From contig NZ_CP036402.1 in assembly GCF_004322855.1 (NCBI RefSeq), positions 992,001 to 1,056,000 on the forward strand: a stretch of 64,000 nucleotides of DNA, in the 5' to 3' direction. The position numbers and the translations under genes were made by a program. The stretch's first letter is position 1; every line of letters starts with the position of its first letter. The notes beneath the pieces were generated by a model, which did not search any database, was not told where the DNA came from, and was given only the letters and a program-made list of their open reading frames with translations. This stretch comes from Egibacter rhizosphaerae (GTDB taxonomy: Bacteria > Actinomycetota > Nitriliruptoria > Euzebyales > Egibacteraceae). Positions 1 through 64,000 of this stretch are shown here, piece by piece.

Positions 1-372
1 GGCCCCGGCCTCGGTCGCGGCCTCCTCGACGGCGCGGCGCTCGACGTTCGTCACCGCGCTCGGTACGCAGATGATCACTCGGGGCTTCCCCCACCGGACC
101 GTGCGGCCACCCTGCACCCTCTGGAACAGCAGCTTGAGCAACTTCGCGGTCGCATCGAAGTCCGTGACGGCCCCGCCGCGCAGCGGACGCTCGGCCACGA
201 TGTGGCCGGGCGTCCTGCCGATCATCGCGTAGGCCTCGTGCCCCATGGCGAGCACTTCGCCGTTGTGATGGTTCACCGCAATGACCGTTGGCTCGTTCAA
301 CAGCACCCCGCGACCCTGGCCGTACACCAGCGTGTTCGCGGTGCCGAGGTCGACGGCGATTCCTCGTGACAA
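1..372 (-). CDS. mreB: rod-shape determining protein MreB, N-terminal part
   Basis: Actin-like ATPase that forms membrane-associated filaments and guides lateral cell-wall synthesis. The visible 124 residues begin with the phosphate-1 loop of the actin fold (IAVDLGTANTLVY), continue with GVLLNEPTVIA and AMIGRTPGHIVAERPL, and run to RVIICVPSAVTNVERRA, all typical of MreB. The gene leaves the window at its 3' side. The start is a TTG, chosen because a GGAGAGG sequence lies 7 nt upstream and because residues 4-5 already enter the conserved strand. The stop codon of the upstream small gene sits at the end of this Shine-Dalgarno sequence, so the two genes are probably translationally coupled. The family call is firm. 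Confidence 0.93.
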   Translation of the reverse strand, partial: MSRGIAVDLGTANTLVYGQGRGVLLNEPTVIAVNHHNGEVLAMGHEAYAMIGRTPGHIVAERPLRGGAVTDFDATAKLLKLLFQRVQGGRTVRWGKPRVIICVPSAVTNVERRAVEEAATEAGA

Positions 373-376
373 TGGT

Positions 377-616
377 CTACCTCTCCGCGAGGCGCTCAGG
401 CGCCGCATCACGCTGCTCGGGCACCGACCCTGACGTCACTTCCTCGTCCTCGGACGGTGCTGACGGTGCCTCCCGTGTGCGGGGCGCCAGGGCGTCGAGC
501 GCGCGGTGGAACCCCTCGATAGATGCCTCCGGACTGCGTCCACGCAAGGCGCGGCCGAGCTGCGCGAGGAGCCACACGCAGCAGGTCACGACGGCCAGCA
601 CGAGCAGTACGGTCAT
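377..616 (-). CDS. small single-pass membrane protein upstream of mreB
   Basis: A 79-residue protein of unknown function. Residues 2-20 form a hydrophobic helix (MTVLLVLAVVTCCVWLLAQL), followed by a basic stretch (RALRGR) and a charged Ala/Pro/Glu-rich tail, so the predicted topology is N-terminal anchor with a cytoplasmic tail. The ATG was chosen because it opens directly into the helix; a GAAGGA lies about 9 nt upstream. Its TAG stop lies 4 nt before the mreB start and abuts the mreB ribosome binding site, so it is probably co-transcribed and coupled with mreB and may act in envelope growth. That role rests on context only; I do not recognise the family. Confidence 0.6.
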   Translation of the reverse strand: MTVLLVLAVVTCCVWLLAQLGRALRGRSPEASIEGFHRALDALAPRTREAPSAPSEDEEVTSGSVPEQRDAAPERLAER

Positions 617-838
617 GAGCAACGGTCCTTCCGGCGCGGGACGCGCTCGAACGTGAAACGCGGGCGATCGGCGCGGCGGGATCCCCCCGACGACCGGAAC
701 ATAGGTTCGCCGGCCGGTCCACTGCAATCTCCCCGGCGTGCCCGTCCGGGCAACCAACATCGGCCGGCGGTGGTGAGCCGGCGTCGGGATTGGCTGATAT
801 GACCTGCCGGTAGCGGTTCCATGGGTTTCGCCTCCGGA

Positions 839-916
839 GGTGTCAGAAGGGACCCGCACAGGTTCCGAGGGTCGGGCGTTGTCGCGCCTGGTTCTCCTGA
901 CACCACCGGGAGGTGG
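839..916 (+). promoter_or_regulatory. foldable 5' leader of the transposase with hidden ribosome binding site
   Basis: GGTGTCAG (839-846) is complementary to CTGACACC (897-904) and encloses GACCC (851-855) paired with GGGTC (869-873). The Shine-Dalgarno sequence GGGAGG (908-913) lies in a second hairpin, CCACC (903-907), loop GGGA, GGTGG (912-916). The two structures share bases 903-904, so they cannot both form fully. This may limit transposase translation, or it may be part of the element's guide RNA. The structures are seen in the sequence; their function is inferred. Confidence 0.4.
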
Positions 917-921
917 GCTTG

Positions 922-2187
922 ATGATGCACATGCATGGTATTCGAGCGCAGCAACTTTCGGCGCGGACGGTCGGCGTGGGGTTGGATCGGCTGGTGGCGG
1001 TGCCGGTGGATGTGGGCAAGTCGGCGGCGATGGCGATGGTGGTCGACTTCTCGGGTCGGCGGCTGGCCGCGCCGTTCGAGTTCGCTCTCGACCGGTCGGG
1101 GGTGGCGGGGTTCGTCGCTCGGGTCGAGCGGGTTCTGCCGGCGGAGACGGCGTTGGTGCGGGTGGGGGTGGAGGCGTGCGGGCACTATCATCGGCCGCTG
1201 GTCGCCTCGAGGGTGCTGCCCGGGCACTGGCAGCTGGTGGAGCACAACCCGGCGTGGGTGTCAGCCCAGCGGCGGGTCAACGGCACGGGTCGGACCAAGA
1301 CCGACCCGATCGACTTGACCGCGATCGCGGATCTGCTGCTGGCCGGCCGCGGCTACGAGGTGGCCGTCGGTGATGAGCTGCTGGTCGAGCTGAGCGCGTG
1401 GGCGGCGCATCGCCGCCGGCGGGTGCAGGCCCGCTCGGCGGTCAAGAACCAGCTGACCGGTCAGCTGGACCGCTGCTTTCCCGGGCTGGGCGCGAGTCTG
1501 TCGAGCGTGCTGGGCACCAAGGTCGGCCGCCTTGTCGCGGCCGAGTTCTCAGACCCCGATCGGCTCGCCCGGCTCGGCGTGGCCCGCTTCCGGGCGTTCG
1601 CGGCGCGCCGCGACGTGCGCGTGAGCGTGGCGCTGGCCGAGCGCCTCGTGGCCGCGGCCCGCGACGCGCTGCCCACGCCCGACGCGGCGGTGGCCCGTCA
1701 GGTCCTGGCCGCCGATCTGGCGCTGCTCGACGGCCTGGACGGCCAACTCGCCGAGGTCGACGCGCGCATCGACGCGCTCGTGCCCGCCACCCGCTACCGC
1801 GTGCTGACGTCGGGGCCGGGCTGGGGGGCGGTCCGCGCGGCCGGCTACGCCGCCGGCGTCGGCGACCCGGCACGCTGGCCCTCGCACCGGCAGGTGTACC
1901 GCGCCGCCGGGCTGAACCCCGCCCAGTACGAGTCCGCCGGACGCCGTCGTGACAGCGGCATCAGCCGGGAGGGATCGGTGCCGCTGCGCCGGGCGATCCT
2001 CGACCTCGGCGTGGGCCTGTGGCACCAAGATCCCGCCGCCCGCCGCTACGCCGCCGGGCTGCGCGAGCGCGGCAAGCCCGGCGCGATCATCGCCACCGCC
2101 CTGGCCCGCCGGGCGAACAAGATCGCCTTCGCGATGGTCCGCGACCAGACGCTGTACGACCCCGCCTGCTGGGCCAGCAAGGAGTAG
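922..2187 (+). CDS. IS110-family transposase (DEDD recombinase)
   Basis: About 421 residues, the usual size for the family. The N-terminal RuvC-like DEDD domain is visible: VPVDVGKS carries the first Asp, VGVEACGHYH the Glu, and GRTKTDPIDLTAIADLL the last acidic pair. The C-terminal Transposase_20 domain follows, with SGPGWGAVRAAGYAA, RQVYRAAGLNPAQYES and the likely nucleophile serine near RDSGISREGS. Family knowledge: these enzymes recombine DNA through a DEDD and serine active site directed by a bridge (seek) RNA encoded in the element's non-coding end. ATG 922 was preferred over GTG 913 because GGGAGG ends 8 nt before it. The frame is intact, so the element may still be active. Confidence 0.92.
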   Translation: MMHMHGIRAQQLSARTVGVGLDRLVAVPVDVGKSAAMAMVVDFSGRRLAAPFEFALDRSGVAGFVARVERVLPAETALVRVGVEACGHYHRPLVASRVLPGHWQLVEHNPAWVSAQRRVNGTGRTKTDPIDLTAIADLLLAGRGYEVAVGDELLVELSAWAAHRRRRVQARSAVKNQLTGQLDRCFPGLGASLSSVLGTKVGRLVAAEFSDPDRLARLGVARFRAFAARRDVRVSVALAERLVAAARDALPTPDAAVARQVLAADLALLDGLDGQLAEVDARIDALVPATRYRVLTSGPGWGAVRAAGYAAGVGDPARWPSHRQVYRAAGLNPAQYESAGRRRDSGISREGSVPLRRAILDLGVGLWHQDPAARRYAAGLRERGKPGAIIATALARRANKIAFAMVRDQTLYDPACWASKE

Positions 2188-2236
2188 GACACCGGACCCT
2201 TCCCATCCGCGGTCGATCGTGCGAGGCTCGCGGACA

Positions 2237-2461
2237 GGAAGGCCGGGATCAGACGTCGTACGGGCTATGGCGGACTCGTTCGCGGGTCACGCCGCTCCTA
2301 GCTTGACGCCCGGCCTTCCACCCGTCTCAGAGCCCGAACGAAGCCAGCTGACCCCACCCTCAGTGGAGGTCGCATAGATCAGCGTGGGCCTACGGCCCCG
2401 CCGACCTCGCACCCCACCGCCACACAAGCATCCCGCCAGCCCCCGCGCACACCGGGGGCTG
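2237..2461 (+). ncRNA. candidate IS110 bridge/seek RNA region downstream of the transposase
   Basis: This non-coding stretch between the transposase stop and moaE can fold into three successive elements. The first is an 11-bp perfect stem, GGAAGGCCGGG (2237-2247) with CCCGGCCTTCC (2309-2319), enclosing about 60 nt with weaker internal pairing. The second is GAGGTCG (2366-2372) with CGACCTC (2402-2408), enclosing hairpin GGGCC-TAC-GGCCC. The third is CAGCCCCCG (2437-2445) with CGGGGGCTG (2453-2461). Stems enclosing large internal loops are the general layout of IS110-group guide RNAs. I could not match guide segments to target and donor DNA because the element ends are unknown. Confidence 0.4.
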
Positions 2462-2503
2462 CCAAGGATGTCGTACACGATGCTTGACAAGACCTACGGC
2501 CAG

Positions 2504-2929
2504 CTAGGTCGTCCCGGGCCAGTGCGCATCGCCGTCGGCCCAGTGCTCCTGTTTCCAGATCGGCACCTCGGCCTTGAGGCGATCAATACCCTCGCGGGCC
2601 GCTGCGAACGCCTCCGGTCGGTGCGCAGCCGAGACCCCGACCACCACGGACGGCTCCTCGACACCGAGCGACCCGACACGGTGCTCCATCCACACGGCCG
2701 TGATGCCGTCGCGCAACGCGAGCTCCTCGGCGAGGCGCACGAGCTGGGCATTCGCGAGCTCGACGTACGCCTCGTAGGACAGCCCCGTCACCGCGCGGCC
2801 CTCGCTCTGCTCACGCACAGCCCCCACGAAGACGACGACCGCGCCCGCAGCGGGATCGGCGCAGAAGCGGTGCGCGGCATCCGTCGAGAGCGGCTCCGAG
2901 GTGAGGGCGGCGTGGGTGCGGGCGGGCAC
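2504..2929 (-). CDS. moaE: molybdopterin synthase catalytic subunit MoaE
   Basis: Large subunit of molybdopterin synthase, which with thiocarboxylated MoaD converts precursor Z (cPMP) to molybdopterin in the cytoplasm. At 141 residues it has normal length. Visible family features are GAVVVFVGAVREQSEGR near the N terminus, LSYEAYVELA, AVWMEHRVGSLGVEEPSVVVGVSA and the C-terminal VPIWKQEHWADG with the catalytic-site lysine. GTG 2929 is the start; it lies 7 nt after the stop of the DUF4190 gene with AGAGGA before it, so the two are probably co-transcribed. No other Moa gene is in the window, so the MoaD partner must be elsewhere. Confidence 0.93.
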   Translation of the reverse strand: MPARTHAALTSEPLSTDAAHRFCADPAAGAVVVFVGAVREQSEGRAVTGLSYEAYVELANAQLVRLAEELALRDGITAVWMEHRVGSLGVEEPSVVVGVSAAHRPEAFAAAREGIDRLKAEVPIWKQEHWADGDAHWPGTT

Positions 2930-2936
2930 GGGTCCT

Positions 2937-3527
2937 CTACCCCTCGTTGCCGGGCTGGTCATCGTCGAGGTCGTCGAGGTCGTCAAGATCGTCGTCGTCG
3001 ATGTCGGTCCAGTCGATCTCCCCACGCTCGATGCGCTCGAGGAGCTCCTGGAACTCCGGGTCGTCGACCACCTGGGTCCAGATCGCGACGAAGAGGACGA
3101 TCCACAGGATCCCTCCGAGCAGGCCGAGGCCACCCATGACGAGCCCGGCGATTCCGGTGCCGCGCCCCGTGCCCCCGCGGGCGGGTGCCCGCCGCATCCC
3201 GACGATGCCGAGAATCACCGCGACCAGGCCCAGGATGATCGCCAGCGGGATCGGGAGCAGCAGGAACCCACCGAGGGCCGCCAGGAGGGCGAGGATCCCG
3301 CAGACGAGCGCAGCCGTCGAGAGACCGTTGCCCGAGGGGGCCGGGACGGGTTCCTGCCGCCAGCCACCGGGATCGGCCGGTGGGGCCGCACCGGGTGGCG
3401 GCACGCTCTGCCAGCCAGCCGGATCGCTCGGTGGGGGGCCTCCCTGCTCTCCGCCGTCGGGACCGAGCGGCTGGGTCGGCTCCTGCTCGCGGCCGGGTTC
3501 CTGCCCTTCGGGCGGTGGCGTGGACAT
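2937..3527 (-). CDS. DUF4190-type membrane protein with acidic tail
   Basis: A 196-residue protein in three parts. Residues 1-68 are a Pro/Gly/Gln-rich disordered region. Two hydrophobic helices follow at about 70-103 (ALVCGILALLAALGGFLLL and ILGLVAVILGIVGM) and a third at about 124-148 (GLVMGGLGLLGGILWIVLFV), the usual DUF4190 arrangement. The C terminus is strongly acidic (DIDDDDLDDLDDLDDD). DUF4190 proteins are common in actinobacteria and have no established function. AGGAG 5 nt before the ATG supports the start. It sits between an SDR gene and moaE on the same strand, probably in one transcript. Confidence 0.75.
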   Translation of the reverse strand: MSTPPPEGQEPGREQEPTQPLGPDGGEQGGPPPSDPAGWQSVPPPGAAPPADPGGWRQEPVPAPSGNGLSTAALVCGILALLAALGGFLLLPIPLAIILGLVAVILGIVGMRRAPARGGTGRGTGIAGLVMGGLGLLGGILWIVLFVAIWTQVVDDPEFQELLERIERGEIDWTDIDDDDLDDLDDLDDDQPGNEG

Positions 3528-3626
3528 CTCGGCTCCTGGTGCGTCGGTGGCGGGACCGTCGCCGGACCACCGGGGAGGCGGTCCAGCGCAGGGCGATCGG
3601 AGGACTGGCGGACGAGCAGAACGGCG

Positions 3627-4700
3627 TCAGCGGGAACGGCGCCGGCTACGCGCGAGCTGCCAGCCGATGACGGCGCTCACGCCGGTGACCGTCCCGAGAC
3701 CACCGTAGACGAGGCGCCGACGGGCGCGCAGGCTACCGAGCCGCGCATAGCCGCGATGGGCATCCCCGGCAGCACGCAGCACCTCGCGGTTGGAGCGCTC
3801 GGCTCGCCAGCCACTGTGGCGCAGGCGGGACGTCCCCAGCACCCAGGGATGCATGAGGTAGGCGAGCTGTCCTTCGGAGAGGTCGGTCGCACCGATTCGA
3901 CGCAACCCGGCCAAGGCCGTCGTCACGGGGGTCTCGGGAAGGCGCAGGAGACGGCGACCGACGAGGTGCGCTGCTTCCGCCGCGGGCACCCACCCGTCGC
4001 AGGCGACGTTCACGGTGCCGGTGAGGTGGCCTCCGACGGCATGGTGGATCGCCGCCGCCGCGTCGCGCACGTCGAGCACCTGGACCACCGGCTCGTGGCC
4101 GCGGACGAGCGGCACCCGCGGCGCCTCGATGAGCGCCGTCGCGGCGTTGTCGACCCCGGGCCCGAGGAGGGACGCGAGCCGGAGAGAGGCGATCGACACG
4201 TCCGGATGGCGCACGTCGAACGCCCGAACGAGTTCTTCGGCGAGCAGGGCGCGGTAGGCGGCGGGCGCATCGGGAGGGGCACGCAGCCGCGCCTCCTCGG
4301 GCAAGGGAACCGGGTTGTCCGGGTGCGCACCGTAGATGGCGGCAGGTGCGACGTGAACGACACCTCTGGCGCCCACGGCCGCAGCAGCCTCGAGCACGTT
4401 GCGGGTGCCGTGCACGACCCGCGCGAAGCGCCCATCCGCGTCGTCGTCCGGCCGGTCACCGGTGGTGGGCCCGGCCGGCGACAACGCGCCGAGGTGCACC
4501 ACGACGTCCACGCCCTCGAACGCGTGCCGCAGGACGGGATCGCGCACGTCGGCGACCCGCAGCTCGAGCTTGCCCGGGGGGACGGGTGGCTCCACGAGAT
4601 CCACGGCGACGATGCGTGAAACCTCGGGATCCGCCCCGAGACGGGTGAGGAGCGCGGAGCCCAGCGGGCCTCGCACCGGTGTAACGGCCACCACGGTCAT
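3627..4700 (-). CDS. SDR-family epimerase/dehydratase-like protein with degenerate active site
   Basis: A 357-residue extended-SDR (NAD(P)-binding Rossmann) protein. The fold is clear: a beta-alpha-beta N terminus (VVAVTPVRGPLGSALL), an Asp ending strand 2 (VAVDLVEP), VVHLGALSPAG, and GTRNVLEAAAAVGARGVVHV. Two signatures are off consensus. The first glycine of the nucleotide-binding GxxGxxG is replaced by Pro, and the catalytic YxxxK reads YRALL with no lysine. The C terminus adds a hydrophobic helix (GGLGTVTGVSAVIGWQLA) and a basic end, which would tether it to the membrane. It may therefore bind a dinucleotide or lipid ligand without classical catalysis. The specific substrate is unknown. 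Confidence 0.7.
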   Translation of the reverse strand: MTVVAVTPVRGPLGSALLTRLGADPEVSRIVAVDLVEPPVPPGKLELRVADVRDPVLRHAFEGVDVVVHLGALSPAGPTTGDRPDDDADGRFARVVHGTRNVLEAAAAVGARGVVHVAPAAIYGAHPDNPVPLPEEARLRAPPDAPAAYRALLAEELVRAFDVRHPDVSIASLRLASLLGPGVDNAATALIEAPRVPLVRGHEPVVQVLDVRDAAAAIHHAVGGHLTGTVNVACDGWVPAAEAAHLVGRRLLRLPETPVTTALAGLRRIGATDLSEGQLAYLMHPWVLGTSRLRHSGWRAERSNREVLRAAGDAHRGYARLGSLRARRRLVYGGLGTVTGVSAVIGWQLARSRRRSR

Positions 4701-4761
4701 GGCGGCAGTCTGCCCGCCGCGCTCCCCGCGACCAAACGCCCCGCTCGACGGCCACGGCCAC

Positions 4762-4773
4762 TACCATGCGGGT
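4762..4773 (+). promoter_or_regulatory. -10 box TACCAT for a leaderless transcript
   Basis: TACCAT lies at 4762-4767, with 6 nt between the box and the ATG at 4774. This spacing puts the expected transcription start on the A of the start codon, and there is no Shine-Dalgarno sequence. TANNNT boxes in this position are typical of leaderless genes in actinobacteria. Confidence 0.55.
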
Positions 4774-5997
4774 ATGAGTGATCCGTTCGGCGGGTTCGAT
4801 CCCCGCATGTTCGAGCAGGTCCCGTTCTTCCGCGAACTGGCCAAGGTCATGTCATGGAGCGGCGGTCCCGTGAACTGGGACCTCGCCCGGCAGACGGCAG
4901 AAGCGCTCGCTGGTCGTGACCCCCGGGCCCTCGGTGACGGCGGCACGAGCGAGGAAGCCTTCTCCGACGCGGTCGACACCGCGGAGCTCTGGCTCGACCA
5001 AGTGACGGGCCTGCCACGGGTCGCCGGGCCGGCGCGCTCCCTCGACGCGGGCGCGTGGGCGGAGCTCGCCACCACCGCCGAGGGACTCGGTCGCTACGTC
5101 GAGCCGATCGCCCGCGGGATGGGCGAGACGCTCAGCGGTCAGCTACCCGAGGAGCTCCAACAGCAGTTGGGGTCCGCATCCGGCATGAAGCCCGCACTCG
5201 ATGCCCTCGGCGCGATGCTGTTCGGTGTGCAGGTCGGCACCGTCGCCGGGAACCTCGCCGACCAGCTCGTCGGGACCTACGACCTCGGTGTCCCCACGAC
5301 CGACCCCCGCGTGGTGGGCACGGTCGGGGGTGGCCTGGGGCGGTTCGCGACCGACTTCGACCTCGATGAGTCCGAGGCGCGGTACTGGCTGGCGCTGCGC
5401 GAGGCGGCGCATCGACGGGTGTTCGGTGGTCTGCCGTGGCTTCGGGAGCACCTCGACGACCTCATCAGTCGCTTCGCCTCGGAGGCCGACCTCGATCCCA
5501 GCCGCATGATGGACGCGTTGGGCGGGGCCGGCTTCGACCCGTCCGATCCCGAGGCGCTCGAGCAGGCTTTGCAGGATCCCGACGCGTTCGAGATCGAGCC
5601 GACGGAGGCCCAGAAGCGGATCCTGCGTGAGCTGCAGACACTGGTCGCATTCACCGAGGGGTGGAGCGCCACGATCGTGCACGCCGCGGCGGCCGACCGG
5701 CTACCGTCCCTCGGGCGGATCGAGGAGGCCGCGCTGCGCCACCGCGCAGAGCACGGTCCGGGCGAACGGTTCCTGCAGCAGCTGATGGGCCTCGACCTCA
5801 AGCCCGCGGATCTGCGGCAGGGTCGCGACTTCTGCGACGCGGTGGTCGCCGCGCGCGACCTCGAGGGACTCGACCGCGCCTGGGCGCGGGCCGAGCACCT
5901 TCCGCGCCCGGACGAGCTCGAGGACCCGAGCCGTTGGCTCGTGCGCATGGCCGCGATCGAGCTCGGGGTCGACGGCGACCCGCCCGAGCAGCACTAG
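4774..5997 (+). CDS. DUF2342 zincin-like protein
   Basis: A 407-residue protein matching the actinobacterial DUF2342 family (zincin-like, sometimes annotated as coenzyme F420 biosynthesis-associated hydrolase). Diagnostic stretches are SGGPVNWDLARQTAEALAG near the N terminus, GMLFGVQVGT-like LGAMLFGVQVGTVAGNLADQ, FATDFDLDESEARYWLALRE, and AFTEGWSATIVHAA. Where relatives carry an HExxH-like zinc site this protein has LREAAHRRVF: Glu and the second His are present and the first His is Arg, so peptidase activity is doubtful. It starts directly downstream of a TACCAT box and is probably leaderless. It is transcribed away from the SDR gene. Confidence 0.75.
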   Translation: MSDPFGGFDPRMFEQVPFFRELAKVMSWSGGPVNWDLARQTAEALAGRDPRALGDGGTSEEAFSDAVDTAELWLDQVTGLPRVAGPARSLDAGAWAELATTAEGLGRYVEPIARGMGETLSGQLPEELQQQLGSASGMKPALDALGAMLFGVQVGTVAGNLADQLVGTYDLGVPTTDPRVVGTVGGGLGRFATDFDLDESEARYWLALREAAHRRVFGGLPWLREHLDDLISRFASEADLDPSRMMDALGGAGFDPSDPEALEQALQDPDAFEIEPTEAQKRILRELQTLVAFTEGWSATIVHAAAADRLPSLGRIEEAALRHRAEHGPGERFLQQLMGLDLKPADLRQGRDFCDAVVAARDLEGLDRAWARAEHLPRPDELEDPSRWLVRMAAIELGVDGDPPEQH

Positions 5998-6140
5998 GAG
6001 CGGTTCCAGGAGGGGCCTCCCGGCGCGCTGGTGCCCGAGGACGTCCGTCCCGCGCACGAGCCCGCCGGTATCGCCGAAATCCACACGATCGGGTCGCGTC
6101 GATCCTGCGCACGCCCGTTCGCGTTCGCGATCCGACCAGC

Positions 6141-6239
6141 GATCCACATCCGCATCCACAGGTTTGTCCGCAGGCGCTGCCCACATCCGAGCAGGTCAAG
6201 CGCTGAGCGGTCAGGCCTGTGGACCGTACTTGTGGACAC
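6141..6239. other. cluster of DnaA-box-like 9-mers in a gene-free stretch
   Basis: Within about 100 bp lie TTGTCCGCA (6164-6172, one mismatch to TTGTCCACA), TGTGGACAC (6231-6239, one mismatch on the other strand), TGTGGACCG (6218-6226), GATCCACAT (6141-6149) and CATCCACAG (6153-6161), the last three with two or more mismatches. No dnaA, dnaN or recF is nearby, so this is not a replication origin of the usual kind. It could be a DnaA-titrating or regulatory cluster, or chance. Confidence 0.25.
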
Positions 6240-6244
6240 TCGCG

Positions 6245-6274
6245 TTGACCCTTGAGGCGCGCGCGCCATACGGT
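6245..6274 (+). promoter_or_regulatory. candidate sigma-70-type promoter TTGACC-N18-TACGGT
   Basis: TTGACC (6245-6250) and TACGGT (6269-6274) are separated by 18 nt and read rightward into non-coding DNA, predicting a start near 6281. No plus-strand gene begins for the next 960 nt; the first downstream gene is on the opposite strand. This points to a non-coding transcript. Confidence 0.4.
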
Positions 6275-6280
6275 TCGCGC

Positions 6281-6418
6281 TAGCTCGGCCCTCGGTCGGT
6301 CACCGGGTCCGTCCTCTTAGGGGAAGGGGGGATGGGCGCGGGCCACCGAGGGTCGTGCGCTTCTCCTTCGACCGCTCCCCCGTCGAGCGTCCTCGGGACC
6401 CTGCGCCGTCGAGCGTCC
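6281..6418 (+). ncRNA. candidate small RNA downstream of an orphan promoter
   Basis: The predicted transcript opens almost at once into an 11-bp helix: CGGCCCTCGGT (6286-6296) pairs with ACCGAGGGTCG (6345-6355) with one G-U pair. The loop region is purine-rich (TTAGGGGAAGGGGGGATGGG). Further on, CGTCGAGCGTCCTC occurs twice, about 25 nt apart. The stretch ends at the stop codon of the convergent lipoprotein gene, so it could also reach that gene's mRNA as antisense. It does not match tmRNA, RNase P RNA, SRP RNA or 6S RNA landmarks that I know. No U-tract terminator is visible. Confidence 0.3.
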
Positions 6419-7066
6419 TCAGCCGTCGGGGAGGTCCACGCAGTCCGCCACGTCCACGTCGCTGCTCTCGGTGGGCGGAACGTCGAGATCGGCGAGGTCG
6501 TCGAACACGACCCCGCCCTCCCCGACCAGGAGCATGACCCGCCACTGCGGGTCGACCCGCCACGTGTCCCCGTCCCAACCCTCGGGCGCGCCCGACATGT
6601 AACGGACCTCCTCGGCGGCCCCGTGACCGCACTCCGAGAGCGCCGGCTCCCCCGCCGCCGCCGTCTCCGCGGGATCCATCGCGTCGTCGAGATCGGGGAC
6701 CTCGGTCAGCGCCTCCTCGGGGACCGGGTCGAGCCCGATCGTCTCGAGTGTCGCGGTGTTCGAGCCCACACCCGCCTCGCTGACATCGACGTGCAGCAAC
6801 GAGGTCGCTCCGGGAGCGACATAGGTGAGCCGCGCGCTCTCGACGTCGTCTTCACCCAGGTCCGCGTGCAACTCGGCGAGCCGCGCGTCGTTGTTCCACT
6901 CCTCCGCCGCCGGCCCGGCGACCTCCTGAAGGCCTGACAGCGTCGAGGGGACCGACTCGTCCGCGTCGCCGGCCCCGTTCTCGGCTCCGTCGAGCGGATC
7001 CTCGCTCTCGGCGGGCTCGCACGCAGCAACGGCGACGAACAGAACGGCCAGCAGAACTCGACGCAT
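6419..7066 (-). CDS. putative acidic lipoprotein
   Basis: A 215-residue secreted protein with a clear lipoprotein signal (MRRVLLAVLFVAVAAC); the lipobox cysteine is residue 16. The mature part is very acidic and starts with a disordered Glu/Asp-rich linker, then a compact domain with a possible disulfide pair (SECGHGA and VADCVD) and a WDGDTWRVDPQWRVMLLV strand-turn-strand segment. I do not recognise the domain. It is divergent from the HtrA-type protease gene, 180 nt apart, so both may act on the cell-envelope exterior. Confidence 0.65.
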   Translation of the reverse strand: MRRVLLAVLFVAVAACEPAESEDPLDGAENGAGDADESVPSTLSGLQEVAGPAAEEWNNDARLAELHADLGEDDVESARLTYVAPGATSLLHVDVSEAGVGSNTATLETIGLDPVPEEALTEVPDLDDAMDPAETAAAGEPALSECGHGAAEEVRYMSGAPEGWDGDTWRVDPQWRVMLLVGEGGVVFDDLADLDVPPTESSDVDVADCVDLPDG

Positions 7067-7246
7067 TGGCCGCAGTCTATCCCGAGCCGATACGGCACCT
7101 CGCGTCGACAGTTCCCCTGGTATCGACCGGGCGGACGGATGCGCGAGCCGCGACCGAGGGTACGAATCGGGGGTGAACACACGCGACTCTTCGGGGAGCA
7201 GCGCAGGCATTCCCCGCCCGAACCGGCAGCAGGAGCCAGACTCCCT

Positions 7247-8584
7247 ATGAGCAGTGATCCGCGCGGCTGGGAGACAACCGGCCCGGACCAGCAACCCTCG
7301 GACCCGGGGGAGCCGACCGAGACCGACCGTCCCGCGGTGCCCGGGGGGACGTCCGACCCGCTGGGCACGGTGGGTCCCGATTCGCCGCCACCCGGGGGCT
7401 CATCGCCCCCACCCGCAGATCCCGCCGCGACGTGGCCACCGCGGTCGGAGCCGGCCGCACCGGTCGGACACGAGCCACCTCGGCGGCCCCCCGCGGGCCG
7501 GGCGATCGCGATAAGCACCATCGTGTCCGCGATCGTCGCCGCGATCGTCGCGGCGGTGGTGGCCGCCGGCGTCGTCGAGAACGCTGACGTGGACAGTGCC
7601 GCGTCCCCCGCCGGCGAGGACACCGCCGACGCGGACGAGGTTCCCACCCCGGACCTCTCGGGGCTGGAGGCCGACACCTCGGTCGAGGTCGTCGCCGAAG
7701 CCACGATGCCGTCGGTCGCGCACTTGGAGACCGGCCAGGGCGCCACCGGTTCGGCCGTCATCTTCCGTGAGGACGGGTACCTCATCACGAACGCCCATGT
7801 GGTGGGCAACGCGAACCAGGTGCAGGTCACCCTCGGGGACGGCCAAGCGCGTAGCGGCGAGGTCGTTGCGACGGCCCCGTTCGCCGACATCGCCGTCCTG
7901 CGGGTGGACGAGGACGGACTCCCCACCGCGGAGTTCACGGACGAGGCCCCGAACGTCGGCGCACCCGCCATCGCGATCGGCTCGCCGTTCGGGTTCGACG
8001 CGACCGTCACCTCGGGGGTGGTGAGCGCCCTGAACCGCACCCTACCGGCCGATCAGCGGGGCGAAGTGGTCCTGAGCGATCTCATCCAGACCGACGCCGC
8101 GATCAACCCGGGCAATTCGGGCGGGCCACTCGTCGACGGCGAAGGCCGCGTGATGGGGATCAACACCGCGATCATCTCGCAGACCGGCACCGACGCCGGC
8201 ATCGGCTTCGCGATCCCGGCCAGTACGGCGGTGTCGCTGGCCGAGCGCCTCATCGACGACGGTGAGGTCTCGCCGGCCTTCCTCGGTATCCAGGGAGACA
8301 ACCTCGAGCCGGGCGCAGCCGAGCAATTCGACCTCGACGTGGCGTCCGGCGCCGTCGTCGTCGCTGTCGTCCCGGACAGTCCCGCCGACGAGGCCGGCCT
8401 CGCCGAGGGGGACATCATCACCGGGATCGACGGTGACGGGGTCGAGTCGATGTTCGACGTGCAGGGCCGCATCCGCATCACCGAGCCCGGCACGACGATC
8501 ACGCTGACGGTCGTGCGCGACGGAGAGGAACTCGAACTCGAGACCACGCTGACCGAGCAGCCCGAGCAGACCGAGCTGCCGTAG
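7247..8584 (+). CDS. HtrA/DegP-type membrane-anchored serine protease with PDZ domain
   Basis: A 445-residue envelope protease that degrades or refolds damaged exported proteins. Order: a Pro-rich cytoplasmic N terminus (about 1-80), one transmembrane helix (about 86-108, ISTIVSAIVAAIVAAVVAAG), an acidic linker, and a trypsin-like domain. The triad is complete: His184 (TNAHVV), Asp214 (FADIAVL) and Ser291 (GNSGGPL). A C-terminal PDZ domain follows (FLGIQGDNL ... VVPDSPADEAGLAEGDIITGIDG). The ATG at 7247 has AGGAG 11 nt before it. The architecture matches mycobacterial HtrA/PepD-type proteases. It is probably regulated from the shared divergent region. Confidence 0.9.
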   Translation: MSSDPRGWETTGPDQQPSDPGEPTETDRPAVPGGTSDPLGTVGPDSPPPGGSSPPPADPAATWPPRSEPAAPVGHEPPRRPPAGRAIAISTIVSAIVAAIVAAVVAAGVVENADVDSAASPAGEDTADADEVPTPDLSGLEADTSVEVVAEATMPSVAHLETGQGATGSAVIFREDGYLITNAHVVGNANQVQVTLGDGQARSGEVVATAPFADIAVLRVDEDGLPTAEFTDEAPNVGAPAIAIGSPFGFDATVTSGVVSALNRTLPADQRGEVVLSDLIQTDAAINPGNSGGPLVDGEGRVMGINTAIISQTGTDAGIGFAIPASTAVSLAERLIDDGEVSPAFLGIQGDNLEPGAAEQFDLDVASGAVVVAVVPDSPADEAGLAEGDIITGIDGDGVESMFDVQGRIRITEPGTTITLTVVRDGEELELETTLTEQPEQTELP

Positions 8585-8639
8585 CCGTAGCCGTAGCCCG
8601 AGGTCCGCCGGGCGACGAAGCCCGGCGCTCAGCGGGGCC

Positions 8640-9029
8640 CTAGACTCCCGCGACCCGTTCCTCGACACGGGCGAGGGCCGCCCGGAGCAGCCGGCGCAGC
8701 GCCTGGTCGTCGTCGGCGCCGGCCTCCCCGGCGGCCTCGTCCCACGCCACGATCAGCCGGTTGAGATCGCGACTGGACAGTTCCGGGAAGAGCGCGAGGA
8801 TCCGGCGGTCGAGCGTGTCCGGCTCCGAACCGCCGCCCGCCTCCCGGACCGCGACGACGTTCGCGACCAGGCATCCGGCGGCGTCCCGGTCCCAGGCACC
8901 CGCCACGAGCGGCAGGTCCTCGCGCGCCGCGACCTCCGCGAGGGCGCCACGCGCGGGCTCGGGCAGCGGCCGGATGGCGCGGGCGAGGCGCTCGGACGTT
9001 GCGATGGACGTCTGCGGACCTGGTCGCAT
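8640..9029 (-). CDS. hypothetical helical protein
   Basis: A 129-residue, mostly alpha-helical soluble protein without signal peptide or membrane segment. Residues 12-40 and 80-125 form amphipathic helices rich in Ala, Arg and Glu; a central part reads LVAGAWDRDAAGCLVANVV. I do not recognise the family. It is convergent with the HtrA gene (about 55 nt between the stops) and divergent from the GroES-like gene. The amino-acid and codon usage are normal for the window, which supports it as a real gene. Confidence 0.5.
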   Translation of the reverse strand: MRPGPQTSIATSERLARAIRPLPEPARGALAEVAAREDLPLVAGAWDRDAAGCLVANVVAVREAGGGSEPDTLDRRILALFPELSSRDLNRLIVAWDEAAGEAGADDDQALRRLLRAALARVEERVAGV

Positions 9030-9092
9030 ACCCCCAGCCTACCTACGGTCCGGTGCGGTACGACGCCCGGTGACCGGTATGCTCGATCGGCG

Positions 9093-9509
9093 ATGGACAC
9101 TCCCGAGCCCACCCCACCAGACCCGCACGCGGCCGCGGACGGCAACGCGTCCGACCCGCAGGAGGGCAGCCCCGACGGCGCCAGCGAGCCGGAGGGCACG
9201 CACGCGGTCCGCGTCACCGCCGACCGACTGCTCTGCGAGCCACCCCAGGACAGCGAGCGTCGCTCCAAGGGCGGCATCCTGATCCCCGCCACCGCCCAAC
9301 AGGAGGGGCGCCGTGGGCTCTGGTGCAGGGTGGTGGCGGTCGGTCCGCTGGTGCGTGGGATCGAAGCGGAGGACCGGGTCCTCTTCCTGCCCGACGACGC
9401 GGTCGAGGTCGACATCCGCGGCGACCTGTTCCTCGTCGTGCGCGAACGCGACGTCCACGCGGTGGCGTCGGCCGAGCGGGCCGCCGACCCCACCGGCCTC
9501 TACTTGTGA
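9093..9509 (+). CDS. GroES-like (Cpn10-fold) protein with acidic N-terminal extension
   Basis: A 138-residue protein. After a disordered acidic region of about 40 residues comes a GroES-type beta domain: VRVTADRLLCEPPQD, the mobile-loop segment SKGGILIPATAQQ, LWCRVVAVGPLV, DRVLFLPDDAVEVDIRG and LFLVVRERDVHAV. Canonical GroES is about 97 residues and sits next to groEL; no groEL is near, and the mobile loop GGILIP differs from GGIVLP. It may be a specialised co-chaperonin or a protein that reuses the fold. A TATGCT box lies 9 nt upstream of the ATG (9078-9083), so the message has at most a very short leader. Confidence 0.7.
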   Translation: MDTPEPTPPDPHAAADGNASDPQEGSPDGASEPEGTHAVRVTADRLLCEPPQDSERRSKGGILIPATAQQEGRRGLWCRVVAVGPLVRGIEAEDRVLFLPDDAVEVDIRGDLFLVVRERDVHAVASAERAADPTGLYL

Positions 9510-9610
9510 ACCCGCGCGTGACTGGGCTCGCGCACCTCACCCTCCGAGCCCCGGGCGTGACCACGAACGCTGCACGACACGACGAACCGGACGAGAGTCG
9601 AAAGGCCGCC

Positions 9611-10996
9611 ATGTCCCTGCCCAGCGCGCAGTATTCGATGACCATGCGCGTGCACCTCGAGGACTCCTCGCGAGGGGTCGGCCAGGTCACCACCGCCGTG
9701 GGCGACGCCGGTGGCAGCGTGACCGCCGTCGACATCGTCGATGCCCAGGGGGACATCCTCGTGGCCGACATCACCGTCAACGCCGCCGACGGTGCCCAGT
9801 CCGACGCGATCACGGCCGCGGTGGAGGCCGTCCCCGGTGCCGCCCTGCACAAAGTGAGCGACCGCACCTTCCTGATGCACCTCGGCGGCAAGCTCGAGGT
9901 CCGGGCGACCAGCCCGATAAAGACCCGCGACGACCTCTCGATGGCCTACACCCCGGGTGTGGCCCGGGTCTGCCAGGCCCTCGTCGACCGGCCCGAGGAC
10001 GCTCGCCGCCTCACGATCAAGCGCAACACCGTGGCGGTGGTCACGGACGGATCGGCCGTGCTCGGCCTGGGGGACATCGGCGCCACCGCCGCGCTGCCGG
10101 TGATGGAGGGGAAGGCCACGCTGTTCAAGGAGTTCGCCGACGTCGACGCATGGCCGGTCTGCATCGACTCGAGCGACCCTGACGAGATCGTGCGGACCGT
10201 CCAGCTCCTCGCCCCCGTCTACGGGGGCGTGAACCTGGAGGACATCGCCGCCCCCAGGTGCTTCAAGGTGGAGGAACGGCTGCAGGAGCTGCTCGACATC
10301 CCCGTCTTCCACGACGACCAGCACGGCACGGCCATCGTGGTCCTCGGGGCGCTGCGCAACGCCCTGCGACTCGTCGGCAAGCGGCTCGAGGACGCCCGGA
10401 TCGTGATGGCGGGCGCGGGCGCCGCCGGGGTGGCGATCCTGCAGATGCTGCAGGGCGAGGGCGTCGAGCACGTCGTCGTGACCGACCGCGAGGGGATCGT
10501 CCACAGCGGCCGCAGCGACCTGCACGAGACGAAGGCACGGATCGCACGGACCACCAACTCGAGCGGGGAACGGGGCACCGTGGTCGACGCCCTCGAGGGT
10601 GCCGACGTGTTCATCGGCGTCGCGGGGCCCGACCTCATCGCGCCAGGGGACCTCGCGAGGATGGCCCGCGACCCGATCGTGTTCGCGCTCGCCAACCCCG
10701 ACCCCGAAGTGGATCCGGTGGGCGCACGCGAACACGCGGCGGTGCTTGCCACCGGCCGCAGTGACCAGCCCAACCAGATCAACAACGTGCTCGCGTTCCC
10801 GGGGATCTTCCGCGGCGCGCTCGACGCCCAGGCGACCCGGATCACCCCCGAGATGAAGCTCGCCGCGGCCAGGGCGCTCGCGGGGGTCGTGCCCCCGGAG
10901 GAGCTACGCCCCAGCTATATCGTGCCGAGCGTGTTCAACCCGGACGTGGCCCCTGCCGTCGCCGAGGCGGTCAGGGATGCCGCACCGAGTACATAG
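9611..10996 (+). CDS. NAD(P)-dependent malic enzyme with N-terminal ACT domain
   Basis: Oxidative decarboxylation of malate to pyruvate in the cytoplasm. Residues 5-80 form an ACT-like regulatory domain (SMTMRVHLEDSSRGVGQVT ... AVEAVPGA). The catalytic part follows: LSMAYTPGVARVC, the tyrosine region; AVVTDGSAVLGLGDIG; VYGGVNLEDIAAPRCF with metal ligands; FHDDQHGTAIVVLGALRNAL; the Rossmann motif MAGAGAAGVAI; and FALANPDPEVDP, GRSDQPNQINNVLAFPGIFRGAL. At 461 residues it is a bacterial small-type malic enzyme plus ACT, so allosteric control is likely. ATG 9611 was chosen since it opens the ACT strand; upstream in-frame starts would add an unstructured stretch. RNase HII follows closely. Confidence 0.92.
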   Translation: MSLPSAQYSMTMRVHLEDSSRGVGQVTTAVGDAGGSVTAVDIVDAQGDILVADITVNAADGAQSDAITAAVEAVPGAALHKVSDRTFLMHLGGKLEVRATSPIKTRDDLSMAYTPGVARVCQALVDRPEDARRLTIKRNTVAVVTDGSAVLGLGDIGATAALPVMEGKATLFKEFADVDAWPVCIDSSDPDEIVRTVQLLAPVYGGVNLEDIAAPRCFKVEERLQELLDIPVFHDDQHGTAIVVLGALRNALRLVGKRLEDARIVMAGAGAAGVAILQMLQGEGVEHVVVTDREGIVHSGRSDLHETKARIARTTNSSGERGTVVDALEGADVFIGVAGPDLIAPGDLARMARDPIVFALANPDPEVDPVGAREHAAVLATGRSDQPNQINNVLAFPGIFRGALDAQATRITPEMKLAAARALAGVVPPEELRPSYIVPSVFNPDVAPAVAEAVRDAAPST

Positions 10997-11019
10997 TCCG
11001 CGACGAGCGAGGAGTGCCG

Positions 11020-11715
11020 TTGCCGCCCAGCCACCGCCGCCCCGCACCACGACTCGACCGCGAACGCGCCTGGTGGGCCGAGGGTGCGGTCGTGGCCGGC
11101 GTCGACGAGGTCGGACGCGGCGCGTGGGCCGGACCGGTGACGTACGCCGCGGTGGTGCTGCCGACCGACCGGCGGGTCTACAAGCTGCGGGACTCCAAGA
11201 CGCTCGACCCGGCGGCACGCGAGCACCTCGCGCGGCGGCTGCGGGGCGTCGCGCCGGGCATCGGGATCGGCCACGCGTCGAACCGCGAGATCGACCGGCT
11301 CGGGATGAGCCTCGCGATGCGGCTGGCCGCCAGGCGCGCCGTGGAGGCGCTGCCGGACCGGCCCGACGTGCTGCTGCTGGACGGCAACTGGGACTTCCTC
11401 GCCGACTTCCCCAGCCACAACGAACGCCTGATCGGGGGCGACGCCCGGTGCGCCTCGATCGCGGCCGCCTCGATCGTGGCGAAGGCCGCTCGCGACTCCC
11501 TCATGCGTCACGCCGAACCCCGATTCCCCCCGTACGATTTCGCGTCGAACAAGGGCTATCCCACCCCGGCGCATCTCGCGAGCCTGGACGCGCAGGGCCC
11601 CTGTGAGCTGCACCGGCTGAGCTGGCGACCGGTGGCCGCGGCTCGCTGGAACGCGACCGCGCCGAGGCTCCCGCTCGACGAGGTGACGGGGGTCGGATCA
11701 TCCGCGTTCGGGTAG
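11020..11715 (+). CDS. rnhB: ribonuclease HII
   Basis: Cuts the RNA strand of RNA-DNA hybrids and removes misincorporated ribonucleotides. About 231 residues with the hallmark N-terminal motif VAGVDEVGRGAWAGPVTYAA (first catalytic Asp-Glu), LRDSKTLDPAARE, LLLDGN with the third acidic residue, and ASIAAASIVAKAARD with the fourth; SNKGYPTPAHLASL closes the domain. The start is taken as TTG 11020, because GAGGAG ends 5 nt before it; a GTG two codons upstream overlaps that Shine-Dalgarno sequence. It lies 23 nt after the malic enzyme gene, so co-transcription is likely. Confidence 0.93.
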   Translation: MPPSHRRPAPRLDRERAWWAEGAVVAGVDEVGRGAWAGPVTYAAVVLPTDRRVYKLRDSKTLDPAAREHLARRLRGVAPGIGIGHASNREIDRLGMSLAMRLAARRAVEALPDRPDVLLLDGNWDFLADFPSHNERLIGGDARCASIAAASIVAKAARDSLMRHAEPRFPPYDFASNKGYPTPAHLASLDAQGPCELHRLSWRPVAAARWNATAPRLPLDEVTGVGSSAFG

Positions 11716-11759
11716 GCCTGCCGACCGGTCGCGTCCCGCAGCGCAGGGAGGAGGCGTGA

Positions 11760-12017
11760 GTGGAAGGCATCATCGGGATCCTCTTCGGCGGCCTGATCGT
11801 CGGCGCGGTCGCGCGGTTGGCCCTACCGGGACCCCAACCGATCGGTTGCATCGGTACGATCGCGATCGGGGTCGCGGGCGGGGCCCTCGGGGGGCTGCTC
11901 GGACGAGGAATTCTCGGCGGCCCGGAAGGTCCGCTGGTGGATTTCGCGTTCAGTGTTCTGGGAGCGGTGCTCCTGCTGCTCGGGCTCCGCGCGCTCGCGG
12001 GGCGACGTCGGCTCTAG
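11760..12017 (+). CDS. GlsB/YeaQ/YmgE-type small membrane protein
   Basis: An 85-residue transglycosylase-associated-type membrane protein. Three hydrophobic segments are visible: IIGILFGGLIVGAVARLAL, GCIGTIAIGVAGGALGGLLG and FAFSVLGAVLLLLGLRALAG, with the Gly-zipper pattern of the family. Relatives are linked to envelope stress, but the molecular function is not established. GTG 11760 is preceded by AGGAGG with 5 nt spacing. It sits 45 nt after RNase HII and 13 nt before mshC, so the four genes from the malic enzyme onward may be one transcript. Confidence 0.8.
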   Translation: MEGIIGILFGGLIVGAVARLALPGPQPIGCIGTIAIGVAGGALGGLLGRGILGGPEGPLVDFAFSVLGAVLLLLGLRALAGRRRL

Positions 12018-12029
12018 GGGATAGAAGCG

Positions 12030-13178
12030 ATGCGGCTGTATGACACTCGGCGTGATCGCGTGGTGCCGTTCGTCGGCGCGCGAACGGTCCGTCTCTACGT
12101 CTGCGGCGTCACGCCGTACGACGCCACCCATCTCGGCCACGCGTTCACGTACACGGCGTTCGACGCTCTCGTCCGCCTGCTCGAACACCGTGGTCACCGC
12201 GTGCGGTACGTGCGCAACGTCACCGACGTCGACGACGACATCCTCCGCACCGCGCGCGAGGCGGGCCGGTCGCACGAGGTGATCGCCCGGGAGGAGGTCG
12301 AGCGCTTCTTGAGCGACTGCGCCGCGTTGAACCTCCGTCCTCCCGACGTGGAACCGTGGGCCAGCGAGGCCGTGCCCGCGATCCAGCGCGCGATCGCGGG
12401 CCTCCTCGAGCAGGGCGTCGCCTACGACGTCGGGGACGGCCGCGTGTACTACGACGTCCGGGCCGCGGGCGATGCCTTGGGTGCGCTGTCGAAGCTCGAT
12501 CGGGAGACGATGCTCGTCGAGTTCGGCGAGAAGGGCGGCGATCCGGACGCTCCGGACAAGCGCGATCCGCTCGACTTCCTGCTGTGGCAGCCGAGTGCCC
12601 CCGACGAGCCGGCCTGGGGCAGCCCGTGGGGGGCCGGCCGGCCGGGGTGGCACATCGAGTGCTCCGCGATGGCCATGGAGGAACTCGGCGGCGTCATCGA
12701 CGTCCACGGCGGCGGACGGGACCTGGTCTTCCCCCATCACGAGGCCGAGATCCTGCAGTCCGAGGGCCTGACCGGTCAGGGACCGTTCGCACGCTGGTGG
12801 CTGCACACCGGGATGGCCGGGCTCGACGGGCACAAGATGTCGAAGTCCGAACGCAATCTCGTGTTCGTGGCCGACCTCCGCGAACGGTACGCACCGGCGG
12901 CGATCAAGCGCTACCTCCTGCAGCACCACTACCGCGAGGACTGGTCGTTCGACGCGGACCAGTTGGACGCGGCCTGTCAGTCGGTGAAGGCGTGGGCCGA
13001 TGTGGCGGGCGACGCGGGCCGAGACGAGGCAGCCGAGGCGCGGATGGTGGACGCGCTCGAGAACGACCTGGACACCCCCACCGCGCTCGCCGTCCTCGAC
13101 GAGCTCGCCGGCGCCGGACGCGGGGAATCCGTTCGGTGGGGGGCAGGCCTACTGGGGATAGATCTCGGGGCCGCGTAG
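12030..13178 (+). CDS. mshC: cysteine:GlcN-Ins ligase-type enzyme of mycothiol biosynthesis (MshC-like)
   Basis: ATP-dependent ligation of cysteine to glucosaminyl-inositol, the third step of mycothiol synthesis. It belongs to the class I cysteinyl-tRNA synthetase family. The N terminus YVCGVTPYDATHLGHAFTY has the MshC signature (TPYDATHLGH) in place of the CysS form (PTVYDxxHIGN). Zinc ligands are visible at Cys25, Cys211 (GWHIECSAM), and the His-His-Glu of PHHEAEI. The activation loop reads HKMSKSERNLVF. At 382 residues it lacks the long anticodon-binding tail of CysS (about 460), again favouring MshC. Together with Mca-type genes nearby it indicates a mycothiol-producing cell. Confidence 0.85.
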   Translation: MRLYDTRRDRVVPFVGARTVRLYVCGVTPYDATHLGHAFTYTAFDALVRLLEHRGHRVRYVRNVTDVDDDILRTAREAGRSHEVIAREEVERFLSDCAALNLRPPDVEPWASEAVPAIQRAIAGLLEQGVAYDVGDGRVYYDVRAAGDALGALSKLDRETMLVEFGEKGGDPDAPDKRDPLDFLLWQPSAPDEPAWGSPWGAGRPGWHIECSAMAMEELGGVIDVHGGGRDLVFPHHEAEILQSEGLTGQGPFARWWLHTGMAGLDGHKMSKSERNLVFVADLRERYAPAAIKRYLLQHHYREDWSFDADQLDAACQSVKAWADVAGDAGRDEAAEARMVDALENDLDTPTALAVLDELAGAGRGESVRWGAGLLGIDLGAA

Positions 13179-13351
13179 CGATCGGCATCGGCCCGCTCGA
13201 CTCGCGGGGAGGGTGGCGCTGCCCGGCCGATCGATCGATCCCGCGTAGAAGTTCGCCGTCGCGTGTGTAGCGCGTCCCGGCGACGGGCACGCTTCAGGGC
13301 GAACCACTCACGCGCCCGGATGGCCCGCCCGCAGCCAACCGACGTGCGCCA

Positions 13352-13385
13352 GGAGAGGCCCCCGGCCGACCACGGGGGCCTCTCC
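13352..13385. terminator. bidirectional terminator hairpin between mshC and ettA
   Basis: A perfect 13-bp stem, GGAGAGGCCCCCG (13352-13364) with CGGGGGCCTCTCC (13373-13385), and an 8-nt loop. It lies between two convergent genes and has no U-tract on either side, as is common for actinobacterial terminators. The rest of the 265-nt spacer shows nothing else I can name. Confidence 0.75.
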
Positions 13386-13443
13386 TCTTGGCACCCCTTC
13401 GATCGCCGTCACGAAGCCCCGGGACGGCAGCTCACGACGAGCG

Positions 13444-15120
13444 CTACGGACGGGTGAGCGGCTTGTACTTGATGCGGGTCGGCTGATCGGCCTCGTCACC
13501 GAGCCGCTTGCGGCGGTCCTCCTCGTACTCCGAGTACGACCCCTGGAACCACCGCACCTGGCTGTCCCCCTCGAACGCGAGGATGTGGGTCGCGATGCGG
13601 TCCAGGAACCAGCGGTCGTGGCTGATGACCACCGCGCAGCCCGCGAACGACAGGAGCGCCTCCTCGAGCGCGCGAAGCGTGTCGACGTCGAGGTCGTTGG
13701 TCGGCTCGTCGAGGAGGACGAGGTTGCCGCCCCGCTGGAGGAGCTTGGCGAGGTGGATGCGGTTGCGCTCACCCCCCGAGCAGTCCCCCACCTTCTTCTG
13801 CTGGTCGGGCCCTCGGAAGTTGAACTGCGCGACGTACTTGCGGCTCTGCACCTCGCGACCGCCGATGTGCAGGATGTCCTGCCCGCCCGTGATCTCCTCG
13901 AACACGGTCCGGGACCCCTCGAGCGCCTCGCGGCTCTGATCCACGTAGGCAAGATCGACGGAATCCCCGACCCGCAGCGCGCCGTCGTCCGGCTCCTCCT
14001 CGCCGACGATCAGCCGGAACAGGGTCGTCTTCCCGGCCCCGTTCGGTCCGATCACCCCGACGAGGCCGCCCGGGGGCAGGCTGAACGTGAGATCCTCGAA
14101 CAGCAGCGTGTCGCCGTAGCCCTTCGCGACGCCGTCCGCCTCGACGACGAGGTCGCCGAGCCGCCGGGTCTCGGGGATGAGGATCTCCGCCGATCCCTGG
14201 CGTTCCTCGGGCTTCTGGTTGAGCAGCGCCTCGTAGGCCTGGATCCGCGCCTTCGACTTGGCCTGGCGGGCCTTGGGGCTCGCGTTGACCCACTCGAGCT
14301 CCCGCTCGAGGGTCTTCTGCCGTGCCGTCTCCTGCTTCTCCTCCTGGCGCAGCCGCTCCTGCTTGGCTGCCAACCAGCCCGAGTAGTTCCCCTGGAACGG
14401 GATGCCCTTGCCCCGGTCGAGCTCGAGGATCCAGCCCGCGACGTTGTCGAGGAAGTAGCGGTCGTGGGTGACCGCGACGACGGTGCCCGGATACTCCTCG
14501 AGGTGGCGTTCGAGCCAGGCGACGCTCTCGGCGTCGAGGTGGTTGGTCGGCTCGTCGAGCAACAACAGGTCCGGCCGCTGGAGCAGGAGCCGACAGAGCG
14601 CCACGCGGCGGCGCTCGCCGCCCGACAGCGCCGTGACGTCCGCGTCACCGGGTGGCACGCGCAGGGCGTCCATCGCGATCTCGAGGGTGCGGTCGAGGTC
14701 CCACGCCCCCGCGGCCTCGATGGCGTCCTGGACCTCGGCGAACTCCTCGTAGACCTTGCCCATCTCCTCGTCGTCGAGGGGCTCGGCCATCCTCGCCGAC
14801 AGTTCGTTGAAGCGTTCGAGCAGTCGGGCGGCGTGCGCGGTGCCCTCCATCACGTTGCCGCGCACGTCCTTGTCCGGGTCGAGTTCGGGCTCCTGGGACA
14901 GGTAGCCGACGGTCACGCCGTGCCCGGGCCAGGCCTCCCCCTCGAACTCGGTGTCGACGCCGGCCATGATGCGCAGCAACGTCGACTTGCCCGCGCCGTT
15001 CGGTCCGATCACCCCGATCTTCGCCCCCGGGAAGAAGGAGAGCCAGATGTTCGACAGGATCTCCTGGTTCGGGGGCACGATCTTCGTGAGCCCCTTCATG
15101 ACGTACTGGTACTCGGCCAC
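13444..15120 (-). CDS. ettA: energy-dependent translational throttle protein EttA (ABC-F ATPase)
   Basis: Cytoplasmic ABC-F protein of 558 residues, expected to bind the ribosomal E site and gate the first elongation step according to cellular ADP/ATP. Two ABC cassettes are complete: Walker [10 protein letters not shown] (about 39-47) and GPNGAGKTT (about 355), signature [15 protein letters not shown] and [15 protein letters not shown], Walker [13 protein letters not shown] and [12 protein letters not shown]. The EttA arm/linker lies between them ([20 protein letters not shown]). The N terminus [17 protein letters not shown] is typical of EttA rather than other ABC-F groups. Transcription ends toward the shared terminator with mshC. 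Confidence 0.95.
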
Positions 15121-15210
15121 GATCGACGTCCTCGCAGGTTGCGGGCAGTTGTCGCAGGTTTCGCGGGCGACAGCGTAACGCCGGCCGCAGCCGTCGCGGA
15201 GCCGCGACGG

Positions 15211-16083
15211 CTACACGATGAGCCGGATCGGCATCGGCGAGAACGACAGCAACGCCACGGTCACCGCGAACCCCACCGGGGCCCACGCGCTCCGGCGGGT
15301 CTCGGTCATGACAGCCATCAACAGGCCGGCGGTCGCGATGAATGCGCCCGACCAGACACTGTCAATGAACTGGGCGAGGCGAAAGCTGATGAGCAGCGAG
15401 CCGATCGCGAGCACGACGGTCGGCGCGAGCAGCGCGGCGCGGTTCGCGGCCGACGGGCCGCTGGCCGCGCGGAAGACGAGAATCGCGGCCACGGTGATGC
15501 CCAGCGGGAAGAGCAACGACCCGATGCTCCCGGTCACCAGCACCCGTAGCACCGCCGTGACGGCCACGATGATCGCCAGGATCCGGCCGATCTCCATGAT
15601 CCCGTCCCGCAGCGTGCGGGACTGGCCGTGAAACGCCTCGCGCGCCTTCGTCGAGACGTAGACCGCGAGCACGGCGAGGCCGACCCACGTGAGCAGCCGC
15701 TCGAGCACCCACACGAGCCACCCGCCGGGGCGGACCTGCGGCACGAGCGGGATCCACTCGAACGGGGACCCGCCCATGGTGATCGGGCCGAGGAGGCTCA
15801 CGACGACCAGGGGGGAGGCCGTGAGCGCGCCCGCTCCGAACCCGGCGCCCGGGCGGTCGCCGAACCGGAACGTCGCCCACGACTCGCGTCGATACCGCAT
15901 GAGCAGGAACGGCACGAGCATCGTGAGCGCGACCGGTTGGGCGACCCGCAGCACGGGGGTCACGAACGGCAGTCGCTGGATCGGCAGCACCTGCAGCAGC
16001 AGTGTCAGCACCAGCGGGCCGAACACGAACACCGCGCACGCGAGCAGCAGGTCGGAGCGGTCCTCGTCGGGGGTGGTGTACAT
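15211..16083 (-). CDS. multi-pass membrane protein of unknown function
   Basis: A 290-residue integral membrane protein with roughly seven to eight hydrophobic helices (for example LLLACAVFVFGPLVLTLLLQ, VALTMLVPFLLM, GWLVWVLERLLTWVGLAVLA, ILAIIVAVTAVLRVL, AALLAPTVVLAIGSLLI). There is a short charged N terminus and a cytoplasmic basic loop (RYRRESWATFRFGDRPG). No transporter or enzyme signature is recognisable. It is divergent from the CinA-like gene and about 90 nt downstream of ettA on the same strand; there is no sign of functional linkage. Confidence 0.6.
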   Translation of the reverse strand: MYTTPDEDRSDLLLACAVFVFGPLVLTLLLQVLPIQRLPFVTPVLRVAQPVALTMLVPFLLMRYRRESWATFRFGDRPGAGFGAGALTASPLVVVSLLGPITMGGSPFEWIPLVPQVRPGGWLVWVLERLLTWVGLAVLAVYVSTKAREAFHGQSRTLRDGIMEIGRILAIIVAVTAVLRVLVTGSIGSLLFPLGITVAAILVFRAASGPSAANRAALLAPTVVLAIGSLLISFRLAQFIDSVWSGAFIATAGLLMAVMTETRRSAWAPVGFAVTVALLSFSPMPIRLIV

Positions 16084-16178
16084 GCGCCTCTCGGTCGGCC
16101 AACGGTGTCGCCGGCACGTGTGGGGCAACGCACCGTCGCGCATCCTACGCGTGAGTCGGCGGCTGGGTGCGGACTCGG

Positions 16179-16191
16179 TACGCTCCCGGCC
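16179..16191 (+). promoter_or_regulatory. -10 box TACGCT for a leaderless transcript
   Basis: TACGCT (16179-16184) stands 7 nt before ATG 16192 and no Shine-Dalgarno sequence is present, the arrangement expected for a leaderless mRNA. Confidence 0.5.
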
Positions 16192-17016
16192 ATGAGCAAC
16201 CGCGCGTCGATCGTCGTCATCGGCGATGAGATCCTGGACGGCCACACGCGAGACACCAATTCGGGATGGCTCGCCCGCCGGCTCAGCGACCACGGCATCG
16301 CCGTCGACCGGATCGTCACCGTCCCCGACGAGGACTCGGCGATCCACGAGGCACTCGGCCACGAGCTCGCGCGCCCTCGCCCCCGTCTGGTGCTCACCAG
16401 CGGCGGCATCGGTTCCACGCCCGACGACCGCACGATGGCGGCGGTGGCGACGTATCTGGACGTCGATCTCGTGGCACATCCCGACCTCGACGCTCGGCTC
16501 ACCGGGTGGGCGAGGCAATCGGTGGAGGACGACGCCCCGATCCCCGACGACCAGTTCGAGGCGATGCGCAAGATGGCGCTCGTGCCCGACGGTGCCTACC
16601 TCCTCCCCGGCATGCGGGGCATCACCCCGGGGGTGGGCATCGACCTGGACGGGGGGAGCCGTTCGCCCCAGGGCGCCACGGTCATCGTGCTGCCCGGGGT
16701 GCCCCGCGAGTTCGAGCGCATCGTGGATGAGGGGGTGGAGCCGCTGCTCGCCGAGATCGGACAGTCGGTCCACGTTCGGGAGCTCACCCACCCCTATCCG
16801 GAATCCGCCCTCTCACCACTGCTGGGCGAGCTCACGCGGGACCATCCGGCCGTGGCGGTGGGGTCGTATCCCGGCAAGGAGTGCGTCGTGCGGCTGAAGG
16901 GTCCCCCGGAGGAGGTCGCGCGCGTCGAGGCTCGCGTCCGAGAGCGCCTCGCGACGCTGGAGAGCGACCCGGTCGCCGCCCGCCAGTCCGCCCGCTGGCA
17001 GGCTCGTTGGGAGTAG
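16192..17016 (+). CDS. CinA N-terminal-type molybdopterin-binding-fold protein
   Basis: A 274-residue protein with the MoaB/CinA nucleotide- or MPT-binding fold: IVVIGDEILDGHTRDTNSGW, then LVLTSGGIGSTPDDRTMAAVA with the GGxGxTxDD signature, and VIVLPGVPREFERIVDEG. It lacks the C-terminal CinA deamidase domain, so it corresponds to the stand-alone competence/damage-inducible protein A family. Related COG1058 domains hydrolyse ADP-ribose, so a pyrophosphatase role is possible but not shown. It probably has a leaderless mRNA; mca follows 32 nt later with its own box. Confidence 0.8.
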   Translation: MSNRASIVVIGDEILDGHTRDTNSGWLARRLSDHGIAVDRIVTVPDEDSAIHEALGHELARPRPRLVLTSGGIGSTPDDRTMAAVATYLDVDLVAHPDLDARLTGWARQSVEDDAPIPDDQFEAMRKMALVPDGAYLLPGMRGITPGVGIDLDGGSRSPQGATVIVLPGVPREFERIVDEGVEPLLAEIGQSVHVRELTHPYPESALSPLLGELTRDHPAVAVGSYPGKECVVRLKGPPEEVARVEARVRERLATLESDPVAARQSARWQARWE

Positions 17017-17035
17017 GCGTCCGATGGTGCGGGGG

Positions 17036-17048
17036 TAATGTGGGAGGC
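17036..17048 (+). promoter_or_regulatory. -10 box TAATGT for mca
   Basis: TAATGT (17036-17041) lies 7 nt before the ATG. A GGGAGG follows it but ends only 1 nt before the start codon, too close to serve as a ribosome binding site, which favours leaderless initiation. Confidence 0.4.
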
Positions 17049-17948
17049 ATGCAGACGTTCCACGCAATGTTCGTGCACGCGCACCCCGATGACGAGTCCT
17101 CGAAGGCGGCATCGACGATGGCGCGCTACGCGGACGAGGGTCATCGGGTCTCGGTCGTCACCCTGACCGACGGCATGGCCGGCGACATCCTCAACCCCGC
17201 CAAGGACGAGCCGGGGATCAAGGAGCGGCTGGGCGAGGTCCGCCGCGCCGAGCTCGCACACGCGCTCGAGGTCCTCGGTGTGACCGACCACTTCGCCTTC
17301 GGCTATCCGGACTCGGGTTTCGTGGAGGGATTCGAGGGCGACGGTGGTCTGCTCGCACCGAACGCCTTCTACAACCAGCCCCTCGAGGAGGTGACGGCGC
17401 GCCTGGTGGAGGTCATCCGTTCGACGCGTCCGCACGTCATCGTCACGTACCCGGAGGACGGCGGCTATCCGCATCCCGACCACATCCGCTGCCACGACGT
17501 GAGCGCCGCGGCCTTCGAAGCGGCCGGCGATCCGGAGGCGTATCCCGAAGCCGGGGCACCGTGGACCCCCCAGAAGCTCTACTACTGCCACCCGTTCACC
17601 CGGCCGAAGCTCGAGGCGCTGCACGACGCCTGCGAGGAGCGCGGCCTCGAGTCCCCCTACGGGGAGATGCTCGCCCGCCGCCGCTCACGTGGCTTCGATG
17701 ACCCGGTCACGACCCGCGTCGAGGTCGCGGACTACCTCGAGCACCGCCGGAAGGCGCTGCTGGCCCACGAGACGCAGGTCGACCCCAACGGGCGCTGGTT
17801 CGCCGTGCCCGACGAGATCGTCCGGGAGGTCTACCCCTACGAGGACTTCACCCTGGCCCGGAGCCGGGTCGGCGTGTCGATCCCCGAGGCCGGCCTGTTC
17901 GACGGTCTCGAGGCCGTGCACGCGTCCCGACGCGTGCCTGCCGCGTAA
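17049..17948 (+). CDS. mca: mycothiol S-conjugate amidase
   Basis: Zinc-dependent amidase of the PIG-L/LmbE fold that cleaves mycothiol S-conjugates to mercapturic acids and GlcN-Ins during detoxification. The N terminus FVHAHPDDESSKAASTMARY carries the AHPDDE zinc motif and the SSK signature that separates Mca from MshB. Further on come LTDGMAGDILNPAKDEPG, FGYPDSGF, VIVTYPEDGGYPHPDHIRCH with the second zinc histidine, and KLYYCHPFTRPKLEAL. At 299 residues it has full Mca length. With mshC and a PIG-L deacetylase it supports mycothiol metabolism in this organism. Confidence 0.92.
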   Translation: MQTFHAMFVHAHPDDESSKAASTMARYADEGHRVSVVTLTDGMAGDILNPAKDEPGIKERLGEVRRAELAHALEVLGVTDHFAFGYPDSGFVEGFEGDGGLLAPNAFYNQPLEEVTARLVEVIRSTRPHVIVTYPEDGGYPHPDHIRCHDVSAAAFEAAGDPEAYPEAGAPWTPQKLYYCHPFTRPKLEALHDACEERGLESPYGEMLARRRSRGFDDPVTTRVEVADYLEHRRKALLAHETQVDPNGRWFAVPDEIVREVYPYEDFTLARSRVGVSIPEAGLFDGLEAVHASRRVPAA

Positions 17949-17961
17949 CGGGTAGCGTCAC

Positions 17962-18591
17962 GTGTCCACCGCTGCGCGCATCTGGTACCTGGGCTACGGC
18001 TCGAACCTGGACCCTGCGCGATTGCGCCGGTACCTCGCCGGCGGGCGGGCCCCGGGCGCCACCCGCGCCACCCCCGGGGCGCGGGATCCGAGTCCGCCCG
18101 AGGCGATCCGCGCCGCGACGCTGCCTCATCCCTTGCGATTCGGGGGGGACTTCGCGACGTGGGGAGGCGCCGCCGCGTTCGTCGATCCCGCGCGCATCGG
18201 AGCCGCCCACGCGACCGCCTACCTGCTGACCACCGAGCAGGCCGAGGACGTGCTGCGGCAGGAGAACGGCCGACCCGACCTCACGGTCGATCTCGTCGCC
18301 GCGGCCAAGCGCGGGGGGACGACCCTGGATCCGGAACTGCCCTACGGACAGGTCCTGGCGGGCGACTGGCTCGACGTGGGTGAGCCCGCGGTGACGTTCA
18401 CCTGTGCCGACACCTCGCGGTGGCCCGACGCACCTCCCCCAGCGGCGTACCTCGAGCGGCTCTGCGCGGGCCTGCGGACGGTCGCGGGCCTCTCGACCGA
18501 CGAGATCGCCGCGTATCTCCTCGGGGCCGACGGCGTCGCGCTGCACTGGTCCCGAGAGCGCCTCGTTCACCTCGCGGCACGCGCGGGCTGA
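17962..18591 (+). CDS. gamma-glutamylcyclotransferase-fold protein
   Basis: A 209-residue protein with the fold signature WYLGYGSNLDPARLRRYLAG at its N terminus (YGSNL, the ligand-binding loop). The core continues with HPLRFGGDFATWGGAAAFV, ATAYLLTTEQAEDVL, LPYGQVLAGDWLDVGEPAVTFT and a C-terminal helical region. Family members split gamma-glutamyl or related bonds to 5-oxoproline; the substrate here is not evident. Position directly downstream of mca makes a role in thiol turnover conceivable, by context only. GTG 17962 lies 3 nt after a TAGCGT box and 13 nt after the mca stop. Confidence 0.7.
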   Translation: MSTAARIWYLGYGSNLDPARLRRYLAGGRAPGATRATPGARDPSPPEAIRAATLPHPLRFGGDFATWGGAAAFVDPARIGAAHATAYLLTTEQAEDVLRQENGRPDLTVDLVAAAKRGGTTLDPELPYGQVLAGDWLDVGEPAVTFTCADTSRWPDAPPPAAYLERLCAGLRTVAGLSTDEIAAYLLGADGVALHWSRERLVHLAARAG

Positions 18592-18610
18592 CCGCGGGCA
18601 CACATCCCCG

Positions 18611-18654
18611 TCTGGGCGGGCCCGTGCGCACTCGAGCCGAGAATCCCGCCCAGA
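18611..18654. terminator. convergent-gene terminator hairpin
   Basis: TCTGGGCGGG (18611-18620) pairs perfectly with CCCGCCCAGA (18645-18654), a 10-bp stem with a 24-nt loop between the convergent cyclotransferase-fold and radical SAM genes. No U-tract is present. Confidence 0.6.
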
Positions 18655-18671
18655 TGCGGCCGGGGTGTCGC

Positions 18672-19703
18672 TCAGAGGAGCGACAGCTGGACGCCGGGGT
18701 CGGGCTCGCCGGCCGCGGACTCCGCTCCTCGCCAAGCCGGAGGCGGCTCCGGCTCGCCGTGGCGCACCCGCGCCGCCCGGATCCGCTCGTGGACGAACCC
18801 CACCACCGCTCGCCGGTAGGCGGGCGAGGCCTCGCTGCCGCGCGCGTACAGCTCCCGGTAGCGGGACACCAGCTCCGGGTGGGTCGCGACGAGCCACGGC
18901 CAGAAGACCGCGCGGACCTTGGGGCGCAGGTGCAGCACGATCGGGGTGATGTGCCGGGCACCCGCCTCGGCGGCCGCCTCGACGAGCGCGGCCAGCTCGT
19001 CCCGATCGTCGTTCAGTCCCGGCATGATCGGCGCGAGCATCATCCCCGTCGGGATGCCCGCCTCGTTCAGCCGAGCGATCGCGTCGAGCCGCGCGCGGGG
19101 GTCCGGGGTGCCGGGCTCGGCCTCGCGCCACAGCCGATCACCGAGCATCCCGACGGTGAACGCCGCCGAGACCGGCACACGTTCGGCCGCCTCGGCCAGG
19201 GCGTCACGATCGCGCAGGATCAGGGTCCCCTTCGTCAGGATCGAGAAGGGCGTCCGAGAGGCGCCCAGCGCGTCGATGATCCCCGGCATGAGCCGATACC
19301 GCCCTTCGGCCCGCTGATAGTTGTCGGTATTCGTGCCCATCGCGACGTGCGCGCCCCGCCAGTTCGGCCTCGCGAGCTCGCGCCGCAGCACCTCGGCGAT
19401 GTTGGTCTTCACGACCACGGTCTTCTCGAAGTCCGTGCCCGGGGACAGGTTCAGGTACTCGTGGGTCGGCCGGGCGAAACAGTACGAGCAGGCGTGGGAG
19501 CAGCCCCGGTAGGGGTTGATCGACCACTCGAACGGCATGCCCCGAACGTGGTTCAGCGCGGACTTCGTCTCGACCTCCAGGAACCGCATCCCTGCGAACT
19601 CGGGGGTCTCGAAGGTTCGCTCGCGCTGTACCTCGATCGGCAGCACGTCAGCGTCGGCGGGCTGCTCGTCGGGGTCGCGCTGCAGGTCCGCGAGGGTGCG
19701 CAT
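18672..19703 (-). CDS. radical SAM protein of the Rv2578c type, SOS-boxed
   Basis: A 343-residue radical SAM enzyme related to spore photoproduct lyase-like proteins. The iron-sulfur motif is CSHACSYCFARPTHEY (CxxxCxxC), preceded by WSINPYRGC, and followed by KTNIAEVLRREL, AMGTNTDNYQRAE, FSILTKGTLILRD and TGMMLAPIMPGLND; the end HITPIVLHLRPKV is typical of the Rv2578c group. The reaction is not established. A palindromic LexA-type operator covers its promoter (separate entry), so DNA-damage induction is expected and a role in DNA or nucleotide repair is a reasonable guess. The ATG was chosen for its position 8 nt after TATACT. Confidence 0.85.
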   Translation of the reverse strand: MRTLADLQRDPDEQPADADVLPIEVQRERTFETPEFAGMRFLEVETKSALNHVRGMPFEWSINPYRGCSHACSYCFARPTHEYLNLSPGTDFEKTVVVKTNIAEVLRRELARPNWRGAHVAMGTNTDNYQRAEGRYRLMPGIIDALGASRTPFSILTKGTLILRDRDALAEAAERVPVSAAFTVGMLGDRLWREAEPGTPDPRARLDAIARLNEAGIPTGMMLAPIMPGLNDDRDELAALVEAAAEAGARHITPIVLHLRPKVRAVFWPWLVATHPELVSRYRELYARGSEASPAYRRAVVGFVHERIRAARVRHGEPEPPPAWRGAESAAGEPDPGVQLSLL

Positions 19704-19711
19704 GGCATCCC

Positions 19712-19732
19712 AGTATAGCGAACTCGTGTTCG
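19712..19732 (-). promoter_or_regulatory. LexA (SOS) box overlapping a TATACT promoter
   Basis: CGAACTCGTGTTCG (19719-19732) fits the actinobacterial SOS box CGAAC-N4-GTTCG exactly. On the minus strand it sits 1 nt upstream of TATACT (19717-19712), and the radical SAM start codon follows 8 nt after the -10 box. LexA bound here would block the promoter, and RecA-triggered LexA cleavage would open it. Confidence 0.8.
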
Positions 19733-19895
19733 ATTGTCGCCCGTGCGCACCGTCGAGCGGCCGGCGCACTCGTGGCCGCACCCCGGGATGCGGACGACGC
19801 TGGCGTTCGCGATGTCCCGGGGGGCCCGGCCCGGACCCTCGTTCGGATGCAGCGAACACGGGTATAGCTGCGGGGGACACGTGGCGACGCCTCGA

Positions 19896-19907
19896 GTTCC
19901 CGGGAAC
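19896..19907. promoter_or_regulatory. 12-bp perfect palindrome upstream of the SRPBCC gene
   Basis: GTTCCCGGGAAC is a perfect inverted repeat 14 nt before GTG 19922 and about 28 nt after a TATAGC box (19863-19868). It is a candidate operator. No regulator gene adjoins it. Confidence 0.3.
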
Positions 19908-19921
19908 GAATCGGATCTGCC

Positions 19922-20530
19922 GTGACCATCGGAACGGACGATCCCCGACACCCGTTCGACGAGGGCAACGGCGGCGTGATCGTCGCCGCCGAGAGCACCG
20001 CTCCGCCCGCAGACGTCTGGGCGCTGCTCGCCGATCCGCAGCAGTGGGCTCGTTGGGCCCCGCACATTCGCTGGATCCAGGCGAGCCGACCGCGCGTGGC
20101 CACGATGGATGCCCCGCAGCGCCCCCGCGGTGGCTCGCGATCACGGGGCCCCGACGCCGCCCCGCCCACTGCCCCGTCGGGCACCGCGGCACGGGCAGAG
20201 CATTCGGAGCCGTGCCTCGTCGCGCCGGGAGACCGGTTGTTCGTCCGAGGTCCTGCCGGCACGCGTGTGCAGGGGGTCGTTACCCACGTGGAACCGGGCC
20301 ACCGGTGGGACTTTCGGATCCGCCTACCCGCCGCGCAGTGGCTCGACAGCGCCCACGTCGTGGCGCCGTGGGGCACCGGCAGCCGCGTGGCGACCCGATT
20401 GCGGGTCGACGGGGTCTTCGCCGGACCGGGTCGGATCGCCCTCGAGGGCTATCGCCCGCTCGCCCGCATCGCGATGGCTCGGCTGGCACGCATCGCCGCC
20501 GCGGACCAGGGACGCCACGAGGCAGGCTGA
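19922..20530 (+). CDS. SRPBCC (START-like) ligand-binding protein
   Basis: A 202-residue soluble protein. The start of an SRPBCC/polyketide-cyclase fold is visible (VIVAAESTAPPADVWALLADPQQWARWAPHI region), as is its end (PWGTGSRVATRLRVDG ... IALEGYRPLARIAMARLARIAA, the long C-terminal helix). Between them lies an unusual disordered Arg/Pro/Ser-rich insertion at about residues 60-98. Such proteins bind hydrophobic ligands; no catalytic site can be assigned. A GTTCCCGGGAAC palindrome upstream may be its operator. Confidence 0.65.
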   Translation: MTIGTDDPRHPFDEGNGGVIVAAESTAPPADVWALLADPQQWARWAPHIRWIQASRPRVATMDAPQRPRGGSRSRGPDAAPPTAPSGTAARAEHSEPCLVAPGDRLFVRGPAGTRVQGVVTHVEPGHRWDFRIRLPAAQWLDSAHVVAPWGTGSRVATRLRVDGVFAGPGRIALEGYRPLARIAMARLARIAAADQGRHEAG

Positions 20531-20686
20531 CCCGCACGCCACGTTGGTCGCCCCGAGGATCGTCCGGCCCGAGCACCCCGCGGGTCGTGTGGACAGCGCG
20601 ATCAACGGCGAGGCTCTCGGTAGCACACGTCCACAGCGGGCACCCGGCACCGCCCGGGCCCGCCCCGACCCACCCTGGAGGCCACT

Positions 20687-22792
<2,106 letters not shown>

Positions 22793-22903
22793 CCCCGGGT
22801 CGTGCGTGTGCGGCCCGACCAGGTGGTGGCCTGGATCGGTGGCTCGAGGCTGGGGACGCCAACGGCCGAGTCGCATCATCGTCGCGCTAGCCTGCACGAC
22901 GGT

Positions 22904-24943
22904 ATGACGGCCTCCGATCTCCTCACGGGACTCGACCCCGAACAGCGCGCGGCGGCCTCGGCCGTTGCCGGTCCCGTCTGCATTCTCGCGGGGGCCGGGA
23001 CCGGCAAGACCCGGACCATCACCCACCGGGTCGCCCACCAGATCGCGTCCGGGGTCGCGCACGCCGATCAGGTCCTGGCCGTCACCTTCACGGACCGCGC
23101 TGCGGGCGAGCTCCGCGAGCGGATCGCCGCGCTCGGGGTGGGGCGGGTGCGCGCAGCGACGTTTCACGCCGCCGCGTGGGCCCAACTGCGGCACTTCTGG
23201 CGCGAGTGGCGGAACGAACCCCTCCCCGAGGTGCTCGACCAGCCACTGCGGCTGCTCATCCCGCTGGGGCAACGGGCGGGCCTGCTCGGGCGAGACCTCG
23301 CCGCCGAGATCTCGTGGGCGAAGGCCCGGACGCTGGACCCGGCCGGCTACGCCGAGTCGGGGCGGTCCGCGCCCGTGGAGCCGGAGACGGTCGCCGAACT
23401 CTACGAGGCCTACGAGCGACAGAAGCGTGAGCAGGGTCTGATCGACTACGACGACATGCTCACACTCTGCACACGACTTCTCACCGAACGTCGCGACATC
23501 GCGGCGCAGGTGCGGGACCGATACCAGTTCTTCACCGTCGACGAGGTGCAGGACACCAACCCGGCACAGTGGGACCTGCTCTCCGCGTGGCTCGGGGATC
23601 GGGACGACTTGTGCGTCGTCGGTGACGACGACCAGTCGATCTACTCCTTCACCGGCGCGACACCGAGGTATCTCACGGGGTTCACGGAGCGCTTCCCCCA
23701 TGCGCAGGTCGTCCGGCTGGAGCGGAACTATCGGTCCACCCCGCAGGTGCTCACGACCGCCGGCCGAGTGCTGGGCGCGCAGGGGAAGACCCTGCGGCCA
23801 ACGCTCGGGGACGGACCCGACCCGACGCTGCTGCCGGCCGACGACGCCGACGAGGAGCTCGCGCTGCTCGTCCGCCGAATCGAGCGGCTGCGGGAGGAGG
23901 GGGTCCCGCCGGCCGAGATCGCGGTCGCGTACCGCATCAACAGCCAATCGCAGACGATCGAGGAGGCACTGCGTCGGGCGGGGATCGCCTACACCGTCCG
24001 AGGTGACGTCGGCTTCTTCGCCCGCCGGGAGATCCGCCAGGCGGTGGCGGCGCTCGCCGAGGAGCAGGGGCGGGTCGGGTCCGTCCGCGAGGATCCCCCA
24101 CCTCCGGTGGAGGCGCGCCCCGCCGGCGGTCCGCGACCGGACCGGTTCGTCGAGCGGGTCCTCGGCCGACGCATGGGATGGCACCCGAAGCGGGCACCCG
24201 AGGGCGAGACCGCGCTGGAGCGATGGCGCAACCTGTCGGCGCTCGCGGCGTTGGCGACCCGTCGCACTGCCGAGGAGCCAACGTTGTCGGTCGACCGGCT
24301 CGTCGCCGAGCTCGAGCAGCGGGTACGCGAGGGGGACGGGGCCCCCGAGCCGGCCGAGGTCGAGGCCGTCACCCTGCTCACCCTCCACAAGGCAAAGGGG
24401 CTCGAGTTCGAGGCCGTCCATCTCGTCGCGGTCGAGGAGGGGCTCATCCCCATCAGCCATGCGCGCGATGATCCCGATCAGGTCGAGGAGGAGCGCCGCC
24501 TGCTCTACGTCGGGTGCACCCGGGCCCGTCGCTACCTCTCCCTCTCGTGGGCGCAACAGCGGGAGGGCCCCAAAGGGAAACCGAGTCGCCGACGCCCCTC
24601 GCGGTTCCTCGACCCTCTGCTCGACACCCGAACGCGGTCCGCCCCGGACGCCCGTGAGCCGCGGCCGCGGACCGCCCGAAGCGACGAGGGCCGACGACCG
24701 CACGAGCGGGGCCCGGCCGATGGCGACGACGAGGCGCTGGTGGGCGCGCTGCGCGAGTGGCGCCGGACACGGGCTCACGAGGACGGAGTGCCGGCCTACG
24801 TCGTCTGCACCGATGCGACGCTGCGCGAGGTGGCTGCACGACGGCCCCGCACGTCCGCCGAGCTGGCGACAGTGACCGGTCTCGGCCCGAAACGCGTCGC
24901 GCGCTACGGGGACGACCTGCTCGCGCTCGTGCAGCGGCGGTGA
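22904..24943 (+). CDS. uvrD2: UvrD2-type superfamily I DNA helicase
   Basis: A 679-residue SF1A 3'-5' helicase. Motifs in order: Q motif LDPEQRAAASAVAGP, Walker A AGAGTGKTRTI, Ia VTFTDRAAGELRERI, II VDEVQDTNPAQWD, III GDDDQSIYSFTGA, IV VRLERNYRSTPQ, V VTLLTLHKAKGLEFEAV and VI YVGCTRARRYLSLSW. The C terminus carries an HRDC domain (VPAYVVCTDATLREVAARRPRTSAELATV region), the arrangement of mycobacterial UvrD2. A long disordered basic linker (about 560-605) precedes it. Expected role: DNA repair and replication support. A TAGCCT box lies 10 nt upstream of the ATG. Confidence 0.9.
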   Translation: MTASDLLTGLDPEQRAAASAVAGPVCILAGAGTGKTRTITHRVAHQIASGVAHADQVLAVTFTDRAAGELRERIAALGVGRVRAATFHAAAWAQLRHFWREWRNEPLPEVLDQPLRLLIPLGQRAGLLGRDLAAEISWAKARTLDPAGYAESGRSAPVEPETVAELYEAYERQKREQGLIDYDDMLTLCTRLLTERRDIAAQVRDRYQFFTVDEVQDTNPAQWDLLSAWLGDRDDLCVVGDDDQSIYSFTGATPRYLTGFTERFPHAQVVRLERNYRSTPQVLTTAGRVLGAQGKTLRPTLGDGPDPTLLPADDADEELALLVRRIERLREEGVPPAEIAVAYRINSQSQTIEEALRRAGIAYTVRGDVGFFARREIRQAVAALAEEQGRVGSVREDPPPPVEARPAGGPRPDRFVERVLGRRMGWHPKRAPEGETALERWRNLSALAALATRRTAEEPTLSVDRLVAELEQRVREGDGAPEPAEVEAVTLLTLHKAKGLEFEAVHLVAVEEGLIPISHARDDPDQVEEERRLLYVGCTRARRYLSLSWAQQREGPKGKPSRRRPSRFLDPLLDTRTRSAPDAREPRPRTARSDEGRRPHERGPADGDDEALVGALREWRRTRAHEDGVPAYVVCTDATLREVAARRPRTSAELATVTGLGPKRVARYGDDLLALVQRR

Positions 24944-24999
24944 CCCGGTGCGATAGCGTTGCGGCTCCGGCGCGGAGAACGGGAGGAGGCTGGCTCAGC

Positions 25000-26319
25000 G
25001 TGTCCGACGCGCTCTTTACCGACTTCTACGAGCTCACCATGATGGCGGGCTACCACGCGGCCGGCCGAGCGGACGAACCCGCCGTGTTCGACCTGTTCTT
25101 CCGCCACAACCCCGAGGGTGTGGATCTCGTTGTCTGCGCGGGACTCGAACCGGTGCTCGAATCGCTCGAGGGATTGTCGTTCACGAGGGACGAGATCGAC
25201 TATCTCGCGTCGCTCGACCGGTTCGACCCGGCATTCCTCGAATGGCTCGCCGAGTTGGAGTTCACCGGGGACGTGTGGGCAATCCCCGAGGGCGAGATCG
25301 TCTTCGGCGACGAACCCCTGGTGCGGGTCGAAGGACCGCTCGCGCAGGCCCAACTCGTCGAGACGTTGCTGATCAACCGCATCGCGTACTCCTCGCTGAT
25401 CGCGAGCAACGCACTGCAGGTGACACGGGCCGCCCGGGGCAAGCCGGTCCTGGAGTTCGGGGCTCGCCGCGCCCACGGTCCCGACGGCGCGATCACCGCG
25501 ACCCGCGCAGCGATGATCGGTGGGTGCGCCTCCACCAGCAACGTCGAGGCCGCCCGCCGGTTCGGTCTGCCCCTGTCGGGCACACAGGCCCATTCGTGGG
25601 TCATGGCGTGGGAGTCCGAGGCCGAGGCCTTCCGTGCGTACGCCCGCGTGTTCCCGGAGGACTGCATCCTCCTGCTCGACACGTACGACACGTTGCACGT
25701 GGGGCTGCCGCACGCGCTGGAAGTGGCCGACGAGCTCGCCGCCGACGGCCACGAACTCGGCGGGGTGCGGCTCGACTCGGGGGACCTCGACTCGCTGTCG
25801 CGAGAGGTCCGGGCCCGCCTCGACGCGGCGGGGCACACCCAGGCACGCATCGTCGTCTCGGGGGACCTCGATGCCCCGCGGATCGAGGACCTCGAACGGG
25901 CCGACGCGCCGATCGACGCGTACGGCGTCGGCACGGCGCTCGTGACCGCCCGCCAGGATCCCGCGTTCAGCGGCGTGTACAAGCTCGCCGAGGTGGACGG
26001 CAATCCCGTCCTCAAGGTGTCGAGCACCCCCGAGAAGGCCACGAATCCCGGCCGCAAGCAGGTGTGGCGCGGAGCGGACGGGGACGTGATCGGGTTGGCG
26101 GACGAGGGGCTCGAGGGCCGCGAGATGCTCGAGCTGGCCATGCGCGACGGGCGACGGACGCGGCCCGCCCGGTCGGTGGCCGAGGCGGCCGAACGGTGCC
26201 GCGAGAGCGTCACTCGCGTCGGTGAGCACCCCGGGCAACCGCGCCGGACCGAGCGGCTGCAGGCACTGCGCGACCGGCTCACCGATGAGCTGGCGGTACC
26301 CACCAGCCCCTCCACCTGA
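25000..26319 (+). CDS. pncB: nicotinate phosphoribosyltransferase
   Basis: Converts nicotinate and PRPP to nicotinate mononucleotide at the expense of ATP, the entry of the Preiss-Handler NAD salvage route. 439 residues. Visible: FTDFYELTMMAGYHAAG at the N terminus, VFDLFFRHNPEG, LETLLINRIAYSSLIASNA-like LVETLLINRIAYSSL, KPVLEFGARRAHGPDGA, GTQAHSWVMAW with the conserved His, GVRLDSGDLDSLSREVR and GVGTALVTARQDPAFSGVYKL. GTG 25000 is preceded by GGGAGGAGG, and a TAGCGT box lies just upstream. A strong hairpin follows the gene. Confidence 0.94.
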   Translation: MSDALFTDFYELTMMAGYHAAGRADEPAVFDLFFRHNPEGVDLVVCAGLEPVLESLEGLSFTRDEIDYLASLDRFDPAFLEWLAELEFTGDVWAIPEGEIVFGDEPLVRVEGPLAQAQLVETLLINRIAYSSLIASNALQVTRAARGKPVLEFGARRAHGPDGAITATRAAMIGGCASTSNVEAARRFGLPLSGTQAHSWVMAWESEAEAFRAYARVFPEDCILLLDTYDTLHVGLPHALEVADELAADGHELGGVRLDSGDLDSLSREVRARLDAAGHTQARIVVSGDLDAPRIEDLERADAPIDAYGVGTALVTARQDPAFSGVYKLAEVDGNPVLKVSSTPEKATNPGRKQVWRGADGDVIGLADEGLEGREMLELAMRDGRRTRPARSVAEAAERCRESVTRVGEHPGQPRRTERLQALRDRLTDELAVPTSPST

Positions 26320-26357
26320 CCCGCGGAGCCCTTTCACGCCGCCCTGCTGACGAGAAA

Positions 26358-26382
26358 GCCCCCGGGGTTCGAACCCGGGGGC
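26358..26382. terminator. terminator hairpin between pncB and an acidic lipoprotein gene
   Basis: GCCCCCGGG (26358-26366) pairs with CCCGGGGGC (26374-26382) around a GTTCGAA loop that is itself largely palindromic. It is located between convergent genes. The GGTTCGAACC core resembles a tRNA T-arm, but no other tRNA arms can be formed around it. Confidence 0.75.
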
Positions 26383-26429
26383 ATCGTCGTTCGCGTGGAC
26401 CCGCGGTCACGCGGGCCGACGTGCCGCGG

Positions 26430-26660
26430 TTAGAGGTCGTCGTCGTCCTCGCCGTCGTCCTCGTCGAGGTCGTCGTCCATGTCGTCGTCCTCGTCGAGGT
26501 CCTCGTCGAGGTCGTCGTCCATCTCGTCGTCCATGCCGTCATCGGGCTCTTCGTCGAGCGCGTCGTCACCGGCATCGTCCTCGATGGCGTCGTCCTCACA
26601 AGCAACCACGCCAAGGGCGAGGAGGCCGGCGAGGATCGCTGCCAGAAGGTTCTTCCGCAT
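26430..26660 (-). CDS. aspartate-rich lipoprotein
   Basis: A 76-residue protein: a lipoprotein signal (MRKNLLAAILAGLLALGVVAC, cysteine about residue 21) followed by a tail that is almost entirely Asp and Glu with repeated DLDEDLDEDDDMDDD-like runs. The ATG at 26660 is preceded by GAGAGG with 8 nt spacing. The mature protein would be an extremely anionic polymer tethered outside the membrane, suited to binding Ca or other divalent cations or holding water and ions. No fold is expected. It lies downstream of the Fic-like gene but separated by a terminator-like hairpin. Confidence 0.7.
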   Translation of the reverse strand: MRKNLLAAILAGLLALGVVACEDDAIEDDAGDDALDEEPDDGMDDEMDDDLDEDLDEDDDMDDDLDEDDGEDDDDL

Positions 26661-26739
26661 GGTTCGCACCTCTCATGTTCGGGGTCAACGGCCGCCCGCG
26701 GCGGCGCAGTGAGAGCCTCACCGCCACACGGCCCTCGAA

Positions 26740-26783
26740 GACGTGCCCCCACGGCCGATGACCCCCGCCCCATCGGGCACGTC
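26740..26783. terminator. hairpin after the fxsA-HAD-Fic operon
   Basis: GACGTGCCC (26740-26748) and GGGCACGTC (26775-26783) form a perfect 9-bp stem in the spacer between the Fic-like gene stop and the Asp-rich lipoprotein start, both on the minus strand. Probably a terminator; no U-tract. Confidence 0.5.
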
Positions 26784-26884
26784 CCGATCGGACAGGGTCC
26801 CTCGGGTTTCGTCGAGGCAATAGGACGTCCTGCGGTGCTTTGCGTGTGGTTCGCCCGGTTCCGAGTCGCTCGGGACAGGTGAAC

Positions 26885-27982
26885 TCAAACGGGATCGGCG
26901 GACGGATCCGGCGACCGGGTCCGGCGGACCCTGAGGCCCGCGGTCCCCCGCTCGGGTCGAACGAGCCGGGCCCGTTCGAGCTGCGCGAGATCGGCCCGGG
27001 CGGTGGCTCGGTCGACGCCAGCGGCCTCCGCGTACTCCACGACGGTGATGACCTCTCCGAGCGCCGCGAGCGCGTCAACCGCGCGCGCCGGGGGGGCCGG
27101 CGGAGGCCTCCCCTGCGCCGTGTCCGCGGCATGCTCCAGGGCGCGAACGGTCACCTCGGCGTCCCACTCGACCCATCGGGTCAGGTCCCCGCGCCGACGG
27201 ATCGTGGCCGCGACCTCGCGGGCGTACGCGAGGGGATCGGCGACCCAATCGAGCTCGGGCACCGCGAGCCCCGCAGTGTCCAGCCGACGACGGACCAATC
27301 GGGCCGCCACGCGGGCCACCCGACCGTTCGCCGCCTCGAACGGCTGCCATTCGAGCAGCCGTTCGTGGACCACGCCGGCGACGACGAGCGCCGGCTCGTC
27401 GTCAGCCCCCGCCCTGAGCCAGTGCCCCAGGGCGGCGAGCCGGTCAGCGAGTTCGGCGACGGGGGCTCCGCGGTAAACGACCTGACCGTGGGCACCGTCG
27501 TGGACGTCCTGCTCGCTCGTCCGCGGACGCCCGACCACCGCAGGATCGACCAAGCCGTCGGTCAGCCGACCGTGGATCTCGGCGAGCACGTCGAGCGGGT
27601 CCCGCGCGAACCGCTGGACGAGGACGGACTCCTGGTCCCAGACGGCCAGCAGGTTCGCGTACTCGATGGCGGCGATGTCCTGGGTGGGCATCCCCTCGAG
27701 GCGCAACGCCCGGCTCCAGCTTCCCCGGGGCTCGCGAGCGCCGCTCTCCTCCGACTTCGTCCGCGCGACGGCGCCGCCCGCGTCCACCTCGTCCGCGGTC
27801 GCCTCCGTGAGCGGACTCGCGTCGAGGCGCGCGGAGGCGCGCGCCTGCTCCCGCCGGGCGATCGCGGCGAGGCGATCACGCCCATCGGTCGGCGCGGCGA
27901 CCAGCCGTGCCGAGGCCTCCTCTGCACGGGCGATCAGCTGCACCAGGCGCTCGGTGTGGCGCAGGGATGCGATCGACGACAC
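26885..27982 (-). CDS. Fic-fold protein with degenerate catalytic motif and winged helix
   Basis: A 365-residue protein. A helical N terminus (about 1-95) is followed by a Fic domain: EYANLLAVWD, VDPAVVGRPRTSEQDVHDGA, VVYRGAPVAELADRLAALGHWL, then the motif region LLEWQPFEAANGRVARVAARLV. Fic enzymes need HxFx(D/E)GNGR; here it reads Q213-PFEAANGR, so the catalytic histidine is Gln and the first Gly is Ala, while Asn-Gly-Arg and the second Arg stay. A C-terminal winged helix-turn-helix follows (VITVVEYAEAAGVDRATARADLAQLERARLV). AMPylation activity is probably lost; a DNA-binding regulatory role is possible. It starts 8 nt after the HAD gene stop, in an operon with fxsA. Confidence 0.72.
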   Translation of the reverse strand: MSSIASLRHTERLVQLIARAEEASARLVAAPTDGRDRLAAIARREQARASARLDASPLTEATADEVDAGGAVARTKSEESGAREPRGSWSRALRLEGMPTQDIAAIEYANLLAVWDQESVLVQRFARDPLDVLAEIHGRLTDGLVDPAVVGRPRTSEQDVHDGAHGQVVYRGAPVAELADRLAALGHWLRAGADDEPALVVAGVVHERLLEWQPFEAANGRVARVAARLVRRRLDTAGLAVPELDWVADPLAYAREVAATIRRRGDLTRWVEWDAEVTVRALEHAADTAQGRPPPAPPARAVDALAALGEVITVVEYAEAAGVDRATARADLAQLERARLVRPERGTAGLRVRRTRSPDPSADPV

Positions 27983-27990
27983 CAGCGCGC

Positions 27991-28797
27991 CTATCGCTTC
28001 CGCATCCGCCGCGGTTGGGCGAGCAGCGCGGCGGCCCGGCGACGTCCGTGCCACCGCCCGAGCCCGTAGCCGCCGACGCCGGCGACCGCGCCGAGACCGG
28101 TCGACAGCGACCACCGCATCACACGCTTCTGCTGGCGGTTGAACTCGATGACCGGCCACCCGCGTCGGTGGGCGACGGCCATCATCGGCCGATCGGGGTT
28201 GACCGCCACGGGATTGCCCACGAGCTGCATCATCGGCAGATCGCTGGCGGAGTCGGAGTACGCGTAGCAGCTCGTCGGTTCGTAGCCCCGCTCCGCCATG
28301 AGCTTGCGCATGACCTCGGCCTTGCCCTCGCCGTAGCAGAAGGGCGCGGCGAGGTTCCCCGTGTACACCCCGTCGACGATCTCGCTCTGCGTGCCCAGGC
28401 CACCGGTCAGCTCGAGCGCGCTCGCGAGCTCCTCGACGATCTCGACCGGGCTGGCCGACACGATCCAGACGTCGCGGTCGGCCTCGGCGTGCATGTCGAG
28501 CAGCGCCTGCGCCTCCGGCCGGATCCGGGGGAGGATCTCCTCGACCACCTGCGGGCAGAGGCGACGGAACGACTCGGCCTCGTGACCCGCGACGCTCGCC
28601 AGGATGCGGTCGCGCAACTTCTCGCTCTTCTCGTCGCTCGCGCCGAACAGCCGGAACACGAGGCCGCTCACACCGTCGGCGAGTAACCGTGGGAGCGGCA
28701 ACAGCCCCTCGCGATAGGCAGCCTTGCCGAAGTAGTAGGCACTCGAGCCCGACATGAGCGTCCGGTCGAGGTCGAAGAACGCGGCGGCCTTGGTCAT
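27991..28797 (-). CDS. HAD-IB family phosphatase, SerB/CicA type, with C-terminal membrane segment
   Basis: 268 residues. HAD motif I FFDLDRTLMSGSS (both Asp present), motif II WIVSASPVEIVEEL with Ser, motif III Lys in CYGEGKAEVMRKL and motif IV YSDSASDLPMM. The helical cap between residues 20 and 95 matches subfamily IB. After the catalytic domain a hydrophobic Gly-rich helix (LSTGLGAVAGVGGYGLGRW) and a basic tail suggest membrane attachment, as in actinobacterial relatives. Substrate unknown; relatives dephosphorylate phosphoserine or lysophospholipid-like compounds. Its ATG overlaps the fxsA stop (ATGA), so the two are translationally coupled. Confidence 0.85.
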   Translation of the reverse strand: MTKAAAFFDLDRTLMSGSSAYYFGKAAYREGLLPLPRLLADGVSGLVFRLFGASDEKSEKLRDRILASVAGHEAESFRRLCPQVVEEILPRIRPEAQALLDMHAEADRDVWIVSASPVEIVEELASALELTGGLGTQSEIVDGVYTGNLAAPFCYGEGKAEVMRKLMAERGYEPTSCYAYSDSASDLPMMQLVGNPVAVNPDRPMMAVAHRRGWPVIEFNRQQKRVMRWSLSTGLGAVAGVGGYGLGRWHGRRRAAALLAQPRRMRKR

Positions 28798-29339
28798 CGG
28801 GGGGGCTCCTCCTCGGAGGGGTCGTCGCGATGGCCGTCCTCGAGCGCCTCACTGGCCTCGGGTGCGTCCTCGCGCTCGACCCGCACCACCTCGACATCGA
28901 CCACGTCGTTCGTGTCATGCGGGCGGGCACGGCCGCCCCGTGGCGACGACTGCGCACCACGCAGGCCCGTCGCGCCGGCCACGAACAGACTGCTGCGTGC
29001 ACGCACGAGCCGGCGGAGACCCGCCCGGGTGGGCGGGAACAGGAGCGCGAGGCCGAGCGCGTCGGTGATGAAGCCGGGGGTCACGAGGAAGGCCCCACCC
29101 AGCAGCAAGAGGGCCCCGTCGACGACCTCCGCCGCGGGGACCCGTCCTTCCTGCAGGCTCCGCGTGAAGCGCTGCCAGGCTTTGAGGCCCTCGCGCCTGA
29201 CCAGCAGGGCGCCGAGCACCGAGACCGCGAGCAGCAGGCCGACGGTGGGCCACGGCCCGACGAGCTGACCGACCTGGATGATGACCAGCAACTCCAGGAT
29301 CGGTCCGACGACGAAGACGAGGAAGAGGATCGCGCGCAC
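28794..29339 (-). CDS. fxsA: FxsA family membrane protein
   Basis: 181 residues. N-terminal FxsA domain with AILFLVFVVGPILELLVII, the amphipathic Gly-rich second segment WPTVGLLLAVSVLGALLVRREG, and ALLLLGGAFLVTPGFITDALGL as the last hydrophobic pair; the signature TPGFITDALGL is diagnostic. The C terminus is a hydrophilic acidic tail (about 125-181). E. coli FxsA counters F-plasmid exclusion of phage T7; the general function is unclear. GTG 29339 is chosen because it opens the first membrane helix. It is the first gene of the fxsA-HAD-Fic operon. Confidence 0.85.
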   Translation of the reverse strand: MRAILFLVFVVGPILELLVIIQVGQLVGPWPTVGLLLAVSVLGALLVRREGLKAWQRFTRSLQEGRVPAAEVVDGALLLLGGAFLVTPGFITDALGLALLFPPTRAGLRRLVRARSSLFVAGATGLRGAQSSPRGGRARPHDTNDVVDVEVVRVEREDAPEASEALEDGHRDDPSEEEPPR

Positions 29340-29492
29340 GGTGGCTCCCGTCGATGGTAGTCCGACTCGACGATCGGAGGCCCACTCGATTCTAAGAGCC
29401 TGCACGTTCCGCGGCCTCGGCCGATGCGGCGACCCGGTCCACCCCTCGGGCCGTGCATCCCACAGGGGCCGGGTCGCCCTGCGCCCGCGGCC

Positions 29493-30182
29493 TCAGCCCT
29501 TCGGCAGGCCGCGCCTCGCGATCTCCTCGTCGAGGGCGGCGTCGCCGATCAAGCGCCCGAGGCGCCGGTTGACGGCGTCGAGCGTCGCCCGCACCGCACT
29601 CTCGCGCAGGTCCCCGCGGATCAGCGCGGAACCGATGTGCTGGTCCTGGCCGTCGAGGGTGAGCACGGTCACGGCGATCGAGCAGACCTCGTCCCGCGAC
29701 CCGCCGGCACCGTCGCGCGACATCCACTCGACGTGCATCCGCACGTCGTCACGGACGACCTCCCGCAATGCTTGCAGTGTGGCCGCGGCCGCGGTGCGGG
29801 GTGTGTGATCCCCGGTCGCGAGACCTTCGGCCGCGCCCCGGACCTCCCGTCCTCGGTAGCGCAAGGTCACCTCGACCCGGGTGTCGAGTTCACCGCGTTG
29901 GACCTCCAGCCCTGCGAAGACCGGACGTTCGGCAGCAGTGCGCGGGGTGGGCGCGAGGGTGTCGAGGTCGACCCCGCCGACTCGCTCGAGGACCTGGATG
30001 ACCTCGTCCGTCGTGTCGCTCGCCTCCGCGTCGGGACCGATGACGACCCGCAGCTCGGCAGGACCGCGGGGATCCGGCCACCGCACCATCGCCTCCGCCA
30101 CGCCGTGCAGCTCCCGGACGGCCCGCTGGAGCTCCGGCAGATCTCCGGTGGTCCGCAGCACCGGTTTCCTTCCCGTCGTCAT
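29493..30182 (-). CDS. hypothetical protein with two related beta-alpha repeats
   Basis: 229 residues, soluble, no signal. Two segments share one pattern, a beta hairpin followed by an Ala-rich helix: VEVTLRYRGREVRGAAEG with TPRTAAAATLQALREVV, and IAVTVLTLDGQDQHIGSA with RESAVRATLDAVNRRLG. The N-terminal third (about 1-85) ends in PAELRVVIGPDAEASD and looks like a separate small domain. The repeat pattern recalls regulatory (LeuA dimer-like) or double-stranded-RNA-binding-like folds, but I cannot assign a family. The start could also be GTG at 30233. A TAGGCT box and a palindrome lie upstream. Confidence 0.55.
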   Translation of the reverse strand: MTTGRKPVLRTTGDLPELQRAVRELHGVAEAMVRWPDPRGPAELRVVIGPDAEASDTTDEVIQVLERVGGVDLDTLAPTPRTAAERPVFAGLEVQRGELDTRVEVTLRYRGREVRGAAEGLATGDHTPRTAAAATLQALREVVRDDVRMHVEWMSRDGAGGSRDEVCSIAVTVLTLDGQDQHIGSALIRGDLRESAVRATLDAVNRRLGRLIGDAALDEEIARRGLPKG

Positions 30183-30248
30183 GCCCCCGCCGTGGTCATG
30201 CCCGAGCCGTTCCCGCCATCGGACGTCACGCACGACCTGACCCTGCGT

Positions 30249-30277
30249 AGCCTAACGCAAACCTTCCGCGAAGGAAA
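30249..30277 (-). promoter_or_regulatory. promoter with embedded palindrome CCTTC-N3-GAAGG
   Basis: On the minus strand TAGGCT (30254-30249) could be a -10 box and TTTCCT (30277-30272) a poor -35. The spacer is filled by the inverted repeat CCTTCCGCGAAGG (30262-30274), a candidate operator for the downstream hypothetical gene. Confidence 0.3.
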
Positions 30278-30358
30278 GCTGTGAGTGATCGAGAATTACA
30301 CAGTGCGGTTGACACCGGCCAGGGCCGAGCCCGGAGTCAGACGCTCTAGCAACGGCGA

Positions 30359-31129
30359 CTACACGGGCGGCAATGGCGCCAGGTCGCGTTGACGCAGGAT
30401 GGTGAAGGGCTCCACCAACTCCCTGCCGACCGCCGCGCCACGTTCGGCGGCGATCCCGCGCACCCGTGGCTCCGGATCGGTCTCCCCGAGCTGACTCTCG
30501 TGACACCGCAACGCGGCCAGCTTCGTCCCGAACGTGTCGGCGATGTCCACGAACTCGACGAGGTCACCGCCCGACTGATCGGCGAACGCGGGGTCTCCGG
30601 GACTCGCGAGCCAAACCTCGGACACGTCCCAGGGTTCGAGCCCATCGTCCAGCAGCGAGGTGTCCCACAGGCGCGTGGAGGCCGCGGGGTTGATGCAGTG
30701 CAGGACCAGATCACCCACGGCCCGGTGGTCGGGATGGTTGATCCGGCCGGTGTCGGTCCAGCGCACCAGCGGATTGAGCGTGAGGACGACCTCGGGCTGG
30801 TGCTGGCGGATGACGCTCGCCACGTACCGACGGGCACCGACGTCGGGCTCCAGGTAGCCATCCGGCCACCCGCCGAACTGCACCCCCGCCACCCCCAGCC
30901 GTGCGCACGCGGCCCGCTGTTCCGCCTCGCGGATCGCCGCGAGCCGGCCACGGGACATCCCCGGGTCCTGGGAGCCGCTGGCCCCGTCGGTCATCACCAG
31001 GTAGCGGACCTCGGTGCCGTCGGCGACCCAGCGGCCGATCGTGCCCGCTGCCCCGAACTCCGCGTCGTCGGGATGCGCCACGACCACGAGGGCACGACGA
31101 AAGGGTCGCTCCGGCTCCCAGATCCGCAC
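30359..31129 (-). CDS. PIG-L/LmbE family deacetylase
   Basis: 256 residues, zinc-dependent deacetylase fold. Zinc motif [17 protein letters not shown] near the N terminus, [41 protein letters not shown] and the second zinc site [18 protein letters not shown]. Members deacetylate N-acetyl-glucosamine derivatives such as GlcNAc-Ins (MshB, step two of mycothiol synthesis); the DDAEFG variant is more typical of general PIG-L proteins than MshB, so I do not call it mshB. GTG 31129 has AAGGAG 5 nt upstream. It is divergent from clpS. Confidence 0.85.
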
Positions 31130-31183
31130 GGGTGCTCCTTCGAACGGTTCGTTCGACGCTCGCGGGACCGACCCGGCGCTCGG

Positions 31184-31195
31184 TACCCTGCGGTC
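31184..31195 (+). promoter_or_regulatory. -10 box TACCCT for leaderless clpS
   Basis: TACCCT (31184-31189), then 6 nt, then ATG 31196. There is no Shine-Dalgarno sequence. Confidence 0.5.
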
Positions 31196-31525
31196 ATGCC
31201 GACCACCTCGACCCCGCCCACCACGCTGACCGCGGCCGCGCCGACACTACCGGTCGAGGCCCCGGACGCGGACGTCGAGGAGCACACGGATCTGGATCAG
31301 CCGTGGAACGTGATCGTGTGGAACGATCCGGTGACCCTGATGTCCTACGTGGTCTACGTACTGCGCAAGCTGTTCGGCTATGACGAGGCGACCGCGACCC
31401 AGCTGATGCTACAGGTGCACCACGAGGGCAAGGCCGTGGTCGCGAGCGAGCCACGCGAGAAGGCCGAGCACTACGTCTCGCGGCTGCACGCCCACGGGTT
31501 GCACGCGACGCTGTCGCGAGCCTAG
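31196..31525 (+). CDS. clpS: ATP-dependent Clp protease adaptor ClpS
   Basis: 109 residues. Cytoplasmic adaptor that binds N-end rule substrates and hands them to the ClpA/ClpC unfoldase. The disordered N terminus (1-33) is followed by the core [27 protein letters not shown], with Asn-Asp of the N-degron pocket, then [33 protein letters not shown]. The length and the HHEGKAVV motif are standard. It is followed by DUF2017, the usual actinobacterial neighbour. Confidence 0.95.
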
Positions 31526-31556
31526 TTCTGACACCGAACGAGACTCGGGGGCCGAG

Positions 31557-32060
31557 ATGGTCGAACGGCGCATCGCGCCCGGCAACGACGGCGGTCTGCG
31601 GGTCCGCCTGCCACCCCGCGAGTACGAACTGCTCGCCACCCTGCCGGAGCGATTGCATGCCCTCCTCGGCGACGCGGGCGATCCCGGCGGTGTCCGTGCC
31701 CGGCTCTTCCCCCCGGCCTACCCGGACGACGAGGAGGCCGAGGCGGAGTATCGCCAGTTGATCGGGGAGCCCCTTGCCGAGGAGAAGCGCGTCGTGATCG
31801 AAGCGTTCGCCGGCACGCTCGAACGCGCCAGCGAGCGCGGCGACGCGCTGGAGCTCCGCTTGGACGGCGACGAGGCCGAGTCGTGGCTCTCTGCCCTGAA
31901 CGACACGCGGCTCGCGCTCGCGACCCTCGTGGGAATCGAGTCCGAGGAGCAGTGGGAGCAAGGACCGGGCGATGACCCGTCGTTGATCGCGCTCCACTAC
32001 TTGGGCCTCCTGCAGGAGGAGCTCCTCGACGTCCTCGGCGGGCGCCTGCTCGACGAGTGA
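31557..32060 (+). CDS. DUF2017 family protein
   Basis: 167 residues, acidic, mainly helical. The N terminus RVRLPPREYELLATLPERLHALL, the central RLFPPAYPDDEEAEAEYRQLIGEPL and the C-terminal ALNDTRLALATLVGIESEEQWEQ with LGLLQEELLDVL match DUF2017, a family usually found directly after clpS in actinobacteria. The function is not known; conserved linkage suggests a part in Clp-mediated proteolysis. It is spaced 31 nt from clpS and is probably in the same transcript. Confidence 0.85.
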   Translation: MVERRIAPGNDGGLRVRLPPREYELLATLPERLHALLGDAGDPGGVRARLFPPAYPDDEEAEAEYRQLIGEPLAEEKRVVIEAFAGTLERASERGDALELRLDGDEAESWLSALNDTRLALATLVGIESEEQWEQGPGDDPSLIALHYLGLLQEELLDVLGGRLLDE

Positions 32061-32106
32061 TCGGGCTCCGCCCGGGGGCCACGGCACGGCAGCGGCGCCG
32101 GGAAGA

Positions 32107-32122
32107 TACCGTTCGGTAACAT
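32107..32122 (+). promoter_or_regulatory. TetR operator overlapping a leaderless promoter
   Basis: TACCG-TT-CGGTA (32107-32118) is a perfect 5+5 inverted repeat, and its last bases begin TAACAT (32117-32122), a -10 box 7 nt before the tetR-type gene. Binding of the encoded repressor here would shut off its own transcription, the common autoregulation of TetR genes. Confidence 0.55.
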
Positions 32123-32129
32123 CAGGGAC

Positions 32130-32765
32130 ATGCGAACCCGTTTGCGCGCCGCCGAGCGACGCCGCCAGCTCATCACGATCGCGAGCCGACTGTTCTCCGA
32201 GCACGGTTACCACGGTTTGTCGATGGAGCAACTCGCGGAAGCCGCCGGGGTCAGCAAGCCGGTCCTCTACCAGCACTTCCCGTCCAAGCGTGAGCTCTAC
32301 CTCGCGCTCGTGGGCGAGGCCGTCCAGGAGATGGAGAAGCAGGTCCGCTCCGCGTTGGAGGGCACCACGGACAACCGGGCCCGGGTCGAGGGTGCGATCG
32401 CCGCCTACTTCGACTTCGTCGAGGACCCGAGGTTCCGGCTCGTGTTCGCGACCGCGGAACTCGGCGACGACGCGGTGCGCCGCGAGGTGGACGGTGCGAT
32501 CCATCGGGTGGCCGATCAGATCGCGGCGCTGATCGCCGAGGACGCGGAGCTGCACGAGGACGCCGCACGCTTCCTCGCCAACGCGGTGCGCGGTTTGGCC
32601 GCCGAAGGGGCCCGCTGGTGGATCGAGCAGAGCAGCATCACCAAGGAGGAGGCCGTGCGGATCCTCGCGCGACTGGCCTGGCGCGGCCTCGGCTCGTTCG
32701 GGACTCCACCACCGGGGTCGGGTACGGAGGACGCGCCGGGCGAGCAGCCCCCCTCGCGCTCCTGA
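32130..32765 (+). CDS. TetR/AcrR family transcriptional regulator
   Basis: 211 residues. N-terminal HTH domain RRQLITIASRLFSEHGYHGLSMEQLAEAAGVSK with PVLYQHFPSKRELYLALV, the classical TetR signature. The C-terminal ligand domain (about 70-190) is helical (AAYFDFVEDPRFRLVFATAEL, FLANAVRGLAAEGARWWIEQ) and the final 25 residues are disordered. The ligand cannot be told. No transporter or enzyme gene is adjacent on the same strand; the DUF885 gene converges on it. Probably autoregulated through the palindrome in its promoter. Confidence 0.9.
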   Translation: MRTRLRAAERRRQLITIASRLFSEHGYHGLSMEQLAEAAGVSKPVLYQHFPSKRELYLALVGEAVQEMEKQVRSALEGTTDNRARVEGAIAAYFDFVEDPRFRLVFATAELGDDAVRREVDGAIHRVADQIAALIAEDAELHEDAARFLANAVRGLAAEGARWWIEQSSITKEEAVRILARLAWRGLGSFGTPPPGSGTEDAPGEQPPSRS

Positions 32766-32780
32766 CGGCGCCCGCACCCC

Positions 32781-34535
32781 CTAGCCCCCGCGCCGGGCGA
32801 CCTGCTGCAGCAGCGGGGGCAGCGCTCTCGGGGGCGGCGCTCCGGCCTCGAGCACCGCGGTGTGAAACGCGGTGTCGCTGTACGGCCATGTCGCCCGGAG
32901 CTCGCCGAGCAGCCGTCCCCCGATCGCGTAGACCGACCGGCGAGCAGGATCGAGACGTGCCCGGCGAACCGTGGCGCGGGCTCGAGGGGGATCGACGTGT
33001 GCGCGCTCGACGAGCAGCCGTTCGGCACGGTCGGCATCCCAGCCCCGGGTGTGCAGTCCGAGGTCGACCAGTGCCTCCGCGATCCCCCAGCAGTCCATGA
33101 CCTCGCGGGCCAGGCGCATCTTGGGGTTCCCCACGCCGCGACGCACGATGGTCCGCTCCGCGTAGAGCGCCCACCCTTCGACCAGCACGGGATTCCGCAG
33201 CACGCGCCGCACGCGGCGTTCGTGGGCGCGCAGGTAGGCGACGTGCAGGTGGTGGCCGGGGTAGACCTCGTGCAACGCGGCGGCCCGCAGTGCGTGCACG
33301 TCTCCCGCGCCGAGGACGGTGCCGGCCTCGGGATCGTCCGGTACCGCGACCTCCAGAATCGACGCGTGCGTGGGATCGAGCGGCGGGGGCGGCCGCAGGC
33401 GGGCAAGGCCGCCTCCCGTCGCGGCCACCGCCTCGATGCGCAGCGGATGGGCGGCGGGCGGAGGGAAGGTCCCGCCTTCCGCCACCTCCTCGACGACCTC
33501 GCTCACGAGGTTCGCCGCGACCCCCAGCAGCTCGTCGCGCGGGGGGCGGTCGTGCGTGAGGGCCGCGAGAGCACGGTCGACGACGCCCCGCCCGGCCCTG
33601 GCCGAGCCATCCAGGTCCGTGGCCCGCCTCTCGGCGTCGGCTCCGGCCGCGGACAGCGCGGCGTCGGCGTGCTCTGAGAGGTCGTGGGCGTCGACCTCGA
33701 CCCCCAGGGCCGCGCGCGCCGCGCACTGCCAGCCGTCCTCTCCTGCGCGCCAGGGCCCGGTCGCGGGCGTCTGTTCGAGCCAGCCAGCCCAGGCGTGCAG
33801 GGCCCTGGCGGCCCGGTCGGCGGCCTCCGCGGCGGAGGGCCCGGCCCCGGCCTTCTCGATGAGCCGCGTGACGCGGTCGACCCGCGCGAGTGCGGCATCG
33901 CGATGGGGCTCCGAAACGGCCTCGAGGTTCGTCCGCGCCTGCGCCAGCAGCCGTGGGATCCCGTCGAGGCGCGCGGCCAGCGCGTGACCGGGCGTGGCGT
34001 CGGGGCGTTGCAGGCCTCCCACCGCCCCCGCGACGACGTCGAGGTAGAGGCGAGGATCACGAAGGTGCAGCTGGGCGACAGCGAGTTCGTGGCGCAGCCC
34101 CGCCAGTTCGTCGGCCAGCAGCGCGGCGTCCGCCCGGTCCCCCGGGTGGGTTGGGACGGACTCAGGACCCGGGTGGGTGGGGACGGACTCAGGACCAGGG
34201 TGGGTGGGGACGGACTCAGGACCAGGGTGGGTGGGGACGGACTCAGGACCAGGGTGGGTGGGGACGGACTCAGGACCAGGGTGGGTGGGGACGGAGTCAG
34301 GATCCTGGTGGGTGGCAGTGTCGGCACCCACGGCGTCGGACAACTGCCGGTCGAGGCGTTCGACGTCGCGCAGGCGAGTCGCGACGGCCTCGGGCCCCCA
34401 GTCGTCGATCGCGTGATCGGCGGAGGTGTCGCCGAGCTCGGTGGCGCGCACCGGCGCGTGGACGCGATAGTGCTCCAGCAGGCCTTCGAGGACCGCGTCC
34501 AGCCTGTCGGCGAGCGGGCCTGCTCGACGTTCCAC
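32781..34535 (-). CDS. DUF885 family metalloprotease-like protein with repeat insertion
   Basis: 584 residues. DUF885 proteins are zincin-type peptidases or hydrolases. The zinc motif ALHEVYPGHHLHVAYL is present (HExxxxHH form) with the downstream PVLVEGWALYAERTIVRRG carrying the third ligand Glu. YPYS-like WPYSDTAFHTAVLEAG and PLLQQ close the C terminus. Near residues 75-135 the chain contains a low-complexity block of PTHPGPESV repeats encoded by a 27-bp minisatellite, between the N-terminal helix and AALLADELAGLRHELA. No signal peptide, so it is cytoplasmic. GTG 34535 was chosen over an upstream start because GAGGGG precedes it by 5 nt. Confidence 0.8.
   Translation of the reverse strand: MERRAGPLADRLDAVLEGLLEHYRVHAPVRATELGDTSADHAIDDWGPEAVATRLRDVERLDRQLSDAVGADTATHQDPDSVPTHPGPESVPTHPGPESVPTHPGPESVPTHPGPESVPTHPGPESVPTHPGDRADAALLADELAGLRHELAVAQLHLRDPRLYLDVVAGAVGGLQRPDATPGHALAARLDGIPRLLAQARTNLEAVSEPHRDAALARVDRVTRLIEKAGAGPSAAEAADRAARALHAWAGWLEQTPATGPWRAGEDGWQCAARAALGVEVDAHDLSEHADAALSAAGADAERRATDLDGSARAGRGVVDRALAALTHDRPPRDELLGVAANLVSEVVEEVAEGGTFPPPAAHPLRIEAVAATGGGLARLRPPPPLDPTHASILEVAVPDDPEAGTVLGAGDVHALRAAALHEVYPGHHLHVAYLRAHERRVRRVLRNPVLVEGWALYAERTIVRRGVGNPKMRLAREVMDCWGIAEALVDLGLHTRGWDADRAERLLVERAHVDPPRARATVRRARLDPARRSVYAIGGRLLGELRATWPYSDTAFHTAVLEAGAPPPRALPPLLQQVARRGG
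34144..34305. repeat. 27-bp minisatellite, six units, in frame within the DUF885 gene
   Basis: Six adjacent 27-nt units. The four middle ones are essentially identical (starting GGGTGGGTGGGGACGGACTC on the plus strand); the outer two differ at a few bases. As 27 is a multiple of three, gain or loss of units keeps the frame, changing the copy number of PTHPGPESV. Confidence 0.95.
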
Positions 34536-34785
34536 GCCGTCCCCTCGGTCGCGTGTGCTCTGGCCCCCGCGAAGCGCCCCCGATCGCCGTGTGCGGCGAT
34601 CGACGACGACCGCGCGGGCCACCCCCAGGCGACTGCTACCCTGGAGAGACGCGGGTTACCCTTGCCGCGCCGCGCCCGGCCGCGCCGTACTCGATCGCGC
34701 GCCGTCCGCGCCCTACTCGTCCGGGCTCCGGCCGTGACGGCGCTGGCCGTTCATTTCCCGCCCACCGATCCTGTGAGAGTCCGCC

Positions 34786-36963
34786 TTGACCACCATCCAG
34801 ACCAGCGGCGCATCGTTCGCCGACCTCGGCGTCGACCAGCCCATCGTCGATGCGCTCGCCCGCGAGGGCATCACCGCACCGTTCCCCATCCAGGAGCAGA
34901 CGCTGCCGCTCGCCCTGTCGGGTGCCGACGTGATCGGACAGGCGCGGACCGGGACGGGGAAGACGCTCGCCTTCGGCATCCCGCTCCTGCAACGCATCGA
35001 CCCTGAGGCCCGCACCCCCAGGGCGCTCGTCGTCGTGCCGACCCGGGAGCTGTGCCTGCAGGTCTACGAGGACCTCGCGCGCGCGGGGGCGGGCCGCGGC
35101 ATCACCCCGGTGGCCATCTTCGGGGGTCGCGCGATCGAACCGCAGGCGCAGGCGCTGCGTGACGGTGCCCAGGTCGTTGTCGGGACCCCGGGCCGTCTGT
35201 TGGACCTCATGTCCCGGGGTGCGCTCACATTGCGCGATGTGCGAGGGCTCGTCCTCGACGAGGCCGACGAGATGCTCGACATGGGTTTCCTGCCCGATGT
35301 CGAGCAGCTCGTGCAGGCGTGTCCGACCGACCGGCAGACGTTGTTGTTCAGCGCGACGATGCCCTCCGAGGTCGTCGGATTGGCGCGCCGCTACATGTCC
35401 AAGCCGACGTTCATGCGCGCGGACGTCGAGGAGGCACAGGTCGCGCCCGCGACCGATCAGTACTTCCTGTCCTGTCACCGTCTCGACAAGCCGGCGGTCC
35501 TGGCACGGATCCTCGACGCGCCCGGCCGGGGCCTCGCCCTCGTGTTCACCCGCACCAAGCGCATGGCCGACACGCTGGTCGACGAACTGGCGCAGCACGG
35601 CAAGCAGGCCGAGGCGATCCATTCCAATCTCCGCCAGGAGGCACGGGAGCGGACGCTGCAGAAGTTCCGGGACGGGAAGATCGACGTGCTGTGCGCGACC
35701 GAGGTCGCGGCTCGCGGCCTCGACATCCCCGAGGTCACGCACGTCGTCAACTACGACTGCCCCGACGACGAGAAGATGTATCTGCATCGGATCGGGCGCA
35801 CGGGACGGGCAGGCGCGGCGGGGGTCGCGGTCACGCTCGCGGTGTGGAACGAACTCGCCCGGGTCGAGGTCATCAAGAAGGCCTTGGGGGTGGACACCCC
35901 GACGCACGAGGTCTTCTCGACGTCTCCGGAGCTCGAGGCGTTGTTCGACCTGCCCCCGCGGCAGCAATCGACGCGTTCCCGTGGCAGCGGTGGCAAGCGG
36001 GCGGCCGAGCCGGACACGCAGCGCCGTGACGGCGGTGGCAAACGCGACGAGAGCGATGACAAAAGGGCCTCCGAGCGGCCGGGCGGGGCCGAGGAGCGGA
36101 ATGGGCGCCGGGGCAAGAGGCGCGGCGGCCGAGGTCGCCAGGGCGGCGGGGAGCGCCGTGGGGGCGAGCGCGACAGCCGCACCGACGGGCAGCCAGCCGG
36201 TCCGAAGGGGAGCGCCGACTCCGGTGCCGAGCGCACGCGGGCGCCGTCCGAATCCGGCACGGGCGAACGGCCGGCTGCGGCGGCAGGACGTGAACCCGAC
36301 GCCACCGACGAGACCCCGGCCCGAACCCGTGTACGGCGACGGGAGGTCCCCGGCCCCGACACTGGACGCGAGGCCACGTCCACCGACCGCTCCCGGGAGC
36401 GGGAAGCGCCTGCACCGGTGGACGACGTGGCGGCGACGCCGAGCCGCGAGTCGGCTCGCGAGGACGTGCACGTCGACGAGGGCGGCGTGCGTCGACGGGT
36501 GCGGCGCCGGGAGGCGCCCGGCGACGGCAGCGCGAGCACCGCGAGCGCGCCAGCGGCCCGCCAGCAGCGTCGCCGGTCCGAGACCCGCTCGAAGGCTGGG
36601 GATCGGGACGAGTCGGCCGGGCAGGCCGGTGTCTCGGCGCGGTCCGGCTCCGCCGGGGGCGACGGCTCCGCGAAGTCCGACCAGGAGCGATCCGACCAGC
36701 AGCGATCCGACCAGGAGAGGTCCGACCAGGGGCGCTCCGAGCAGGAGCGGTCCCGGGGACGGGGCGGCTCGAACCGCAGTCGTCGGGGTGGTCGCGGCCG
36801 CGGCTCCGGAGGCGGCAACGCTCGACAGGGCGAGCGAGAGCGGACGTCCGGCGGCGGTCGCGAGGCGGTCGATTCGGCGCCTGCCACACGGGACACGGCC
36901 AGCGCACGTGGCGACGGGCGCCCCGGCCTGTCGCGCCCCATGACGATCAACCATCTCCCCTGA
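34786..36963 (+). CDS. DEAD-box RNA helicase with long Arg-rich disordered tail
   Basis: 725 residues. The helicase core (about 1-380) has the Q motif SFADLGVDQPIVDALAREG with PFPIQEQTLP, Walker A ARTGTGKTLAFG, PTRELC, GTPGRLLD, DEAD (VLDEADEMLDMGF), SAT, and HRIGRTGRAG. The remaining 345 residues are low-complexity: RGG/GRGR-rich blocks, repeated RVRRRE(V/A)PG segments and five near-identical SDQERS units. Such tails bind RNA and favour condensate formation, as in CsdA/DeaD/RhlE relatives. The start is TTG 34786 with weak GAGAG upstream. A TACCCT box near 34637 predicts a 5' leader of about 140 nt, as often seen for cold-shock helicases. Confidence 0.9.
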   Translation: MTTIQTSGASFADLGVDQPIVDALAREGITAPFPIQEQTLPLALSGADVIGQARTGTGKTLAFGIPLLQRIDPEARTPRALVVVPTRELCLQVYEDLARAGAGRGITPVAIFGGRAIEPQAQALRDGAQVVVGTPGRLLDLMSRGALTLRDVRGLVLDEADEMLDMGFLPDVEQLVQACPTDRQTLLFSATMPSEVVGLARRYMSKPTFMRADVEEAQVAPATDQYFLSCHRLDKPAVLARILDAPGRGLALVFTRTKRMADTLVDELAQHGKQAEAIHSNLRQEARERTLQKFRDGKIDVLCATEVAARGLDIPEVTHVVNYDCPDDEKMYLHRIGRTGRAGAAGVAVTLAVWNELARVEVIKKALGVDTPTHEVFSTSPELEALFDLPPRQQSTRSRGSGGKRAAEPDTQRRDGGGKRDESDDKRASERPGGAEERNGRRGKRRGGRGRQGGGERRGGERDSRTDGQPAGPKGSADSGAERTRAPSESGTGERPAAAAGREPDATDETPARTRVRRREVPGPDTGREATSTDRSREREAPAPVDDVAATPSRESAREDVHVDEGGVRRRVRRREAPGDGSASTASAPAARQQRRRSETRSKAGDRDESAGQAGVSARSGSAGGDGSAKSDQERSDQQRSDQERSDQGRSEQERSRGRGGSNRSRRGGRGRGSGGGNARQGERERTSGGGREAVDSAPATRDTASARGDGRPGLSRPMTINHLP
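36676..36750. repeat. 15-bp tandem repeat in the helicase tail
   Basis: Five 15-nt units (TCCGACCAGGAGCGA and variants) encode SDQER, SDQQR, SDQER, SDQGR and SEQER in succession. In frame, so copy number can vary without breaking the protein. Confidence 0.85.
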
Positions 36964-37009
36964 GTCGTCGGCCACTCGGAGTCGACGCTGGTCGCTACCG
37001 GGTAACCGA

Positions 37010-38047
37010 TCACCACTCAGCCACGGAGGTGCACACGCCCGCCAGGTCAGCGTCGCCGTCCCCTCGCGCCGCGACGCACACCTCGGCCGAGCTGGCTCCC
37101 GGCTGTCGGTGTTCACCCAGAGCGATGGTCTCGAGCCCGACGGTCACGGGCCTGGTGGCATCGGCGGGCACCGTAACCGTGGGCGCGTCGTCCGGCCGCG
37201 GCCACCAGCGAGCCCGCCCGGCCACGACCCCCACATCGGCCGGATCGGGGAGTGCGAACTCGACGTCCTCGCCGTCGGTGGCACCGGGCGGTCCCTCGTC
37301 GGGCGACAGGGAGAGCTCGATGGTGCCGTCCCCGTCGTCGACCCCGGCGAGCCGCACAGGCGCTCGGTCCCCGGGCACCGGCTCCACCGGGTCGGTGCCC
37401 AGCAGGTCACCGACCCAACGCCGCTCTTCGATCGGTTCGGTGGCGCGCTCGGTGGCGTCACCGCAGACCAACGAGAGGGGCGCGTCGCTCTTGCGAAAGT
37501 GCGCCCAGGACTCCTGACCGGCCACGCTCGGGTCGCCTCCGACGAACGGATCGCCCGGCTCGGCAGCCTCGAAGCAGACGATGCCCTCCGCGATCGTTGA
37601 CGGCAGGGGCCCACCCACCGCCACGCTCGAGTCAGCAGGTGCCAGCGCGACCGGCGTTCTCGGCGGCTCGGCGTAAACGACCTCTCCCCGCTCGTACGGC
37701 AGGTCGAACGGGCGAGCGATGAGCGTCACCCCGTCGGTCGTGGTGGGCATCCGGTCGTCATCGGGCAACGCGATGAGCACCGGTTGCGACCCCCGGTTGG
37801 TCACCACGGCGTGCACCTCGGCGGACGCCCCCCGCGCCGGGAGGACCGGTTCGAACGCCACCTCGAGCTCGTCATGCACGTCCGCCTCACCGGCGACCAC
37901 CCGTAGGTGGCGCCCGTCCGGCAAGTGCACCTCGTCCGTCGGGACTCGCCGGTCATCGGTCTCGAGGATCTCGACGACCTCGTCGTCATCGCACGACGCC
38001 AGGGCCAGCAGGCCGATCAGCAGTCCGACCATCCGCTTCCGTCCCAT
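37010..38047 (-). CDS. putative lipoprotein
   Basis: 345 residues. Lipoprotein signal MGRKRMVGLLIGLLALASC with cysteine 19, followed by acidic DDDEVVEILE. The mature part appears to consist of beta-rich modules: LEVAFEPVLPARGASAEVHAVVTNRG looks like an Ig-like strand pair, and FDLPYERGEVVYAEPP and APVRLAGVDDGDGTIELSLSPDEGP follow. A pair of cysteines (IVCFEA, LVCGDA) and another near the end (VCVAARG, AGVCTS) may form disulfides. No family is recognised. The ATG at 38047 has GGGGGAG 4 nt upstream. It is convergent with the helicase gene. Confidence 0.6.
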   Translation of the reverse strand: MGRKRMVGLLIGLLALASCDDDEVVEILETDDRRVPTDEVHLPDGRHLRVVAGEADVHDELEVAFEPVLPARGASAEVHAVVTNRGSQPVLIALPDDDRMPTTTDGVTLIARPFDLPYERGEVVYAEPPRTPVALAPADSSVAVGGPLPSTIAEGIVCFEAAEPGDPFVGGDPSVAGQESWAHFRKSDAPLSLVCGDATERATEPIEERRWVGDLLGTDPVEPVPGDRAPVRLAGVDDGDGTIELSLSPDEGPPGATDGEDVEFALPDPADVGVVAGRARWWPRPDDAPTVTVPADATRPVTVGLETIALGEHRQPGASSAEVCVAARGDGDADLAGVCTSVAEW

Positions 38048-38171
38048 CGCTCCCCCACCCGTCGACTGCCGAATGGGACGTGCCAAGACGCGCAGCCGTT
38101 CCACGGCGTTCGCGATGTGACACCCAATGGATTCCAAGGGCGACGGGACCCGCCCCGCATACCACCGCCGC

Positions 38172-38969
38172 TCAGGCGTTCGTGGTGCCGGCCGCCTCCC
38201 ACCACGCGGGGTCGATGACGAGCCCAGCCAGGCGGGCGGCGAGGATCCGGTAGGCGGCCGCGCCCGGCACCCGATCGTCGTAGCGCAGGATCGACACGCC
38301 CTCGTGCGGAGCCTCCGCGAACCGCACGCTCTTGCGCACCGGTGGCGCCAGCAACTCCAGGCCGTATCGCTGTTGGACGTCGGCGAGCACGGCGCGCCCG
38401 TGGCGGGTGCGGCCGTCGTACATCGTGGCGACGAAGCCGGCGATGCCCAGATCGGGGTTGGTCAGTTTCCGGACGTCGGCGATGGTCTCGAGCAGTTGTC
38501 CCACGCCACGGTGGGAGAGGGTCTCGCACTGGATCGGGATCACGACGTGGTCCGCCGCGGTCAACGCGCTCACGGTGAGCACGCCGAGGGACGGGGGGCA
38601 ATCGATCACGATGGCGTCGTAGCTGACCGCGACCCCCGCCAGCTCACCCTTCAAGAGGAACTCCCGACCGGTGCGCTGCAAAAGGGCCACTTCGCCGCCG
38701 GCCAGATCGATGCTGGAAGGGGCGAGATCCGTCTCGGGATGTTGCCGGATCGACTGTGCGAGGGGGGTGTCACCCGCGAGGACGTCGTGCAGCGTCGGCT
38801 GCAACCCGTCCGGGTCGTAACCGAGGCCGAACGTGAGACACGCCTGCGGGTCCGCATCGACGGTGAGGACCGCCAACCCGCGCTCGGTCAATGCCGCGGC
38901 GACGGTGAGCGCGGTGGTCGACTTCGCCACGCCGCCCTTCTGGTTCGCGACCGCGTAGACCGTCGCCAT
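38172..38969 (-). CDS. ParA/MinD family ATPase without a ParB partner
   Basis: 265 residues. Deviant Walker A AVANQKGGVAKSTTALT (lysine pair Lys-x-x-x-x-x-Lys), switch I VDADPQACLTFGLG, and IDCPPSLGVLTVSAL. ParA ATPases move DNA or protein cargo by ATP-dependent dimerisation on the nucleoid. There is no parB, parS site or replication gene nearby; it is divergent from flgN, and ParA-like proteins in flagellar or chemotaxis loci position those machines, so a cargo-positioning job is possible. AGGAG precedes the ATG by 10 nt. Not MinD: the C terminus (PAWWEAAGTTNA) lacks an amphipathic targeting helix. Confidence 0.85.
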   Translation of the reverse strand: MATVYAVANQKGGVAKSTTALTVAAALTERGLAVLTVDADPQACLTFGLGYDPDGLQPTLHDVLAGDTPLAQSIRQHPETDLAPSSIDLAGGEVALLQRTGREFLLKGELAGVAVSYDAIVIDCPPSLGVLTVSALTAADHVVIPIQCETLSHRGVGQLLETIADVRKLTNPDLGIAGFVATMYDGRTRHGRAVLADVQQRYGLELLAPPVRKSVRFAEAPHEGVSILRYDDRVPGAAAYRILAARLAGLVIDPAWWEAAGTTNA

Positions 38970-39082
38970 CGCTGCCCCGCTCCTCGTGCCCCTCCGGGAT
39001 CGTGTCGCTCGACCACCCGAGCCTACCGGCCGCGCTCATCCCCTCCCCGTGAAGATCCCGCCGATCCACCGAACCTGCGGAT

Positions 39083-39108
39083 TAAGCCGGGGTCGACGGC
39101 GCCGACCT
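39083..39108 (+). promoter_or_regulatory. candidate sigma-28 promoter of the flgN-flgK operon
   Basis: TAAG (39083-39086), 14 nt, GCCGACCT (39101-39108), 7 nt before the flgN start. It resembles the sigma-28 consensus TAAA-N14/15-GCCGATAA. A sequence with the same spacing lies upstream of the fliA gene. Confidence 0.45.
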
Positions 39109-39115
39109 GGCCGGT

Positions 39116-39667
39116 ATGAGCCAATCAACCGCGTCCACGCCCCGGGGTGCGGGGGCCACGACCGGGCCGTACCCGGACCTCGAGGCCCTCGCCGACACGC
39201 TGTGGTCCGAGCGCCACGTCGTCGAGTACCTACTGTTCAAGCTCGTCACCGCCAAGCTGCTGCTCGCCGCGCAGGAGCGACGGTTCGTCGCGACGGCGCT
39301 GGACGAGGTCGAGCGGATCATCGAGACACTGCGCAGCGCCGAGGTTCAGCGTGGCTCCGCTCTCGAGGCGGTCGCCGCCGACTGGGGCACCGACGCCGAG
39401 GAGCTCACCCTCGCCGAGCTCGCCGCACGCGCGCCGGCCCCGATGGACGCGGTGTTCCGCGATCACCAGGAGGCGTTCGCCCGGCTCGCGAGCGAGATCG
39501 AGGAGACCGCCAACACGAATCGGCAGCTCGCGAGCGCCGCCCTGGGTGAGGTCCGCGCCACGATCGCCGCGCTCGCCGGCCCGACCGGGGCCAGCACCTA
39601 CACCGCCGCCGGCCGGCACCACTCGGACTCGGTGGCGGGGCCCGTCCGCCTCGACGAGGTGCTCTGA
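39116..39667 (+). CDS. flgN: FlgN-like flagellar export chaperone
   Basis: 183 residues, all-helical. Residues 25-150 show the FlgN pattern of long coiled helices (LADTLWSERHVVEYLLFKLVTAKLLLAAQERRFVATALDEVERI, AVFRDHQEAFARLASEIEETANTNRQLASAALGEV). FlgN binds the hook-filament junction proteins FlgK and FlgL before export, and here it directly precedes flgK, 1 nt apart. The N terminus is disordered. Assignment rests on pattern plus position. Confidence 0.75.
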   Translation: MSQSTASTPRGAGATTGPYPDLEALADTLWSERHVVEYLLFKLVTAKLLLAAQERRFVATALDEVERIIETLRSAEVQRGSALEAVAADWGTDAEELTLAELAARAPAPMDAVFRDHQEAFARLASEIEETANTNRQLASAALGEVRATIAALAGPTGASTYTAAGRHHSDSVAGPVRLDEVL

Positions 39668-39668
39668 C

Positions 39669-41117
39669 ATGTCGTTCAACGGGCTCCACACCGCGCTCTC
39701 GGGGATCCGGGCGGGACAGAACGGCCTGGACACCGCCTCCAACAACATCTCGAACGCCAACACCGACGGCTACACCCGCCAGCGCGTCGAGCTCAGCCAG
39801 ACCTCGACGATCCAGCGGCGGGGGGTCAACGTCGGGCAGGGCGTGCAGGTCGACGGTATCCACCGTCTGCGCGAGGACTTCCTCGACACACGAGCCCGCG
39901 CGACCGGCGCCGAGTTCTCCCACCAGGACACCCGGGCTTCGCTGCTGCAGCGGACCGAGGAGCTGTTCGCCGAGCCCGACCACGGCCTCAGCGAGACCAT
40001 GGGCGAGCTCTGGGACGCGTTCGAGGACCTGGGCAACGAACCCGACGACCTCGCCACCCGGGAGCAAGTCGTCGGCGCCCTCGAGACCCTTGCGGGACGC
40101 TTCAACGGGATCGCGCAGGGACTCGACCAGCTCGAGAGCGACACGCACGTGCGGCTCGACGGCGCGGTGGACGATGCCAACGAACTGCTCGGCCGGCTCG
40201 ACGAGCTGAACGACGAGATCAGCGCCGCCGGCGGCCGCCAGGTCAACGCGTTGCGGGACGAGCGCGACCTCGTCCTCGACGATCTGTCGAACCTCGTCGG
40301 GGTCGACGTGCAGGTGGCCGAAGAGAACGAGGACGTCGTCGAGGTGTCCATCGGCGTCGGGGGCCAGACCCTCGTCGACATCGAGGGTGTCCAGGGCGAG
40401 CTGGCCCTCGTCGACGACGAGGTCTCCGACGGCCAGTTCCTCGCGGCGGTCGACCCCGACAACCCGCCCGACGAGATCGGCGAGGGCGACGCGCTGACGG
40501 GCATCCGGGGCGAGATCCCCTCCCTCATCGGCTTCCTCTCCGAGCCCGGCCCCGGGGAGCGGGGTCTGGGCGACTTCCGCGAGCAGCTCGACGACTTCGC
40601 CGACGATTTCATGACGATGCTGAACGCCCAGCACAACGCGCCGGTCGAGGGCAACGACGACATCATCCACACCGACCTGTTGACCGGAGGGGAGGACGGC
40701 GCGGGCTCGTTGCGCGTCGACGAGGATCTCGATCCCGACCACCTCATCGCCGGCGAGACCACCGATCCGCTCGACGGCCGCAACGCCGAGGCGCTCGCCG
40801 ACCTGCGGGAGACGCCCATGAACGACGTCGACGTCGACGACGATCTGCCCGAGGGGCCAGCCGAGGAGGTGTACCGGAACATCGCGATCGCGCTCGGCCG
40901 AGAGACCCGCTCGGCGACCGAGGACGCCGACACCAGGGAGGGCCTGTACTCCAGCGCGGAGGTCGCACGATCGCAGGCCCACGACGTCTCGATCGACGAG
41001 GAGATGGTCGGTCTCATGCAGTTCCAGCGCGCGCTCGAGGCGTCCTCGCGAGCGATGACCAGCGTCGACGAGGCGCTCGACACCCTGATCAACCGCACCG
41101 GCCTGGTGGGACGCTAG
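39669..41117 (+). CDS. flgK: flagellar hook-associated protein 1 (FlgK)
   Basis: 482 residues. First hook-filament junction protein, exported by the flagellar type III system. N terminus SFNGLHTALSGIRAGQNGLDTASNNISNANTDGYTRQRVE region is the shared axial-protein D0 motif (here with NNISNANTDGYTRQ), followed by FLDTRARATGAEF; the C-terminal D0 helix reads VSIDEEMVGLMQFQRALEASSRAMTSVDEALDTL. The middle is notably acidic (DVQVAEENEDVVEVSIG, DEVSDGQFLAAVDPDNPPDE), shorter than in enterics. Start ATG overlaps context with the flgN stop (TGACATG). Expected operon: flgN-flgK-flgL. Confidence 0.95.
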   Translation: MSFNGLHTALSGIRAGQNGLDTASNNISNANTDGYTRQRVELSQTSTIQRRGVNVGQGVQVDGIHRLREDFLDTRARATGAEFSHQDTRASLLQRTEELFAEPDHGLSETMGELWDAFEDLGNEPDDLATREQVVGALETLAGRFNGIAQGLDQLESDTHVRLDGAVDDANELLGRLDELNDEISAAGGRQVNALRDERDLVLDDLSNLVGVDVQVAEENEDVVEVSIGVGGQTLVDIEGVQGELALVDDEVSDGQFLAAVDPDNPPDEIGEGDALTGIRGEIPSLIGFLSEPGPGERGLGDFREQLDDFADDFMTMLNAQHNAPVEGNDDIIHTDLLTGGEDGAGSLRVDEDLDPDHLIAGETTDPLDGRNAEALADLRETPMNDVDVDDDLPEGPAEEVYRNIAIALGRETRSATEDADTREGLYSSAEVARSQAHDVSIDEEMVGLMQFQRALEASSRAMTSVDEALDTLINRTGLVGR

Positions 41118-41172
41118 GCCGCTGCCCGATCCCGGCCCACCATCCCCACCACATCTCCGACGAGGAGCAACG

Positions 41173-42072
41173 ATGCGCGTCACGAGCGAGATGGTCGTCA
41201 ACCAGTCGGTCCAGCGACTGTCGAACCGCATCAGCGAGTACGAGCAGGTGCAGTCGCGGTTGGCGACCGGCAAGGACGTGCAGAAGCCGTCCGACGACCC
41301 GGCCCGTGCGAACCGCGGTCTCTCGTTGCGCGCCTCCGAGAAGTCGCGCGTCCAGGAGGCGCGCAACGCCGAGGACGCGATGAGCTGGCTCAACGTCACC
41401 GACAGCCAGCTGCAGAACACGATGGACAAGGTCCAGCGCGCCCGTGAGCTCACCGTGCAGGGCGCCAACCAGTCGGGCCAACAGTCGCGCGACGCGATCG
41501 CCGCCGAGATCGAGTCCCTGCGCGACGAGCTCGTCGAGATCGGCAACGAGAAACTGCGCGGCAAGCACCTCTTCGGCGGCTACACCGAGGGACCCGCGGT
41601 CGAGCGAGCAGACGCGGAGGACGAGGACTACGCGTTCCGCGGCAACGACGACGACGGGAACCCGCACGAGATCACCCGCCGCGTCGGGGAGGGCGAGCGG
41701 GTCCGGATCAACGTGACCGCCCAGGAAGCCTTCGGGAACGAGGACGACAACCTGTTCGCCGACCTCGATCGGTTGGTCGAGAGGCTGCGCGGCGACGGCG
41801 ACGTCGGCGCCTCACTCTCCGATCTGGACCGGGCGCAAGAGCGGATCTCGAGCGCGCTCGCGAGCACCGGCGCACGCACCAACCGGGTGGAGTCGGCACT
41901 GGACCGCTCCGACGACATGCTCTTCCACATTCGCGACGAGCTCTCGCAGGTGGAGGACACCGACTACGCCGAGGCCGTCATGGAGCTGCAGCTGCAGGAC
42001 ATGGGCCTGCAATCGACCCTGCAGGCCCTGGGTCGCGCGCTCCCGCCCTCGCTGGCGGGCTTCCTCCGCTGA
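41173..42072 (+). CDS. flgL: flagellar hook-associated protein 3 (FlgL)
   Basis: 299 residues. Second junction protein, flagellin-like. N-terminal D0/D1 helices MRVTSEMVVNQSVQRLSNRISEYE..., with SRLATGKDVQKPSDDPARA, the signature shared with flagellin, and the C-terminal helix VESALDRSDDMLFHIRDELSQVEDTDYAEAVMELQLQ. The central part is acidic (ADAEDEDYAFRGNDDDGNPHE). GAGGAG lies 7 nt before ATG 41173. Follows flgK after 55 nt. Confidence 0.94.
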   Translation: MRVTSEMVVNQSVQRLSNRISEYEQVQSRLATGKDVQKPSDDPARANRGLSLRASEKSRVQEARNAEDAMSWLNVTDSQLQNTMDKVQRARELTVQGANQSGQQSRDAIAAEIESLRDELVEIGNEKLRGKHLFGGYTEGPAVERADAEDEDYAFRGNDDDGNPHEITRRVGEGERVRINVTAQEAFGNEDDNLFADLDRLVERLRGDGDVGASLSDLDRAQERISSALASTGARTNRVESALDRSDDMLFHIRDELSQVEDTDYAEAVMELQLQDMGLQSTLQALGRALPPSLAGFLR

Positions 42073-42185
42073 AGCCCGGGAGGGGATCTTCCGGCGGTCT
42101 CCCCGGGGCACCGCTCGGTGACCGGATAGGCTGTGTGGACGCGCCGAGCGTGCTGCGGCACACCGGAGTCGACCAGGAGACGCGA

Positions 42186-42620
42186 GTGACGGTGGCGACC
42201 GATCCCGACACGACCGAACTGCACCTGGACGAGGGCCTGCTCGGCTTCAGGGATGCCCGCCGGTTCCGCTTGGTCGATCTCGACCGGGCCGGCACGTTCC
42301 AGGTGCTCGAGAGCCTGGATCGCGAGGATCTCTCGATCGTGGTGTGCGCACCCTGGGTCTTCTTCCCGGAGTACGTCGCGGACATCGGCGAGGACGAGGA
42401 GCGGTGGCTGGAGCTCTCCGATCCGAGCGAAGCGGTCCTGCTCACCCCGGTGGTCATCGACACCGACCAGAAGTCGTTCCACCTGAACCTCCTCGGCCCG
42501 ATCGTCTTCAACGCACGCACGCGGCGGGGCAAGCAGGTGGTGCTCGCCGAGTCCGGTCATCCGGCGCGGGCCACCGTCTCCCTCGACCGAGCCCTCGACG
42601 ACGTCGAAGGGTCGAGCTGA
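42186..42620 (+). CDS. fliW: flagellar assembly factor FliW
   Basis: 144 residues. FliW binds flagellin and, when free, binds CsrA allosterically and releases CsrA repression of flagellin mRNA. Visible: LDEGLLGFRDARRFRLVDLDRAG, FQVLESLDREDLSIVVCAPWVFFPEYVADI, EAVLLTPVVIDTDQKSFHLNLLGPIVFNARTRRGKQVVL, typical of the family. GTG 42186 was chosen with AGGAG 6 nt upstream; a TAGGCT box (42127-42132) precedes it. Its stop TGA overlaps the csrA start (TGATG), so antagonist and target are made in coupled fashion. Confidence 0.95.
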   Translation: MTVATDPDTTELHLDEGLLGFRDARRFRLVDLDRAGTFQVLESLDREDLSIVVCAPWVFFPEYVADIGEDEERWLELSDPSEAVLLTPVVIDTDQKSFHLNLLGPIVFNARTRRGKQVVLAESGHPARATVSLDRALDDVEGSS

Positions 42621-42871
42621 TGCTCGTGCTCACCCGCCGCGCCGGCGAATCGATCGTGATCGACGGTCACATCACGGTGACGGTCCTCGAGGCTCGGGGC
42701 GATCAGATCCGTATCGGGGTCGAGGCCCCGCGGGACGTCGCGATCCACCGCGAGGAGGTGTACCGCGCCGTCGAGGAGGAGAACACGGCCGCGGCGGCGA
42801 GTGCGGCCCGCGCCCAGGCGCTGCTGGGATCGAAGCCCCCCGACCTCTCGAACGACCGCGACACCTCGTAG
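42620..42871 (+). CDS. csrA: translational regulator CsrA
   Basis: 83 residues. Small dimeric RNA-binding protein which blocks translation at GGA motifs, classically that of flagellin mRNA. MLVLTRRAGESIVIDGHITVTVLEARGDQIRIGVEAP and DVAIHREEVYRAVEEEN match the family, with the RNA-contacting Leu4 and Arg residues (here DVAIHREEVY). A 25-residue disordered tail rich in Ala extends beyond the usual 60-65 residues. Overlaps fliW by its start codon, the common FliW-CsrA module. Confidence 0.95.
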   Translation: MLVLTRRAGESIVIDGHITVTVLEARGDQIRIGVEAPRDVAIHREEVYRAVEEENTAAAASAARAQALLGSKPPDLSNDRDTS

Positions 42872-42902
42872 CGCGGACCGGTCACGGAACGCCGTCCGCC
42901 CC

Positions 42903-43457
42903 TCAGGCACCCTCGTCGAACCTCACGGGATCGGGCGACCAGGTGCCGGGACCCGTCGCGCCGTAGCTGCTCCAGTCCCCCGCTGCTCCACTGCGCCTCG
43001 AGCCCACCGCCGGCGCCTCGGCCAGGGGAGCCTCGAGCTGCTTCCGGTGCTCCTGCACGAGGACGGCGGTCTCCTCGCGGACCGCGACGAGCCGTTCCAC
43101 GGTCGCGCGCATGTCGCGGTGCACCGCCAGGAGCGGGGCGCGCCATTCGGACGGCACTTCCCCGGCGAGGCTGCGCAAGGCGAGATCCTGGCCCGCGGGG
43201 AATCCGAGGCGGCGGGCCACGCTCTCGGCGACGGAGGCGCGCAGCACGCCCACGGTGCCGAGCTCCTCCTCGGAGGAGACCAGCTCCTCGGCAGCGGGCT
43301 CCACGAACCTGGCCTCCCCGGCCAGGACGATCAACCGCAGCACGACCGCCCGGTGCAATGCCCGATCCGCACACTCGTGTTCGCGCACGGCGAGACGGAC
43401 GAGCTCGTCGAGCTCGTCTCCAAGGTCGGGCACCGCGGCCTGGACGTGATGGCGCAC
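42903..43457 (-). CDS. helical protein in the flagellar island, possibly FlgN-like
   Basis: 184 residues. Residues 10-130 form long amphipathic helices (ELDELVRLAVREHECADRALHRAVVLRLIVLAGEARFVEPAAEEL, MRATVERLVAVREETAVLVQEHRKQLE) recalling FlgN/flagellar chaperones, then a disordered tail with SSYGATGPGTWSPDP. It lies between csrA and fliA on the opposite strand. I do not recognise it from sequence motifs; a chaperone or export role in the flagellar system is a contextual guess. Start GTG lacks a clear Shine-Dalgarno sequence. Confidence 0.5.
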   Translation of the reverse strand: MRHHVQAAVPDLGDELDELVRLAVREHECADRALHRAVVLRLIVLAGEARFVEPAAEELVSSEEELGTVGVLRASVAESVARRLGFPAGQDLALRSLAGEVPSEWRAPLLAVHRDMRATVERLVAVREETAVLVQEHRKQLEAPLAEAPAVGSRRSGAAGDWSSYGATGPGTWSPDPVRFDEGA

Positions 43458-43560
43458 ATCGGGTCCGTCGGCTCCGGCGATGCCCGGTCAAGTCACCGGG
43501 CGGCCCGGCCCACAGCGATGGCCCCGTGCGCGCGCCAGGCGCGCTCGAGGACTACCCCTC

Positions 43561-43586
43561 CTAGTTATTCGGGACCAAACCGACCT
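43561..43586 (+). promoter_or_regulatory. candidate sigma-28 promoter upstream of fliA
   Basis: CTAG (43561-43564), 14 nt, ACCGACCT (43579-43586). The -10-like 8-mer differs by one base from that before flgN (GCCGACCT) and the spacing is identical, suggesting sigma-28 autoregulation. Confidence 0.35.
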
Positions 43587-43683
43587 GTTTCGGTCAAGTC
43601 CTCGTCCCCGTCGTACGAGATAGACCGCGACAGGAGCCGAACAACGCCCGATCCCACCACCCTCTTCTGAGCGGAGCACTGCA

Positions 43684-44694
43684 ATGGCCATTGCCGGGAG
43701 GACCCATACGCCGCAGCGCACGCGCCGCAGGAACGGACTCGGGGAGGGCCCCCCTCGGGATGGCGCCTCCGGCCCGGCGAGGCCGGAGGATCTCCCGTTG
43801 AGCGAGGACGACGAGCGCTGCGCGAACGAGCGCGTCGAGTCCCACCTCTACCTGGTCCAGCACGTGGTCAACCAACTGGCTTCGCGGTACCCGCGGCACA
43901 TTGACCGCTCCGAGCTGTGGAGCGCCGGCGCCTCGGGCCTCGTCGACGCGTCCCGCCGCTACGACCCGGAAACCGGGGTCCCGTTCGCCCGCTACGCGAC
44001 GATCCGCATCCGGGGTGCCATCATCGACTCGACGCGGACCCGCGACTGGGCGACCCGCAGCCTTCGTCGGGACATGCGCACCCTCAGCGAGGAGCGCGCG
44101 TCCTTCGAGCAGGCTCACGGCCGCGCGCCGACCACGGAGGAGCTCGCTCAGCGGGTGGGGATGACCGTCGATGAGATCGCCGGACGGGAGAGCGCCGCAG
44201 CGACCGCCAACCTCCTGCACCTCGACCAACCGCTGGCGAACGACGAGGGCGACGAGGCGACCTTCGGCGAACGCATCCCCGAGCGGGACGATCAGCTGCT
44301 GCCCGACGCGTCCCTGGAGCACCAGGAGCTGCTCGGCACGGTCCGCACCGCCATCCGCTTCCTCCCCGAGATCCAGCGCGAGGTGGTCGAGCGCTACTTC
44401 TTCGGTGGCGAGTTGCTCCGCGACATCGCCGACTCGCTCGGCGTGACCGAGGCGCGGGTCAGTCAGATCCGCTCGGAGGCGCTGAACGCGGTGCGCGCCT
44501 ACTTCGCCGAGCACTTCGATGCGGTGCCGAACGTGCCCGCGGGCGCACCCGGAAGTCGCCAGCGCGCGCACTACGTGGAGCGGGTCGCCGACGGCTCGGA
44601 TTGGCGCTCGCGCCTGACCGAGGGCTCGCCACGCGACGACGCTGCGCAAGCCGAACAGGATCGCACTGCCGCGGACGCGATCGCCCGCGGTTAG
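43684..44694 (+). CDS. fliA: RNA polymerase sigma-28 factor FliA/WhiG type
   Basis: 336 residues. Alternative sigma factor for late flagellar genes. Region 2 is clear: VESHLYLVQHVVNQLASRYPRHIDRSELWSAGASGLVDASRRYDPETGVPFARYATIRIRGAIIDSTR-like segments, region 3 RTLSEERASFEQAHGRAPTTEELAQRVGM, region 4 RFLPEIQREVVERYFFGGELLRDIADSLGVTEARVSQIRSEAL with the helix-turn-helix. It has an extra disordered basic N terminus (1-40) and a 60-residue C-terminal extension that normal FliA (about 240 residues) lacks. CGGAG lies 7 nt before the ATG. An HD-GYP gene follows. Confidence 0.93.
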   Translation: MAIAGRTHTPQRTRRRNGLGEGPPRDGASGPARPEDLPLSEDDERCANERVESHLYLVQHVVNQLASRYPRHIDRSELWSAGASGLVDASRRYDPETGVPFARYATIRIRGAIIDSTRTRDWATRSLRRDMRTLSEERASFEQAHGRAPTTEELAQRVGMTVDEIAGRESAAATANLLHLDQPLANDEGDEATFGERIPERDDQLLPDASLEHQELLGTVRTAIRFLPEIQREVVERYFFGGELLRDIADSLGVTEARVSQIRSEALNAVRAYFAEHFDAVPNVPAGAPGSRQRAHYVERVADGSDWRSRLTEGSPRDDAAQAEQDRTAADAIARG

Positions 44695-44812
44695 TGCCCT
44701 CGCCCACGATCGATCACCACCAGGGCGGGACGCCGTCCGGGTTCCCGACGCTTGACCGCGCTCGTGATCTGCCGACGAGTGCCGGAAGGGTGGGCAGCTC
44801 ACGGAGGCTCCT

Positions 44813-46471
44813 GTGACAGGCGACGACACGTCCGACCAGCAGGCACCGAACGACGTGCCCGACGACGCACCCGAGGACGCCTCGGCCGCGCGCGGCGACG
44901 ACCCGCCGGACGCTCCCGAGAACCCGTCGGCGCCGATCGGCGACGGAGACGCGCCGCGGGGCGAGCCGCTTGATCCCAGCGTGCCGGTCCATCTCGACCG
45001 CATCGGGGCGGTCGTGCGAACCCCGGACGGGGAGCCGGCAGCCACCTTCGTGGCCGGCCTCTCCGACGCGGCCCGCCAGCGGCTCGAGCGGACCGGTGCC
45101 CACCACCTCGTCGAAGACCTCGAGGACGCGCAGGACGTCGCCCTGGCGGTCGTGTCGACCCGCGTCCCGCGCGGTGAGCTCCGGCCGCTGCTCGCGGCGC
45201 TGCGTGAGGTCACCTCCTGCCCGATCGTGGCGCTGGTGCACACGAGCGGGGAGTCGCTGGCGGTCGAGATCCTGCGAGCCGGCGGCATCGGGGTCGTCGC
45301 CGAGGGCAACGAGGCCGCCATCGCGCGGTTTCTCACCGACCGGCCCCACGACCAGAGCATGGTCGAGACCTACGACGAGCAGGTCGGCGGCGGGACGCGG
45401 GACGCGCAACGCGGCCGCGACGCGCTCACGGGGCTACCGGGTCGGTCGGTGTTCGAGCAACGGGTCGACGATCTCGTCGCCTCGGGGGAGGTCCCCCGTG
45501 TGGCCTACCTGCGAGTCCAACACCTCGACGAGGTCGGGCGACGGATCTCCACCGAAGCGCACAACCTGGTGCGCCGGCGCCTCGCGGTGCACTTCCAGCA
45601 GCTGTGCCGCCCACTCGAGGTGGACCTCTACGCGGTCTCACCGACGGAGTTCGCGATCATCGGCCTCGACCTGTCCCCCAACCGCTGCGAGCACCTCGGG
45701 CGCACGCTCGCGCGGGTGACCGAGACCTACGCGCCGACGGGCAGCCGGCCCCTCGCGGCGGCCATGGGGCACGCGGGACCCGAGACGTCCACCGAGCTCG
45801 CACCGATTCAGGAGGTCGCGAAGCGAGCCCTGGAGGTCGCCGTCACCGATCGCCACAGCACCGTGGTCAGCGCGGAGCAGCTCGCGCTCGGCGTGTCGTC
45901 GACCACCGAGCTGGAGGCCGCACAGCGCGCGGTCGCGCGGGTCGAACAGCACGACCCCTACCCGGTCGGACACGGGCAGCGGGTCGCCGATCTCGCGGGC
46001 GAGATCGCCTGGCAGGCCGGTTTCGAGGGGCAGGCACGAACCCGGGTCATGCTCGCCGCCCTGCTGCACGATGTCGGCAAGGTCACCCTGCCGGAATCCT
46101 GCATCGTCGGGCCGGACGGGCTCGACCTCGAGCATCTGGAGGCCTATCGCACCCACCCGCAGCGGGGCGCCGCGTACCTGCGGGTCTCGGCCGGCAACGA
46201 GGTGGCCGACGCGGTGGCGGCCCACCACGAGCGGTGGGACGGCGGCGGCTTCCCGCAGGGACTCGCGGGGGAGCAGATCCCGATGGCCGCTCGCATCATC
46301 CGCCTGGCCGACGCCGTCGAGCAGCTCCGTCACGGTGTCGGGGGCAAGGAGCCGCTCGCACCCCGTGACCTGCTGGAGGAGCTCGACGCCCGCTCCGGGG
46401 CCGAACTCGATCCGGAGCTCGCGCGCAGCGCCCGCCCCGTCGTCGACAAGATGCTCACCACCGGCCGCTGA
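44813..46471 (+). CDS. HD-GYP-type phosphodiesterase with receiver-like and degenerate GGDEF domains
   Basis: 552 residues. N-terminal disordered acidic stretch (1-60); receiver/GGDEF-like modules follow: VALAVVSTRVPRGELRPLLAALREV ... VALVHTSGESLAVEILRAGGIGVVAEG resembles a receiver domain, then DALTGLPGRSVFEQRVDDL and a degenerate GGDEF site (VSPTEFAIIG). The HD-GYP domain is C-terminal: ALLHDVGKVTLPE with HD, RTHPQRGAAYL, VAAHHERWDGGGFPQGLAGEQIP (GYP is GFP), RIIRLADAVEQL. Family role: hydrolysis of cyclic di-GMP. The GFP variant leaves the catalytic HD and histidines intact. GTG 44813 has GGAGG 5 nt upstream. Close to fliA: likely motility-related signalling. Confidence 0.85.
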   Translation: MTGDDTSDQQAPNDVPDDAPEDASAARGDDPPDAPENPSAPIGDGDAPRGEPLDPSVPVHLDRIGAVVRTPDGEPAATFVAGLSDAARQRLERTGAHHLVEDLEDAQDVALAVVSTRVPRGELRPLLAALREVTSCPIVALVHTSGESLAVEILRAGGIGVVAEGNEAAIARFLTDRPHDQSMVETYDEQVGGGTRDAQRGRDALTGLPGRSVFEQRVDDLVASGEVPRVAYLRVQHLDEVGRRISTEAHNLVRRRLAVHFQQLCRPLEVDLYAVSPTEFAIIGLDLSPNRCEHLGRTLARVTETYAPTGSRPLAAAMGHAGPETSTELAPIQEVAKRALEVAVTDRHSTVVSAEQLALGVSSTTELEAAQRAVARVEQHDPYPVGHGQRVADLAGEIAWQAGFEGQARTRVMLAALLHDVGKVTLPESCIVGPDGLDLEHLEAYRTHPQRGAAYLRVSAGNEVADAVAAHHERWDGGGFPQGLAGEQIPMAARIIRLADAVEQLRHGVGGKEPLAPRDLLEELDARSGAELDPELARSARPVVDKMLTTGR

Positions 46472-46489
46472 CCCGACGCGCCGACGGCC

Positions 46490-48127
46490 TCACCCCGAGG
46501 TCGTGCGGCGATCCTGAGCACGCTCGGCTTCGAGACGCTCGAGCTCGCTCGACGAGTGATCGACGTAGCCCATCATGTCGGCCACCACGTGATGTCCGGC
46601 GCGCTCGGCCACGAGCTCGTGCATGCGCTGGCAGACCCGTCGGTACGAGCGATGCCCCTGCGGCTGCGTCCGCAGCTCGACCATGTGCATGAGCGAGCGC
46701 GCGTTCAGCTGGATGCTGTAGCGGACGCGGTAGGCGAATCCCACCACGTACTGTGCCTGGGCGGGCCGGTCGCCGGCGAGGCGCTCCCACAACGCGGCCT
46801 GACGCTCGAGTGCCCCGTGCCACGCGGCCGAGATGCCGGGATCGTCGGCATCGGCGGCGTCGATCTCGGGTGGTGTCTCGTAGCCGTGGCGGGGGGTGAG
46901 CGGTTGCCACTCGATGGTCGCCATGCGGTGGCGCTGCAGGTCGCGGAACGCCCCGTAGTCGCCACAGACGTCGAAGCGGTAGGCCACGCGTTCGAGGGCG
47001 CGACCGGGCTTGTGTCGACGGTTCCCCCGCTCGCCGACATAGGCTCGCATGACGCGGGCGCGCTCCTCGCGGCTCATCGCCTCCACCCGCTGGCGGAGTT
47101 GCGTCTCCGGGAGCGCGGTGTGCGGATAGAGCATCCCTGTCACCATACGGACCTCGGCGTCGGGGTCCCAGTCGACGAGGGTCACCTCGTCGGCCGGCTC
47201 CGGCTCGGCGGTGCCGAGCAGTTCCTCGGCAACGCCGCGCGTCGCATCGCGCGTGTCAGCGAGGTACTGCGCCCACGCGCCACCCCGCTCGGGCCGGTCG
47301 ACCCGAGTCAGGAACGACGGGATGACCTCGCGCAGCTCACCGAGCAGGGCGTCGCCCACCTCACGAGCCTCCGCGAGCTCGTGGGCGCGCAGCCGCAGGA
47401 GCAGTCCCTCGTAGGCCTGTCCGGTCGCGAACATCCCGACGTTCGAGGTGGTCGCGGCGGGCAACAGCCCCCGCAGCGTGTCGCAGACCTTGGCGGTGAT
47501 CGTCGCCCCGTAGGCGCGGTCGCTGGTCTCCGCGTCCTGGGGGTAGGCGCGCTCCGCCCATGCCCGCAGACGGGGCAGCAGCGCGGCGTAGGCGTCGAAG
47601 ACGGCGTCGAGCCCGGACACGTACGCGTCCCCGTGTGGGCCCGCGAGCACGTCGGGGTCGCGATAGTAGCGATAGCGGCCGCCGGGCCGATCGTCGTACG
47701 GGATGTAGCGGGTGGACTGCTCGAGGTAGGCGGCCAGCCTTCCCCACTCGACCACCTTGGTCAGCAGGTTCGAGATCTGCTCCAGAGCGGCGTGTGCCCC
47801 ACCGAGCTGCGCGACGCTGTCGTCCCCGTACGCCACGAAGACCCGCTCGTAGAGCCGCTCTGCACGGCCTCCACCCTCCGGGGTGGCCTCCACGCCGGGC
47901 TCGAGCGCGGGCAGGTCGTCGGCGAACTCGTCGAGCAGCAGCCGCCGCAGGCTCTTCGGGCTCCGCGAGTAGCGGGCGAACAGCGCCCCCTTCACCACCT
48001 CGGGCAGCCCCCGCAACGCGAACACCGGCCGGTCGGTGTTCGTGCAGTAGCGGGCCAGCAGGGCGCGCTCGTCCGGCGTGAACGCATCGGCGTCCGGCGG
48101 GCGGTCCGTCGTGGGCTCTGTGGGCAC
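46490..48127 (-). CDS. tandem ThyX-like protein (thymidylate synthase, flavin-dependent, divergent)
   Basis: 545 residues, about twice a normal ThyX (250). ThyX makes dTMP using FAD and methylene-THF; the motif is RHRx7S. In the N-terminal half, VVEWGRLAAYLEQSTRYIPYDD keeps the EQSTRY part (Glu136-Tyr141) but the RHR is WGR. In the C-terminal half, LQRHRMATIEWQPLTPRHGY keeps RHR (399-401) but lacks the serine. NARSLMHMVELRTQ resembles the conserved ThyX end. It sits in the canonical thyX place next to dapB. Either the two halves form a composite site or the protein has lost activity. Convergent with the HD-GYP gene. Confidence 0.75.
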   Translation of the reverse strand: MPTEPTTDRPPDADAFTPDERALLARYCTNTDRPVFALRGLPEVVKGALFARYSRSPKSLRRLLLDEFADDLPALEPGVEATPEGGGRAERLYERVFVAYGDDSVAQLGGAHAALEQISNLLTKVVEWGRLAAYLEQSTRYIPYDDRPGGRYRYYRDPDVLAGPHGDAYVSGLDAVFDAYAALLPRLRAWAERAYPQDAETSDRAYGATITAKVCDTLRGLLPAATTSNVGMFATGQAYEGLLLRLRAHELAEAREVGDALLGELREVIPSFLTRVDRPERGGAWAQYLADTRDATRGVAEELLGTAEPEPADEVTLVDWDPDAEVRMVTGMLYPHTALPETQLRQRVEAMSREERARVMRAYVGERGNRRHKPGRALERVAYRFDVCGDYGAFRDLQRHRMATIEWQPLTPRHGYETPPEIDAADADDPGISAAWHGALERQAALWERLAGDRPAQAQYVVGFAYRVRYSIQLNARSLMHMVELRTQPQGHRSYRRVCQRMHELVAERAGHHVVADMMGYVDHSSSELERLEAERAQDRRTTSG

Positions 48128-48175
48128 TGGCAGCCTCCATCCGGTGCGGGCTGGGACGCGGTCCCAGGGTGCCGG

Positions 48176-48544
48176 TCAGATCACGGCCGGCAGCCGCAGC
48201 GCGACCGTCCCGTCCGGCGTGAAGGTCCCGATGTCGAGCACCAGCCAGATCGCCAGGGCGAGCAGGAGGCCGGCGAACGCGGTGAGCGCGAGCGCGACCC
48301 AGCCCAGGATGCGTCCGATCCGGCCGAGATCGTCGACGTAGCGGTCGGGCTCGCGCTCGACGTCACGACGCGCGGCGTACCCGAACCCGAGGGCGAGCAG
48401 GGGTCCGACCACCGGGAGGACGAAGACGATCCCCGCGATCCCGAAGATCAGGGACAGGATCCCGGTGACGGGGTGTTCCCGTCCGGCGGGCGGACGTCGG
48501 TTCGCTGCAGGGCCGACCACCGCAATCCCTTTCGTGTCCCGCAC
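48176..48544 (-). CDS. small DUF4190-like membrane protein
   Basis: 122 residues. Two or three hydrophobic helices (HPVTGILSLIFGIAGIVFVLPVVGPLLALGFGYAA, ILGWVALALTAFAGLLLALAIWLVLDIG) with the connecting arginine-rich loop RRDVEREPDRYVDDLGR. Resembles the DUF4190/DUF4870-type layout; function unknown. Located between dapB and the ThyX-like gene on the same strand. Start GTG is tentative. Confidence 0.6.
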   Translation of the reverse strand: MRDTKGIAVVGPAANRRPPAGREHPVTGILSLIFGIAGIVFVLPVVGPLLALGFGYAARRDVEREPDRYVDDLGRIGRILGWVALALTAFAGLLLALAIWLVLDIGTFTPDGTVALRLPAVI

Positions 48545-48573
48545 GTGCCCCCCGCCCCCCCTGGGCGGGCCCG

Positions 48574-48591
48574 GTGAGCCACGAGGCTCAC
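48574..48591. terminator. hairpin at the dapB stop codon
   Basis: GTGAGCC (48574-48580), loop ACGA, GGCTCAC (48585-48591): 7-bp perfect stem overlapping the dapB stop. Probable end of the rpsO-pnp-M16-dapB transcript or attenuation before the DUF4190-like gene. Confidence 0.5.
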
Positions 48592-49304
48592 AGTAGGGCG
48601 TCCAATCCGACCGTGAGGCCGTCATGGTGTGCGACCCGCTTGACGGCGAGGAGCACTCCGGGCATGAACGCTGTCCGGTCGAGCGTGTCGTGACGCACCG
48701 AGACGGTCTGGCCGGTGGCCCCGAACAGGACCTCCTGGCTCGCCACGACCCCGGGGAGGCGGATGGCGTGGACCGGCACACCGTCGACGTTGCCCCCTCG
48801 GGTGGGGTCCGGCGCACTGGCGACGTGGGTCGCACCGTCCGCGTCCCGCGCCTCGGCGACGAGCCGCGCGGTGCGCGCGGCCGTGCCGCTCGGTGCGTCG
48901 AGCTTGCCCGGGTGATGCGCCTCGATGACCTCCACGTCCGGCAGGTGGCGGGCGATCTCGCTCGCGGCACGCATCATCAGGACCGCGCCGATGGCGAAAT
49001 TCGGCGCGACGATGCAGTTCGCGGGGCCCGTGCGGCGCTCGAGGTCGGTGAGGTCGTCGTCGGTCAAGCCGGTCGCCCCCACCACGACGTGGACGCCGCG
49101 CTCCAGCAGCCACGACGCGTTGCCCGCGACGGTCGCCGGGGTCGTGAACTCGACGGCGACGTCGGCGCCGGCATCGAGCGCGGCATCGAGACCGTCGGTG
49201 GCATCGATCCGCGCGACCAGCTCGCAGTCGGGGTCGTCGTCGACCGCCGCGCACGTCACGGACCCCATGCGTCCCTCGGCGCCGATCACCGCCACCCGGA
49301 TCAC
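48588..49304 (-). CDS. dapB: 4-hydroxy-tetrahydrodipicolinate reductase
   Basis: 238 residues. NADPH/NADH-dependent reduction in lysine/diaminopimelate synthesis. N-terminal Rossmann motif VAVIGAEGRMGS, VAVEFTTPATVAGNASWLLERGVHVVVGATGL, APNFAIGAVLMM, VIEAHHPGKLDAPSGTAARTA with the catalytic HH and Lys, VHAIRLPGVVASQEVLFG and RTAFMPGVLLAVKRV. GTG 49304 overlaps the M16 stop (GTGA) with GAGGAGG 4 nt upstream. Genome position after the M16 gene is typical of actinobacteria. Confidence 0.95.
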   Translation of the reverse strand: MIRVAVIGAEGRMGSVTCAAVDDDPDCELVARIDATDGLDAALDAGADVAVEFTTPATVAGNASWLLERGVHVVVGATGLTDDDLTDLERRTGPANCIVAPNFAIGAVLMMRAASEIARHLPDVEVIEAHHPGKLDAPSGTAARTARLVAEARDADGATHVASAPDPTRGGNVDGVPVHAIRLPGVVASQEVLFGATGQTVSVRHDTLDRTAFMPGVLLAVKRVAHHDGLTVGLDALL

Positions 49305-50643
49305 GCGACCTCCTCGAGGTCGTGGTGCCGCACGGCCTCGTCCGGCCCGACGAGCGCCGCGGTGCCCGACGCGCCGAGCAACTCGTCGGCGAGCGCTTGG
49401 ACGTCGTCGTGGGTGACCGCCTCGACGGCCGCGATCGTCTCGTCGAGCGACAGCAGCGGCACACCGGTGACGAGCGCCTTCCCCAGCCGACTCATCCGGC
49501 TGCCGCTGTCCTCGAGCGCGAGCACGAGCGCCCCCGAGAGCGCCCCCTTGGCCCGCGCGAGCTCGTCGTCGCCGAGGCCCTGCTCGCGCAGCCGTTCGAT
49601 CTCCTCCACGACGACGCGCCACACTTCGTCGACCTGGTCCGCCGCCGTCCCGGCGTAGACGCCCCACGTGCCGGTGTCGGCGTGGCTCGTGACGAAGCTG
49701 AACACGGTGTAGGCGAGGCCACGCCGCTCACGGACCTCCTGGAACAGGCGGGACGACATACCGCCCCCAGCGCCTGGTCCAGCACGCGCGCCGCGAACCG
49801 CCGATCGTCGTCCCTGGGCAGCGCGAGCCCCCCGAGCACGAGGTGGGCCTGCTCGGTGGGGCGTGCCAACGCGAGGGGTCCACGCGCCGGCCGACTCGGA
49901 GCCAGCAGCGTTTCTGCCGATGGCGTGGGTCCTCCCCACCCGTCGAGCGCCTCACCGACCTCTGCCACCGCGGCGTCGTGGTCGACGTTGCCGGCGATCG
50001 CGACGACCAGGTTCCCGGGTACGTACTGGGTCCGGTACCAGTCCGTGACGAGGTCACGTTCGATCGACGCGATCGTGTCGGCGCCGCCGAGGACCTCCCG
50101 GCCCAGCGGGTGGTCACCGAACAACGCCTGGGCGAACGCCGAGTGCACCAGGTCGTCGGGCGTGTCCTGGTGCAGGCGGATCTCCTCGAGCACGACCTGC
50201 CGCTCGGCGTCGACGTCCTCGGCGCGGATCCGGGTCGAGGTGACCATGTCGCCGAGCACGTCGATCGCCAGGGGCAGGTCCCGGTCGAGGCACCGAGCGT
50301 AGAAGCACGTCACCTCCTTGGAGGTGAACGCGTTCAACTCACCCCCGACCGCCTCGAGGGCCTCGGCGATGTCCTGGGCGCTCCGTCGCCGTGTGCCCTT
50401 GAAGAGCAGGTGCTCCAGGAAGTGGGTGGCTCCCGCGACCTCCGGCTCCTCGCGTCGCGAGCCGCAGCCGATCCAGAAACCGACCGCGGCCGACCGGACC
50501 CCGGGCAGGTGCTCGGTCACCACGCGGGCGCCGGAGGGCAGCGTGGCCAGCCGCACGCCCTCGGGCAGGGAGTCCGGCGCGTTCACGTGCGCAGGGACAC
50601 GCGCGGGTTGTGCGCCGCGCGTGCCCTCGTCCGCCGCGCTCAC
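49301..50643 (-). pseudogene. M16 family insulinase-like peptidase, frameshifted
   Basis: The reading frame is intact from GTG 50643 through LPEGVRLATLPSGARVVTEH, the zinc motif THFLEHLLFKGT, and ERQVVLEEIRLHQDTPDDLVHS to RVLDQALG, then a five-G run at 49764-49768 (as C on the plus strand) shifts the frame. In the other frame the protein resumes with GGGMSSRLFQEVRERRGLAYTVFSFV, a standard M16 continuation, to EEVA. One missing G (six instead of five) would restore about 447 residues. It could be a sequencing error or a true mutation. The N-terminal start overlaps the pnp stop (GTGA), the C-terminal stop overlaps the dapB start. Family: zinc peptidase, often termed PepR in this position. Confidence 0.85.
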
Positions 50644-53081
50644 GAGCGACGACGCCGACGACGCCGGCCGCCCTCGCTGTTGTCGTCGCCCTCCTCGCCG
50701 CCTCGACTGCGCGTGCGCTCACGGCGGGGGGCCTCGTCGTCACCACCCCCGCGCTGGCGTTCGCGCCCACCGCCGCCACCGGCTGGGGCGGGCTCCCGGT
50801 CCTTCTGCTCCGGACCGCCGTCACCGGAGGATTCGGCGTCGCCACCACCGGACGGTGCGGCGTCGCCACCACCCGACCCCTCCGCAGCGACCTCCTCGAC
50901 TGGGGCGAGCTTGAACTTCTTGCCGTCCACCACCTCCTGGACCTCGACCCAGAGTCTGTCGCCGACCGAGACGGCCTCGTCGGCGTGGGCGAGGCGCTTG
51001 CTGCCGCCGAGCTTCGAGATGTGCAGCAGCCCGTCGTTGCCCGGTGTCAGCGACACGAAGGCGCCGAAGTCCATCGTCTTCACGACGGTGCCGTAGTAGC
51101 GCTCCCCTTCCTGAGGGACGACCGGGTTCGCGATCTGACGGATGCGGTCGAGCGCCATCTGCGCCTTCTCGCCGTCCGGCGAGAAGATCTGGACGATGCC
51201 ACGGCCGTCGACGTCGTCGATCGAGATCGACGCGCCGGTCTCGTCCTGGATCTCGTTGACGATCTTGCCCTTGGGCCCGATGACCTCGCCGACCTTGTCC
51301 GAGGGGATGTACTCGGTGATGATCCGGGGAGCCTGCGGGTTGAGCTCCTTGCGCACCTCGGGGATCGCCTCGTGCATCACCTCGAGGATCTTGAGCCGGG
51401 CGCCGCGAGCCTGGTTGAGCGCGTCGGTCAGGATGTCCGCGGAGACGCCCGACAGCTTCGTGTCGAGCTGCAGGGCCGTGACGAACTCCTCGGTCCCGGC
51501 GACCTTGAAGTCCATGTCGCCGGTCGCGTCCTCGGCGCCGAGGATGTCGGTCAGGGTGACGAACTTGTCGTCCTCGTTCACTAGCCCCATCGCGATGCCG
51601 CTGACCGGCGCGTGGATCGGCACCCCGGCGTCCATCAACGAGAGCGTGGAGGCGCAGACCGAGGCCATGGACGTGGACCCGTTCGACGACAGGACCTCGC
51701 TCACGAGCCGCAACGCGTAGGGGAACTCCTCGGAGCCGGGCACCACCGGCAGTACCGCTCGCTCCGCGAGGGCACCGTGGCCGATCTCGCGGCGCTTGGG
51801 CCCGCGCATGAAGCCGGCCTCACCGGTCGAGAACGGGGGGAAGTTGTAGTGGTGGATGTAGCGCTTCTCGGTCTCGGGATCCAGCGTGTCGAGGCGCTGC
51901 GCCTCCTTGGACATCCCGAGCGTCAGGATGTTCAGCACCTGCGTGTCACCACGCTGGAACAGGCCCGTCCCGTGCATCTTCGGCAGGACGCCGACCTCGG
52001 CGGACAGCGGACGGATGTCGGTCGGGCCGCGCCCGTCGATCCGCACACCGTCGTGCACGATGCGCTTGCGGATCAGGGTCTTCTCGAGCGAGCCGAACGC
52101 GTTCTTGGCGTACGCCTCAAGCTGCTCGTCGCTGACCTCGACGTCACCGGCCTGCTCGAACACCGCGTCGATCGCCTGCTCGCGCAGCTCGCCCGAGCGC
52201 TGGTTGCGCTCGGCCTTCGGGCGGTCGCCGTCGTCGACGATTCCCTTCAGCTGATCGCCGACCGTGCGCTCGACGACCTCGTAGACGCGCGGATCGTAGG
52301 CGGGGTACAGCGGATAGTCGGCCGTCTCGGCCCGACCATGCTGCTCGAGGAACTCCAGCTGCAGGTCGCAGAGCTCGCGCAGGTAGCGCTTGGATTCCTC
52401 CAGCGCATCGGCGAGGACCTCCTCGGTGGGCTTCACCGCGCCCGTCTCGATGTGGTCGACGGCCTGCTCGGTGGCCTCGGCCTCGACCATGAGGATGTCG
52501 ATCTCCCCCGAGTCCTCGTTGAGGCGCCCCGCGACCACGAGATCGAAGACCGCCTCGTTCTGCAAGTACTGGAACGTGGGGAACGGGTGCCACTGACCGG
52601 TGCGGTCCATGGCCATCCGCAGTCCCGCGACGGGCCCGTCGAACGGGATGCCGGCCAACATCGTCGCGACCGAGGCCCCGTTGATGGCGAGCGCGTCGGG
52701 TGGGTTGACCTGATCGGCGGTGAGCGTGGTGATGACGATCTGGATCTCGTTGCGCAGGCCGTTGTCGAACGTGGGCCGCATGGGCCGGTCGACGAGCCGG
52801 CAGGTGAGGATCGCGGTCTCGCTCGGCCGCCCCTCACGCTTGAAGAAGCTGCCGGGGATGCGCCCGGCCGCGTACATCTTCTCCTCGTAGTCGACCGTCA
52901 GCGGGAAGAAGTCGAGGTGCTCCTTCGGCTTCGCCGACGAGGTCGTCGTGACGAGCAGGGTCGTGTCGTCGGCGTGCGCGACGACCGCGCCGCCGGCCAA
53001 GCCGGCGAGCTTGCCGGCTTCGAAACGGATGTCCGTCTCGCCGATTCGCTTGCCGACGTCAGTGGTTCCGAGTTTGCCCAT
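50640..53081 (-). CDS. pnp: polyribonucleotide nucleotidyltransferase (PNPase)
   Basis: 813 residues. 3'-5' phosphorolytic exoribonuclease, core of the RNA degradosome, and polymerase of tails. Two RNase PH domains (FEAGKLAGLAGGAVVAHADDT; GSFFKREGRPSETAILTCRLVDRP; second LRKRIVHDGVRIDGRG-like segment, STGEAGFMRGPKRREIGHGALAERAVLPV with catalytic residues), KH domain VIGPKGKIVNEIQDETGASIS, S1 domain YYGTVVKTMDFGAFVSLTPGNDGLLHISKLG. The C-terminal 75 residues are disordered and basic (RGGEEGDDNSEGGRRRRRRRS end). A long hairpin lies upstream in the rpsO spacer. Confidence 0.97.
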   Translation of the reverse strand: MGKLGTTDVGKRIGETDIRFEAGKLAGLAGGAVVAHADDTTLLVTTTSSAKPKEHLDFFPLTVDYEEKMYAAGRIPGSFFKREGRPSETAILTCRLVDRPMRPTFDNGLRNEIQIVITTLTADQVNPPDALAINGASVATMLAGIPFDGPVAGLRMAMDRTGQWHPFPTFQYLQNEAVFDLVVAGRLNEDSGEIDILMVEAEATEQAVDHIETGAVKPTEEVLADALEESKRYLRELCDLQLEFLEQHGRAETADYPLYPAYDPRVYEVVERTVGDQLKGIVDDGDRPKAERNQRSGELREQAIDAVFEQAGDVEVSDEQLEAYAKNAFGSLEKTLIRKRIVHDGVRIDGRGPTDIRPLSAEVGVLPKMHGTGLFQRGDTQVLNILTLGMSKEAQRLDTLDPETEKRYIHHYNFPPFSTGEAGFMRGPKRREIGHGALAERAVLPVVPGSEEFPYALRLVSEVLSSNGSTSMASVCASTLSLMDAGVPIHAPVSGIAMGLVNEDDKFVTLTDILGAEDATGDMDFKVAGTEEFVTALQLDTKLSGVSADILTDALNQARGARLKILEVMHEAIPEVRKELNPQAPRIITEYIPSDKVGEVIGPKGKIVNEIQDETGASISIDDVDGRGIVQIFSPDGEKAQMALDRIRQIANPVVPQEGERYYGTVVKTMDFGAFVSLTPGNDGLLHISKLGGSKRLAHADEAVSVGDRLWVEVQEVVDGKKFKLAPVEEVAAEGSGGGDAAPSGGGDAESSGDGGPEQKDREPAPAGGGGGRERQRGGGDDEAPRRERTRSRGGEEGDDNSEGGRRRRRRRS

Positions 53082-53272
53082 GGCTGGGTCTCCTTGCGAT
53101 CAGAGCGCCGTGTTCGCGGCGCGCGGTGAAACGGTTCCGCCGGGCAGGCAGGTCAGGGACGTGCTCTGCCGTTGCGACCGGGTCCCTTTGCCGGGACCGC
53201 CCGGCGATGCCGCTCCCACGCCGATCGTCGGACTCGTCGACCCTTCGGCCACGCCCGTCGGGGCCGGGAAGC

Positions 53273-53329
53273 CAGTTCTCAGTGGTGGTGGCTGCGGCCG
53301 CAGGGTGCAGCCACCACCACTGACAACTG
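53273..53329. promoter_or_regulatory. long hairpin in the rpsO-pnp spacer, probable RNase III site
   Basis: CAGTGGTGGTGGCTGC (53280-53295) pairs perfectly with GCAGCCACCACCACTG (53307-53322) over 16 bp with an 11-nt loop. After a 2x2 internal loop, CAGTT (53273-53277) pairs with AACTG (53325-53329). It lies in the leader of pnp. In E. coli and Streptomyces a hairpin here is cut by RNase III and drives PNPase autocontrol. The rest of the 404-nt spacer shows no gene. Confidence 0.8.
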
Positions 53330-53485
53330 ACACTCGCGCCCTCGCGGGCGTGAATGGCCGGGCGGTGCAGGGTCATGTCGACGTCCAGAACGATCGGTGC
53401 GCGGGTTGGCGGCGCGAGGTCAGTGCCGTGCGGGAGGGCCCCGAGCACGACGAAGCCGAGCCCACCGGGGCTCGGCCTGAACGAC

Positions 53486-53758
53486 TCAACGGCGGATGCC
53501 GAGGCGCCGGATGAGCGAGCGATACCGCTCGACATCTGTGCGGTACAGGTAGTCCAGCAACCGTCGGCGCTGCCCCACGAGCTGGAGCAGTCCCCGCCGG
53601 GTGTGGTGATCCTTGTGGTGGGTCTTGAGGTGCTCGGTGAGGTGGCTGATCCGATGGGTCATCAGCGCGACCTGCACCTCGGGCGACCCGGTGTCCCCCT
53701 CGTGAGTGGCGTACTCCTGGATGATCTCGTCTTTGTTCTTGAGGCTGCTCTTGGCCAC
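53486..53758 (-). CDS. rpsO: 30S ribosomal protein S15
   Basis: 90 residues, normal length. Binds 16S rRNA helices and early assembly intermediates. [39 protein letters not shown], then [48 protein letters not shown], which is the standard S15 sequence in segments of 20 or fewer here ([36 protein letters not shown]). GTG 53758 is preceded by AAGGAG 5 nt upstream. It heads the rpsO-pnp-M16-dapB group and is divergent from an RlpA-like gene. The 274-nt divergent region shows no other feature. Confidence 0.97.
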
Positions 53759-54032
53759 CGAATCTCCTTGCTCTGTGACGGGCCCGGCGGATGGACCTCG
53801 CAGCGACCCCGGCGGGCGTCTGCTGGTCGGGAGCCGGCTCTCGCCTGGTGGCCGGCGACGGCTCTCCTCGTCCGCGTCGTGTTCCGCGGCGGACGCGCAC
53901 CCCAATCCGGGCACGAACGATGACCGCTCGGGCGAGCGATCACGCCTCAGTCTGCCACCACCGAGCCCGCCGGGCAACTGAGCCCCCTCGCATCGCTCAA
54001 CCCTCCGGTCGCGACGGTCGATACTCCACGGG

Positions 54033-55058
54033 ATGCCGTGCCCCCTGTCGTCCCGAGGAGCCGGGCGTCGCGTGCTCCTCGGGATCACGCTCGCCCTGGC
54101 GCTGGCGGCCTGCTCGTCGGAGGCCGAGCCCACCGCAGCGCCCGAGCGTGCCGGCCCGCCGACCCCTCCCGTCGACCTCAGTGCCTCGGGCCCCGCCTCG
54201 AGCGCTGCCGGCAGCCCCGGGACCGGTAGCGACGCGATCGACCGCGAGGCCGAGCGCGCGGGTCCGGCGATCCCGGACCTCACGGGCGCTCCCGTCGAAG
54301 CCGCCCTGGCCGAGGTGCGGGCCGCCGGGCTCACGCCGCAGGTCGTCGCCCTCGAGCCCGACGATCCCGACGATCCCGACGATGGCGGGCCGAGCCCGTC
54401 GATGGTGGCCGACGAGGTCGTGACGGGACAGCAGCCGGGCCCGGGCGATCAGGTCGGTGGAACGGTCACCCTGTGGATCGGGGACCCGCCGGCGCCCCCA
54501 CCTCCACCGCAGAACCCCGAACCGACGGCTCCGGCCGCGGACCCGGACAGCACCGGCGGTGCGCCGGACGCCGACGCGCCCGACGATTCCGGCGAGGCGG
54601 ACGGATCCCCGGACTCTGACGGCACGCCCGACGACTCGCACGAGCCGAACGCGGGCGGGGACGACCCGGCGGCGGCTGCTCCAGAGCACACGCCGAGCGC
54701 CGAGGCGGCCACCGACGACGACGCCCCCGGCCGAGTCAACATTCGAACGATCGACCCTCCCGAGCCCGGCACCGAACTCTCCGGGCCGGCGTCCTGGTAC
54801 GGGCCCGGCTTCGCCGGGCGGGGCGACGCATGCGGGTCCCGCTTCGACCCCGACGAGCTGACAATCGCCACCCGGGAGCTGCGCTGCGGCACGATCGTCG
54901 AGGTCGCCGGCCCGGCGGGCACGATCGAGGCGACGGTCACCGACTGGGGTCCCGCCGAGTGGACCGGGCGTCGGTTCGATCTCTCGAGAGCGACCTTCGC
55001 GAGGGTTGCGAGCTTGGGTGCCGGTGAGGCTCCCGTGACGCTCACGGTCGTGGACTGA
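54033..55058 (+). CDS. RlpA-like lipoprotein with PASTA domain
   Basis: 341 residues. Signal [20 protein letters not shown] with lipobox [10 protein letters not shown] (cysteine about 27). Then a PASTA domain at about 74-148 ([36 protein letters not shown]), a long acidic Pro-rich linker, and a C-terminal double-psi beta-barrel of RlpA ([59 protein letters not shown]). RlpA-type domains act on peptidoglycan glycan strands; PASTA domains bind muropeptides or beta-lactams. Only Asp of the RlpA catalytic pair is plainly seen. It is a single gene between the nusA-operon and rpsO regions on the opposite strand. Confidence 0.85.
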
Positions 55059-55083
55059 GCGCCGGACCCCGAGGCCGGGGCGA

Positions 55084-55497
55084 TCAGCCGCGCCGGCGGC
55101 GCACCGCGAGCGCGAGCACGACACCGAGCGCAGCGCCGGCGAACGGTGCCAGTCCCTGGGCGGTCGCCCCTCGCAGGACCGCGGGCACGAGCTCGAGCAC
55201 GCCGCCGGGCAGGAGCGCGAGGAGCAGGGGCCAGCCGGCCACGAGGCCGAGCGGCCCCGCGAGCAACCAGCGCAGGCCCGGCTCGGGCTTCGCGCGACGG
55301 GCGAGCTCGAGGCGCAGGGCGGTCCCGACCGCCCACCCGCCGATGACGCGGGCACCGATCCTGGCGACGACGGCCGGCTCGGCGCCCCACAACGTCGCGA
55401 GGGCACCGGCCATCAGGTCGCCGACCACCACGAGCCCGAGCCCGGCCACGACGTAGCCGAGCTGCAGCATCCGCCGCGACAGAGGCCGCCCGGCCAT
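55084..55497 (-). CDS. small multi-pass membrane protein
   Basis: 137 residues. Four hydrophobic segments (LGYVVAGLGLVVVGDLMAGAL, GARVIGGWAVGTALRLEL, WLLAGPLGLVAGWPLLLALL, GLAPFAGAALGVVLALAVRR). No family recognised. Its ATG lies 5 nt after the ribF stop, so it is probably the last gene of the rimP-ribF operon and translationally coupled. It is convergent with the RlpA-like gene. Confidence 0.6.
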   Translation of the reverse strand: MAGRPLSRRMLQLGYVVAGLGLVVVGDLMAGALATLWGAEPAVVARIGARVIGGWAVGTALRLELARRAKPEPGLRWLLAGPLGLVAGWPLLLALLPGGVLELVPAVLRGATAQGLAPFAGAALGVVLALAVRRRRG

Positions 55498-55502
55498 CCG
55501 CG

Positions 55503-56477
55503 CTAGACACCGAGCAATCGGGCGACTTCTGCGACGTCCTCGCGCATCTGAGCGACCAGCGCTGACGGCCCCTCGTAGCGGATCTCGTCGCGCACCCGCG
55601 CGCGGAAGTCGAGGGCGACCTCGAGGCCGTACAGATCCTCGTCCACACCGAGCAGGTAAGCCTCGACCCGTTGCTCCTCACCCGCGAACGTCGGGTTCGT
55701 CCCGACGCTCGTGGCCGCAGGGAGCTGCCGGCCATCCGGGTGGTGCAGCCAGCCGGCGTAGACACCGGAGGCGGGCAACGCGATGCGCGGGTCAACCTGG
55801 AGGTTGGCCGTGGGGAATCCGAGCTCCCGGCCCCGCTGGTCACCACGGACGACGATCCCGTCGATGACGTGGGGACGGCCGAGCATGCGGGCCGCCAGCT
55901 CGACGCCGCCCTCGGCCAGCGCATCGCGGATGGTGGTCGACGAGATGACGGCTCCCTCGGTCTCGCGCAGGTCCACGGGCTCGGCGACGAACCCCCGCTC
56001 CTCGCCGAGCGCGCGCAGAACGTCGACGTCGCCGGCAGCGCGGTGACCGAAGCGGAAGTTCGCTCCGACGACGACGTGGGCCGCACGCAACGATCCCGCG
56101 AGCACCTTGTCGACGAAGGCGTCCGGTGCCCGGTGCCGAAGGTCGTCGTCGAACGGCAGGACGACGACGAGGTCGACGCCCGTCGATGCCAGCGTCGCCG
56201 CCCGTCGCGGCAACGTCTGCAGCAACGGCGGCTGACTGCCCGGCCGCACCACCTCCATGGGATGCCGGTCGAAGGTCACGACGACGCTGCGCAGCGATTG
56301 CTGCCGGGCTGCCTGCAGCGCGCGTTCGATGATCGTTCGGTGACCCCGGTGCACGCCGTCGAAGAACCCGATCGACACCGCCGACGGACGAGGCTCGACC
56401 GCGTCCGGGTCACCGACGACCCGCACGTCCCACAGGTCGGGGGTCGGTCCCAGTTCGTCCCAGGCCGAGCCGGTCAT
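55503..56477 (-). CDS. ribF: bifunctional riboflavin kinase / FAD synthetase
   Basis: 324 residues. Makes FMN from riboflavin and FAD from FMN. N-terminal FAD synthetase: VSIGFFDGVHRGHRTIIERAL with the HxGH nucleotide motif, VVTFDRHPMEVVRP, VVGANFRFGHRAAGDVDVLR, EGAVISSTTIRDALAEG with SSTxIR. C-terminal kinase: GIVVRGDQRGRELGFPTANLQVD (GFPTAN), GVYAGWLHHPDG, VGTNPTFAGEEQRVEAYLLGVD. ATG 56477 overlaps the truB stop (ATGA). Confidence 0.96.
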   Translation of the reverse strand: MTGSAWDELGPTPDLWDVRVVGDPDAVEPRPSAVSIGFFDGVHRGHRTIIERALQAARQQSLRSVVVTFDRHPMEVVRPGSQPPLLQTLPRRAATLASTGVDLVVVLPFDDDLRHRAPDAFVDKVLAGSLRAAHVVVGANFRFGHRAAGDVDVLRALGEERGFVAEPVDLRETEGAVISSTTIRDALAEGGVELAARMLGRPHVIDGIVVRGDQRGRELGFPTANLQVDPRIALPASGVYAGWLHHPDGRQLPAATSVGTNPTFAGEEQRVEAYLLGVDEDLYGLEVALDFRARVRDEIRYEGPSALVAQMREDVAEVARLLGV

Positions 56478-57361
56478 CCCGCAAACACCGCACGCGGTCG
56501 CGCTGCCCCCCGCTCGTCCTCGACCATCGCGAGCAACCGACCGTCCTCGTCGAGGACCGCCACCGGGCCGTCCTGCGCGGTCGCGGACAGCGGCCTCCCG
56601 TGCCCGATCGCCTGCGCGTCGCCCGCGTCCACCGTGATCGCGGGGTAGTCGGCGACGGCCGACGCCATCGACAGGACCGCCTCGGCGACGCGCCCCTGCT
56701 GACCGAGCTCCTCGATCTCCTCCAACGGGCGGGCGTCCGCCACGTCGAACCGTCCCGATCCCAGCCGGCGCAGCGCGGCCAGGTGCGCCCCCACACCGAG
56801 CGCCTCGCCCACGTCGGCGGCGAGCGAGCGGATGTAGGTCCCGGGGCTGCAGGTGACGAGGAACCAGGCCTGGGCCTCGGCTCCCGGGACGAACTCGCTC
56901 AGCACGAGCTCGTGGATGTCGACCTCCCGCGCCTCCCGGGCGACGGTCTCGCCACGACGAGCCTTCTCGTGCAGCCGCTCACCGCCGACCTTGACCGCGG
57001 ACACCATCGGCGGCACCTGCTCGATCCGCCCGGTGAATCCGTGCAACACCTCGCAGAAGGCCTCCTCGGTGACCCCTGACGGGTCCGCGGTCGCCACGAC
57101 CTCGCCCTCGGCGTCGAGCGTCGTGGTCGACACGCCGAGCCGCATGTGCGCCTCGTAGGTCTTCCGCGACGCCTGCAGGTAGGGCACCAGCCGCGTCGCT
57201 CGGCCCAGCGCGACGACGAGCACGCCGGTGGCTTGGGGGTCGAGCGTCCCGGCGTGGCCGACCTTCTTCTGCCCTGCGGCCTTGCGCACGCGCGCGACGA
57301 CATCGTGGCTGGTCAGCCCGGCGGGCTTGTCGATGACGAGCACGCCGTCGATGCGCGTCAC
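56474..57361 (-). CDS. truB: tRNA pseudouridine(55) synthase TruB
   Basis: 295 residues. Isomerises U55 in the tRNA T loop. GVLVIDKPAGLTSHDVVARVR at the N terminus, VGHAGTLDPQATGVLVVALGRATRL with the catalytic Asp, KTYEAHMRLGVSTTTLDAEGE, QVPPMVSAVKVGGERLHEKARRGE, VTCSPGTYIRSLAADVGEALGVGAHL, all the standard motifs. GTG 57361 overlaps the rbfA stop (GTGA). C-terminal PUA-like end present. Confidence 0.97.
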   Translation of the reverse strand: MTRIDGVLVIDKPAGLTSHDVVARVRKAAGQKKVGHAGTLDPQATGVLVVALGRATRLVPYLQASRKTYEAHMRLGVSTTTLDAEGEVVATADPSGVTEEAFCEVLHGFTGRIEQVPPMVSAVKVGGERLHEKARRGETVAREAREVDIHELVLSEFVPGAEAQAWFLVTCSPGTYIRSLAADVGEALGVGAHLAALRRLGSGRFDVADARPLEEIEELGQQGRVAEAVLSMASAVADYPAITVDAGDAQAIGHGRPLSATAQDGPVAVLDEDGRLLAMVEDERGAARPRAVFAG

Positions 57362-57729
57362 CCCTCGTCCTCCTCCGCTGCGCTCGGCTGTTGGTCCGCG
57401 ACCTCGCGCAGCAGCGCCTCGATGCGTTGGCCGTGCTCGGTCGCCGGGTCCGCGACGAAGTGTAGATCCGGCACGCGCTTGAGCCGCACGCTGCGTGCCA
57501 GTTGCCGCCGCAGCGCAGCCGCCGCGTGGGCCAGCCCCTCTGCGGTGGCGGCCCGTACGGCCTCGTCGTCCTCGAGGACGGTGTAGTACACCTCGGCCTG
57601 GCCCAGGTCGGGGCTCGTGCGCACCCCGGTGATCGTGACGAACCCGATGCGGGGGTCCTTGAGACCTCGCACCGCTTCGGCGAGCACCTCCCTGAGCTGC
57701 TCGTCGACCCGTCGCATCCGCTCGCTCAC
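57358..57729 (-). CDS. rbfA: ribosome-binding factor A
   Basis: 123 residues. Late 30S maturation factor of the KH-fold. VSERMRRVDEQLREVLAEAVRGL, DPRIGFVTITGVRTSPDLGQAEVYYTVL, then LRRQLARSVRLKRVPDLHFVADPATEHGQRIEALLREV with the PxLhF motif. GTG 57729 was chosen with AGGAG 6 nt upstream; an upstream in-frame extension has no such signal. Acidic C-terminal end. Confidence 0.95.
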   Translation of the reverse strand: MSERMRRVDEQLREVLAEAVRGLKDPRIGFVTITGVRTSPDLGQAEVYYTVLEDDEAVRAATAEGLAHAAAALRRQLARSVRLKRVPDLHFVADPATEHGQRIEALLREVADQQPSAAEEDEG

Positions 57730-57810
57730 CGTTCGCTCCTCGCCGTGGTCACCCGGCCGGTGCGGCCGAGCCTTCCCGATCCCCCTGGGCACCGGCCGTA
57801 CAGCCGCCGT

Positions 57811-58104
57811 TCATGATTCCGTCTGGACGATCTCGACGCTGAAGCCGATCACCTCGACGCGCGGGTCGCCCGCACAGATCTTCTCGACCGACTGGGCGAC
57901 CTTGCGGGCGCCCACCTCGGACGACGCCGCGATCGCGACCCCGAGTGTGGCGCGCTGCCACAGGTCCTGATCGCCCAACTCGGCGACCGAGACGTCCAGG
58001 TCATTGCGCAGCCGCCGAACGAGCGACCTCACCGGTCCCCGGCGCTCCTTCAGGGAGGAGGCCCCGGGCACGTGGAGCTCTACGGTGACGAGTGCGGCGA
58101 GCAA
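57811..58104 (-). CDS. DUF503 (YlxP-like) protein
   Basis: 97 residues. VTVELHVPGASSLKERRGPVRSLVRRLRNDLDVSVAEL, DLWQRATLGVAIAASSEVGARKVAQSVEKI: a compact alpha-beta protein that normally sits between infB and rbfA (YlxP in Bacillus). No biochemical role is proven. The start is TTG with no convincing Shine-Dalgarno sequence; no other start exists upstream before the infB stop. Confidence 0.85.
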   Translation of the reverse strand: MLAALVTVELHVPGASSLKERRGPVRSLVRRLRNDLDVSVAELGDQDLWQRATLGVAIAASSEVGARKVAQSVEKICAGDPRVEVIGFSVEIVQTES

Positions 58105-58132
58105 GGCAGCGCGCGTCCCGGTCGGCGAACCG

Positions 58133-61108
58133 TCAGACCCGAGGGACCTCGCGCTGCTCGAAGACCTCGAACTCGTCGCCGACGTGCACGTCCTGGAACT
58201 TGTCGAGGCCGACGCCGCACTCGTAGCCCTGCTGCACCTCGTTCGCGTCGCTTTTGAAGCGCTTCAGGGACGCGAGCTTGTCCTCGCCGACGACGACCCC
58301 GTCGCGAATGACGCGGGTCTGCGCGTGACGCTTGATCGAGCCCTCGGTGACGTAGGAGCCGAACACGAACCCGACGCGCGGGACCTTGAAGATCTCCCGG
58401 ACCTCCGCCCGGCCGAGCACGACCTCCTCGTACTCGGGCGCGAGCATGCCCTTCACCGCTCGCTCGATGTCCTCGACGGCCTGGTAGATGACCGAGTAAC
58501 TGCGAACGTCGACGCCGGTCTCCTCGATCAGCTTCCGGGCGTTCGCCTCGGGCCGCACGTTGAAGGCGATGATGATCGCGTCGGATGCCTCGGCGAGGTT
58601 CACGTCGCTCTCGGTCACCGCGCCGGCGCCCTTGTTGATGACGCGGATCCTCACCTCGGGCAGTTCGAGCTTCTCGATCGCGTCGGCGAGGGCCTCCACG
58701 GAGCCGCCGACGTCCCCCTTGATGATGAGGTTGAGCGTCTGCAGCTCCCCCTCGGCGATCGCCCCGGACAGGTCGTCCAGGGAGATCGAGGTCCGCTGCT
58801 CGGCGAGCTCCATCTGCCGCTGCCGCGACCTGCGGTTCTCGGCGATCTCGCGGGCCGTGCGCTCGTCCTCGACCACGCGGAACTCGTCGCCGGCCTGAGG
58901 CACGTCGTTGAAGCCGAGGACCTGCACCGGCATGGAGGGGGGCGCCTCCTTCACCTGTCGGCCGTCCGCGGCGAACATCGCACGCACGCGGCCGCTGGCG
59001 GTACCGGCCACGAGGTTGTCACTCACCTTGAGCGTCCCAGCCTGCACCAGGACCGTCGCCACCGGCCCGCGCCCACGGTCGAGGTAGCCCTCGATCACGG
59101 CGCCGCGAGCCTCCCGGTTCGGATTCGCGGCGAGCTCCGCGATGTCGGCCTGCAACAGGACCATCTCGAGAAGGTCGTCGATCCCGAGCCCCGCGAGCGC
59201 GGAGACCTCGACCATGGTGGTCTGGCCACCGAACTCCTCGGCCACGAGATCGTGCTCGGTGAGCTGGCTACGCACCCGGTTCGGGTCGGCCCCCTCGCGA
59301 TCGACCTTGTTGATCGCCACGATGATCGGGACCTCGGCGGCCTGGATGTGGTTGATCGCCTCGACGGTCTGGGGCATCACGCCGTCGTCGGCCGCCACGA
59401 CCAGGATCGCGACGTCGGTGACGCTCGCACCGCGGGCACGCATCTGCGTGAACGCTTCGTGGCCGGGCGTGTCGATGAACGTGATGTGCCGGTCGTTCTT
59501 CTCGACCTGGTAGGCGCCGATGTGCTGGGTGATGCCCCCGCTCTCGCGGGCGATCACGTTGGTCTCGCGGATCGCGTCGAGCAACTTCGTCTTGCCGTGG
59601 TCGACGTGGCCCATCACCGTGACCACGGGTGCCCGCAGCTCGACCTGGCTCGGGTCGTCATCCTCCTCGGGGCCGAACTCCAGCTCCTCGGGGGTGACGA
59701 AGCGGACCTCGGCCTCCAGCTCGGTGGCGACGAGCTCGATGAGGTCCTGCGAGAGCGACTGCGTCACCGTCACCATCTCGCCGAGCCCGAACAGCACCCG
59801 CACCACGTCGGTCGGGTTGACGCCGAACTGCTTCGCCAGCTCGGAGACGGTCACACCGGGCACGACGTCGACCGGACCGTCGACACTGGCCTTGACCGGG
59901 CCGGACTGCTTGCGCCGCGGGCGGTTGTCCTGCTCGAACTGCTCCTGCGGAGTCAGTTCACGCTGCTTGCCCTTCTTGCCCTTCTTGCCCTTCTTGCCGC
60001 CGCGGCCGGGACCCCCACCGGGGCCGCCGGGGCCGCCACCGGGACCGCCACCGGGACCTCCGCCCGGGGCGCCACCGGGACCACGACCCGGCCCACCGGA
60101 GGGGCCGCCACCGCCAGGCTTGGGCGGCGCGCTGCGCTGCTGTTGGCCGTCACCCGGGGAACCGCGCCCCTGGGTGGGCTGGCGCTCGGCGGGACGCTCC
60201 CCGCTCCCCTCGCGCGGCGCGGGCTTGACGGGGGGCGGGATCGAGCGACGGCCGGAGCCCTCCTTGGGTAGGTCCGGCTCGACCCGCCGACGGGCCTCGA
60301 CCGGCGAACCCGTCGATGCCGGCGTCGACGGCCGCGCGGGCCGAGTCGGCTGGCCCGGGCGTGGCGGTGTCCCCGGACGCGGGACGCCCGGCTGCCCCTG
60401 GGCGGGGGCGTCGGCCTCGGTGTCCTCCTGCGGGGACTGCTGAGGCGATGCCTCCTTGGCGCTGGCGGGTTGAACGACGCTCTCCTTCGCCACATCGCGT
60501 GCCGAGGGGGGCGTGGCAGCGGGCTCTTCGGCCTGCGCTGCGGGCTCCTCGGCCGCGGGCTGGGACTCCTCCGCCTCCTCGGCGGAGGCCGGTTCGGGTG
60601 CGGCCTCGGCGGCGGGCGCGCTCTGCGCATCCGCCGGCGCCTGCGTCTCGGTGGAATCGAGTGGGGCGGGCTCGGCCTCTTCGGTCTCGCCGCCGACACT
60701 CACGCCCCCGCCGCTGTCGCCGGGACGATACGGCGTGGTCGCCGGCCGGAAGCGACGTGCCGGCTGACGTCCCGCTTGCTGAGCGTCACCGTCGTCGCCC
60801 GCGGCTTCCTGCTCCTGTTGCTGGCGCAGGTGAGGGGGAAGGATGCGCCGAGCCTTCGCCTCCGCCGGGGGGGTCTGCAACTCCTCGAGGTCGTACTGCT
60901 CCGCCTCGCGGCGCTGCCGCTCCTCCTCGGCCTTGCGGCGCTCCTCGCGCTGCTTGCCCAGGCTGTCGCGGAACCGCTGGGCGTCGGGGGCCGCGACCGT
61001 GGAGGAGTGCGACTTCGCCTCGATGCCGAGCTCATCCAGGCGCCGAATGACCTCCTTGTTGGGGAGGCCGGTCTCCCTGGCCAGCTCGTAGATGCGAACC
61101 TTGCTCAC
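58133..61108 (-). CDS. infB: translation initiation factor IF-2
   Basis: 991 residues. GTPase that brings fMet-tRNA to the 30S subunit. N terminus SKVRIYELARETGLPNKEVI, a charged coil (REERRKAEEERQRREAEQ), then a very long disordered region to about 400 rich in Pro, Ala, Glu and, at 360-400, GGP repeats ending GKKGKKGKKGK. The IF-2 core follows: VTVSELAKQFGVNPTDVVRVL, G1 GHVDHGKTKLLDAI (from 500), G2 SGGITQHIGAYQV, DTPGHEAFTQMRARGA, NKVDREGADPNRV; the C-terminal domains end with VEVFEQ-like FEVFEQREVPRV. GTG 61108 has GGGAG 7 nt upstream. Confidence 0.97.
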   Translation of the reverse strand: MSKVRIYELARETGLPNKEVIRRLDELGIEAKSHSSTVAAPDAQRFRDSLGKQREERRKAEEERQRREAEQYDLEELQTPPAEAKARRILPPHLRQQQEQEAAGDDGDAQQAGRQPARRFRPATTPYRPGDSGGGVSVGGETEEAEPAPLDSTETQAPADAQSAPAAEAAPEPASAEEAEESQPAAEEPAAQAEEPAATPPSARDVAKESVVQPASAKEASPQQSPQEDTEADAPAQGQPGVPRPGTPPRPGQPTRPARPSTPASTGSPVEARRRVEPDLPKEGSGRRSIPPPVKPAPREGSGERPAERQPTQGRGSPGDGQQQRSAPPKPGGGGPSGGPGRGPGGAPGGGPGGGPGGGPGGPGGGPGRGGKKGKKGKKGKQRELTPQEQFEQDNRPRRKQSGPVKASVDGPVDVVPGVTVSELAKQFGVNPTDVVRVLFGLGEMVTVTQSLSQDLIELVATELEAEVRFVTPEELEFGPEEDDDPSQVELRAPVVTVMGHVDHGKTKLLDAIRETNVIARESGGITQHIGAYQVEKNDRHITFIDTPGHEAFTQMRARGASVTDVAILVVAADDGVMPQTVEAINHIQAAEVPIIVAINKVDREGADPNRVRSQLTEHDLVAEEFGGQTTMVEVSALAGLGIDDLLEMVLLQADIAELAANPNREARGAVIEGYLDRGRGPVATVLVQAGTLKVSDNLVAGTASGRVRAMFAADGRQVKEAPPSMPVQVLGFNDVPQAGDEFRVVEDERTAREIAENRRSRQRQMELAEQRTSISLDDLSGAIAEGELQTLNLIIKGDVGGSVEALADAIEKLELPEVRIRVINKGAGAVTESDVNLAEASDAIIIAFNVRPEANARKLIEETGVDVRSYSVIYQAVEDIERAVKGMLAPEYEEVVLGRAEVREIFKVPRVGFVFGSYVTEGSIKRHAQTRVIRDGVVVGEDKLASLKRFKSDANEVQQGYECGVGLDKFQDVHVGDEFEVFEQREVPRV

Positions 61109-61112
61109 CTGC

Positions 61113-61526
61113 TCACTCCCTGACGACGGCGTCGTCGCGCCGCTGGCCGCCGCCCTTGGCGGCGCCGCGCGTTGCGTTGGCCGAGCCCGGAGGACCGTCG
61201 GACGGCCCCGCCTGGGCATTGCGGATGTCTCGTCGTGCCTCGCCGAAGCTCGCCCGGAGGCGCGCCGCATCGACGTCTGCGTCTGGTGCCCGTAGCGCGC
61301 GACGGAACGGGCGCGCCTCCTTGCGGAGCGCCTGCTCGAGGCAGGCGGCATCCGAACAGAGCCACGCGCCGCGGCCGGGCGCCCGTGCCTCCGGATCGAA
61401 CTCGACCCGGCCACCGCGCACCACAACACGGAGGAGTGTGGTACGTGGCTGGCGGCGGCGGCAACCAACGCACGTCCGGATCGGGACGTGCGCAGCGTCC
61501 GACGCCGATCCCACCTTAGCGCGCAT
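61113..61526 (-). CDS. YlxR family (DUF448) RNA-binding protein
   Basis: 137 residues. Motif VPIRTCVGCRRRQPRTTLLRVVVRG with the CVGCR signature, EFDPEARAPGRGAWLCSDAACLEQALR. YlxR lies between nusA and infB in many genomes and recently has been linked to RNase P. The C-terminal 40 residues are basic and disordered. ATG 61526 has AAGGAG; stop 4 nt before the infB start. Confidence 0.9.
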   Translation of the reverse strand: MRAKVGSASDAAHVPIRTCVGCRRRQPRTTLLRVVVRGGRVEFDPEARAPGRGAWLCSDAACLEQALRKEARPFRRALRAPDADVDAARLRASFGEARRDIRNAQAGPSDGPPGSANATRGAAKGGGQRRDDAVVRE

Positions 61527-61573
61527 GCACCTCCTTGGGGCAGCCCGCCCGCCGCGCGGCCGACGCCGACCGC

Positions 61574-62689
61574 TCACGCGTCGGCGCGCTCGGGGTCGGT
61601 GGTGTCCGGGGTCACCTCGTAGCCCCGCGGCTGCGGGGGCACCACATCGCTCGACAGCGGCGTCCCGAACTCGTCCACCTCGCCACGCTCGTACGCGGCC
61701 TGGAACGCCGCCTGCTCCTCGGCGAACTGCGTCTCGCTCTTGATGTCGATCCGCCAGCCCGTCAGGCGGGCCGCGAGTCGTGCGTTCTGTCCCTCGCGAC
61801 CGATCGCGAGCGAGAGCTGGTAATCGGGCACGATCACGACCGCTGCGGGCGGAGCCTCGTCGTCGTACAGGTACACCTCGCTGACCTTCGCGGGCGAGAG
61901 CGCGTTCGCCACGAACTCGGCGGGTTCCTCGGACCACGGGATGATGTCGACCTTCTCGCCGCCGAGATCCTCCACGATCTGCAGCACCCGACTGCCGCGG
62001 GTGCCCACGCAGCTGCCGACGGCGTCGACGCTGGGATCGTGCGACGCCACTGCGATCTTGGTGCGGTAGCCGGCCTCGCGCGCGGTGCCCTTGATCTCGA
62101 CGATTCCGTCGGTGATCTCCGGTACCTCGAGGGCGAAGAGCTCCTCGACGAGCTTCGGGTGCGAGCGACTGCAAACGATCTGCACGCCCTTGATGGACCT
62201 GCGCACCTCGGTGATGTAGGCGCGCAGGTGCATGCCGTGCACGTAACGTTCCGCCGACACCTGCTCGCTGACCGGGAGGATCGCCTCGGCGTTGCCCAGG
62301 TCGAGCACGATGAGGTTGCGGTCGTGGATCTGCACGCTGCCGCTGACGAGGTCGCCCTCCTTGCCGGAGTACTCCCCGTAGGTCATCTCGCGCTCGGCCT
62401 CGCGCAGCCGCTGCATGAGCACCTGCTTCGCGGTCTGGGCCACGATGCGCCCGAAGTCGCGGGGCACGTCCTCCCACTCGTCGACGACGTTGCCGTCGTC
62501 GTCGAGTTCCTGGGCGAAGACCGAGACCGCGCCCGTCGCGCGATCGATCACCACCCGGGCTTCCTCGGCCTGGCCGCCCTGCCGCTTGTACGCGCTCGCG
62601 AGCGCGCCCTCGAGCGAGGACACGACCGTCTCGAAGTCGATCCCCTTCTCACGCTCGATGCTGCGCAACGCTTCGATCTCGACCCTCAC
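61574..62689 (-). CDS. nusA: transcription termination/antitermination factor NusA
   Basis: 371 residues, the Gram-positive length without the C-terminal acidic repeats of E. coli. N-terminal RNAP-binding domain [23 protein letters not shown]1 domain [35 protein letters not shown]1 [21 protein letters not shown]2 [48 protein letters not shown] 62689 is preceded by GGGGAGG 9 nt upstream. NusA could control its own operon through the leader terminator upstream of rimP. Confidence 0.97.
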
Positions 62690-62779
62690 GGCTTGCGTCC
62701 TCCCCTTCTGCGGCCCCGCGCGTCGCACGGCCCCGGCGCGGGCCCCGCGGTGCCCTGCCCGGCGACCGCGCGCCTCGTG

Positions 62780-63232
62780 TCACCAGGGCAGCGTCTGCGT
62801 CGCCTTCACGATCTCGGCATACGGGACCCGGATGGATCGACCGTCCACGTCCAGCACGACCGCGCTGTCGTCCGCGCCGGTCACCGTGCCTCGTAGCTGC
62901 TGCACCCGACCGTCCCCCTCATCACGCTGGACGAGCACGGCTCGACCCTCGACCCGCTCGAACGCCTCGCGGTCCTGCAGCGGGTGATCGGTGCCGGGAC
63001 TGGTCACCTCGAGCTTGTAGCCACCCTCGACCGGGTCCTGCTCGTCGAGCGCGACCGACAACCGCCGGGAGAGCTCCTGACACGCCTCGATCGTCACGCC
63101 CCCCTTGCGATCGACCGTGACTCGCACGAGACGCTGCGCACCGCCGCCCTTGACCTCCACGTCCACGAGGTCGAGCGACGCCTCACGAGCGACCGGTTCC
63201 GCGAGCTCCCGTATGCGTCCTTCCAGCGTGAT
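62780..63232 (-). CDS. rimP: ribosome maturation factor RimP with a non-canonical start codon
   Basis: 150 residues if translation begins at ATC 63232-63230. RimP assists 30S assembly. The homologous sequence begins RIRELAEPVAREASLDLVDVEVKGG, continues RVTVDRKGGVTIEACQELSRRLSVALDEQDPVEGGYKLEVTSPGTDHPLQDREAFERV and is conserved to the end. In frame between the upstream TAG (63241-63239 region) and the middle of this N-terminal helix there is no ATG, GTG or TTG; the first GTG (63166) would cut off the conserved helix. GGGGAGG (63248-63242) stands 9 nt before ATC and 15 nt before a CTG. AUC initiation is therefore the best reading, otherwise a sequence error. Confidence 0.85.
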   Translation of the reverse strand: MTLEGRIRELAEPVAREASLDLVDVEVKGGGAQRLVRVTVDRKGGVTIEACQELSRRLSVALDEQDPVEGGYKLEVTSPGTDHPLQDREAFERVEGRAVLVQRDEGDGRVQQLRGTVTGADDSAVVLDVDGRSIRVPYAEIVKATQTLPW

Positions 63233-63281
63233 GGTGTCCTACCTCCCCTCGTCGCCGGCCGCTTGGCCGGTCGCGTCGCGC

Positions 63282-63310
63282 GAAAGAAAAAGTGGGCGTT
63301 CACGCCCACT
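63282..63310 (-). terminator. intrinsic terminator in the rimP leader (attenuator candidate)
   Basis: On the minus strand AGTGGGCG (63310-63303), loop TGAA, CGCCCACT (63298-63291), followed directly by TTTTCTTT. This is a textbook intrinsic terminator, rare in this GC-rich window. It lies about 106 nt after the predicted rimP transcription start and 50 nt before the gene, so it can act as an attenuator as well as terminator of the upstream gene. Confidence 0.8.
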
Positions 63311-63422
63311 CGTCGGTGCTCCCGTTCGGTTGGCCTCGACCTCCGGTCGGACCCCTTCAGGCCCTAAAGGGGGGACCGGCGCAGGCGTCGACAGAGCCTC
63401 GCGGCTCGGTCGTTCAGCGGCG

Positions 63423-63451
63423 AGCGTACCCCGACCCCGGTGACCGGGCAA
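63423..63451 (-). promoter_or_regulatory. promoter TTGCCC-N17-TACGCT for the rimP-nusA-infB operon
   Basis: Minus strand: TTGCCC (63451-63446), 17-nt spacer, TACGCT (63428-63423). Predicted start near 63416, giving a leader of about 185 nt. In that leader CCCCTT and AAGGGG (around 63344-63367) can pair and the terminator lies downstream. The rest of the 330-nt gap shows no gene. Confidence 0.6.
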
Positions 63452-63562
63452 CGGCGGTTGCCGCGCACGATCGGCTCCCGTCCCGCGGGTCAGCGCGGAG
63501 CGTCGTCGGGATCGACGCTCAACGACGGCTCGAAGCGGTCAGCGTCGCCCGACCGACCCCGT

Positions 63563-64000
63563 TCACTCGTTCACGCGCTCGCCCGTCGCGCGGTGCCCTT
63601 CCGGGAGGTCCCCGCCCGTGCCGTCGTCCCGTGGGATCTCCGGCACGTCCAGGGCGGCCTGGACGAGCGACAACAGATCCGCGTGGATCCCGGGTGTCGC
63701 CGCCACCCCGCGCTCGCCCGGCCCCCGAAGCGCGATCCCGTCGAGATCGGTGACGGTCGCGCCCGCCTCGCGGGCGATGACGATGCCCGCCGCGATGTCC
63801 CAGCGTCCGACCCCCAGCGTCCATGAGCCGTCCGCGCGGCCGCTGGCGACGGTGCACCAGTCCGGTGCCACCGCCCCGGTCGCCCGCAGTGACAGCGCCC
63901 GCGCCATCACGAGGCGCCACGCCTCGATGTTGCGGCGGCTGATGTCCGCCATGGAATCCGAGCCGGGGAACCCCGAGCAGCACAGCGCCTCGGCGAGCTC
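63563..64000 (-). CDS. inositol monophosphatase family protein, C-terminal part
   Basis: The visible 145 residues (plus stop) are the C-terminal half of an IMPase/SuhB-fold phosphatase: AEALCCSGFPGSDS, RNIEAWRLVMARALSLRATGAVAPDWCTVASGRADGSW, VGRWDIAAGIVIAREAGATVTDLDG with the WDIAAG metal motif. Members dephosphorylate inositol-1-phosphate or similar; in a mycothiol organism this step supplies inositol, although the true substrate is unknown. The N terminus lies outside the window. Ends with a disordered segment. The terminator at 63282-63310 probably serves its transcript. Confidence 0.85.
   Translation of the reverse strand, partial: ELAEALCCSGFPGSDSMADISRRNIEAWRLVMARALSLRATGAVAPDWCTVASGRADGSWTLGVGRWDIAAGIVIAREAGATVTDLDGIALRGPGERGVAATPGIHADLLSLVQAALDVPEIPRDDGTGGDLPEGHRATGERVNE

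Follow-up and report, generated by a model that had tools for sequence, protein, structure and literature searches.

The region at 2237-2389 of the window (by which we mean the whole 64,000-nt stretch of DNA analysed here) very probably specifies the bridge RNA used by an IS110-family element, as judged from its sequence. An earlier note on this DNA had put forward three stems at the 3' end of the element as a candidate bridge or seek RNA. Covariation, together with the match between guides and flanks, bears this out for 2237-2389, but the last of the three stems, at 2437-2461, is a separate hairpin. The features on which this reading depends are collected in Table 1.

Table 1. Features of the IS110-family element and of its predicted bridge RNA (window coordinates).
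Feature	Position	Strand	Basis
Whole IS110-family element	796..2505	+	Five-copy alignment
Core dinucleotide CT, left junction; left target GG just 5' (792-793)	794..795	.	Copy comparison
Left end / tnp 5' leader, without target guide	796..921	+	Fold; target-signal control
Recombinase, DEDD_Tnp_IS110 + Transposase_20, 421 aa	922..2187	+	Pfam and NCBIfam matches
Promoter-like motif TTCCCA-17 nt-GAGGCT	2200..2228	+	Motif, conserved in most close relatives
Bridge RNA (very probable)	2237..2389	+	Covariance model, covariation, guide-target match; 3' end set at last conserved helix
Target-binding stem-loop, outer stem 2237-2247/2309-2319	2237..2319	+	Two-sided changes, 6/10 outer-stem pairs
Left target guide UACGGGCU, core CU 2265-2266	2259..2266	+	Sole peak of blind scan, column 35
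Right target guide CUCCUAG, core complement AG 2300-2301	2295..2301	+	Sole peak of blind scan, column 88
Donor-binding stem-loop, outer stem 2332-2336/2385-2389, inner 2349-2355/2365-2372	2332..2389	+	Two-sided changes, 10/12 pairs
Left donor guide GCCAGCU = right end GCCAGCT (2499-2505)	2343..2349	+	Sequence; co-changes with right end, three donor classes
Right donor guide AUCAGC = reverse complement of core + left end GCTGAT (793-798)	2378..2383	+	Sequence
Separate 3' hairpin, third stem of the earlier note	2437..2461	+	Position conserved, sequence not
TTGACA, putative -35-like box	2484..2489	+	TTGAC at all ten right ends compared

With its CT core counted once the element in the window is 1,710 bp long, the other copy of the core lying at the left junction. 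It is one of five near-identical copies in the 4.64-Mb chromosome, which range from 1,709 to 1,710 bp in the copy alignment and encode identical recombinase proteins. The ends were set from an alignment of these five loci, in which the shared sequence stops at CT|GATATGACC on the left, with G at 796, and at CCAG-CT|AGG on the right, where the core occupies 2504-2505. The ends, on whose position the earlier proposal depended, are therefore at 796 and 2505, outside the stems, and with the right end at 2505 all three stems fall within the element. An intact tandem repeat unit adjoining copy L003, CCCTGGCTAGGCGCC, represents the empty site and contains a single CT; with one core at the empty site, there is no target-site duplication. 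The likely start codon of the recombinase gene is preceded by 126 nt and its stop codon is followed by 318 nt, giving the element a short left and a long right end. The junction of an excised circle is predicted to read GGCCAGCTGATATGACC.

The recombinase probably starts at ATG 922, the open frame also allowing GTG 913. It matches the profiles PF01548 (1.6e-24), PF02371 (4.8e-13) and NF033542 (1e-49), above cut-off, and when it is aligned with IS621 the D, E, D and D residues and the serine of the Tnp domain (YES) are all present. The DEDD transposase beside the structured end is intact, catalytic residues included.

At the right end, all three stems are found where they had been placed. Stem 1 pairs GGAAGGCCGGG (2237-2247) with CCCGGCCTTCC (2309-2319) over 11 bp and encloses 61 nt, where about 60 nt had been claimed; stem 2 joins 2349-2355 to 2365-2372 through 7 pairs; and stem 3 pairs CAGCCCCCG (2437-2445) with CGGGGGCTG (2453-2461) over 9 bp. 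The length of 11 bp given for stem 1 holds for the window copy, because of one extra G, but is 10 bp in the other copies read there. The window copy, with its extra G in this stem (2237-2247), is also the lowest scoring of the five against the covariance model. Folding of 2188-2480 gives -136.5 kcal/mol, compared with -115.0 +/- 5.8 kcal/mol for dinucleotide shuffles (z -3.7, 0/200). The covarying consensus fold consists of two stem-loops with internal loops, spanning 2237-2389. Two further features, a hairpin inside the target loop and an outer stem of the donor loop, were absent from the earlier list.

In an alignment of 21 homologues, which was fitted to the covariance model and favours the fold somewhat, the 43 pairs of this fold are formed in 94.1% of cells, two-sided changes affect 30 of the 43 as against at most 9 in any slid control, and the covariation score is 0.400 as against at most 0.096 when slid. 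Two-sided changes are already seen in 13 pairs in a MAFFT alignment of seven sequences. A scan of Rfam at gathering scores matched no family.

Elements with recombinases 36-86% identical to that of the window occur in other actinobacteria, including metagenome-assembled genomes, and some of these elements are decayed or truncated. A covariance model built from seven RNAs recovered all five copies in their own genome and nothing else at E up to 1, and it also matched more elements, intact and decayed, in other genera; searches with it against the IS110-type element L006 and the IS4321-bearing plasmid R751 gave no match. Relatives sought in plasmids (E 1e-50) and in viral contigs were not found. 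Recognisable pieces of the RNA remain in three decayed elements of other genomes (L032, L036 and L038), and in a further relative, L037, the right end has been lost just past the target loop, apparently to other mobile DNA.

In each element, the 5' side of the first internal loop is a copy of the left flank plus the core, and the 3' side is the reverse complement of the core plus the right flank. The window element carries guides GGGCU and CCUAG for GGCT|AGG, and L013, whose core is TT, carries CGGUU and UCCUAA for CGGTT|AGGA. L041 has CAAGCACU and ACGAAG for CAAGCACT|TCGT, so that its guide tracks a wholly different right target, TCGT; further cases are GCUUCCGCU for GCTTCCGCT in L033 and GCAUAA for TTATGC in L034. 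For the 12 element families compared on each side, the match of own guide to own flank exceeds that in all 200,000 permutations, on both sides (p about 5e-6). Matches average 2.88 of 3 at positions -3 to -1 and 2.92 of 3 at +1 to +3, with outer positions weaker and the match beyond -4 weak. To remove the analyst's choice of register, every alignment column was scanned blind, and the scan peaks at column 35 (2.38, the next being 0.63) and at column 88 (2.10, the next being 0.50), which coincide precisely with the ends of the two guides. The expectation that loop segments should match the flanks is borne out: loops match their own flanks and not those of other elements (12 families per side), and the element ends are matched too. 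Where the core changes from CT to TT, in L013, both the target guides and the donor guide change along with it.

Mismatches with the guide are found at -3 in two of the five same-genome copies, including that in the window, and at -2 in L039, while the right guide of L011 can be paired only if one G-U pair and one mismatch are allowed. Among the five same-genome copies, L003 and L004 have C for G at position -3 of the left guide (C in two, G in three). The target base at this position is G in L001 and L005 (guide G), C in L004 (guide C), and T in L002 and L003 (mismatch), a pattern that is only suggestive of guide drift.

Donor guides in the second loop match the element ends by sequence in ten elements, with imperfect core letters. 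The loop follows the class of right terminus, be it GCCAG, CATTA/GTTA or GGTTG, and in L013, with its TT core, the right donor guide is GUCAAC, for GTTGA. Core letters mismatch in several relatives, one example being AU for TT in L013. As the donor loop aligns poorly, the column scan is less sharp here than for the target guides.

Could the stems at the 3' end be merely transcription terminators or protein-binding hairpins, with no role as guides? The third stem, at 2437-2461, may well be a hairpin of this kind, its position being kept and its sequence not. For the two stem-loops this reading is very improbable: the flanks belong to the host and vary from one element to the next, and still each RNA predicts the flank of its own element; two-sided changes, moreover, keep the pairs in the stem-loops. 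A search for intrinsic terminators found none, nor any terminator-like site with a T run. Still harder to credit is a guide RNA in the 5' leader, that is, in the left end, where IS621 and other IS110-group elements have theirs. The leader is indeed conserved and highly structured, forming a branched stem at about 826-917 over the ribosome-binding site GGGAGGTGG, an architecture that is kept in nine relatives. However, leaders match the targets of their own elements no better than those of others (5.44 versus 5.25 of 8 positions, and 5.11 versus 4.90 of 7), whereas the right-end RNA matches both flanks, and it is in the right end that the blind scan places the guides. We therefore reject a guide in the leader, barring one of a layout not yet described. 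Since the leader stem covers the ribosome-binding site, its structure fits translation control, and it might restrict translation of read-through transcripts.

The alternative with the most to be said for it, though we regard it as unlikely, is that of a seekRNA restricted to the target, in which the first stem-loop alone acts as guide, the protein recognises the donor ends and the match in the second loop is incidental. For ISEc11 an RNA of 82 nt is enough for transposition (PMC11187229), and the mismatched core letters of the donor guides in several relatives also speak for it. Against it, two-sided changes show that the second stem-loop is kept as well, and the letters of its loop follow both the element ends, across three donor classes, and the TT core. 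A bridge RNA with both target and donor loops thus remains our preferred reading.

On the IS621 model, in which RNA holds target and donor together for recombination (PMC11208160, PMC11208158), the first stem-loop of the bridge RNA would pair with the chromosomal target, the left guide with the bottom strand and the right guide with the top strand, both guides taking in the CT core. In like manner, the second stem-loop would pair with the two element ends where they are joined in the excised circle. With the RNA bound to it, the DEDD/Tnp recombinase would then cut beside the core in both DNAs and exchange strands, so that the element would insert at GGCT|AGG without target duplication. Binding of RNA by the protein, formation of the circle and the chemistry of cleavage are presumed here by analogy with the literature on IS621 and ISEc11.

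Promoter-like motifs suggest how such an RNA may be expressed. In most close relatives TTC(A/C)CA, a spacer of exactly 17 nt and NANNNT lie 6-12 nt 5' of the first stem, and the corresponding sequence at 2200-2228 looks like a dedicated RNA promoter, from which transcription is predicted to begin around 2235-2237, where the stem starts. Because part of the spacer sequence is conserved too, its fixed length of 17 nt is not independent evidence. In a circular form, TTGACA would be placed 18 nt before TATGAC (798-803); over the right ends compared, the distance in the circle from TTGAC to the -10-like left-end sequence is 17-18 nt, and a junction promoter of this type has been described for other members (PMC11187229). 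From these motifs, the element may have two promoters, one dedicated to the RNA, at 2200-2228, and one that forms at the circle junction. The hairpin at 2437-2461 has counterparts at a nearly constant distance from the TTGAC box: in eight of eleven elements a hairpin is present 22-26 nt 5' of the box, with unrelated sequences. We take it to be a 3' element distinct from the RNA, one that may insulate transcripts or bring them to an end.

Specification of GGCTAGG by the guide has consequences for where the element is found. The genome contains 113 GGCTAGG sites as against 2,142 for the reversed motif (about 19 times rarer), and for about 8 of 13 insertions a long ORF can be read that ends in the target TAG. 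The window element directly follows the stop codon of moaE (minus strand), and its right junction retains that TAG (2504-2506). A preference for stop codons over and above the motif itself was considered and rejected: 13 of 30 sampled unoccupied GGCTAGG sites likewise lie at the end of an ORF (150 aa or longer), so the bias can be put down to the motif by itself. Because the guide names the stop-rich GGCTAGG, the element tends toward gene ends.

How does this element relate to the described groups of the family? With the IS1111 group (ISEc11, ISPa11 and IS4321/IS5075, the reference used here being IS4321 of R751) it shares a short left and a long right end, an RNA 3' of the recombinase gene, a TTGACA-type half promoter in the right end and the absence of target duplication (PMC11208160, PMC11187229). 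It differs from that group in lacking subterminal inverted repeats: a search here for repeats of 7-17 bp found 4 bp as the longest (P 0.99). The same search recovered 11 bp in the IS4321 control and, among ten elements, 8 bp in L014 only (P 0.01). With IS621, of the IS110 group, it shares a DEDD RuvC-like and a Tnp domain, a CT core and a pair of internal loops, in both of which left and right guides overlap at the core, but the RNA is in the left end there and in the right end here, and the recombinases are distantly related (phmmer E 4e-9, C-terminal domain). The same chromosome carries two copies of another IS110-family element (L006/L007), whose recombinase is about 28% identical and whose anatomy is the opposite, tnp being preceded by about 255 nt and followed by only about 20 nt. 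This second element occupies 1058-2564 of L006, and the left end is where one would expect its guide RNA.

A recombinase tree including one IS1111 and two IS110-type references leaves the groups unresolved (support 0.15). Since the RNA is in the right end but the repeats that define IS1111 are missing, we describe the element as IS110-family with an IS1111-like right-end bridge RNA, and not as IS1111 in the strict sense. The combination is not unprecedented, as a survey mentions a 3' non-coding region in certain elements whose repeats are short or absent (PMC11187229).

The RNA-guided mechanism itself is already known and belongs to a recently discovered kind of system. We consider it possible, though doubtful, that these elements form a distinct actinobacterial lineage, combining a right-end bridge RNA without subterminal inverted repeats, a promoter of its own, and single-base guide drift within a genome, such that sister copies start to diverge in the sites they favour. 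The present data add to the known bridge-RNA recombinases a well-supported family of high-GC actinobacterial origin; its natural guide-target pairs, about a dozen in all, span two core dinucleotides (CT and TT) and three classes of donor ends. Sets of this kind show which guide positions are kept, here -3 to +3 strongly and the outer positions weakly, and they offer more recombinases to choose from for programmable DNA insertion. For the family as a whole, a right-end RNA in elements without subterminal inverted repeats splits two traits that are usually found together.

Follow-up and report, generated by a model that had tools for sequence, protein, structure and literature searches.

A LexA-type (SOS) box in the promoter of an Rv2578c-like radical SAM gene of Egibacter rhizosphaerae, whose product is predicted to share the fold, but not the relay residues, of spore photoproduct lyase

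Radical SAM genes of the SplB type have been connected with the SOS response in several lineages. Passages of earlier papers describe SplB (COG1533) as SOS-regulated in several species (PMC8565304), predict LexA control of splB in alpha- and beta-Proteobacteria (PMC3323433), and discuss SplB together with SOS components (PMC3765255). In Streptomyces venezuelae, according to part of the published account, a radical SAM gene lies under a LexA ChIP peak and goes up about 20-fold with mitomycin C (PMC9380542). The closest described counterparts of the gene analyzed here are vnz_31145 of S. venezuelae, matched by its SplB-type description, and the splB genes of alpha/beta-Proteobacteria and Bacteroidetes, which in the portions of the sources consulted are likewise SplB-type radical SAM genes under LexA in other organisms (PMC9380542, PMC3323433, PMC8565304). 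The SOS box published for vnz_31145 has no exact match among the loci we compared. For SplB-type radical SAM genes, SOS control thus has published precedents, and the Egibacter case is not new in kind.

Spore photoproduct lyase (SPL; TIGR04070 / PF20903; PDB 4fhc-4fhg, 4k9r, 4rh0) provides the chemical reference. According to passages of PMC5368176, the B. subtilis enzyme uses Cys141 as the hydrogen donor and relays the radical via Tyr99 and Tyr97, and in the Clostridium SPL the conserved cysteine is found elsewhere, at C74. Two further families matter for the comparison, namely the Rv2578c family (NF038135; intein form NF038136) and its sister, the PA0069 family (NF033668). A literature search at the level of listings, as distinct from full texts naming Rv2578c, returned no description of Rv2578c as a LexA target. 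The LexA studies of M. tuberculosis (Davis 2002, Smollett 2012) reportedly list Rv2578c or splB.

The window, i.e. the whole stretch of 64,000 nucleotides that was analyzed, encodes an Rv2578c-like protein on its minus strand (Table 1). Read directly on that strand, the DNA ahead of the gene runs GGGCGACAAT-CGAACACGAGTTCG-CTATACTGGGATGCC-ATG, and the palindrome CGAAC-N4-GTTCG, the form of the actinobacterial LexA/SOS operator, occupies the spacer of GCGACA-17-TATACT (19740-19712). The latter is the one site returned by a sigma70-type promoter scan of both strands between 18500 and 20700, for which shuffled sequences gave a mean of 0.0 (sd 0.1). The initial annotation had put a LexA box on the radical SAM promoter, with 8 nt from the -10 element to the start codon and with the box abutting TATACT. 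The box is confirmed by direct reading, by the promoter scan and by its conservation upstream of homologues, and the 8 nt between TATACT and the ATG at 19703 by direct reading; the box nearly adjoins the -10 element, but a single C separates the two, so the supposed contact is off by one base. Judging from the short distance between the -10 element and the ATG, the transcript is probably leaderless, and the box lies at the spot where a bound repressor would stop the polymerase. A second box with one mismatch, CGGACCCTCGTTCG, is present at 19832-19845 of the window, 100 nt farther upstream of the radical SAM gene.

Table 1. Features of the radical SAM gene and its promoter, in window coordinates
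Feature	Position	Strand	Basis or remark
-35-like element GCGACA	19735..19740	minus	Promoter scan, 9/12 consensus matches; 17-nt spacer contains the LexA box
LexA (SOS) box CGAACTCGTGTTCG (plus) / CGAACACGAGTTCG (minus)	19719..19732	palindrome	Direct reading; recurs upstream of homologues
-10 element TATACT	19712..19717	minus	Direct reading and promoter scan
Rv2578c-like radical SAM protein, 343 aa	18672..19703, stop codon included	minus	Probably leaderless ATG at 19703
[4Fe-4S] motif C68-x3-C72-x2-C75	19479..19502	minus	The protein's only three cysteines
G123-T-x-T-D127-x-Y129-Q130-x-x-E133 motif	19305..19337	minus	By eye, putative counterpart of the CTSD loop of SPL

The same operator is found at recognized SOS genes of the same genome. 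The single LexA gene scores 212 bits against TIGR00498 (cut-off 111), and its product, read by eye, carries the A-G pair and the Ser/Lys residues at the places of self-cleavage; upstream of lexA three SOS boxes, two exact and one with one mismatch, are packed within 80 nt (L001:1840-1919). A LexA of the self-cleaving type is thus encoded, and its own gene carries the same operator. The recA box, CGAACACGTATTCG, has one mismatch and is followed by CTACACT, a layout nearly that of the radical SAM promoter, and the ruvC box, CGAACAGCAGTTCG, is exact and lies roughly 70 nt ahead of the start codon used. The exact box is absent from the locus of the one Y-family polymerase found (DNA polymerase IV). 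Elsewhere in the genome, an exact SOS-type box (L010:1501-1514, corresponding to C1:3854107-3854120) is located about 0.5 kb upstream of a reading frame that by eye appears flagellin-like.

The genome (4,637,169 bases) contains 13 copies of the exact 10-letter core CGAAC-N4-GTTCG and one of its reversed pattern, while about 3.9 exact cores are expected genome-wide from the base composition of the window. Four of the 13 sites are tied to SOS genes or to the radical SAM gene (two at lexA, one at ruvC, one at the radical SAM gene), and several of the others appear to fall within long, unannotated reading frames; the site discussed here is the only exact copy within the window. On genome counts alone the radical SAM box would be only suggestive, and we judge it real because of its conservation upstream of homologues.

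A homologue at E <= 1e-40 is encoded in 30 of the 66 genomes of the class and in 16 of the 33 more complete ones, hence the gene is not universal; the best-matching named homologue, from a Nitriliruptorales MAG, is 68% identical. Upstream DNA is readable at 29 of these 30 loci, and it contains the exact core in 24 cases (the window's own copy among them) and a core with one mismatch in the remaining five. The phylum sample comprised 396 genomes, 135 of them with a homologue at E <= 1e-30, and the upstream stretches of 98 loci were pooled with other loci. Two fragments (G334:C140, G424:C161), a contig-edge case (G188) and two loci with no usable N-terminus (L066, L187) were left out before the counts. 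From all sources 173 of 175 loci were placed, including repeats (L013/L042 and L014/L075 have identical sequences) and the masked L038. The best match to CGAAC-N4-GTTCG in these 173 loci has 0, 1, 2, 3 or 4 mismatches in 68, 42, 41, 12 and 9 cases, respectively (one masked), and the best match to the reversed pattern in 0, 1, 17, 100 and 53 cases (one with 5 mismatches, one masked). The shorter GAAC-N4-GTTC is perfect in 113 of the 145 phylum loci, has one mismatch in 13 and more in 19; the reversed control yields no perfect match and four with one mismatch, and shuffled sequences average 0.25 and 8.8, respectively.

The distance between box and start varies: relative to the end of the box, the first in-frame start codon lies anywhere between 9 nt upstream and 86 nt downstream. 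Most loci of one group (f23) read GGAAC-N4-GTTCT. Among the 113 loci with a perfect box, a strict TANNNT follows immediately in 31 (the background in the same loci is about 0.4%) and was not found at the tested offsets in 82, many of which show GATACT there by eye; in 51, a TTG precedes the box by 5-16 nt. Clustering of the gene neighbours, with clusters that were unannotated and blurred by shadow reading frames, revealed no partner gene common beyond relatives.

Family f15, of which 11 loci were scanned, accounts for 10 of the 19 phylum loci in which no box was found within one mismatch; its one typed locus (L180) is PA0069-like. The f15 locus L185 has NGAAC-N4-GTTCN with one mismatch, a level that shuffled sequences reach as well (8.8 per 145). 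The LexA-like genes of f15 (L215-L225 and L227) have weaker PF01726 scores and seem to use CAAAC-N4-GTTTG as their operator: this apparent auto-operator is exact in five of the 12, has one mismatch in two and two mismatches in five, three of the 12 having the same sequence. Within one mismatch, CAAAC-N4-GTTTG was found at none of the 11 f15 radical SAM loci. Outside this family, a scan for the GAAC-N4-GTTC form only found no match within one mismatch at L017, L026, L033, L037 and L039 (two Planctomycetes, two Acidobacteria and one Acidimicrobiia MAG).

The link between the box and the gene extends to other phyla. Of 16 Paenibacillus-type loci, 15 carry NGAAC-N4-GTTCN with at most one mismatch, and the remaining one is masked. 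The true SPL family is matched in 11 of the 15 Paenibacillus-type genomes searched, and ten of these SPL genes are full-length and reside in genomes that also carry an Rv2578c-type gene; none of the ten has a LexA-type box within one mismatch, as scanned in control regions of 330 nt counted from the profile match, versus 410 nt for the radical SAM regions. LexA control therefore accompanies the Rv2578c-type gene rather than SPL. Two Caldimonas relatives, including L021, which is typed PA0069-like, both have a perfect CTGT-N8-ACAG (in a scan run without a control pattern), which we take to be the beta/gamma-proteobacterial form of the LexA operator. A deltaproteobacterial relative has CGAACTAGTGTTCG upstream, and an Eremiobacterota relative (L018) has a perfect GAAC-N4-GTTC just ahead of the gene, outside the narrower first scan. 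The placement of the gene in the SOS regulon, as originally proposed, is strongly supported by the boxes of the organism's own lexA, recA and ruvC, by the operator upstream of the phylum and Paenibacillus-type homologues, and by the other operator form in the two Caldimonas relatives; judging from these sequences, we consider SOS control of the radical SAM gene nearly certain.

As to the enzyme itself, Pfam recognizes the Radical_SAM domain alone. The protein has the CX3CX2C motif and matches NF038135 with 426.9 bits over residues 10-310. Since the equivalog cut-off is 430, we call it "Rv2578c-like": the earlier designation as an Rv2578c-type radical SAM enzyme agrees with the motif and with the nearly full-length match, but it goes beyond a score that falls 3.1 bits short. 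The match to the PA0069 family, 247 bits against a cut-off of 360, leaves the protein outside that sister family, from which it also differs in that 10 of the 11 f15 loci, the PA0069-like L180 among them, lack a CGAAC-type box within one mismatch. The window protein shares both motif and profile with the Rv2578c family and has no intein. In 13 of the 29 class homologues (L048, L050-L054, L058, L061, L063-L065, L068, L069) and in L015, an intein starts right after residue 74. The enzyme resumes at residue 75, and, given the presumed far junction, splicing would use the third iron-sulphur cysteine as its +1 residue; this intein form is known to NCBIfam as NF038136.

A model built by AF2 from 46 homologues (pLDDT 90.2, pTM 0.87) places the predicted fold with SPL, which is the top match both in Foldseek (2.1e-9) and in VIA (Z 20.2 over 261 residues, rmsd 3.3; the next other family has 14.9). 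SPL is also the top match in a profile search of PDB sequences (E 3.3e-4); here a profile was required, as a search with the single sequence gave two weak matches only, to unrelated enzymes (E 0.26 and 0.57). The window protein thus shares with SPL the fold over most of its length, the EP-T/R/AP region and the radical SAM motif. It differs from SPL in the residues that carry the chemistry. All three of its cysteines are cluster ligands, leaving none as a hydrogen donor, and no fourth cysteine is conserved among the 46 homologues, of which at most 13 have one in common. The third cluster cysteine is followed by Phe76 (Phe in 27 of the 46 family members, Tyr in 18, Leu in one). The Y98F entry of SPL, 4k9r, shows that the relay tyrosine belongs at this position, since it reads HYCF where the other entries read HYCY. 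The CTSD loop of SPL was poorly aligned by hhalign, and the equivalence of Cys141 with Thr124 was therefore set by eye, but the argument from the number of cysteines does not depend on it. With only three cysteines and Phe in place of the relay tyrosine, the known chemistry of SPL cannot apply unchanged; this case is tightest for the window protein, as some relatives have Tyr at this position and additional cysteines. The likeness to SPL is hence valid for the fold and for the start of the radical reaction, while identity as an SPL fails. Residues invariant in the alignment of homologues (K99, D127, Y129, Q130, E133, E196 and R205) are candidates that could form a different active site.

We propose, with a probability of about 0.8, that a LexA operator in the promoter spacer controls an SPL-fold enzyme that most likely acts on a DNA lesion without the relay of SPL. 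The operator would fill the spacer between the -35 and -10 elements of a probably leaderless promoter of the sigmaA type. LexA dimers bound to the operator would block RNA polymerase, and RecA on single-stranded DNA would trigger the self-cleavage of LexA, turning the gene on together with recA, ruvC and lexA. We infer this repression, cleavage and induction from the operator and from established LexA biology. The 5'-deoxyadenosyl radical of the enzyme would then, most likely, reverse or process a DNA lesion without a cysteine-tyrosine relay. That its substrate is a DNA lesion, as the regulation and the SPL fold suggest, we regard as moderately probable; the "DNA-lesion or nucleotide-repair job" of the initial annotation fits the same two observations and follows from them by inference, and the idea is not new given the splB genes already reported under SOS control. 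There is very little to recommend the view that the palindrome arose by coincidence or binds a regulator other than LexA. Base composition alone would yield about 3.9 exact cores, and long reading frames seem to enclose several of the 13 sites, but the box is found near the start in all 29 class loci within one mismatch and is perfect in 113 of 145 phylum loci versus 0.25 expected, and the same box occurs at lexA, recA and ruvC. It would be just as surprising if the box served the divergent SRPBCC-type gene (19922-20530, plus strand) instead of the radical SAM gene, since, although the two genes share the intergenic region in which it lies, it occupies a minus-strand promoter spacer, is about 190 nt away from the start codon of the divergent gene, and recurs close to the start of the radical SAM gene throughout the phylum.

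The alternatives that concern the substrate carry more weight. The enzyme could be SOS-controlled and yet, within a wider damage response, act on RNA, on a protein or on a nucleotide instead of a DNA lesion. The radical SAM fold serves many substrates, the missing key residues mean that the substrate of SPL is not transferable, and the LexA regulon of S. venezuelae, in the part of the account consulted, takes in metabolic and transport genes (PMC9380542); nonetheless, we consider this unlikely, as among solved folds SPL clearly comes closest across most of the protein and LexA control is found with two operator forms, GAAC-N4-GTTC and CTGT-N8-ACAG. Less likely still is that the enzyme functions as a spore photoproduct lyase and repairs 5-thyminyl-5,6-dihydrothymine. 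SPL is the best fold and profile match, and passages of the cited papers name such genes splB and assign them to UV repair, but SPL uses the C141 donor and Tyr99 (PMC5368176, in the passages cited above), and the window protein has neither: its cysteines are the three cluster ligands, and the tyrosine position holds Phe76. The 46 homologues do not conserve a fourth cysteine, and 10 of the 15 Paenibacillus-type genomes carry a full-length true SPL beside the Rv2578c-type gene.

To the published reports our analysis adds the breadth of the SOS link, which covers much of the phylum of the window, Paenibacillus-type bacteria and, with the other operator form, two Caldimonas species, as well as the contrast with the true SPL genes that occur beside this family in a genome, and the test of individual residues. 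It gives a concrete reason against carrying over the label "spore photoproduct lyase", and it turns the question of what Rv2578c/PA0069 enzymes act on into a narrower, testable one. Tentatively, and with a little less than even confidence, we suggest that the Rv2578c-like proteins may constitute a separate class of SOS-induced radical SAM DNA-repair enzymes, which have the SPL fold without the thiol/tyrosyl relay and whose target lesion would differ from the spore photoproduct, and that bacteria with a true SPL for their spores may keep an Rv2578c-like enzyme for growing, damaged cells.
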